32,887 nucleotides of DNA, taken from the NCBI GenBank assembly GCA_003105265.1, contig PQAP01000001.1, positions 21,203-54,089 on the forward strand, written 5' to 3'. The notes beneath the pieces are model-generated. The model did no database searches, had not been told where the DNA came from, and saw nothing but the letters and a program-made list of their open reading frames with translations. This stretch comes from a candidate division GN15 bacterium (GTDB lineage Bacteria; Zixibacteria; MSB-5A5; GN15; FEB-12). Made by a program: the position numbers and the translations under genes. The number at the start of each line of letters is the position of its first letter. Position 1 is the stretch's first letter. Below are positions 1 through 32,887 of the stretch, piece after piece.

Positions 1-1
1 C

Positions 2-2197
2 GAAGCGGTCATCCGGACCGATCTCAACGAACTGGTTCACTCCCTGGCCGCGGAGCTGGCAATGGCCTGCAAGAAAATGGCCATCTACAGTCAGGATCAT
101 CCGGTCGGCCGGCGGTCTCTGGAAAAGCCGTTTCTGCTGTTCGGCAAGCTGTTTGGTTTCCGGAAGTACGTATCGATAGCTGTGCACCGCGGCAATCTCT
201 ACATCTGCAACATCTGTCTCAAAGAAGCTGTCTATTACTCCCCGATCGTGCAGGCGATGCAGGTGCTGGATATCAGCGCGCTGCTGTTCGAGAGTTCCAT
301 GTCGATCCGCGATTTCAGCATATTCGTTCAGCGCTTCGTTAAGCGGGTGCGTCCTGATGATCCCGAATACGACCTGGCCGAATACCTCAAGAAGAATCGA
401 ATTCTCAGCATCCAGGTGAACTCGGAGCCGGCATTCAAGCTGATCGAAAACCAACGGCAGTACCGCGGCGAAGTCGACGATGATTTCTCCGTCCGCCGCC
501 TGGCGCTTGACCAGATAGGCAACGACCTGACCGCTCTGGCCCGGTTGGGCGACATGCGCGATGACCAGTTTGTCACCGCCGGAATCGATTTTGATCCGGC
601 CATCGTCCGGTATCTCTTGCCCGAGAAGGTTGCCTCGATCCGCCCGACCGTGTTTCGCCGCGAACTTGAAATGATCGCGGACGGTATCCGCAACAATACC
701 CGGCCGGGAGAACAGATCGATTCAGCGGTTCAGACCTATATGTCGCTTTTCAAGCTGGTCAACCTCCATCCGGACAAGGAGCGCATCATCGAGAACCTCG
801 ACTCCGATTTCGGAGCGGCCGCTTCTCAGCAAAGAGACCGGATCGGCGATGTGACCAGCACGACCGGCGCGATCAAGACCAATGTCATCAGCCAGATCGA
901 CAGCGTGATTGCCGACATCTTTTCGCTGTCCAACCTTGAATGCGATTCGGCAAGCTTCTCCGACAGCTTCGAACGGTTGCTCAAGACCGGTCTCCGGGGA
1001 AAAGCCGAGGAAGTTCTGCAGCAGTTGATGGAGTACCTGCGGGATGCCAATCCGGGGTATCGCCAGAAAGCGCTCAGTTTGCTGATCGATGCCATCGGCC
1101 AGATCAATATGGACTCGGATGAGCGCCTGCTTGAATTGGTTGCCGCCGATGTGGTCGCACAGATCTCCAATCGCCGCGAGACCTACGAATACTCGGAACT
1201 GGTCGCTAGAGTCTGCGATCGCTGTCTGGTGGAACGACGCTACGACCTGATCGCCGATCTCGCTGGAGCCATGGCTTCACGCCGGCATATGGAGGGAGAT
1301 GTCTCTACGTATGACTCCATGGCGGTGAAGAAGGCATTGCAGACGCTCAATCGCCGTGAAGTGATCGACCGCCTGGTTGACGACCTCTTCAAATCCGACT
1401 TCGAGACCGCCGGCAAGATCAAGCAGATCCTGGTGGCGCTGGCGTCCGAGGAAGTGGCGCTCGTACTCGCGCAGGTGGTGGCTCACCCGACCCGCCAGGT
1501 CCGACAGCAGTCGCTTCGCGTGCTGGCCGAACTCGGCAAAGCGGCGCTGAAAGTCTTCTCGCGAATTATCAACGACGACGAATGGTTCGCCCGCGACGCC
1601 TCCCGGCAGGAATTGCCGGACGCCAAGTGGTACGTCGTGCGCAACTCGATCTTTGTCCTCGGCTCCCTCAAGGATCCCGAAGCCGTCCTGCCGCTACGGC
1701 TCAGAACCAGCGATCCCGATATCCGCGTCAGACGTGAAATCGTCAGCGCGCTCGAGAAGATCGGCGGTGAGGAAGCGGTCGATTTGCTGGTACTCATGGC
1801 CGAGGATCTGGCGCGTGAGATACGCGAAAGCGCGATTGCGGCAATCGGTGTCCTCGGGACTGCGGATGTCGTGCCGCTCCTGGTCGACCTGGCCAAACGA
1901 GGAGAGTCCGAGACCGTCAAGCTTATCGGCGTGCTCGGGAAGCTGGGAGGACAGGAGGCGCGTGACTTCCTCTGTCACCTGCTGGAAGACGAATATGAGT
2001 TGACCGCCATAGCCGCGGGCGGGGTATCGAAAGATGATCTCAGATTGGCCGCTGTGAGGGCTTTAGGGACGATTGGAGACACGATGGCGATCGAAAGGAT
2101 CAGAAACTACCAGGCCAACCTCCCGGCCGCCCACAAGCTCTTCTTCAAGAATTCGCCGGTCAACAAGGCCATAGCCGACATTCTCAGCCGCCACTGA
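2..2197 (+). CDS. HEAT-repeat protein, 5'-truncated by window edge
   Basis: The reading frame is open from base 2, and the residues before the first in-frame ATG (position 62) read as protein continuous with what follows. The real start therefore probably lies upstream and this is a partial gene. The visible part is over 700 residues, soluble, with no signal peptide or membrane segment. The C-terminal third (about nt 1430-2150) shows repeated helical pairs of HEAT/PBS-lyase type, with motifs such as VRQQSLRVLAELG, VRREIVSALEKIGG and IRESAIAAIGVLG. Such repeats form a protein-binding solenoid. The N-terminal half is helical and not assigned to a family. Function is unknown; a scaffold or regulatory adaptor is the usual guess for this architecture. 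It ends in a hairpin and converges on lgt. Confidence 0.8.
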   Translation, partial: EAVIRTDLNELVHSLAAELAMACKKMAIYSQDHPVGRRSLEKPFLLFGKLFGFRKYVSIAVHRGNLYICNICLKEAVYYSPIVQAMQVLDISALLFESSMSIRDFSIFVQRFVKRVRPDDPEYDLAEYLKKNRILSIQVNSEPAFKLIENQRQYRGEVDDDFSVRRLALDQIGNDLTALARLGDMRDDQFVTAGIDFDPAIVRYLLPEKVASIRPTVFRRELEMIADGIRNNTRPGEQIDSAVQTYMSLFKLVNLHPDKERIIENLDSDFGAAASQQRDRIGDVTSTTGAIKTNVISQIDSVIADIFSLSNLECDSASFSDSFERLLKTGLRGKAEEVLQQLMEYLRDANPGYRQKALSLLIDAIGQINMDSDERLLELVAADVVAQISNRRETYEYSELVARVCDRCLVERRYDLIADLAGAMASRRHMEGDVSTYDSMAVKKALQTLNRREVIDRLVDDLFKSDFETAGKIKQILVALASEEVALVLAQVVAHPTRQVRQQSLRVLAELGKAALKVFSRIINDDEWFARDASRQELPDAKWYVVRNSIFVLGSLKDPEAVLPLRLRTSDPDIRVRREIVSALEKIGGEEAVDLLVLMAEDLAREIRESAIAAIGVLGTADVVPLLVDLAKRGESETVKLIGVLGKLGGQEARDFLCHLLEDEYELTAIAAGGVSKDDLRLAAVRALGTIGDTMAIERIRNYQANLPAAHKLFFKNSPVNKAIADILSRH

Positions 2198-2236
2198 CGC
2201 CTATAATCCGGCGTCAGCGCCCGCCGGGCCATTTTT
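2194..2236 (+). terminator. Stem-loop at the end of the HEAT-repeat gene
   Basis: A perfect 8-bp stem, CTGACGCC (2194-2201) with GGCGTCAG (2210-2217) around an 8-nt loop, overlaps the stop codon. A short GC-rich GCCC/GGGC element and a run of five T follow. This fits a Rho-independent terminator for the upstream gene, although the T-run follows the second, weaker hairpin. Confidence 0.5.
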
Positions 2237-2458
2237 CTCTCCGATCTGCGTAGGTGGACAGCCCTTAATCATGCCCAAGACCTTGACCTAACATTGGGTT
2301 GTCACGTACTGGTTTAGATATGGCTCGTATCCTATTGTGACGCAATAGAATAACGAGCGACCAACTCGGCGCAGTCTTCTACTGTCGGACAGGAAGGCCG
2401 GCCAGATACGATTGAACAGTTCACGGAGACAGCCGGCGCAGACGCGGCTGGGTGTTTT
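2198..2458. other. Intergenic region between convergent genes, with a composite hairpin
   Basis: No coding potential was recognised. Besides the hairpin at the 5' edge, it holds a composite inverted repeat at 2323-2358: an outer stem GCTCGT/ACGAGC and an inner stem CTATTG/CAATAG, with a TGACG loop. Near the lgt end, CAGCCG (2430-2435) pairs with CGGCTG (2445-2450) and is followed by GGTG and five T, which could be a plus-strand terminator. A structured 3' UTR or a small RNA is possible but unproven. Confidence 0.5.
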
Positions 2459-2459
2459 T
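2430..2459 (+). terminator. Candidate Rho-independent terminator facing lgt
   Basis: CAGCCG and CGGCTG form a 6-bp stem with a 9-nt loop, followed by GGTG and a T5 run. It would stop plus-strand transcription running from the HEAT-repeat gene into the convergent lgt gene. The stem is short and the T-run starts 4 nt after it, so support is moderate. Confidence 0.4.
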
Positions 2460-3280
2460 CATCCGGTCGTCACGCTTCGGGCTCGGACCGCCGCCCGCTG
2501 TCTTTGCACAATGTATATAGCCAGCCCGGTAACGAACAACCCCACCGAAATCACCTGGTTGTATGTGATGCTCATACCGCCAAGCGTGAACTTCATCTCG
2601 CTTTCGTAGTAGCGGACATCCTCGATGAGGAAGCGAAAGGTCGCTTCCGCCATAAACAGAAAGGCCACCAGTTGTCCGTTGAATTTCTTGCGCGGCAGCA
2701 TCCGGTTGAGAAACAGAAACAGGATCAGTCCATACAGCGAGCTGTACAGCTGAGTAGGATGGATATACTGGTTATGGAAAATATAATCCGGGATCGAGCC
2801 CTCAGGGAACTTGATTCCCCACGGCAAGGTAGTGGGGACGCCAAAACAACACCCGTTCAGGAAGCAGCCGATACGCGTAATCGCCAGCCCGATTCCGAGC
2901 GTGGGTGCGAAGTAATCAAACGTCTCCAGAATCGACAGCCCAGCGCGGCGACAGTACCAGATGGTCGCGGCCAGCGCCACCAGGACGCCACCGTACAGGT
3001 TCAGTCCCGCGATCCCGAACTGCCCTTCGTGGAACGGATTGATCGTGTTCAGCCAGTGTCCTGAGAATTCATCAAGATGAAAGATGACGTAGAACAACCG
3101 CGCTCCGACCACGCCGCCGAGGATCATGAGCGTGGCGATCGTCAGATACGGCTCAAACGACTTCTTGTCCCGTTCCACCACGTGCTTGATATACAGCACG
3201 CCGACGACAAAGGAAGCGGCCAGCATCAGGCCGTACGCGCGGACAGGAAACGATCCAATGTGAAAGAGTTCAGGATACAT
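2459..3280 (-). CDS. lgt: Prolipoprotein diacylglyceryl transferase
   Basis: Lgt moves a diacylglyceryl group from phosphatidylglycerol to the lipobox cysteine of prolipoproteins in the inner membrane, the first step of lipoprotein maturation. The 273-residue polytopic protein begins MYPELFHIGSFPVRAYGL, typical for the family. It has the signature region RIGCFLNGCCFG with the Cys-rich variant common in FCB bacteria, a GLNLYGGVL segment and the HPTQLYSSLYG motif. The frame extends 29 codons upstream to 3367, but those codons lie inside the PAP2 gene and do not look like Lgt, so the ATG at 3280 was chosen. This start overlaps the 3' end of the PAP2 gene by 11 bp, implying translational coupling. 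Its substrates include the lipoproteins encoded elsewhere in this window. Confidence 0.93.
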   Translation of the reverse strand: MYPELFHIGSFPVRAYGLMLAASFVVGVLYIKHVVERDKKSFEPYLTIATLMILGGVVGARLFYVIFHLDEFSGHWLNTINPFHEGQFGIAGLNLYGGVLVALAATIWYCRRAGLSILETFDYFAPTLGIGLAITRIGCFLNGCCFGVPTTLPWGIKFPEGSIPDYIFHNQYIHPTQLYSSLYGLILFLFLNRMLPRKKFNGQLVAFLFMAEATFRFLIEDVRYYESEMKFTLGGMSITYNQVISVGLFVTGLAIYIVQRQRAAVRARSVTTG

Positions 3281-4187
3281 GTTCGACACCCAATGAATGA
3301 TAGGCGACCGGGTTGGGCCGCCGTTTAATCCAGCGATCATAGCGCCGGTCGACCAGGATGATCGCACCGACCCCGATCAGTGCCCCCACGACAACATCGG
3401 AGGCATAGTGAAAGCGCCCCCAGACCGTGCCGATCGCCAGTCCAATAACCACCGGTACGAGCAGCCATCCGATCTTCCGACTTATTTTGAACGTGTACGC
3501 CAGCACGATGAGCCCTACCGCGACATGCGACGACGGCATACAGCCGCCGTGCACGGCGCCCCGGTCGATGGCAATGTTGACCAGCTTGCGAAAGAACGGC
3601 CCCTCGATCGGATGCAGGTACTGTCCGGCCAGATAATACCGCGGTCCCTCGATCGGATAGAGGAAGAACAGGAAGTACGATACGAAGAATGCGATGCAGG
3701 CGGCCGTAAGGAAGCGCCGGATCAATTCGTCCTTTCGCTTCAGGTACAGGTAAACCAGGAGCGCGGGAATCATCAGGTAATACGCAAAATATCCGGCCGA
3801 AAACAGCTCGTTCAGAAACGGGCTCAAATAGCTGCGGTCTATAACCAGTGACGGTTCAAACCCCAGCACCGAGTATTCGAACGACACCAGAGAAGAATCG
3901 AAAAATCTGTCGAACAGGAGAAACATCGTACCGCTCGTGGCGCGATAGAAGAAGGTGAACATGAGCGCCGGGTAGAGCAGCCGGATAAACCGTCGCCAGC
4001 CGGTTGGTGCTTCCCCCACATACCGGATCACAAGTGCGGCCACTGCGGCCATGGATGAATAGAAGATAATTTCGTACGTGTAGTTGCCGAGGGGCCGTCC
4101 CACCGCCAGAATCAGCAGGGTCATGAACAGGCAATAGCCGATCACCAGATAGTCATACGGCAAGAGGTGAAGGCGGCGATCGGTCAT
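3270..4187 (-). CDS. PAP2-superfamily membrane phosphatase/transferase
   Basis: A 305-residue integral membrane protein with multiple hydrophobic segments. It carries phosphatidic acid phosphatase type 2 motifs: MPSSH near residue 218 and GRFHYASD near residue 260, which supply the two active-site histidines. The segment YPIEGPRYY before PSSH resembles the Aur1/inositol-phosphotransferase-like branch more than the classical KxxxxxxRP motif of simple PAP2 lipid phosphatases. It probably acts on a lipid phosphate or transfers a phospho-headgroup at the inner membrane; the substrate cannot be read from sequence. Its ATG shares one base with the rsmI stop codon, and its 3' end overlaps lgt, so rsmI-PAP2-lgt form a tight operon. 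Confidence 0.85.
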   Translation of the reverse strand: MTDRRLHLLPYDYLVIGYCLFMTLLILAVGRPLGNYTYEIIFYSSMAAVAALVIRYVGEAPTGWRRFIRLLYPALMFTFFYRATSGTMFLLFDRFFDSSLVSFEYSVLGFEPSLVIDRSYLSPFLNELFSAGYFAYYLMIPALLVYLYLKRKDELIRRFLTAACIAFFVSYFLFFLYPIEGPRYYLAGQYLHPIEGPFFRKLVNIAIDRGAVHGGCMPSSHVAVGLIVLAYTFKISRKIGWLLVPVVIGLAIGTVWGRFHYASDVVVGALIGVGAIILVDRRYDRWIKRRPNPVAYHSLGVEHVS

Positions 4188-4912
4188 TAATCAGTGTCCT
4201 TGTCTGCAACGTCCTCGCGTGCGGGTTCGGTATTGCCGGCCACCACAAGGACAATCTCACCTTTAACCGTCGTACCGGCAATCTGTTCGAGAATATTATC
4301 GAGTGAGCCGCGGATGAATTGCTCGAATTTCTTGGATATCTCGCGCGCCAGACAGGCCTGGCGGTTCCCCAGCACCTCCCGCATGGCTGTCAGTGTCTGC
4401 ACCACGCGATGAGGCGATTCGTAGAATATCATCGTATGCCCGAACGAGGCCAGTTGCTCCAAACGCCTCCGCCGCGCTGACGATTTGTGCGAGAGAAACC
4501 CTTCGAACAGAAAGCGATCAGTCGGCAGTCCGGAGGCCGTCAGAGCCGGGATGAGCGCCGACGCTCCCGGGATCGGCACGATCTCAATGCCGTTTTCGAG
4601 GGCGGCGCGCACCACCCGGTAGGCCGGATCGGAAATTCCCGGCGAGCCGGCGTCGGTCACCACGGCCACCGATTGGCCCGCTTTCAAGCTCTCCAGCAAT
4701 CGTCCGGCGCGGCTCCGTTCGTTGAATTCGTGATACGAAATCAGCCGTTTTTTCAGTTCGAACTTTGCCAGCAGTCGGCCGCTTGTGCGGGTGTCCTCGC
4801 AGGCCACCAGGTCGACCGTCGCCAGCACCTCAAGCGCGCGAGGCGTCATGTCACCCAGATTGCCGATCGGCGTCGGCACCAGGTAAAGTTTGCCGCAGAC
4901 GGGAGTATCCAT
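4187..4912 (-). CDS. rsmI: 16S rRNA (cytidine-1402-2'-O)-methyltransferase RsmI
   Basis: RsmI methylates the ribose 2'-OH of C1402 in the 16S rRNA decoding centre using S-adenosylmethionine. The protein (about 241 residues) begins with KLYLVPTPIGNLGDMTPRAL, the TP-methylase signature. It continues with CEDTRTSGRLL, a VTDAGSPGISDP glycine-rich SAM loop, PIPGASA, and a late FYESPHR motif, all diagnostic for RsmI. The frame extends to an ATG at 4954, but a good minus-strand promoter sits at 4926-4954, inside that extension. The ATG at 4912 is therefore preferred and also matches family length. It heads the rsmI-PAP2-lgt operon and is divergent from ssb. Confidence 0.92.
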   Translation of the reverse strand: MDTPVCGKLYLVPTPIGNLGDMTPRALEVLATVDLVACEDTRTSGRLLAKFELKKRLISYHEFNERSRAGRLLESLKAGQSVAVVTDAGSPGISDPAYRVVRAALENGIEIVPIPGASALIPALTASGLPTDRFLFEGFLSHKSSARRRRLEQLASFGHTMIFYESPHRVVQTLTAMREVLGNRQACLAREISKKFEQFIRGSLDNILEQIAGTTVKGEIVLVVAGNTEPAREDVADKDTD

Positions 4913-4925
4913 ACCAGATATGCTC

Positions 4926-4954
4926 ACTATAGCCGGAATCGATATCACATTCAA
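4926..4954 (-). promoter_or_regulatory. Sigma70-type promoter of rsmI
   Basis: Read on the minus strand: a -35 box TTGAAT (4949-4954), a 17-bp spacer and a -10 box TATAGT (4926-4931). Transcription would begin about 7 nt before the ATG at 4912, giving a very short leader. Confidence 0.55.
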
Positions 4955-4974
4955 GCTAATATTGGCCCGTACCC

Positions 4975-5003
4975 TTGACAGCCGTTCGCACGGTCCGTAT
5001 CAT
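4975..5003 (+). promoter_or_regulatory. Sigma70-type promoter of ssb
   Basis: A consensus -35 TTGACA (4975-4980), 17-bp spacer and -10 TATCAT (4998-5003). It lies 29 bp before the ssb ATG at 5032 and inside the longer in-frame ORF, which argues against the upstream start at 4975. Confidence 0.65.
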
Positions 5004-5031
5004 TGCGCGGTTAATCACAGGGAAGGATAAT

Positions 5032-5442
5032 ATGAGCGTCAACAAAGCAATACTGATTGGCAATTTGGGCAAAGACCCGGATCTCCGCTACACCCCCGGA
5101 GGGCGGGCAGTCGCCTCGTTCTCACTGGCCACTAAAGATCAGTGGACCGGTCAGGACGGCGAAAAGAAAGAGTCCACCATCTGGCACAATATCGTCTGCT
5201 GGGGCAAGACCGCCGAACTGGCCAAGGAGTATCTCCGCAAGGGCCGACAGGTGTATATCGAGGGTCGTATTGTCAATCGGAGCTACGACGACAAAGACGG
5301 TAACAAGCGCTATGTCTCCGAGATTGTGGTGCAGACTCTGCAGTTCCTGGGAAGTAAGCCGACGGGCGAAACTGGCGCGGCGGAACCGGAGGGGGCGCAG
5401 GCGGAGAACCGTCAGGGCGAAGACGACGACCTTCCGTTCTGA
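5032..5442 (+). CDS. ssb: Single-stranded DNA-binding protein
   Basis: SSB coats single-stranded DNA during replication, recombination and repair and recruits partner enzymes through its acidic tail. The 136-residue product starts MSVNKAILIGNLGKDPDLRYTP, the standard N-terminus. It contains the OB-fold with YIEGRIVNRSYDDKDG, and ends in the acidic DDDLPF tip preceded by a short Glu/Gln/Ala-rich linker. A GGGAAGG ribosome-binding site precedes the ATG at 5032. The in-frame extension to 4975 overlaps the promoter and is rejected. Length and tip are normal for a homotetrameric bacterial SSB. A hairpin follows the gene. Confidence 0.96.
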   Translation: MSVNKAILIGNLGKDPDLRYTPGGRAVASFSLATKDQWTGQDGEKKESTIWHNIVCWGKTAELAKEYLRKGRQVYIEGRIVNRSYDDKDGNKRYVSEIVVQTLQFLGSKPTGETGAAEPEGAQAENRQGEDDDLPF

Positions 5443-5453
5443 TCAAGTTTTGC

Positions 5454-5481
5454 GCAGGACAACCCTAACCGGCTGTCCTGC
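5454..5481 (+). terminator. Stem-loop after ssb
   Basis: GCAGGACA (5454-5461) and TGTCCTGC (5474-5481) form a perfect 8-bp stem with a 12-nt loop 12 nt after the ssb stop. There is no T-run, so it may be a 3'-end stabiliser or a weak/Rho-assisted terminator. Confidence 0.4.
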
Positions 5482-5613
5482 CTGCGGCCATGGTTGATTG
5501 ATTTATCCGCTGCCTATTCCAAATTCTCTACTAATCATTCCGCCCCTTTCATCCGAACACGATATACAGTGAAAGCTGTTTCGATCTGAAACACACTGAC
5601 TGGAGCAGGTTAT

Positions 5614-6195
5614 ATGTCTCATGTCGCGGCTCTTAATCCACCCGCTGAATCGGCCCGTTCGACGCGAGCAGATCTGTATCTGCGCGCGGCGATTCTGCTG
5701 ATGGCCTCGATTATCATCTGCGCGACGCTCATCATCCGGTACACCGACTGGCAGGCCGGAAGCTTCATGGCGGAGTTTTCGTCACTGCTGGAACTGGGAA
5801 TAAATACGCTGCTGCCGTACATGATCTCGGCGGTCGTGGCGGCGATAACGGCTGTGGCCATCATGGCCATGCTGTCCGCGCGACCGACTGTGGATCCGCC
5901 GAACCGGATTGTCGAACGGCTGCGGCGCCTGGTCGACGGTGACCTGTCGACCCGCGTCAGCATCAACGCCGAAGGGAGCTTGCGCGAAGTATCATACGAG
6001 TTGAACCGCGCAGTGACGACCCTCAACCTTCAGGTGACAAAAATCAAACTGCTCAACCGTCAGCAGTGGCAGTCGCTGTGCGAGATTCGCTCGGCGGTCG
6101 AAGCGCAGAACCTTCCGGAAGCTATGCGGCATATCCAAAATATGGAGCAGAATTGGACGCGGATCGCGGAAGTGGAGAAATCGCTGAATACGTGA
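5614..6195 (+). CDS. Two-TM membrane protein with C-terminal HAMP domain, no output domain
   Basis: The 193-residue product has a short N-terminus, TM1 around residues 22-45, a brief loop, TM2 around residues 66-90, then a HAMP-like region. The HAMP core is VERLRRLVDGDLSTRVSI with a following SLREVSYELNRAVTTL helix. About 45 helical residues follow, with no histidine-kinase, methyl-accepting or cyclase domain. HAMP modules normally pass a signal from a membrane sensor to an output domain, so here they may dimerise with or regulate another protein; this is inference. The start has a GGAG site 8 nt upstream and an adjacent GTTTC/GAAAC inverted repeat (5578-5592). It converges on lpxD with 7 bp between stops. 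Confidence 0.8.
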   Translation: MSHVAALNPPAESARSTRADLYLRAAILLMASIIICATLIIRYTDWQAGSFMAEFSSLLELGINTLLPYMISAVVAAITAVAIMAMLSARPTVDPPNRIVERLRRLVDGDLSTRVSINAEGSLREVSYELNRAVTTLNLQVTKIKLLNRQQWQSLCEIRSAVEAQNLPEAMRHIQNMEQNWTRIAEVEKSLNT

Positions 6196-6202
6196 GGGAG
6201 AG

Positions 6203-7231
6203 CTATCGCTCGCTCTCGAGCTTCTTGACCCGCTTGAGCAACTCCGGCAGGCGGCGGAGTGCGGCCTCGATCCGCTTCGATTCCATGATCTCGCGAGCGG
6301 GATATCCAAAATACTTTTCACCCGCCGGAATCGAATGAGAGACCCCGGATTGTGCGCCTACCTGAACTCCTGCACCCAGCTCGATGTGTCCGACCAGACC
6401 AACCTGTCCAGCAAGCACGACGTAATTGCCCAGTTTAGTTGAGCCGGAGATGCCGACCTGAGAGACAATAAGGCAATGCTCACCGATCTCGACATTGTGC
6501 GCGATCTGCACGAGATTGTCGATCTTGGTGCCGCGACCGATTCTGGTCGGCCCAAGCGCGCCGCGATCAATAGTCGTGTTGGCGCCGATTTCGACGTCGC
6601 TGCCAATCTCGACCCAGCCGATTTGCCTGATCTTCTTGTGTCCAGCTTCAGAATGCGCAAAGCCGAAACCGTCCGAGCCGATCACCGCGCCGCTGTGGAT
6701 GATAACATTATCACCAATCTTGGTTCTGTGCAGGATGCGGACGCCGGGATGGATCAGGCAGTTGCGGCCAATTGTGACATCGCGGCCCACGTAGACCGAG
6801 GAGACCAGCTTCGTGCCTTCGCCGATTTTTGCGCCGCGACCGACATGGCACAGTGCGCCGACGGCACAGCCGTCCGCGATTGACGCACCGTTTTCGACTA
6901 TCGCCTGTGGACTTATCCCGGGTTCCACGAGCACCGGTTCGGCATAAAGCAGATCGATAACCTTCGCAAATATCAGGTAGGGGTTCCGGTGGCGAATCAC
7001 CGGTATGCGGCTGCAGTCCGACTGCATGTCGAGCACCAGCGCTCCTGCTCCGGTGGTAGCGACAAATTTGGCGTAGCGGGGATTGGCGACAAAACTGATG
7101 TCGGAAGAACCGGCGCTCTCGATCGGAGCCGCGCCGGTTATCTGGATGGAACCGTCACCGCACAAGGTCGCATTGACCGCCGCGGCGATGTCGGCAAGCG
7201 ACAGCGTCCTGCTATTTGTCGAGCCGCTCAA
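6203..7231 (-). CDS. lpxD: UDP-3-O-acylglucosamine N-acyltransferase LpxD
   Basis: LpxD adds the second, N-linked acyl chain to UDP-3-O-acylglucosamine in the cytoplasm, a committed step of lipid A synthesis. The protein has an N-terminal uridine-binding domain ([15 protein letters not shown]...[11 protein letters not shown]) and a long left-handed beta-helix of hexapeptide repeats such as [13 protein letters not shown] and [14 protein letters not shown]. The conserved [12 protein letters not shown] carries the likely catalytic His, and a C-terminal helix follows. The only in-frame ATG (7339) lies deep inside skp and would add a 36-residue non-family extension. The TTG at 7231, overlapping the skp end by 20 bp, gives 342 residues, normal for LpxD, but lacks a strong ribosome-binding site. 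The start is uncertain; the identity is not. Confidence 0.92.
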
Positions 7232-7751
7232 GGTATTCAAGCACTTTCTGCGTGACGTCGAGGGAAGGCCTGATATAACCAAGGTTGCTCTGCATGGTGA
7301 AGATGACGTCGTACCCGCCGTCGTTGGCGACCGCTTCAATGGCTTTGCGGATGTTTTCGGTCAGCGGCGCGAGCAGTTCATCCTGCTTTTTTTCGGCGGT
7401 CCCGCCGGGTCCGTAAATCTGCCGGGTGTAGGCATCGAGCGCTTCCTGCTTGGTGCGGATGGCCGCTTCGCGCTCTTTCTTCTTCTCGTCAGACAGAATC
7501 AGCCGCTGCTTGTCGTAATCGGCGATCATGTCCTGCAGCTCCTGCTGCTTGCTCTGACCCTCAGTATCCCAGGCCTTCCGCTCGGTTTCCCAGAGATCGT
7601 TGGCGCGCTGCCACGCCTTATAGTTGCTCTGGATCGCCGTGTCGAGCACATATCCGATTTTCAGCGCCTGTGCATGGACGGTGGTGGTTGACACAAGGCC
7701 GGCGGCGACAAGGGTCAGCAACCCGATGAGGAATGGTTTCAAACTGCGCAT
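7212..7751 (-). CDS. skp: Periplasmic chaperone of the Skp/OmpH family
   Basis: Skp-type chaperones hold unfolded outer-membrane proteins in the periplasm and deliver them to the BAM complex. The 179-residue protein has a clear signal peptide ([19 protein letters not shown], cleavage near VHAQA). The mature N-terminal strand is [12 protein letters not shown], followed by a long charged coiled-coil region (about residues 45-120, Lys/Glu/Gln rich) and a C-terminal [14 protein letters not shown] strand typical of OmpH proteins. An AGGAGA site sits 9 nt before the ATG. It lies 35 bp downstream of bamA and overlaps lpxD, the conserved bamA-skp-lpxD order that couples OMP assembly to lipid A synthesis. 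Confidence 0.92.
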
Positions 7752-7786
7752 GGCAATCTATCTCCTGTTCTGATTCACAATTGACT

Positions 7787-10303
7787 TTATCTAAATGTTG
7801 TGCCGATCTGGAAGTGAGGATGAATCTTCTGAGTCTGGCCCAACTTCTTGTTCAACGGATACCCGAAATCGAATCCAATCGTTCCAATGCCCGGCACGAC
7901 AATTCTGAATCCCACGCCGACGCCCTTATACAAGCTGCCGAACCCGGTGATAGTCCTTCGGTACAGCCAGGAGTTGCCGGCATCGAAAAAAAGTAATCCG
8001 TACAATTGCTGCGAGGCAAGAGGAATTTGCAACTCGAAATTAGTGACCAGCAGGTATTTGCCGCGAACCGTCACCCGGCTGCCCTGTACGGTCCCGGTTG
8101 AAATGCTGTCGGGCGTCGCGTTAGGGTCGGAGGCGGTCCGGTCAAAATAGTACAGCACGGTGTCAACCCGCGGGGTCGGCAGCGAATCCGGCGTCAGCGT
8201 GCCGTCGTCGTATCCCCGGACAATACCGTCAAACGCGGTACCGCCGGGATAGAAGCGGTCGGACAGCAGAATTCGATTGTCTCCGTCTGGCGACGTTATC
8301 ACGCTGTACTGAATCTTGGCGGCCAGCGCCATCTTGCCGATGATCGGAAAGAACTTGGCAACGTTAATGGTGTGCTTGTCGTAATGCCAGTAGCCGCCCA
8401 GGAAACCGCCGTTCTTCTCGAAAGTGTATGAGAGTTGCGAACCCTTGGTGGCGAATTCCGGAAGATTGCGGGAGTCACGCGAAATGGTCAGCGCTACCTG
8501 CGACGACGTGAACCACTGTTCGTCGTAGTTCAGCACCGAGCCGGGGAGAGCTCCCTGGTCGCGCCATCCGAAGTAGACAAAGTTGCGGCCCGTGCCGGCC
8601 GGCCGGTTCTGAGTCGTGTCTCGATAGGCATTGCTGTAATATGATTCCGACTTGCGAAACGCATCGCTGAAATCGTTGAAGCGATCCTGCTCCAGCCGGT
8701 ACGACGCGTATACGCGGAAGTAGTTGTCCGGCCAGCGAAGGCGGCGACCCAGCCGAATCGAGCCGCCCCGGCGACCTTCAGTATAGGTGTCATCGAGCCA
8801 TCGGCGATTGGTCGAGTACAACTCCGTGCCGAGCAGGGTCGGGCGGCTGAAGAGCCACGGCTCCGTGAATGACACGGATAACGAATTGCGGTTCTTGCCG
8901 CGTTCCACAGTGAAAGCCAGGTTTTGCCCATTCCCGGCAAGGTTAGGGATGCCCAGCCCGATATTGCCGACCAGTCCGTCCTGACTGTTATAACCCGCGC
9001 CGGCCGATATCTGGCCGGTTTGCTTCTCCTGCACCTTCAATTCCAGATCGACATCGCCGTTGGGCAGATCAATCGGGGTCGGTTCGGCATTGCTGAAGTA
9101 GTTCAGGGCCATGACATCGCGGATTGACCGAATCAGCAGCGACCGATTGAACACCTGCCCGGGCAAGACCGACAGCTCCCGCCGGATCACCCGGTCCTTG
9201 GTCTTGGTGTTACCGACAATCTTGACCAGCCCGATATGTGACGGCAATCCCTCCGTGATATCGAAGGTAATATCCAGGATTGAATCCTGACGGGTCGTGC
9301 GGGAATCATCGACGCGGATATGCAGGTGACCGATCTCCTGATAGGTCGTGTAGATTTCGGTAAGGGATTTGTCGTACTGATCGCTGCTGAAGACCATGCC
9401 TTCTTTGTATTTCATGAGCGATTCGAGCAGGGGCGTCTTGAGTTCCTCATTCCCCTTGAAGGTGGTCGTGCCGAAGTAGTACAGCGGCCCCTCGTAGACA
9501 TCGAGGTAGATCGTCATCTGATTGAGGGCGGTATCGATTGTGTTCGAATCGGAAATGAGGTAGGCATCGATATACCCCTTCTTGTGGTACTCATCGATGA
9601 TCTTCTCGAGGTCCTCGTCGTACTTGTCTTTGGCGAAGGTCGAGCTCTTGAGAAATCCGCGTTTGCGGTTCCGCATCACCTTGATGATGTCGTTCGCCTT
9701 GACCTGCTTGTTGCCGGTGAGAATAACCTGCCTGACCTTGACTTTCGACCGCTCGTCAATCGCATACTTGAGGGAGGCGCCGGTGGAGTCCGCGTTGTAG
9801 GTCAGTTCCGGGCGAACAACCGCCTGAAAGTACCCTTTTTCGCTATACAGCTGCCGGATCTCTTCCTGCTTCTGCTCGATGAGGTATGGGGAGATGTAGC
9901 CGCCCACACCGAGCTTCAGCTTCTCCGTCAGCGTCTTCGATTTGATCTCCTGATTGCCGGAGAAACTCAGCCCCGTCAGCTTGGGAAGCTCTTTAACGTG
10001 GATAATGACCCTGATGCCGCCGGTCACCTGTTCTGCATCGATGGAGACATCCGAGAACATCCCCAATCCGTAGAGGCGGCGGATGGTCTCCTGTACCTGA
10101 GCGGGGTTGAGCGGCGAGCCCTTGTCGATAGCGCTCACGCCGAGAATGAGCGATGAGGTGGCCACCCGATTGCCGCTGACCACGACGTCAACAACGCGGT
10201 AGTTCCACTCCTGACCCTGCGCATGAGCAAGTACGGTCAGGAGAACCATCAAACCCAGAAGAGTGCTACCGGCTCTTCCGTATGAGCGGATGCTACCTAT
10301 CAA
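7787..10303 (-). CDS. bamA: Outer membrane protein assembly factor BamA
   Basis: BamA is the Omp85 beta-barrel that folds and inserts outer-membrane proteins. The 838-residue product has a signal peptide (to about AHAQG, residue 30), several POTRA domains in the first half (for example VVVSGNRVATSSL, KLTGLSFSGNQEIKS, KVRQVILTGNKQVKA, PSHIGLVKIVGNTKT), and a C-terminal barrel from about residue 430. The barrel contains the conserved VRGY lid motif (FDGIVRGYDDG). The gene starts with TTG: on the minus strand TTGA overlaps the rplU stop TGA by 4 nt, and the next in-frame ATG (codon 19) would cut the signal peptide. The C-terminus ends in TFR rather than in a terminal aromatic residue. It belongs to the rplU-bamA-skp-lpxD operon. 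Confidence 0.96.
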   Translation of the reverse strand: MIGSIRSYGRAGSTLLGLMVLLTVLAHAQGQEWNYRVVDVVVSGNRVATSSLILGVSAIDKGSPLNPAQVQETIRRLYGLGMFSDVSIDAEQVTGGIRVIIHVKELPKLTGLSFSGNQEIKSKTLTEKLKLGVGGYISPYLIEQKQEEIRQLYSEKGYFQAVVRPELTYNADSTGASLKYAIDERSKVKVRQVILTGNKQVKANDIIKVMRNRKRGFLKSSTFAKDKYDEDLEKIIDEYHKKGYIDAYLISDSNTIDTALNQMTIYLDVYEGPLYYFGTTTFKGNEELKTPLLESLMKYKEGMVFSSDQYDKSLTEIYTTYQEIGHLHIRVDDSRTTRQDSILDITFDITEGLPSHIGLVKIVGNTKTKDRVIRRELSVLPGQVFNRSLLIRSIRDVMALNYFSNAEPTPIDLPNGDVDLELKVQEKQTGQISAGAGYNSQDGLVGNIGLGIPNLAGNGQNLAFTVERGKNRNSLSVSFTEPWLFSRPTLLGTELYSTNRRWLDDTYTEGRRGGSIRLGRRLRWPDNYFRVYASYRLEQDRFNDFSDAFRKSESYYSNAYRDTTQNRPAGTGRNFVYFGWRDQGALPGSVLNYDEQWFTSSQVALTISRDSRNLPEFATKGSQLSYTFEKNGGFLGGYWHYDKHTINVAKFFPIIGKMALAAKIQYSVITSPDGDNRILLSDRFYPGGTAFDGIVRGYDDGTLTPDSLPTPRVDTVLYYFDRTASDPNATPDSISTGTVQGSRVTVRGKYLLVTNFELQIPLASQQLYGLLFFDAGNSWLYRRTITGFGSLYKGVGVGFRIVVPGIGTIGFDFGYPLNKKLGQTQKIHPHFQIGTTFR

Positions 10304-10620
10304 GCTTTAGGGCTAACTATCTTGGTGACCTTAATCTCAGTGTAGTCCTGCTTGTGGCCCATTGTCCGGCGCGATTTGGTGCGACGTTTGTACTTGAACG
10401 TCATCAATTTCTCGCCGCGGGTGAGGCCGACCACCTCGGCCTGAATCTTGGCGCCCGATACGAACGGCGTTCCGACCAGCACGGTATCCTCCGCCTTGAC
10501 CAGCAGAACATCGCCGAGCTCGACCTTGTCGCCGGCCTTGGATGCCTGAAGCGGGATACGGAGATTCGCTCCCTCTTCTGCGCGATACTGGAAGCCATCT
10601 ATCTGAAAGACAGCGTACAT
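10300..10620 (-). CDS. rplU: 50S ribosomal protein L21
   Basis: L21 is a structural protein of the large ribosomal subunit that contacts 23S rRNA. The 106-residue product begins MYAVFQIDGFQYRAEEG. It contains the KAGDKVELGDVLLV segment and the Lys/Arg-rich FKYKRRTKSRRTMGHKQDYTEIKV C-terminal signature of the family. A longer in-frame start at 10632 exists, but its first codons contain the GGAGGA ribosome-binding site of the ATG at 10620, so 10620 is the start. L21 is usually followed by rpmA (L27); here bamA follows with a 4-nt stop/start overlap and no rpmA is seen in the window. Confidence 0.96.
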   Translation of the reverse strand: MYAVFQIDGFQYRAEEGANLRIPLQASKAGDKVELGDVLLVKAEDTVLVGTPFVSGAKIQAEVVGLTRGEKLMTFKYKRRTKSRRTMGHKQDYTEIKVTKIVSPKA

Positions 10621-10673
10621 TCGTTCCTCCACAATTGATAGAACATGTTAATCCGTTTAGACTTAAGCCGAAT

Positions 10674-10701
10674 AAGGTAACTTTCCTCGCCCATTAGTCA
10701 A
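10674..10701 (-). promoter_or_regulatory. Candidate promoter of the rplU-bamA-skp-lpxD operon
   Basis: On the minus strand TTGACT (10696-10701), a 16-bp spacer and TACCTT (10674-10679) resemble -35 and -10 boxes about 54 bp before the rplU start. The -10 box matches consensus at only three positions. Confidence 0.35.
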
Positions 10702-10825
10702 GACTTATCTTCATCCAACACACTGCATTTTTTCGTCACGTTCCGCTCGTTTACACAATCTCGGAAGCGATTGGTTCCCATATTGTTGACCCGGCGCAAT
10801 CATTGCCGTGACCGCCGAAATGCGA

Positions 10826-10853
10826 TTGCCGCGACCGAGTGGTGCGTTATATT
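10826..10853 (+). promoter_or_regulatory. Candidate promoter of uvrB
   Basis: TTGCCG (10826-10831), a 16-bp spacer and TATATT (10848-10853) form a plausible sigma70 promoter 32 bp before the uvrB ATG. No full LexA-type operator was recognised in the intergenic region. Confidence 0.45.
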
Positions 10854-10885
10854 AACTGGCTGTACGTCTTATCAATGCGGCGCTT

Positions 10886-12922
10886 ATGCAGGAGAGTCAG
10901 ACCAGAGCGGTGAACAAAGCTCACTTCGAATTGCACTCCGGTTTTCCGCCTCGCGGGGATCAGCCGGACGCCATAGCCCAGTTGATGAACGGGCTGGAGC
11001 GGGGGCAGAAGCACCAGACTCTGCTGGGGGTGACGGGTTCAGGCAAGACCTTCACGATCGCCAACGTTATCGCGCAATACGGTCGTCCGGCGCTGGTCAT
11101 TTCGCACAATAAGACTCTCGCGGCTCAACTGTACGGTGAATTGAAGGCCTTCTTCCCTAAAAACGCGGTGGAGTTCTTCATCAGTTATTACGATTACTAT
11201 CAGCCCGAAGCGTACCTCCCGACCACCGACACCTACATTGAGAAAGATACCAGCATGAACGAGGACATCGACCGCCTGCGCCTGCGTGCCACGGCGTCAC
11301 TGCTGGAGCGGAACGATGTTATTATTGTGGCCTCGGTTTCATGTATCTATGGTCTCGGATCGCCGGAAGAATACAAGCGGCAGTTGCTCTTTCTTGAAGT
11401 GGGTGTCGATATTGATCGCGACGCGGCTATCCGACAGTTGATCGATATCCACTACAATCGCAATGATATTGATTTCTCGCGCGGCAATTTCCGGGTCCGC
11501 GGCGACACCATCGAGTTGATTCCCGCCTATCACGAAACCGCGCTGCGGATCGAGTTTTTCGGCGATACCATCGATCGCATCTCGGAAATCGACCCGCTGA
11601 CCGGGGAGATTCTTAACGAGCGTCAGAAAGTGGCGATCTACCCGGCCAAGCACTTTGTCGTGTCTAAACCGATGCTTGAAGACGCTATAGTCGGCATCCG
11701 GTCGGAGCTTAAAGAGCGGCTCGAGATCTTCCGCGGCCTCGACAAACTGCTCGAAGCACAGCGGCTCGAAATGCGGACGCGGTACGATCTGGAGATGCTG
11801 CAGGAGGTCGGTTATTGCAGCGGGATCGAGAACTACTCCCGCTATCTCACCGGACGGCAGCCGGGCGAGCGCCCCAAGACGCTGATTGACTTCTTCCCGG
11901 ACGAATTTCTTACGATCGTGGATGAATCGCATCAGTCGATCCCGCAGGTGCGGGGCATGTTCGCCGGTGATCGCAGCCGAAAAGAAGTTTTGGTCGAACA
12001 CGGTTTCCGACTGCCATCGGCGCTCGACAACCGGCCGCTGTTTTTCGACGAGTTCGAGAATCTGATCGGCAACGTGATCTATGTCTCCGCCACTCCCGCC
12101 GACTATGAACTGGCCAAATGCGAGGGAGTGGTAGTCGAGCAGGTGATTCGCCCGACCGGCCTGCTGGATCCCGTCATCACCGTCAAGCCGTTGCGGACGC
12201 AGGTGGATGATCTCCTCGAACAGGTGCGTCAGAGAAGTGCCCGGGGCGAACGCGTGCTGGTCACCACCCTGACCAAGCGGATGAGCGAGGACCTGACCGA
12301 TTACCTGGCCCGGATGGGCGTGAAAGTCCGCTACCTGCACAGCGAGATTGATTCCATCGAGCGCACCGGCATAATTCGTGACCTCCGGCTGGCCGAGTTC
12401 GATGTTCTGGTCGGCGTCAACCTGTTGCGCGAAGGACTGGATTTGCCGGAAGTTTCGCTGGTCGCGATCCTCGACGCCGACAAGGAAGGGTTTCTCCGCT
12501 CGGAGCGTTCGCTGGTGCAGACGGCCGGGCGCGCGGCCCGAAACAAGAACGGTGAGGTCATCTTCTACGCCGACAAGATAACGGACTCGATGCAAAAGGC
12601 GATTGAGGAGACCGGCCGACGGCGCGCCAAGCAGATGAAATACAATCAGGATAACGGAATCGATCCGGAAACGATCTATAAGACGCGCGATGAAATTCTC
12701 CGCACGACGTTATTTGCCGACAGCAAGACGGTCGAAGAGCCGGGTTTCGAAAAGCCGGAGCACTTCCATCTCATGTCGCATGAAGACCAGCTTGCCTTCA
12801 TGATGCGGGCCATGCGCAAGGCCGCCGAAGACCTCGAGTTTGAAACGGCCATCCTGATCCGTGACGAGATTGAACAATTGAAGAAGGACCGCCAGCGCAG
12901 CAAGGTCCGGAAGCGTAAATGA
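10886..12922 (+). CDS. uvrB: Excinuclease ABC subunit B
   Basis: UvrB is the DNA-damage verification helicase of nucleotide excision repair; it takes damaged DNA from UvrA and positions UvrC for incision. The 678-residue product has Walker A GVTGSGKT and the [12 protein letters not shown] beta-hairpin that inserts between DNA strands. [14 protein letters not shown], the [14 protein letters not shown] helicase box, [39 protein letters not shown] and a C-terminal UVR helical hairpin ([13 protein letters not shown]) also match the family. All motifs are present and the length is normal. The start is uncertain: an AGGAGAG motif lies just inside the ORF (10890-10896) and could serve the GTG at 10910, which would remove 8 residues. 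A lipoprotein gene overlaps the stop region. Confidence 0.97.
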
Positions 12923-12936
12923 GGAAGGAATCCAGA

Positions 12937-13806
12937 ATGAATCTTTCTGTCGGAGCAACGACACTAACGGCCGCCCGGATGCTGGGTATCTGCTGTCTGT
13001 TGCTTCTCGGCGGATGCCGGGAAAAAGACGTCCCGTATATTATTGACTCTGAGGAGATCGAAAACTACCTGAAACAGTCCGAGGATGCGGTGAATCTCTT
13101 CCGCCCGGATGGGCTGGTCAGATCCGGCACGTATTCACTCCTGCCGGGTGGTCCGACCTATCGTGACACCGTGCTCTCGTCGAGCCGGTCCTACGATGTC
13201 TGGGTATCGGATACTGCCTGGCACCTTGGAGCATACGGCAATCTTAAGGTAGCAGAGGCCACCGTGACCGATGAGTTTGTCGTACGCACCACCCGCAAGC
13301 TGAACAGCGATTCTCTCGTTACACAGCAGACCCGGCGGATGGATCGGATCGGTGTCTTCTGGAAACTGGGCGATGACTCGGAACCGTATGTCGGATGGCT
13401 GCTGTGGGGAATCGTTGGAGGCAGCCACGCGGGTTCGGCAATCACGATTACTACGATAGCCGGTTCCTATCGTCTGGACACGCTCAGTCGTCCGGGTGAC
13501 ACGACCCGGTCGGGGAAGGATTACATTCGAATCAGGGAGGGAATGCCGGCGGTCATTCCGGGGGGCCAATTGGGCGTCTCGCTATCGACGACACCGCGGC
13601 TGTACCCGCTGATATCGTCGATCACCAATGACGGCTACTTCACATCACCCATTCCGCCGGGCGATTCCGGGCGATTCGTTACCACAGTCCAATTGCCGGA
13701 TACGTATGAACGGATATTCGATGTGGCGTTGATTCAGTTTGTGAATGATTCGCTGGGTACGGCGTCGGCCGACCCGGTCTTCATCCCCTATAAAGTGCTG
13801 CACTGA
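12937..13806 (+). CDS. Lipoprotein of unknown function
   Basis: A 289-residue predicted lipoprotein: a positively charged start and hydrophobic stretch end in the lipobox LGGC, with the acylated Cys at residue 27. The mature part is rich in beta-strand-like sequence with many Asp/Ser/Thr residues and no recognised catalytic motif. An upstream in-frame ATG at 12919 overlaps the uvrB stop by 4 nt, but a GAGGAAGG site placed 8 nt before the ATG at 12937 favours the latter. It is probably expressed with uvrB by read-through, but nothing suggests a role in DNA repair. The residue after the lipid-modified Cys is Arg, not Asp, so an inner-membrane retention signal of the E. coli type is absent. Confidence 0.8.
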   Translation: MNLSVGATTLTAARMLGICCLLLLGGCREKDVPYIIDSEEIENYLKQSEDAVNLFRPDGLVRSGTYSLLPGGPTYRDTVLSSSRSYDVWVSDTAWHLGAYGNLKVAEATVTDEFVVRTTRKLNSDSLVTQQTRRMDRIGVFWKLGDDSEPYVGWLLWGIVGGSHAGSAITITTIAGSYRLDTLSRPGDTTRSGKDYIRIREGMPAVIPGGQLGVSLSTTPRLYPLISSITNDGYFTSPIPPGDSGRFVTTVQLPDTYERIFDVALIQFVNDSLGTASADPVFIPYKVLH

Positions 13807-13813
13807 TGGCAGG

Positions 13814-13842
13814 GGAGAACCCCGTGGTGAACGGGGTTCTCC
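13814..13842. terminator. Bidirectional hairpin terminator between convergent genes
   Basis: A perfect 12-bp stem, GGAGAACCCCGT (13814-13825) with ACGGGGTTCTCC (13831-13842), around a 5-nt loop. It lies between the lipoprotein gene and the convergent acyl-CoA dehydrogenase gene. There is no clear T-run on either side; the stem strength and position support a shared transcription stop. Confidence 0.65.
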
Positions 13843-13851
13843 GGAAATCGA

Positions 13852-15012
13852 CTACCGAACGGCTTCGGCCGCTTCTTTCAGCAGTTCCCGCGCGACAACA
13901 ATCCGCTGAACCTCGTTGGTCCCCTCGAATATCTCACACAGCCGCACATCGCGGTAGATCCGTTCGACATTGTATTCGTGGGTGTAGCCAAAGCCGCCGA
14001 GAATCTGGATCGCCTGATGGGCGACCTGCGTGCCGATCTCGGAGCCGTACATTTTGGCGATGGCGGCGTTCTTGGCGACCGGCAATCCCTGGTCCTTGCG
14101 CCATGCGGCTTCGTAGGTAACCAGGCGCGCCGAGTGAATTTTTGCCTGCATATCAGCGAGTTTGAACTGAATCGCCTGGAACGTGGAAATCGCCGCACCA
14201 AATTGCTTGCGATCGAGAGAATACCTGGCGGCGATTTCAAATGCCCGCTGCGCCATCCCGACCGACTGAGCGCCCACCGATATCCGCCCGTGATTGAGCG
14301 TCTCCATGGCGATATTGAACCCGCGCCCCACCTGCCCGAGCAGATTGGCCTTCGGCACGCGATAATCGGTGAAAATCAATTCCGCCGTCGGCGAGGCCTT
14401 GAACCCCATCTTGACTTCGTTCTTACCGACCTGAAAACCCGGTTTGTCGGCCTCGACAATGAACGCGGCTATCCCTTTGGTCCGAAGTTCCCGATTGACA
14501 GTGGCAAACACGATGATATAGTCGGCAATCGACCCGTGCGTCACCCAGAGCTTGGTGCCGTTAAGGACATAGGAGTCGCCGTCGTCCTGCGCCGACAGGG
14601 TCAGCGAACCGGCATCCGAGCCGGCCCCGGCTTCGGAAAGGGAATAGGCCGCCATCTTCTCACCTGAGCAGACGGGAGGAAGGTACTTGCGCTTTTGCTC
14701 TTCCGTGCCGTGCTCGATTATGGGCATGGCGAACAGGGAGCCGTGAACCGCGGCCACGAGCGCGTGTGAGGCGCAGCCGCGCGCGAGTTCCTCAATCGAA
14801 ATGGCATACGCCAGGTTGTCCAGTCCGGCCCCGCCATATTGCTCCGGAACCTTGACCCCCATGAGGCCGAGTTCCGCCATTTCCCTGATAAGATTCCGGT
14901 CGAGCTTCTGGTTGTGATCGAACTCACCGGCGCGCGGAAACAGCTTCTCGTCGGCGAACTTGCGCGCGACATCGCGAACGAATGTCTGTTCGTCCGTCAA
15001 TGCAAAATTCAT
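13852..15012 (-). CDS. Acyl-CoA dehydrogenase (short/medium-chain type)
   Basis: A flavoprotein that would oxidise acyl-CoA to trans-2-enoyl-CoA and pass electrons to electron-transfer flavoprotein, as in fatty acid or branched-chain amino acid breakdown. The 386-residue length is standard. It has an N-terminal helical domain (FALTDEQTFVRDVARKFAD), the AYSLSEAGAGSDAGSL FAD/substrate signature, and a middle beta domain with WVTHGSIADYIIVFA. The C-terminal domain has RKQFGAAISTFQAIQFKLADM, QILGGFGYTHEYNVERIYRD and the EIFEGTNEVQRIVVA motif. The Glu of FEGTNE (about residue 363) sits where the catalytic base lies in short-chain dehydrogenases. Chain-length preference cannot be fixed from sequence. 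A GGAGG site precedes the ATG. The gene stands alone, without ETF or other beta-oxidation neighbours. Confidence 0.93.
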   Translation of the reverse strand: MNFALTDEQTFVRDVARKFADEKLFPRAGEFDHNQKLDRNLIREMAELGLMGVKVPEQYGGAGLDNLAYAISIEELARGCASHALVAAVHGSLFAMPIIEHGTEEQKRKYLPPVCSGEKMAAYSLSEAGAGSDAGSLTLSAQDDGDSYVLNGTKLWVTHGSIADYIIVFATVNRELRTKGIAAFIVEADKPGFQVGKNEVKMGFKASPTAELIFTDYRVPKANLLGQVGRGFNIAMETLNHGRISVGAQSVGMAQRAFEIAARYSLDRKQFGAAISTFQAIQFKLADMQAKIHSARLVTYEAAWRKDQGLPVAKNAAIAKMYGSEIGTQVAHQAIQILGGFGYTHEYNVERIYRDVRLCEIFEGTNEVQRIVVARELLKEAAEAVR

Positions 15013-15117
15013 CGTGACCTCCTGTACAACGTCATGGATTGATCTGGCCGAATTAGTGCGGTTTCCGTGCGAAAGGCAAATACAATTGTGCCGACCTGGC
15101 GCGATCCGGAATGCCCG

Positions 15118-15148
15118 AAAAGCAAAACCCCTGCGCTCGGCAGGGGTT
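15118..15148 (-). terminator. Rho-independent terminator of the TPR gene
   Basis: On the minus strand a 9-bp stem AACCCCTGC/GCAGGGGTT with a 5-nt loop (15126-15148) is followed by TTGCTTTT. This is a textbook terminator about 30 nt after the TPR gene stop. Confidence 0.8.
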
Positions 15149-15179
15149 GCATAGTTTACTTTATCGTCGGCTCAGCCGG

Positions 15180-16082
15180 TTACTGACCGGCTTTCGTCTG
15201 TGCTTCCTGAAGATCCTTGATATGCCCCTCGGCAATGGCGACATCCTGCTTGGCCTGCGGGATATTGCGGGCGATTCTCACGAAGTCCTTCCAGTTGGTA
15301 ATGTTCTGCGCATAGGCGTCCTGCTTGAGGGTTTCCATCGCCACCGCATAGTTGTACGCGGCACGGTAACCCTTGGGATCAGCAGTCAGTGCGGCCTTGA
15401 AGAAGCGGGCGGCCTGGTCGAATTTCTCCTGCTGCAAATAGATCTGGCCGATCGCAAAATTGGCGCGGTAGTTTCTGGTGTTCAGACCGATCGACTTCTC
15501 ATATGCGGCGATGGCATCCGGCACCTTGTCCTGCTTTTCGTATGCTTTACCGAGCCAGTACCAGGTGGTGTCGTCCGCCTTGTTCATCTGATTCAGCTTT
15601 TCCGCGGTCTGAGCCAGCTCCGACCAGGCGCTGCGCGCGAAATACACGTTGGCGAGATCCTTCTGAAGTCTCACATTGTTCGGATCGAGCGCGATGGCCG
15701 ACTTGTACGCAGACTCGGCTTCGATGTAGGCCCGCTTCTTGAATTCCACCTGCGCCAGGTTAGTCAGGGCGTCGACATTCTTCGGATCCTTTTCCGAAGC
15801 CGTCCGGAACGACTTGATCGCGTCGTCGTAAAGCCCCTTCTGGAACTGCAGCGCGCCCAGGTTCATGTAAGCGTCGACATAGGTGGGGTCGGCATCGACC
15901 GCTTGTTTATAAGCCGCAATGGCGTCATCGGTCTTGCCGGCCTTCGAGGCGGTTACGCCCTGATTAAAAAACTCTTTGGCTTTGTCGGTCGCGGCATAGA
16001 GATTGCCGAGACTGACAGCCAACACGCAGAGGGCAAGCGCCGTCACGATGAGCATGCGGTTACTGCCGGGTCGATTGATCAT
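15180..16082 (-). CDS. Exported tetratricopeptide-repeat protein
   Basis: A 300-residue protein with an N-terminal signal peptide or signal anchor (hydrophobic residues 10-28, possible cleavage after LYAA), followed by about six to seven TPR units between residues 33 and 250. Examples are AIAAYKQAVDADPTYVDAYMNLG, AESAYKSAIALDPNNVRL and AIAAYEKSIGLNTRNYRANFAIG, shown here only in part by their A/Y/P positions. TPR solenoids bind partner peptides, and in the periplasm they often support envelope assembly or secretion; the specific partner is unknown. AAGGAGAG lies 5 nt before the ATG. It has its own promoter and terminator, so it is monocistronic and separate from purDE. Confidence 0.88.
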   Translation of the reverse strand: MINRPGSNRMLIVTALALCVLAVSLGNLYAATDKAKEFFNQGVTASKAGKTDDAIAAYKQAVDADPTYVDAYMNLGALQFQKGLYDDAIKSFRTASEKDPKNVDALTNLAQVEFKKRAYIEAESAYKSAIALDPNNVRLQKDLANVYFARSAWSELAQTAEKLNQMNKADDTTWYWLGKAYEKQDKVPDAIAAYEKSIGLNTRNYRANFAIGQIYLQQEKFDQAARFFKAALTADPKGYRAAYNYAVAMETLKQDAYAQNITNWKDFVRIARNIPQAKQDVAIAEGHIKDLQEAQTKAGQ

Positions 16083-16125
16083 GTACTCTCCTTATTACGT
16101 TATCGCTTATAGCACTTCTGACATA

Positions 16126-16155
16126 TATATACAATTTCGCGCCGAGTTTGTTCAA
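16126..16155 (-). promoter_or_regulatory. Promoter of the TPR gene
   Basis: On the minus strand TTGAAC (16150-16155), an 18-bp spacer and TATATA (16126-16131) sit about 44 bp before the TPR start and just after the purE stop. Confidence 0.5.
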
Positions 16156-16160
16156 ACCAA

Positions 16161-16607
16161 TCAGAGCGCCTTCCTGTGTACTTCCAGCGCGGCCTTTACT
16201 TCCGGATATTTCAGGGCCAGGATTCGGGCGGCCAGGACTCCGGCATTTTTCGCTCCGGGCGAACCGATCGCCACCGCCGCAACCGGAATTCCGGGCGGCA
16301 TTTGCGTGACTGAAAGCAAGCTGTCCAGCCCGCTCAGCGCGGCCGGCAGCGGCACGCCGATTACCGGCAAAAGCGAATGCGCCGCCGCCACGCCCGGGAG
16401 CGCCGCCGCCAGACCGGCCATGGCCACTATCACCTCGAAACCGTTCGCGTGGGCCTCAGAACACAGTTTCGCGGTGCGTTCGGGATGGCGGTGCGCCGAT
16501 GAAACCTCGATCGATGCTTCCACCTTGAGCGCCGCCAACTGGGCCTGGCACGTTTCCGCGTATTCCATGTCTGATTTGGAACCGATCACGATAAGTACTT
16601 TGGGCAT
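16161..16607 (-). CDS. purE: N5-carboxyaminoimidazole ribonucleotide mutase (class I PurE)
   Basis: PurE moves the carboxylate of N5-CAIR to carbon 4 to form CAIR in de novo purine synthesis. The 148-residue product starts MPKVLIVIGSKSDMEYAE, where Ser10, Ser12 and Asp13 form the phosphate/ribose site. It carries SSAHRHPER (residues 36-44) with the catalytic His39, and AMAGLAAALPGVAA and GVPLPAALSGLDSLLS loops. Size and motifs fit class I, which normally works with PurK; no purK is seen here. It follows purD with a 3-bp gap, so the two are co-transcribed. Confidence 0.95.
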   Translation of the reverse strand: MPKVLIVIGSKSDMEYAETCQAQLAALKVEASIEVSSAHRHPERTAKLCSEAHANGFEVIVAMAGLAAALPGVAAAHSLLPVIGVPLPAALSGLDSLLSVTQMPPGIPVAAVAIGSPGAKNAGVLAARILALKYPEVKAALEVHRKAL

Positions 16608-16610
16608 ACG

Positions 16611-17900
16611 CTATCCCTTCGCTTCCGCTTTCTGCTGCAGCACGCGGAAGCCAATGTCCTTCCGGAAGAAGGCGCCTTCGAACCGGATCTTTCTGATGAC
16701 GTTGTAGGCCCGGTCGAGCGCCCCACGCAGATCATTGTTGAGTCCGACGACTGCGAGCACCCGCCCGCCGGCTGTCAGCAGCTTGCCGTTGTCGCGCCGG
16801 GTTCCGGCGTGAAAGACGAAGCAATTATTATCTTTTACATTCTCGAGTCCGGCAATCGGGAACCCGGTCTTGTAATTGGCCGGGTAGCCACGCGAGGCCA
16901 TGATGACGCAGGCCGAGGAACCTTTGCGCCACTCCAGTTTCCCCGCGCTCGCCAGCTTCCGGTCGGCCGCTGCCATGAGAATGTCGACCAGATCGCTTTT
17001 TAACAGCGGCAGCACGGCCTGAGTCTCCGGGTCGCCGAAGCGACAATTGAATTCGAGCACCCGGGGTCCGAAGTCTGTCAGCATCAATCCGGCGTACAGC
17101 ACCCCCACGAATCCGATTTCATCGGCCTTTAGCCCCGCGATGGTCGGTTCGAGGATATGCTGCTGAATGTCTTCCATAATCTCCGGAGTGACCAAATCGA
17201 CCGGGCAGTATGCGCCCATGCCGCCGGTGTTGGGGCCGCGATCACCGTCGAACGCCTGCTTATGATCCTGGCTGGGCAGGAGCGGCAGAATAGTCTTGCC
17301 GTCGGTAATCGCCATGATGGACACTTCCTGCCCCCGCAGGAACGACTCGATAATGACCCGCTCGCCGGCCCTGCCGAACGCCTTCTTGGTCATCATCATC
17401 TCAATAGCGATGGTCGCTTCCTTGAGGTTTTTCGCGACAATCACGCCTTTGCCTGCCGCCAGTCCATCGGCCTTGACCACCAGCGGAAACTCGGCGGACT
17501 TGCAGAATCCGATTGCCTCGGCCGAAGTCTGGAATACGCAGAATGGGGCCGTCGGAATATGATGCTGCTTCATGAATTCCTTGGCGAAGACCTTAGAGCT
17601 TTCCAACCTGGCCGCCTTGCGGTCGGGTCCAAAGATTCTCAGCTTGCGGCGGTGGAATTCATCGACAATTCCGGAGGCGAGCGGTTGTTCGGGGCCGACC
17701 ACCGTCAGGTCGCATTTATTGCGCTGCGCGAATTCGATCAGTGATTTGGTGTTGTCGACCTTAATGTTGACACACCGCGCCAGCGCGGCAATACCGCCGT
17801 TGCCCGGCGCACAAAATATCTTGTCAACCTTGCGGGACTGCTTGAGTTTCCACACCAGCGTGTGTTCCCGGCCGCCCGAACCGATTACCAATACGTTCAT
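16611..17900 (-). CDS. purD: Phosphoribosylamine-glycine ligase
   Basis: PurD joins glycine to 5-phosphoribosylamine using ATP, the second step of de novo purine synthesis. The 429-residue protein has an N-terminal Rossmann-like domain (MNVLVIGSGGREHTL, APGNGGIA) and an ATP-grasp core with VVKADGLAAGKGV. The DRGPNTGGMGAYCP signature, EFNCRFGDPETQ metal/ATP-binding segment and C-terminal domain also match the family at full length. It is the first gene of a purD-purE pair. A weak GGGA site lies upstream of the ATG; no PRPP riboswitch or PurR-like box was recognised in the divergent region. Confidence 0.97.
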   Translation of the reverse strand: MNVLVIGSGGREHTLVWKLKQSRKVDKIFCAPGNGGIAALARCVNIKVDNTKSLIEFAQRNKCDLTVVGPEQPLASGIVDEFHRRKLRIFGPDRKAARLESSKVFAKEFMKQHHIPTAPFCVFQTSAEAIGFCKSAEFPLVVKADGLAAGKGVIVAKNLKEATIAIEMMMTKKAFGRAGERVIIESFLRGQEVSIMAITDGKTILPLLPSQDHKQAFDGDRGPNTGGMGAYCPVDLVTPEIMEDIQQHILEPTIAGLKADEIGFVGVLYAGLMLTDFGPRVLEFNCRFGDPETQAVLPLLKSDLVDILMAAADRKLASAGKLEWRKGSSACVIMASRGYPANYKTGFPIAGLENVKDNNCFVFHAGTRRDNGKLLTAGGRVLAVVGLNNDLRGALDRAYNVIRKIRFEGAFFRKDIGFRVLQQKAEAKG

Positions 17901-18154
17901 TGCAACAATTTGATCCCTGCCAAACTCAAAAGTAAATGCGCCCTCCTCGAAAGTACAACAGCTTTTTTTTGCTTCGCGACAAACCCCCTCGGCGCCGCCG
18001 TTATCATCGACTTGTCAGACCTGTACACTGGAGATTCTGGTGCGCCCGCATCCGTGATCAGGTCGGCTCGGTGTGAGTGCGATGTCGTGGCAATCCGAAG
18101 TATGATTGCACCGCACAGCGAGCCGCGGGGCACATGCGGAAACCAATATAGCCG

Positions 18155-18184
18155 TTGACAACCGTCCCCAAAGCGGCGTATCTT
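18155..18184 (+). promoter_or_regulatory. Promoter of the beta-barrel gene
   Basis: Consensus -35 TTGACA (18155-18160), 18-bp spacer, -10 TATCTT (18179-18184). The transcript would start near 18191 with an 80-nt leader. Confidence 0.6.
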
Positions 18185-18196
18185 CGTGGCCTGTAT

Positions 18197-18215
18197 CCGG
18201 GCTGCAGAAGCCCGG
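18197..18215 (+). promoter_or_regulatory. 5' UTR stem-loop of the beta-barrel gene
   Basis: CCGGGCT (18197-18203) and AGCCCGG (18209-18215) form a perfect 7-bp stem with a GCAGA loop, only a few nt from the predicted transcript 5' end. 5'-terminal hairpins of this kind stabilise outer-membrane protein mRNAs in other bacteria; here that role is an inference. Confidence 0.45.
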
Positions 18216-18270
18216 GGGCATGAAGTTAAGTTGGTAAAAAGATGTCTCTTGCTATGTTGAGGGTGTTCTG

Positions 18271-18933
18271 ATGAGGAAGTTTTCACGCGCGCTGGCAGTT
18301 GTGGCTCTGTGCCTGCTGCCGGTTATCGGCTGGACGCAGGAACAGGCAGCCGAGGACAACGAAAAAGACTTTTTGGAAGTAAATGCCAGCGCCGGCATTG
18401 GGATGCCGCTCGGCGCCATCAAGACCTGGAGCGACACGCTCGGAGCGAAGAGCGGAGTATCAGGGAACTTTCATATCGGCTATTTTCTGACGTCCCGGGT
18501 GGTTCTCGGGGCCATGTTTTCGTATACCCAGTTCGGTATCGACTCCAATGATCCCCAGGAGACGCAGCACCACCGGCTCTATAGTCCGGCCGTATACCTC
18601 AAATATCATTTCTTCGGTTCATCGGATCTGGTGCCGTTCGTGGAAGCCAGCATGGGAGCCGATTTTGTCAAGTTCTCGACCCACGTTTATGATCGGGGAC
18701 TGCCCAAATACCGCGAGTTGGGGTACGAACCGGGCTTCGGTGCCGGTATCGCTGCCGGGCTGCACTATTACACGTCCGACAACGGCGGCCTCTTTCTCCA
18801 GGCCGGATATCACCAGGGGTTTACCAAAAATCTGACCAAGACCTATGGCGGCAACGAGTACACGTTTGGGGAGAACCTGAGTCTCTTCACGGTAACCGCA
18901 GGGATCCAGGTCTTCTTCGGCTCGGGTCAGTGA
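18271..18933 (+). CDS. Outer-membrane beta-barrel protein (OmpA-like/OMP_b-brl type)
   Basis: The 220-residue protein has a signal peptide (MRKFSRALAVVALCLLPVIGW, cleavage near WTQ). Alternating hydrophobic/polar strands follow that fit an eight-stranded barrel: FLEVNASAGIGMPLG, SGNFHIGYFLTSRVVLGAMFS, SPAVYLKYHFF, VPFVEASMGADFV, GFGAGIAAGLHYY, GGLFLQAGYHQGF and LFTVTAGIQVFFG. There is no peptidoglycan-binding domain. It probably sits in the outer membrane as a small porin-like or structural protein; the exact role is unknown. A GAGGGTG site precedes the ATG. It has its own promoter and a strong terminator, so it is monocistronic. Confidence 0.85.
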   Translation: MRKFSRALAVVALCLLPVIGWTQEQAAEDNEKDFLEVNASAGIGMPLGAIKTWSDTLGAKSGVSGNFHIGYFLTSRVVLGAMFSYTQFGIDSNDPQETQHHRLYSPAVYLKYHFFGSSDLVPFVEASMGADFVKFSTHVYDRGLPKYRELGYEPGFGAGIAAGLHYYTSDNGGLFLQAGYHQGFTKNLTKTYGGNEYTFGENLSLFTVTAGIQVFFGSGQ

Positions 18934-18956
18934 TCTGCAAATTTAGTGGAATGCAG

Positions 18957-18981
18957 GGCCCGCCTCAGGCGGGCCTTTTTT
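18957..18981 (+). terminator. Rho-independent terminator of the beta-barrel gene
   Basis: GGCCCGCC (18957-18964) and GGCGGGCC (18968-18975) form a perfect 8-bp stem with a TCA loop, followed by six T. This is a canonical terminator 23 nt after the stop codon. Confidence 0.93.
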
Positions 18982-19020
18982 GTAGTTGGCGATTCATCTT
19001 CAGTTCCCTACGTTTCGCAC

Positions 19021-20370
19021 ATGTCTGGAACCCGACTGCTTGTGGTCGATGATGAACCGGATCAGCGGAGTTTACTGGCCGGGTATCTGGCGCGGCGCGG
19101 CTTCGAGGTGAGCGCCGCTTCGGGTGGTCCCGAAGCACTCGAGCTGTACCCGTCGATCTTTGCGCCCGTCGCGCTAGTGGATATGAAAATGCCCGGCATG
19201 ACGGGTCTCGAACTTCTGACCCGTCTGCGCGAACTCAATCCGTTTTTGCAGGTGATTGTGCTGACTGCGTTCGGCTCCATCGAGACGGCGGTAGCGGCCA
19301 TGCGCGCCGGTGCGTACGACTATCTTACGAAGCCGGTCGAAGACCTGGAAGAGTTGGTTGTCAAAATCGAGAAGGCGGCTGAGCAGAACAAGCTGGTGGC
19401 GGAACACCAGGCAATGAGCCGTCAACTCGCGGAAATCTTCCCGGACACCGGGATTCTCGGTGAATCGCCCGCCATTCAGCAGGTCAGAGAGACTATTGCG
19501 CTGGTTGCGCCGCGCGATTCCACAGTGCTCATCACGGGAGCGTCAGGAACCGGCAAAGAACTTGCCGCCCGCGCCGTGCACGCGCTTTCCTCACGCGCTG
19601 AAAAGAGTTTTGTGGCTATTAACTGCGCGGCGTTCCCGGAGACCCTGCTGGAAGCTGAGTTGTTCGGCTACGAGCGCGGCGCATTCACGGGGGCTGACCG
19701 GACCAAGCAGGGGAGATTTGAACTGGCCGATGGCGGCACGCTGTTTCTCGATGAGATCGCCGAGATGCCGGTCACGATGCAGGCGAAGCTATTACGTGTG
19801 CTCGAAGATCACCACATTCAGCGGCTCGGGTCCGTCAAGTCGATCAAGCTGGATATTCGTCTCGTGGCCGCTACCAATCGCGATTTGAAGCTGCTGATTT
19901 CCGAGAAAAGATTCCGCGAGGACTTGTATTATCGGCTGGATGTCGTGCGCATACAGATGCCGTCGTTGGCTGAACGACCCGGCGACATCATCTTGCTTGC
20001 CAAACACTTTTTGGATCGCCACGCCCGTCGGCTGGGGCGGCAGATCAAGAGTTTCGACCAGAATGCAATCACCGCGCTCACTCATTACAGCTGGCCGGGA
20101 AACGTCAGGGAGCTGGAGAACGTGATTGAACGCGCGGTGGTCCTTTCGACCGCTGGGGTGTTGACCGCCGACACACTCGCCGGCTTGAACCGGGAGGATT
20201 CCATCGGCGTCTCCCATGACGTGGTCCCCCTGTCGGACATGGAGCGCACACATATCAGGAAGGCCCTCGAACAGTTCAATTGGAATATAGGGGAGACCGC
20301 CGAGGCACTCGGCATCCATCGAAACACCCTCCGGACCAAAATCAGCGAATACGGCCTTCGGAAGCCCTGA
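19021..20370 (+). CDS. NtrC-family sigma54-dependent response regulator
   Basis: A 449-residue transcription activator with three domains. The receiver domain (residues 1-120) has acidic pocket D10-D11, phosphoacceptor Asp54 (LVDMKMPGM) and the KPVE lysine. The AAA+ domain (about 145-380) has Walker A GASGTGKE, the sigma54-contacting GAFTGA loop ([10 protein letters not shown]), Walker B LFLDEI and the [16 protein letters not shown] motifs. The C-terminal Fis-type helix-turn-helix is [20 protein letters not shown]. When phosphorylated by a sensor kinase, it should activate sigma54 promoters. The frame extends upstream to 18946, but that part covers a terminator, so the ATG at 19021 is the start; its ribosome-binding site is weak. 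No sensor kinase lies next to it. Targets are unknown. Confidence 0.95.
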
Positions 20371-20389
20371 GAATCGCCCGAAATCACGC

Positions 20390-20404
20390 GCACAATTTTT
20401 GTGC
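20390..20404 (+). terminator. Small stem-loop after the response-regulator gene
   Basis: GCACAA and TTGTGC (6-bp stem, TTT loop) lie 19 nt after the stop. AT content is high and no T-run follows, so this is a weak candidate. Confidence 0.25.
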
Positions 20405-20562
20405 AAGCCATCCTCAAGGTGGCACAATAATAGGGCGCAAAGGTATCTCATAATCACCTCACGATTCGCCTTATCGTATTGCTAAACAAGCACTTAGTTA
20501 TATCGGCATACCGTTTGTTAATAGTAAGGCCAGAGTAAAGGTCTAATAGCGTGGAGATAGTG

Positions 20563-21438
20563 ATGAAGAGACTCTTATTGATCGTGCCCCTGGTTGCTCT
20601 CGCCGGGCTTCTGACCGGCTGTGAGGACGACAACGCGGTGGTGTTGCCGGTACCGGCGGCGCCGCAGGGAGTGTACTCCATTACCGGCGACGAGGCAGTC
20701 TGGTTGTATTGGAATGGAATCTATGACCGCAGCGTCCGCCAGTATGTGATCTGGCGTTCGGCCGATCCGCAGACCAACTACGTTGAAATTGGTCGTCGGG
20801 CAGCAGTCGATAACCCGAATCTCGATCTGCTGATCTATGAGTACCCGGACAGCAGTGTCATCAATGGTCAAACTTATTACTATGCAGTCTCAGCGATTAA
20901 CGCCGACGGCCAGGAGTCGGACCTCTCGGCCGAGGATGTGCACGACACGCCTCGCCCGCAGGGGACGGTAACGCTGTTTCCGACCAACATCGCCCCGGAG
21001 CTTTCCGGTTTCAACTTTGAAACCGGCTCGCCGGTCAGCGACACCAGTTACATCGCAGATATCTTTATCGATATGACGTCTGACGTCTACTACATAAATG
21101 TCACCGACACCGGTACGGATATTATGGATATGGGCTACACGGCGGATTTCGACACCACCGTTTCGGAATCGCCATCGATCGATACGCGTGTCGGCTGGGC
21201 CGAACTCCCCTGGGTGGAACTGATCGACGGACACACCTACGTCATCTGGACGTGGGACAACCATTTTGCCAAGATACGCGTCCAGCAGTTCAATCCTTCC
21301 GGCTCCGTGAGTTTCCAGTGGGCGTGGCAGGTAGACCCGGGCAACCCGCAGCTGGTTCCGGCGATGGGGTCGCTGGCGCGTCCGGCGCATACTGCTGATT
21401 ACACCGTCAAATTGCGCGCCAATAGCGCACGCGAATAG
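20563..21438 (+). CDS. Lipoprotein with fibronectin type III-like domain
   Basis: A 291-residue lipoprotein: MKRLLLIVPLVALAGLLTGC ends in the lipobox LTGC, Cys20, followed by acidic residues EDD, which is the position-2/3 context of lipoprotein sorting. Residues about 32-130 resemble an FnIII fold (PQGVYSITGDEAVWLYWNG, YVIWRSADPQTNYVEI, GQTYYYAVSAINADGQESDLS). The remainder is beta-rich and unassigned. FnIII domains mediate protein or carbohydrate contacts at the cell surface. The longer GTG start at 20551 is rejected, because GTGGAG there serves as the ribosome-binding site of the ATG at 20563. It lies 29 bp before the DUF4384-type gene, with which it is probably co-transcribed. Confidence 0.85.
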   Translation: MKRLLLIVPLVALAGLLTGCEDDNAVVLPVPAAPQGVYSITGDEAVWLYWNGIYDRSVRQYVIWRSADPQTNYVEIGRRAAVDNPNLDLLIYEYPDSSVINGQTYYYAVSAINADGQESDLSAEDVHDTPRPQGTVTLFPTNIAPELSGFNFETGSPVSDTSYIADIFIDMTSDVYYINVTDTGTDIMDMGYTADFDTTVSESPSIDTRVGWAELPWVELIDGHTYVIWTWDNHFAKIRVQQFNPSGSVSFQWAWQVDPGNPQLVPAMGSLARPAHTADYTVKLRANSARE

Positions 21439-21467
21439 GTGGGCACAGCCCACGAAGGATGGATGAT

Positions 21468-23084
21468 ATGTTTACCAAGGCTCGCAAGTGGATAGTGGCG
21501 CTTCTCGCGCTGCTGGTGTTGACTGTCCCGGCGATTAACGCTCAGGATCTGCAACGCAGTGATGACGATAATCAGGACTATGGACAGGATCGGGATTACA
21601 ATCGTGGTGACCGGACCCGCATCGATCGCTATCTTGATGCCGAGTTGTGGACCAACCACAGCGACGATGAGTTCTACATCGGCGACAACATCGTTCTCAA
21701 CTATCGCGTCAACGAAGACGCGTTCGTCGCCGTCTACTCGGTGGACTCGCGCGGCCGGGTCCGCATGCTGTTCCCGAGCGATCCGGGAGATGATAACTAC
21801 GTCAGAGGCGGCGTGACCTACCGTCTGCCCTCCGGCAACGATAATTACGATCTGAGCGTGTCCGGACCGGAAGGAACGGAGAGCATTCAGATTATCGCCT
21901 CGCGCGAGCGTTTCCCGCTTCCGGATTGGTACCGCGGCGGTTTGCAGTCGGACGCCTCGGACCGCGATGAGTACATGGACTGGCTGAACACGGAATATTT
22001 CGTGCGCTATGACGGCCAGCGGTTCGCTTATGACCGTGTACGCATCTATGTGAACGAGTGGGAGCCGGACTATTTCCGTCCCGTCTATCATCCGGTCTAT
22101 CCGCACTGGTCGGTCTGCGGCAACGTCTATTTCGACTACCCGTGGGGTGCCTCAGTGTATATCGACGGTATCTACTGGGGATGCACGCCGATGTACATCC
22201 CGACCATTCTGGTCGGTTGGCATACCTTTACGGTGTACGACCCGTGGGGCCACTGTTGGGAGAATGACGTGCATATCGTTCGCAACCACACCGTAATTCT
22301 GGACCGGACAGTCATCTTCCCGCGGGCTACTGTGGTATCCAAGTACAAGGAAGTGCGCCGGATCGGTTATCGTGACCCGGTGACCAATGGATATCCCAAT
22401 TTCCACCAGGTGATAGCCAACAAGACGGTGCTTTCGGGTGGAGGCAGGATTACGGCGTCCACGCCGCTCACCCGCGAGCGTCTGGAACAGCTTGACAAGA
22501 GTTATACGCCTCAGCCGAAGCGGTATGCTCGATCGGTCGTTCCGATTGAAAAGACTGATCGCGGCTGGGAAGCCAAGGGCGTCGGCGACAACTCCGGACG
22601 TCGCACCTTCACCGGCAACACGTACCGGGACGGGGCGAATTCCGGCGCCAAGTCGTACACTCCGGGCGCCAATGAGCGCTCGCGACGAGTCGACGTCGGA
22701 TCGACCGAACGCTCGACCTATCGCACCGACAACAACACCGGCAATAAGTCCGGCAATGTCGAGACGCGTCAAAATGACGGCAGCAAGCAGCAGTCGTCGT
22801 CAGGATACAACCAGAAGCGTAGCGACGGTAATACCGGTCGAAGCGGCGAAGTCCAGCATCGGACGCCGGTGCAGCCATCTGGCGGGAATAAGTCAGGGAC
22901 CGTGTCCAGCGGCGGCGAGTCCCGGAAATCTTCCGGCAGCGGCACCAGCGGTAACAGCGGCAATAGCGGCCAGTCGAATCGGACCGAGGCCAAGAGCAAG
23001 TCGAGTGGCGGCGGTGAACGGCAGCAGCCCGCCGGCAAATCGGGAAGCGACGGTGGCGGTCATCGCAGCGGCGGACGTCGCTAG
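21468..23084 (+). CDS. Secreted DUF4384/PEGA-like protein with low-complexity tail
   Basis: The 538-residue protein has a signal peptide (MFTKARKWIVALLALLVL, cleavage near INAQD) and an acidic Asp/Arg-rich linker. A DUF4384-like domain follows (about 58-150: ELWTNHSDDEFYIGDNIVLNYRV, VAVYSVDSRGRVRMLFPSD, here cited in parts). Next is an aromatic segment with a PEGA-like beta repeat (about 217-272: GASVYIDGIYWGCTPMYIP, GWHTFTVYDPWG). From about residue 365 the tail is disordered and rich in Ser, Gly, Asn, Lys and Arg (for example SGTSGNSGNSGQSN). DUF4384 and PEGA domains are usually extracytoplasmic binding modules. The ATG at 21468 is chosen over 21459 because GAAGGA lies 9 nt before it. Function is unknown. 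Confidence 0.85.
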   Translation: MFTKARKWIVALLALLVLTVPAINAQDLQRSDDDNQDYGQDRDYNRGDRTRIDRYLDAELWTNHSDDEFYIGDNIVLNYRVNEDAFVAVYSVDSRGRVRMLFPSDPGDDNYVRGGVTYRLPSGNDNYDLSVSGPEGTESIQIIASRERFPLPDWYRGGLQSDASDRDEYMDWLNTEYFVRYDGQRFAYDRVRIYVNEWEPDYFRPVYHPVYPHWSVCGNVYFDYPWGASVYIDGIYWGCTPMYIPTILVGWHTFTVYDPWGHCWENDVHIVRNHTVILDRTVIFPRATVVSKYKEVRRIGYRDPVTNGYPNFHQVIANKTVLSGGGRITASTPLTRERLEQLDKSYTPQPKRYARSVVPIEKTDRGWEAKGVGDNSGRRTFTGNTYRDGANSGAKSYTPGANERSRRVDVGSTERSTYRTDNNTGNKSGNVETRQNDGSKQQSSSGYNQKRSDGNTGRSGEVQHRTPVQPSGGNKSGTVSSGGESRKSSGSGTSGNSGNSGQSNRTEAKSKSSGGGERQQPAGKSGSDGGGHRSGGRR

Positions 23085-23122
23085 TTGTTGTGGCCCTGTT
23101 GTTGAACAGTACGTATATTCAA

Positions 23123-23164
23123 CCGGGTTGCCTGTGCCGGCACGGGCAGCCCGGGCGGCCTTTT
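23123..23164 (+). terminator. Imperfect 32-bp palindrome with T-run after the DUF4384 gene
   Basis: CCGGGTTGCCTGTGCC (23123-23138) pairs with GGCACGGGCAGCCCGG (23139-23154), with two G-U wobbles and no spacer (effective tetraloop CCGG). GCGGCC and a T4 run follow. The palindrome is longer and GC-richer than needed for a terminator, but its place 39 nt after the stop supports that role. Confidence 0.6.
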
Positions 23165-23216
23165 GAGCCAAGTGCAGTAGAGTGAATTGATTACCGATGC
23201 AAGGAGAGAATCAGCG

Positions 23217-23477
23217 ATGAAGAAGTATCTCAGATATCTGATCCTGGTGCTGTCACTGCTTTCGGTCAGTATTGCCGTGCCTGCGGTAGAAAAATCACCC
23301 AAGAAGACCCCGTCCGCCCAGCCGTCGAAATCCCCGGCTCCGGTGGTAAAGGACTCTCAAAAGAGCAAACCCAAAGAGCAGCCCGCGCCGCCGAAGAAGT
23401 ACGACGACTTTGTCGACAAGAATAAGAACGGCGTCGACGACCGCAAAGAAAACCTGAAGAAGACCGACAGCAAATAA
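23217..23477 (+). CDS. Small secreted protein with TSP3/EF-hand-like calcium motif
   Basis: An 86-residue protein: signal peptide MKKYLRYLILVLSLLSVSIA (cleavage near VPAVE), then a Lys/Pro/Ser-rich linker, then FVDKNKNGVDDRKE near the C-terminus. The 12-residue DKNKNGVDDRKE matches the spacing of calcium ligands in thrombospondin type 3 or EF-hand-like loops (D-x-N-x-N-G-x-x-D-x-x-E). The linker-plus-single-loop layout suggests a small extracellular or periplasmic calcium-binding or anchoring peptide; this is inference. AAGGAGAG is well placed before the ATG at 23217; the longer frame from 23187 contains that site and is rejected. Confidence 0.8.
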   Translation: MKKYLRYLILVLSLLSVSIAVPAVEKSPKKTPSAQPSKSPAPVVKDSQKSKPKEQPAPPKKYDDFVDKNKNGVDDRKENLKKTDSK

Positions 23478-23586
23478 CGGGGCTCTGGCCGCCCTACCCC
23501 TCATTCTTCGTCGAACTGCTCGTCTCCGATTTCTGCTCCGGGTCATCCAAAGTTCTGGCTGTATTGCCGACATTAGAGTATATTGT

Positions 23587-23604
23587 AAGCGATACCTATC
23601 GCTT
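23587..23604. promoter_or_regulatory. Perfect 18-bp palindrome upstream of the dockerin-like gene
   Basis: AAGCGATA (23587-23594), a CC centre and TATCGCTT (23597-23604). It ends 9 nt before the ATG at 23614, so it could be an operator or, in mRNA, a stem hiding the ribosome-binding region. Confidence 0.45.
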
Positions 23605-23613
23605 GCTGTCAGG

Positions 23614-24537
23614 ATGAAAACTACAATGCGTACAACTGATACCATTCTTGCGCTTGGCTTAGCTCTTATCGCGATTTTGGCGCCGGGTGTCATTCAGGCA
23701 CAACAGGGGTCTATCGCGATCGATCGCGTCACCTGCCGGTTCCAGGGCGATACTGTGCTGCTGCCGGGGAATGTCACGTTTGTCCTCCGCTATACCAACA
23801 ATACGGGGATGAAGGTCGACATCAGTGACGGTTTCCGCGTATCATCGCCCGATGGCGCCTATTGGGACAGCACTACCGTCATGGAGTCGGCAGGCGGCAC
23901 GTTTGCGGCTTATTTCGATGTCGTCTTTTACCTTGGTATCGCGGGCGGTTATATCCCCGGCGATGACACAATCGGTGTCCTGGGATCGGGAACGCCAACC
24001 GCGCCCAATCGACGGTTGCCCGATGGATACACCGGCACGCCGGTCACGATTACGCTCTGGAACCTGCCGGAGACAAACCACGGAAAGCATGTCTGTCTTG
24101 ACAGTAGCTTCTTTACTCCCGGCGGGACCTGGAAATGGGTGAGCGTGAATGGCGGCGTGGAGTACACTTACAAGCCGACCTTCTCCGGTTTATCCGGTCA
24201 GGCGTACAGCCCCGGCTCCGGATACTGCTTCTACCTCTATCATATGCCTTGCGCCGTTCTGAAGGAACGACTCGATAACCAGTCCGCTGTTGCCGTGTCG
24301 GGCTGCCCGTGCAGTATCTGCTGCACCGGCACTACCGGTGATGTCAATGGTGCAGGTATCGTTGATCTCAGCGACCTTAGTGCACTGGTTGCCTATTTGA
24401 CCGGCGGGGGATACGTGCTGCCGTGTGAAGAGGAAGCCAATATCAACGCTGCCGGCATAGTTGATCTATCGGACCTCAGCTCCCTGGTCAGCTACCTCAC
24501 CGGCGGCGGGTACGTACTTCCGTCCTGCCCACTATAG
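23614..24537 (+). CDS. Secreted protein with two C-terminal dockerin-like repeats
   Basis: A 307-residue exported protein with a signal peptide ending near VIQAQQ. A beta-rich, immunoglobulin-like N-terminal region of unassigned family has several Cys in its last third (CFYLYHMPCAVL, GCPCSICCTG). Two dockerin type I-like repeats follow at about 242-270 and 275-303: DVNGAGIVDLSDLSALV and NINAAGIVDLSDLSSLV, each followed by YLTGGGYVLP. Dockerin repeats bind calcium and normally dock to cohesins; here Ala replaces the usual fifth-position Asp in both loops, so calcium binding may be weak. An alternative ATG at 23626 has a similar but more distant AGGA site. Similar repeats are common at the C-termini of secreted proteins in FCB candidate phyla, where they may serve as sorting or anchoring modules. 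Confidence 0.85.
   Translation: MKTTMRTTDTILALGLALIAILAPGVIQAQQGSIAIDRVTCRFQGDTVLLPGNVTFVLRYTNNTGMKVDISDGFRVSSPDGAYWDSTTVMESAGGTFAAYFDVVFYLGIAGGYIPGDDTIGVLGSGTPTAPNRRLPDGYTGTPVTITLWNLPETNHGKHVCLDSSFFTPGGTWKWVSVNGGVEYTYKPTFSGLSGQAYSPGSGYCFYLYHMPCAVLKERLDNQSAVAVSGCPCSICCTGTTGDVNGAGIVDLSDLSALVAYLTGGGYVLPCEEEANINAAGIVDLSDLSSLVSYLTGGGYVLPSCPL
24337..24522 (+). repeat. Tandem dockerin-like repeat units inside the preceding gene
   Basis: Two 87-nt units at 24337-24423 and 24436-24522, separated by 12 nt, encode near-identical dockerin-like segments. The protein copies agree at most positions while many third codon positions differ, pointing to an old duplication kept by selection. Confidence 0.75.
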
Positions 24538-24625
24538 GGCATTGCCGGGCACGTTAAATCTGCTTCTCACCGACGGGACGCACGCAGAGCGGTTCTCCAA
24601 GCGATTTCCGGCAAAACCTTTCTGC

Positions 24626-24653
24626 TTGACTGGCGTTATAAATCCTGTAAATT
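24626..24653 (+). promoter_or_regulatory. Candidate promoter of the heat-shock operon
   Basis: TTGACT (24626-24631), 16-bp spacer, TAAATT (24648-24653), a sigma70-like match 64 bp before the hrcA ATG. The inverted repeat at 24664-24701 lies directly downstream, where a repressor site would be expected. Confidence 0.5.
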
Positions 24654-24663
24654 ATGGCTAAAC

Positions 24664-24701
24664 TGCCAATTGAAATGCCAAAATGGCATGATTGTCTGGC
24701 A
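24664..24701. promoter_or_regulatory. TGCCA/TGGCA inverted-repeat operator candidate before hrcA
   Basis: A perfect inner repeat ATGCCA-AAA-TGGCAT (24675-24689) is flanked by a further TGCCA (24664-24668) and TGGCA (24697-24701), nearly symmetric around 24682. It sits between the predicted transcription start and the hrcA ATG, the usual place of CIRCE. It does not resemble the CIRCE consensus TTAGCACTC-N9-GAGTGCTAA. Confidence 0.5.
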
Positions 24702-24716
24702 ATAGGTTAACACGAT

Positions 24717-25769
24717 ATGGTATCCGGGTTTGAACATCTGTCGGAACGTGAGAAGCAGGTACTGGCGAATCTGGTGAACTACTATATCGCCTCAGCCGAC
24801 CCGGTCGGTTCACGGGTGATCGCCAACCGATTCAATATGGGCCTCTCGTCGGCGACTATCCGCAACACGCTCCAGGACCTTGAGGAACTGGGACTGGTAG
24901 AACAGCCGCATACCTCGGCGGGCCGAATTCCGACCGACAGCGGCTACCGCGTCTATGTCGATTTCCTGCTTAAGCCCGAGAAACTGAGCGCCGCTGAAGA
25001 ACAGAAGATTCGCAGCGGGATCCTGAAAGAGGGGCGCGGGATCAACGAAATCCTTGGGCAGACCGCCAAAATCCTCGGCGATATCAGTAAACAGCTGGGC
25101 GTCACGATTGCCCCGAAATTCGAGGAAGGGCAGCTCCGCAATGTCCGGTTGATCCCGGTCGCCGACGGCCGGATCATGGTGATCGTGATTGTCAATTCCG
25201 GACTGGCCAGATCGGTGATACTGGAGATCGAGGCGACGTTCGATGACGGTGCTCTGGCCGAAGTTGAGCAGGCACTCAACGAGCGGCTGGCGGGACTGAC
25301 GCTGGCGGACATCCGCGATACGATTTCCGCCCGCATGTCGAACGTAACCGGCCACGGCCGTCTGCTCAATCTGGTGATCGACTCGAAAGACAGGATCTGG
25401 CGGGAGGACCGCAGCGACGACCTGTTCGTGGCGGGCACCGACAAACTGCTCACCATGCCGGAGTTCGCAAGTCGGGAGCGGCTCTCGAACCTGATGAAGC
25501 TGCTCGAGGATGGCCGCGTCCTGTCGGAGTTCCTGAGCCAGGCGCACGAGGAAGGACTGTTCATTACCATCGGGCGGGAGAACACGATCAGTGAAATCGT
25601 CAACTGCTCGGTAGTGAGCTCAACGTACAAGATCGGCAATATCACCGGGACGATCGGCGTGATCGGGCCGACCCGCATGCCGTACAGCAAACTGGTGTCG
25701 GTCGTGGAATATACGGCCCGGTCAATCACGGAAGTGTTGTCGGGATTGGATTACAAACGGGATACGTGA
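24717..25769 (+). CDS. hrcA: Heat-inducible transcription repressor HrcA
   Basis: HrcA represses heat-shock chaperone operons and is kept active by GroEL. The 350-residue protein begins with the winged helix-turn-helix (LSEREKQVLANLVNYYI, PVGSRVIANRF, SSATIRNTLQDLEELGLVEQPHTSAGRIPTD in parts), typical for the family. It continues with the GAF-like inducer/dimer domain and the C-terminal segment IGRENTISEIVNCSVVSS, then GTIGVIGPTRMPYSK. Length is standard. It opens the hrcA-grpE-dnaK-dnaJ operon, with grpE 4 bp after its stop. The expected CIRCE operator is not seen upstream; a different inverted repeat takes its place. Confidence 0.96.
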   Translation: MVSGFEHLSEREKQVLANLVNYYIASADPVGSRVIANRFNMGLSSATIRNTLQDLEELGLVEQPHTSAGRIPTDSGYRVYVDFLLKPEKLSAAEEQKIRSGILKEGRGINEILGQTAKILGDISKQLGVTIAPKFEEGQLRNVRLIPVADGRIMVIVIVNSGLARSVILEIEATFDDGALAEVEQALNERLAGLTLADIRDTISARMSNVTGHGRLLNLVIDSKDRIWREDRSDDLFVAGTDKLLTMPEFASRERLSNLMKLLEDGRVLSEFLSQAHEEGLFITIGRENTISEIVNCSVVSSTYKIGNITGTIGVIGPTRMPYSKLVSVVEYTARSITEVLSGLDYKRDT

Positions 25770-25773
25770 GAAG

Positions 25774-26391
25774 ATGACAGACGAAAAGACCATGCGCGGC
25801 GACAACGATTCGCCTGAAAAAATTGAAATCGAAATTGAACACGCCGGTAAAGGTCCGTTGCCGGTCGATCCCGACCCCGTGCTCAAAGCCGAAGATTTCT
25901 CCGGCGAGCCGGCGACCGACGAGGAGTCAACCGCGGTAGAGGTGGAAACGCCCAACCAGCGCATTCGCGAACTGGAAGACAAACTGCTTCGGACTGCCGC
26001 CGACTTCGACAACTACAAGAAGCGGACCGCCCGTCAATTCGAAGAAATGGCCAATGCCGCCACCGACCGGCTTATGGGTGAGTTTCTCGAGATCATTGAC
26101 AATTTCGAACGGGCACGCGAACACGCCCGTGAAGACGCCTCGCTGGAATCGCTGCTTAAGGGATTGGAACTGATCCACGGGCAGATGGTGGCGTTGCTCG
26201 CAAAATACAATATCGAGCCAATCGAGGCGCTCGGCAAACCGTTCGATGCGAACCTTCATGATGCGCTGTTTCAGGTGGATTCGGATGAATATGCCGAAGG
26301 AATCGTGGCGCAGGAAGTGGCGAGAGGATACAAGCAGGGAAATCGGGTTTTGCGGCACAGCCGCGTTGCGGTCAGCAAGGGGAAAAAGTAA
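25774..26391 (+). CDS. grpE: Nucleotide exchange factor GrpE
   Basis: GrpE releases ADP from DnaK and so drives its folding cycle; it also acts as a thermosensor through its long helix. The 205-residue product has an acidic, disordered N-terminus, a long coiled coil (IRELEDKLLRTAADFDNYKKRT, in part), and the family signature region including LIHGQMVALLAKYNIEPI, GKPFDANLHDALF and a final beta domain with GIVAQEVARGYKQGNRVLRHSRVAVSKG (in part). It sits between hrcA and dnaK, 4 bp and 53 bp away respectively. The ATG at 25774 has a weak GAGAAG site inside the end of hrcA, suggesting translational coupling. Confidence 0.95.
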   Translation: MTDEKTMRGDNDSPEKIEIEIEHAGKGPLPVDPDPVLKAEDFSGEPATDEESTAVEVETPNQRIRELEDKLLRTAADFDNYKKRTARQFEEMANAATDRLMGEFLEIIDNFERAREHAREDASLESLLKGLELIHGQMVALLAKYNIEPIEALGKPFDANLHDALFQVDSDEYAEGIVAQEVARGYKQGNRVLRHSRVAVSKGKK

Positions 26392-26435
26392 TAACGCTGC
26401 TGCCGTTGTATGTGGAAATGTGTGAATCGAAATAG

Positions 26436-28379
<1,944 letters not shown>

Positions 28380-28385
28380 GGGCAG

Positions 28386-29549
28386 ATGACCGCCAAGAGA
28401 GATTTCTACGAGGTCCTGGGAGTCGACCGCTCTGCCGATGAGGCGGCGGTGAAGTCGGCCTACCGGAAGAAGGCGATGCAGTACCACCCGGACCGCAATC
28501 CGGGCAACAAGGACGCAGAGGAGAAGTTCAAGGAGGCAACCGAAGCGTACGAGGTGCTGAAAGATCCTCAGAAGCGGCAGATGTACGATCAATACGGTCA
28601 CGCGGGACTGGGCCAGGGAGCCGGTTTCGGCGGCTACGGCGGCGGGTTCGAGGGATTCGATCTCAGCGATGCCCTTCGCGCCTTCATGCGCGATTTCGGA
28701 GGTGGCGGCTCTATTTTCGAGGACTTCTTCGATACCGGGATGGGGCGTGGCCGCCGCTCCAACCGCGGCGAGGATCTGCGCGTCCGCATTACCTTGACTC
28801 TTGAAGAGATTAATTCCGGCGTGGAAAAGACGCTCAAGGTGAATCGCCTGCTCCGGTGCGAAGTCTGCAGCGGATCCGGCGTGGCGGCCGGATCTTCTCG
28901 AAAGACCTGCCCGCAATGTAAGGGCGCGGGCCAGGTGCGGACGGTCTCCCGTACGTTCCTCGGTACGATTCAGCAGGTCAGCACCTGCAATATGTGCAGA
29001 GGAACCGGGGAGATCATCGCCGACCCCTGCCGCAACTGCGGCGGCGAGGGCCGCACCAAGGGAAGCTCTACCGTCACCATCAAGGTTCCGCCGGGTGTTT
29101 CCAGCGGCAACTATATGACGGTCGACGGCATGGGCAATGCCGCACCCCACGGTGGGACGCCCGGAAACCTGATTGCCGTCTTTGAGGAGAAGGAACATCA
29201 GCTTTTCACCCGCCACGGTGACAATATCATTTACGAAATGCCGATTTCGTTTGTCACCGCGACGCTGGGGGGCGAGGCTACCGTGCCGACGTTGAACAGT
29301 TCGGAGAACCTGAAGATTCCGGCCGGGACACAGTCGGGCAAGGTCCTTCGGCTGAAAGGCAAGGGGATTCCGCATTTGCACCACTCCGGTCGCGGTGACC
29401 AGTTGGTGCAAGTGATGGTCTGGGTACCAACTAAACTGAACGCCGAAGATAAGAATCTGCTCGAGACGCTGGCCCGGTCCGACGGTTTCAAACCGCCCAA
29501 GACAGACAAATCGTTTTTTGAACGGCTGCGTGAGTCGCTGGGAGTATAG
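28386..29549 (+). CDS. dnaJ: Hsp40 co-chaperone DnaJ
   Basis: DnaJ delivers substrates to DnaK and stimulates its ATPase. The 387-residue type I protein has a J domain with the HPD motif ([17 protein letters not shown]) and a Gly/Phe-rich linker (about 75-110, [14 protein letters not shown]). The zinc-finger domain has four CxxCxGxG repeats ([32 protein letters not shown]), and the C-terminal substrate-binding domains are present. All key residues are present. It lies 6 bp after dnaK and 2 bp before prmA. Confidence 0.97.
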
Positions 29550-29551
29550 GT

Positions 29552-30433
29552 ATGCCGGAACAGCAGCCGCAGGAATATATCGAGGCGCGGGTCGACATAC
29601 CGCGGGAGTATGCCGACGCCGTCTGCAATTTCGTCATCGAAAACATCGCCAATGGAATCGTGCTCGAAGAAGAAGACGATTCTCCGACGGTGGGCATCCA
29701 GTTTTACGTGGATGAGGCCAGGGCGGGCTACCGCGAGCAACTCAATTTGTACGTGGCTTCAATTCTTGTCGACAGCGGCCTGACACCGCCGACCATCAGC
29801 GAACGACGTGTGAAAAACCTTGAATGGATTGAAGAGTACCGGGCGTCGGTCAAGCCAATTCGCATTGCCGACGATGTGGTGGTCCGGCCGCCCTGGCACG
29901 ATCCGCTTCCCAACACGCGGTATGACATCATTGTCGAACCCCGCATGGCGTTCGGCACCGGCAGCCACGAAACCACCCGGAGTTGCCTGAAGATAATCCG
30001 TGAACGATTCCAACCCGGCATGCGGTTCCTCGATCTCGGTACCGGGTCCGGCATACTGTCGATTCTGGCCGCACGGATGGGGGCGGTCTATGTAAAGGCA
30101 ATCGACTACGATTTGGCCGCCGTCCAGAATGCCAAGGAGAATTGCGCTATCAACAACGTATCGACTCCATGTGATATTCTCTTCGGGTCGGTCGAGAAAT
30201 GCGAGTGGGACGAACCGTACGACTTTGTGGCTGCGAACATCATCAAGAGTACCATCCTCCCGATGCTCAACACGCTCGTCAAGCTGACTCGTTCGAGTGG
30301 AACGCTCATGCTCTCCGGCCTGCTGACACAGGATGAAGAGGAAGTCAGCGCGGCGCTCCGACAACTCGGAGAGGCAGACTTCACGATTCTCGCCGACAAC
30401 AAGTGGCTCACGTACGCAGTGAAGAAGCGGTAG
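29552..30433 (+). CDS. prmA: Ribosomal protein L11 methyltransferase
   Basis: PrmA trimethylates ribosomal protein L11 using S-adenosylmethionine. The 293-residue product has an N-terminal substrate-recognition domain and a class I methyltransferase domain with FGTGSHETTRSCL, the SAM loop FLDLGTGSGILSILAARMGA, an acidic motif AIDYDLAAVQNAKENC and FVAANIIKSTI (motif IV). The length and motifs are typical. A GGGAG site within the dnaJ end precedes the ATG. prmA and rsmE directly after dnaJ is an arrangement also known from Firmicutes and other phyla, linking chaperone supply with ribosome modification. Confidence 0.94.
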   Translation: MPEQQPQEYIEARVDIPREYADAVCNFVIENIANGIVLEEEDDSPTVGIQFYVDEARAGYREQLNLYVASILVDSGLTPPTISERRVKNLEWIEEYRASVKPIRIADDVVVRPPWHDPLPNTRYDIIVEPRMAFGTGSHETTRSCLKIIRERFQPGMRFLDLGTGSGILSILAARMGAVYVKAIDYDLAAVQNAKENCAINNVSTPCDILFGSVEKCEWDEPYDFVAANIIKSTILPMLNTLVKLTRSSGTLMLSGLLTQDEEEVSAALRQLGEADFTILADNKWLTYAVKKR

Positions 30434-30436
30434 CGT

Positions 30437-31183
30437 ATGGAGCCGCCGATCTTCTTCGCCCCTTCTCACAGTATACACGACGATCAAATTCAGTTGCCTG
30501 CGAACGAGACCCATCACGCCTGTGAGGTCCTCCGGTTGCGGTCCGGCGCGCTCGTGATTGTTGTCGATGGCCTCGGTACCGCATATCGGGGCGAACTGAA
30601 GATTGAATCAACGAAGTCAGCGATGGTCAGCGTCCATGCACACATCCGCAATTTTGGTGAACCAGACTGCCGCCTGACTCTTGCGGCCGGGCTGTCTGTC
30701 GGGTTCAAGTTCGACGAAGTAGTCGACAAGGGAACGCAGCTGGGGGTGAGCCGCTTTGTGCCGCTGATTACGGAGAAATCGAAGGTCAAGCTGGAGGACG
30801 CCCGTCGCATCGCGCTCAAGACCGCGCGTCTTGAGAAAGTCGCGCTCGCGGCGATGAAACAATGCCGGCGGTCGCTCCGACCGGAGATCGCCACGCCCAC
30901 GACTTTCGCTCAGTATCTCAGTCAGATCGACCGTGACAGCTTCAAGCTGATCTTTCACCCGACTGAAGGCGCTCGCGCGCTGGCCGACGTTTTCCCGTCG
31001 GAGATACCCAAACGCGTTACGCTGATGGTTGGACCGGAAGCAGGGTTCAGTGCCGGCGAAGTCAATCGTGCCAGCGCGAAGGGGTTCACGTCCGTATCGC
31101 TCGGCCCGCGAGTCCTGCGGACCGAGACCGCCGGAGCGGTGGTTTGCGCCCTGGTGATGGCGCATTTTGGGGAATTGAGATAA
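30437..31183 (+). CDS. rsmE: 16S rRNA (uracil-1498-N3)-methyltransferase RsmE
   Basis: RsmE methylates N3 of U1498 in the 16S rRNA decoding region. The 248-residue SPOUT-class protein has an N-terminal PUA-like domain (HHACEVLRLRSGALVIVVDG, in part). Its C-terminal trefoil-knot domain carries QLGVSRFVPLITEKSKVK, KQCRRSLRPEI, LMVGPEAGFSAGEV and SLGPRVLRTETA, which are diagnostic. It starts 3 bp after prmA and is the last clear member of the hrcA operon; the prepilin peptidase follows after 26 bp. Confidence 0.94.
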   Translation: MEPPIFFAPSHSIHDDQIQLPANETHHACEVLRLRSGALVIVVDGLGTAYRGELKIESTKSAMVSVHAHIRNFGEPDCRLTLAAGLSVGFKFDEVVDKGTQLGVSRFVPLITEKSKVKLEDARRIALKTARLEKVALAAMKQCRRSLRPEIATPTTFAQYLSQIDRDSFKLIFHPTEGARALADVFPSEIPKRVTLMVGPEAGFSAGEVNRASAKGFTSVSLGPRVLRTETAGAVVCALVMAHFGELR

Positions 31184-31209
31184 TTCACTCTTACGCCGAT
31201 ATTATCGGT

Positions 31210-31992
31210 ATGGATACCAGCACTTATCTGATCATAGGGGCGCTCGGCCTGGCAATCGGCTCGTTTCTCAATGTTGTTATCTATCGTCTGCCGATCGGCC
31301 GGAATATCGCAGTTGGCCGGTCGTATTGCCCGTCGTGCAAGACACAACTGAAGTGGTACCACAACATCCCGGTGCTGAGTTACATCGCGCTGGGCGGCCG
31401 ATGCGGATTTTGTAAAACGCGAATTTCGTTCCGGTATCCGCTGGTCGAATTGCTCACCGCCGGGTGTTTCGTCTATTTCCTCCGGCAATATCAACTGCAC
31501 ATACCGTTCTTCGTCTTCAGCGCCCTGTGCTGCGCGCTGATAGTGATTTTCTTCATTGATCTCGATCACCAAATCATTCCCGACTGGATTACGTTGCCGG
31601 GAATCATGACAGGGCTGGCAGTTTCATTTGTGCCGGGAGGGATCGGTATTGCCGCCTCGGCAATCGGCCTGGCAGTAGGCGGCGGCTCGCTGTATCTGGC
31701 CGCGGTGCTGGGGGAGAAGCTGTTCAAAAAAGAGGCGATGGGGGGTGGGGATATCAAAATGGCCGCCATGCTGGGCACGTTTCTCGGATGGCAGAAAGTA
31801 CTGCTTCTGTTCATCTCGGCGGCGGTGATCGGGCTGGTGGTGTCGATTATCTGGATGCTGGTATCGGCGCGGTTGCGAAAAGAGCGGCTGATTCCGTTTG
31901 GTCCGTTTCTGGCGCTCGGGGCGATGCTGGCAATCGTCTACGGGGACCGGCTGATTCAGTTTTATATTCAGAATTTCCTGCGCCCTTACTAA
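31210..31992 (+). CDS. pilD: Type IV prepilin peptidase/N-methyltransferase
   Basis: An inner-membrane aspartic protease that cleaves type IV prepilin or pseudopilin leaders and methylates the new N-terminus. The 260-residue polytopic protein starts MDTSTYLIIGALGLAIGSFLN. It has the zinc-binding CPSC and CGFC pairs of bifunctional PilD, FFIDLDHQIIPDWITLPG with the first catalytic Asp, and GGGDIKMAAMLG with the second. The in-frame region upstream of 31210 overlaps rsmE and does not look membrane-like, so 31210 is the start, although the ribosome-binding site is weak. No pilin gene is in the window, so the pathway (type IV pili or type II secretion) is unknown; pilD is the generic symbol for the family. 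Confidence 0.92.
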   Translation: MDTSTYLIIGALGLAIGSFLNVVIYRLPIGRNIAVGRSYCPSCKTQLKWYHNIPVLSYIALGGRCGFCKTRISFRYPLVELLTAGCFVYFLRQYQLHIPFFVFSALCCALIVIFFIDLDHQIIPDWITLPGIMTGLAVSFVPGGIGIAASAIGLAVGGGSLYLAAVLGEKLFKKEAMGGGDIKMAAMLGTFLGWQKVLLLFISAAVIGLVVSIIWMLVSARLRKERLIPFGPFLALGAMLAIVYGDRLIQFYIQNFLRPY

Positions 31993-32063
31993 AGCTCGTG
32001 CGGCCGGGGAGATTTTCCTCCTCTCATGACATAGCGTGATTTTCCGATGAATGGTATATCGTT

Positions 32064-32887
32064 ATGGCACGGAAGAAATACAGATTCGAAGCGGAACTTC
32101 ACCTGGGATTACTGGTCATTGTTCTCGTTCTCCTGGCGCTGAACCTGGTGTCGAACTATGTGGTGTTTCGGGCACGGATCAGGATGCAGGAAAACGGCCT
32201 GGCCGATCTGAGCACGGCGTCGATCGGCATCGGACGGGCGGTGCAACAGGACCCCACCTTCACGCTGACTCAGAAGCAAACCGCCGAGTTCATGAGGAGT
32301 TTTCAGCTCAGCGACCTTCGGATCGTGCCGTTTCTCTCCTCTCGCAGCCCCGAGGAGTTGCGGTCCTGGTTTCGCTCAACGGTCAGAGGCCTGCCGCCCG
32401 ATAAAGTAGCCGATCTTTCCGATCAACTTCTCAAATCAGAGCCCAACAAGCTGATTCGCGGGAAAGGGGCAGAGTATTTCTTTGTGCGGCCGGTACAGGT
32501 CGGCAGCGGCAACCGGCTCATTGTGCTCTCCAGAGAGTATCCGGAACTGGCGTATCTCGAGGACTCAGGACGACTGCTACTGCAGATCGGCGAGGTTGGA
32601 CTGGCCGTGGTGGCACTCGTCTACCTTTTGGTGTCGCGGTTCATCCTGTCGCCGTTCCGGAAGATGAAGCAGCAGGCGCTAGCGGCGGGGCGGATGATCG
32701 ACAGTTCGAAAGGGGAGGTCGAGCAGATTGTAACCGAGTACGAGAAGGTAATTACCGATCTGAAAGCCGGCGAAGCCGAATTGCGACGAGTCAACGCCAT
32801 CATTCAGGAGCGCGCCGACTCACTCGAAGAATTCAACCGCTACCTGGTGGCGGCTGTTGACTCCGGAGTCGTAACGCTTGATATGCA
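32064..32887 (+). CDS. Sensor histidine kinase, N-terminal part (runs off the window)
   Basis: An open frame begins at ATG 32064 and stays open to the end of the window (274 codons). The product has TM1 at residues 13-30 (LHLGLLVIVLVLLALNLV), a periplasmic domain of about 145 residues, TM2 near residues 175-195 (VGLAVVALVYLLVSRFIL), and a juxtamembrane coiled coil with a HAMP-like start (SPFRKMKQQALAAGRMI). NRYLVAAVDSGVVTLDM follows, a common PAS-domain opening. This layout is typical of NtrB-like sensor kinases; the kinase core must lie past the edge, so the kinase identity is inferred. No ribosome-binding site is obvious. It follows pilD by 71 bp, suggesting pilus or secretion control. Confidence 0.75.
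   Translation, partial: MARKKYRFEAELHLGLLVIVLVLLALNLVSNYVVFRARIRMQENGLADLSTASIGIGRAVQQDPTFTLTQKQTAEFMRSFQLSDLRIVPFLSSRSPEELRSWFRSTVRGLPPDKVADLSDQLLKSEPNKLIRGKGAEYFFVRPVQVGSGNRLIVLSREYPELAYLEDSGRLLLQIGEVGLAVVALVYLLVSRFILSPFRKMKQQALAAGRMIDSSKGEVEQIVTEYEKVITDLKAGEAELRRVNAIIQERADSLEEFNRYLVAAVDSGVVTLDM

Follow-up and report, generated by a model that had tools for sequence, protein, structure and literature searches.

A conserved palindrome in place of CIRCE at hrcA in a family of Zixibacteria, and a candidate second regulator of proteostasis genes

HrcA and its operator CIRCE are among the most conserved regulatory pairs of bacteria, and HrcA is usually assumed to control its own operon. In Campylobacter the groES and hrcA promoters are occupied by two regulators, HspR bound further upstream and HrcA on its CIRCE at the start site (PMC7464140), the operator of HspR being the HAIR element, CTTGAGT-N7-ACTCAAG (PMC7464140). 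A similar pairing of HspR/HAIR with HrcA/CIRCE on chaperone promoters is found in Helicobacter (PMC7464140). A small heat-shock gene of E. coli, ibpB, is known to have a sigma-54 promoter (PMC4316790, PMC4370416). A search of the literature returned nothing relevant on the motif described here, on heat shock in Zixibacteria or on the regulator gene linked to rnr, the gene for RNase R; for a phylum with stress responses undescribed in the literature searched, the present comparison provides a defined motif, a proposed regulon and a candidate regulator.

The hrcA locus analysed here shares with the HrcA/CIRCE system the gene family, the operon and the position of the element relative to the promoter, and CIRCE is intact at groES. 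On the other hand, the element at hrcA has a different sequence, a 3 bp centre, the opposite arm order and an extra TGNCA box, and it is also found at rnr, lon and hsp20. As in the dual control by HspR and HrcA, two regulators would act on chaperone promoters and the site of the second lies 5' of the CIRCE promoter at groES; however, the palindrome is another one, no HspR was identified, the hrcA site lies 3' of the -10 box, rnr is a core target and the hsp20 promoters are sigma-54-like. The hsp20 genes resemble ibpB, being small heat-shock protein genes with a promoter of the sigma-54 type (sigma-54-like in Zixibacteria), although ibpB is a single gene beside sigma-32 control, whereas a regulon that also includes hrcA, groES, lon and rnr is proposed for Zixibacteria.

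The hrcA promoter and the fate of its CIRCE

The window, i.e. the whole stretch of 32,887 nucleotides that was analysed, contains an hrcA-grpE-dnaK-dnaJ gene cluster preceded by the element under study. The relevant features are as follows.

24626..24631, + strand: -35 box of the hrcA promoter, TTGACT, read from the sequence
24648..24653, + strand: -10-like box, TAAATT, after a 16 bp spacer, inferred from the sequence
24664..24668, + strand: left outer TGNCA box (TGCCA), separated from the core palindrome by a 7 bp spacer
24675..24689, + strand: core palindrome ATGCCA-AAA-TGGCAT, the proposed operator, with inner boxes TGCCA (24676-24680) and TGGCA (24684-24688)
24697..24701, + strand: right outer TGGCA box, particular to the window's genome and probably outside the conserved element
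24717..25769, + strand: hrcA, with PF01628 and PF03444 and a TIGR00331 score of 319 bits (cut-off 197)
25774..26391, + strand: grpE, open reading frame named by sequence and gene order
26445..28379, + strand: dnaK, open reading frame named by sequence
28386..29549, + strand: dnaJ, open reading frame named by sequence

When used as an alignment query, the HrcA of the window found its nearest named relatives in metagenome-assembled genomes of the FCB group and of Candidatus Zixiibacteriota. The family of the window (f1) comprises at least 55 genomes and belongs to an order that holds three sister families (f2, f3 and f4); 33 hrcA promoters from f1 and 19 from the sister families were compared. 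Palindromes were counted as matches to the f1 consensus CTGCCA-N3-TGGCAG with two or fewer mismatches, using shuffled sequences as a control, and CIRCE was defined as TTAGCACTC-N9-GAGTGCTAA with few mismatches allowed.

A preliminary description of this DNA had read a four-box dyad between a TTGACT/TAAATT promoter and the ATG of hrcA, in place of CIRCE. A check of the sequence located the four boxes, the inner palindrome, the promoter and the start codon as listed above, and the description of the element as standing in place of CIRCE is correct for hrcA, where the closest match to CIRCE has nine mismatches; no CIRCE with three or fewer mismatches was detected anywhere in the window. Exact copies of the inner palindrome number one in the window and four in the 2.97 Mb genome, the other three lying within coding sequence, while the three-box form TGMCA-N7-TGCCA-N3-TGGCA, allowing one mismatch, has a single copy in the 2.97 Mb searched, at hrcA. 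The gene 5' of hrcA (23614-24537) encodes a product that ends with two dockerin-like repeats (DVNGAGIVDLSDLSALVAYLTGGG). Across the order, the promoters of hrcA and groES have a spacer motif in common, CTTGAC-n-(C)GTTATAA or CGTTTAA-n-TATATT (24626-24654 in the window, and the groES promoters of relatives).

The repeat proved to be conserved among the hrcA promoters of f1, 30 of 33 of which carry the palindrome against a mean of 0.15 and a maximum of 1 in shuffled sequences. None of the 19 sister-family promoters contains it, and all 19 retain CIRCE-like sites with 2-4 mismatches; a perfect CIRCE is found at hrcA in the distant Zixibacterium SM23_81, and the match to CIRCE in f1 hrcA promoters is down to 3-10 mismatches. 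The core conserved in f1 is TGNCA-N7-TGCCA-N3-TGGCA, the upstream TGNCA box being present in all 30 elements with a spacer of 7 bp (27 elements) or 8 bp (three). A right outer TGNCA at the spacing seen in the window was detected in one of the 30 elements, that of the window's genome, and in none of the 29 others. Of the four-box dyad, the outer right box is thus not conserved, and the earlier proposal of two nested half-site pairs accommodating two dimers is not supported; the conserved unit consists of one palindrome and one upstream TGNCA box.

In 24 of 29 f1 hrcA promoters the palindrome lies 49-50 bp from TTGAC, which places the centre of the palindrome near +20, the usual place of CIRCE. 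Moreover, the left arm of the f1 palindrome is in register with the right arm of the former CIRCE. The hrcA site of one genome (G011) reads TTAGCACTC-TGACAGTGT-GGCTGCCAA-AATGGCAG, and the left CIRCE arm, TTAGCACTC, is intact at hrcA both there and in G065. As judged from these alignments, CIRCE at hrcA is replaced by a new palindrome in f1, with intermediates still visible, and hrcA looks like a later recruit to the palindrome regulon, the left arm lying on the old right arm of CIRCE. The hrcA operator was lost and replaced within a single family, while CIRCE at groES stayed intact and intermediates persist, so that the steps by which a core stress response was rewired can be followed one by one.

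As explanations for the missing CIRCE, the preliminary description had offered a changed DNA specificity of HrcA or control of the chaperones by a different repressor. A CIRCE before groESL was looked for as evidence against an altered HrcA, and was found both in the window's genome, where a perfect copy (0 mismatches) lies 0.12 kb 5' of groES, and in its relatives, with two or fewer mismatches in 51 of the 51 genomes analysed. The HrcA of the window passes the TIGR00331 cut-off and both Pfam matches, as listed above, and has as a solved structural relative the HrcA homologue 1STZ from T. maritima; the winged-helix motifs of the window's HrcA, ATIRN and PHTSAGR, hardly vary between families, whether or not their hrcA has CIRCE. 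A change in HrcA specificity is contradicted by the groES CIRCE kept in the same genome and by the unchanged DNA-binding domain. The alternative of a different repressor fares better in that a second regulator is supported, although it would act beside HrcA and not instead of it. In three f3 groES promoters (L109, L111 and L117) CIRCE reads TTAGCGCTC-N9-GAGCGCTAA, both arms being altered symmetrically. One genome, G004, is 96% complete and lacks an HrcA match, yet has a CIRCE-like site at groES, which may reflect an assembly gap or gene loss; another, G024, has two HrcA matches above the cut-off, by duplication or contamination.

Palindrome sites at rnr, groES, lon-like and hsp20 genes

Outside hrcA, exact palindromes lie repeatedly 5' of the same few genes. 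The palindrome precedes rnr in 36 of 39 promoters across all four families (0.24 in shuffles), and in 27 of these promoters it ends 17-18 bp before the TTGAC of the -35 box; the other distances are 6-8 bp (three promoters) and 26 bp (one), in steps of about one helical turn. The rnr site of the window's own genome has one mismatch and lies 17 bp before CTTGACA. Small secreted proteins of Spy/CpxP-like appearance are often encoded directly 5' of rnr (L184, L187, L320 and other rnr neighbourhoods).

Recurrence of the repeat before groESL, which had been suggested as a check, was observed in 13 of 30 f1 groES promoters (0.12 in shuffles), where the palindrome is located 5' of the intact CIRCE, mostly by 71-132 bp; in over half of f1 the palindrome at groES is weak or missing, and none was found at groES in the sister families. 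A gene for a lon-like protease (AAA_32) carries the palindrome in 14 of 22 f1 promoters, compared with 0.37 in a control obtained by shuffling two-base blocks, and in none from f2 or f4; the site in the window's own genome has two mismatches and lies at -300. Finally, hsp20 is preceded by the palindrome in several genomes. A number of lon-like promoters (L236, L241, L245, L249, L253, L257 and L265) end in a conserved TATATT box, which in some cases lies about 16 bp downstream of a GTTTCAA-like sequence, perhaps a sign of another sigma factor. The lon-like gene at L312, L328 and L329 has a divergent neighbour, which encodes a small, conserved membrane protein with a PAS-like segment; the palindrome is found about 16 bp beyond the stop codon of that neighbour.

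The total number of exact palindromes in the genomes of the family (61) is not clearly above that of a reversed-pattern control (45), and the window's own genome displays no whole-genome over-representation of the palindrome; the three-box form occurs 98 times in the order against 29 in the control, mostly at hrcA and rnr. The evidence that the palindrome is functional is thus the location and the conservation of its sites, not their total number. On this comparative evidence, one palindrome is shown to be common to five proteostasis gene sets and to be separate from CIRCE. The site occurs at rnr in all families but at the other genes only in f1, so the simplest view is that the rnr site is ancestral and that the regulon spread to the chaperones within f1.

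A candidate regulator and competing explanations

The best candidate for the regulator is probably an NtrC-type enhancer-binding protein (EBP) encoded next to rnr. Where enough sequence was available, nearly every genome has its gene directly 3' of rnr, the start usually overlapping the rnr stop codon by 4 nt, and the product has about 475 residues. The copy in the window's own genome is located 28 nt after rnr (G000:C48:17505-18920). The palindrome stands before this rnr-EBP operon, as expected for an autoregulated EBP. The sigma-54 activation AAA+ domain (PF00158) and the Fis-type HTH (PF02954) were identified in four homologues of the rnr-linked EBP, as in the NtrC-type EBPs NtrC, RtcR and PspF, and its structural relatives are NtrC, ZraR and FleQ. 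The recognition helix, LGIGERTLYRK, is invariant in 23 aligned members. In contrast to the known EBPs, the rnr-linked proteins have no receiver domain recognized by Pfam in the homologues searched, score below every NCBIfam cut-off for known EBPs (the best for the own-genome copy being ntrC and RtcR) and contain the loop motif GAFTGS in most members, with GAFTGA in f2.

Six hsp20 promoters contain sigma-54-like boxes of the form TTGGCACG-N4-TTG 3' of the palindrome, at a distance of 139-141 bp in four and of 78-79 bp in two, so that inverted-repeat sites about 80-140 bp 5' of a sigma-54-like promoter form a further likeness to NtrC-type systems. Such boxes number only 17 in the 1.77 Mb of DNA searched, and those at hsp20 have TTG(A/T) at -12 rather than TTGC. 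This arrangement suggests that small heat-shock proteins are under enhancer-type control, a rare situation. Sigma-54 promoters were also considered at hrcA, rnr and groES and rejected, the matches there not being consistent; the promoters of these three targets are sigma-70-like, which is at variance with known NtrC-type EBPs. As a consequence, we only infer the identity of the regulator, and one protein would have to activate some sites and repress others.

The principal competitor to the rnr-linked EBP, and an unlikely one though it deserves weight, is that the palindrome is the operator of a second regulator of another kind, either an HspR-like MerR protein or a member of an unknown family. 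HspR has such a role beside HrcA in Campylobacter (PMC7464140), 22 of 23 genomes encode MerR proteins, and the sigma-70-like promoters of hrcA, rnr and groES would be in keeping with a protein other than an EBP. By inspection, however, CTGCCA-N3-TGGCAG does not resemble HAIR, and the sole conserved MerR gene, which is the one MerR gene found in the window's own genome, argues against an HspR-like MerR regulator, as it adjoins a gpsA-like gene and lacks an upstream palindrome. The occurrence of the site at the rnr-EBP operon itself in all four families and the set distances between the palindrome and the sigma-54-like boxes at hsp20 also argue for the EBP over another protein.

The remaining explanations are less probable still. 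Binding of the new hrcA palindrome by HrcA itself, with a broadened or changed specificity, would be compatible with the register of the left arm on the ancestral right arm of CIRCE and with the left CIRCE arms that survive in some promoters, but is improbable given the CIRCE kept at groES (perfect in the window's genome) and an HrcA wHTH that is the same across families; besides, the half-sites of the palindrome have the opposite orientation to those of CIRCE and are 8 bp apart rather than 18, and the palindrome is separate from CIRCE at groES and is found at rnr in families whose hrcA retains CIRCE. An RNA hairpin made by the boxes in the leader of hrcA, acting as a thermometer or attenuator, is very improbable. 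The leader does fold better than shuffled sequences (z = -2.1), but in the fold predicted for the window the left outer box is paired with the right outer one, and no relative has the latter; at rnr and groES the palindrome lies 5' of the -35 box, hence outside the transcripts from those promoters, which points to a DNA rather than an RNA element. Palindromes of this length do arise by chance a few times per genome; a chance repeat devoid of function is nevertheless refuted, relative to shuffles, by a sequence and a position that are maintained in at least 30 genomes and in five gene families, and in particular by the f1 hrcA promoters described above (30 of 33 against 0.15).

On balance, the element is rather likely to be the operator of a second proteostasis regulator beside HrcA/CIRCE, namely the rnr-linked EBP. 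Binding to CTGCCA-N3-TGGCAG would be by a dimer of this protein, with the Fis-type HTH making the contact. In front of hsp20 the palindrome would serve as the upstream activating sequence of a sigma-54-type promoter, while at rnr, where it is centred near -61, it may mediate autoregulation of the rnr-EBP operon. At hrcA, just 3' of the -10 box (at about +20), the bound protein would block transcription of hrcA-grpE-dnaK-dnaJ until stress, and groESL would be the remaining target of HrcA. More tentatively, the rnr-linked EBP may be the master regulator of protein quality control in Zixibacteria, governing hsp20, the lon-like gene, groESL, hrcA-dnaK and rnr, and may have captured the hrcA operon by conversion of the old CIRCE, leaving HrcA no longer self-regulating.

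Another NtrC-type response regulator is encoded in the window, at 18946-20370; its GAFTGA motif is complete, suggesting that the window's genome makes use of sigma-54.
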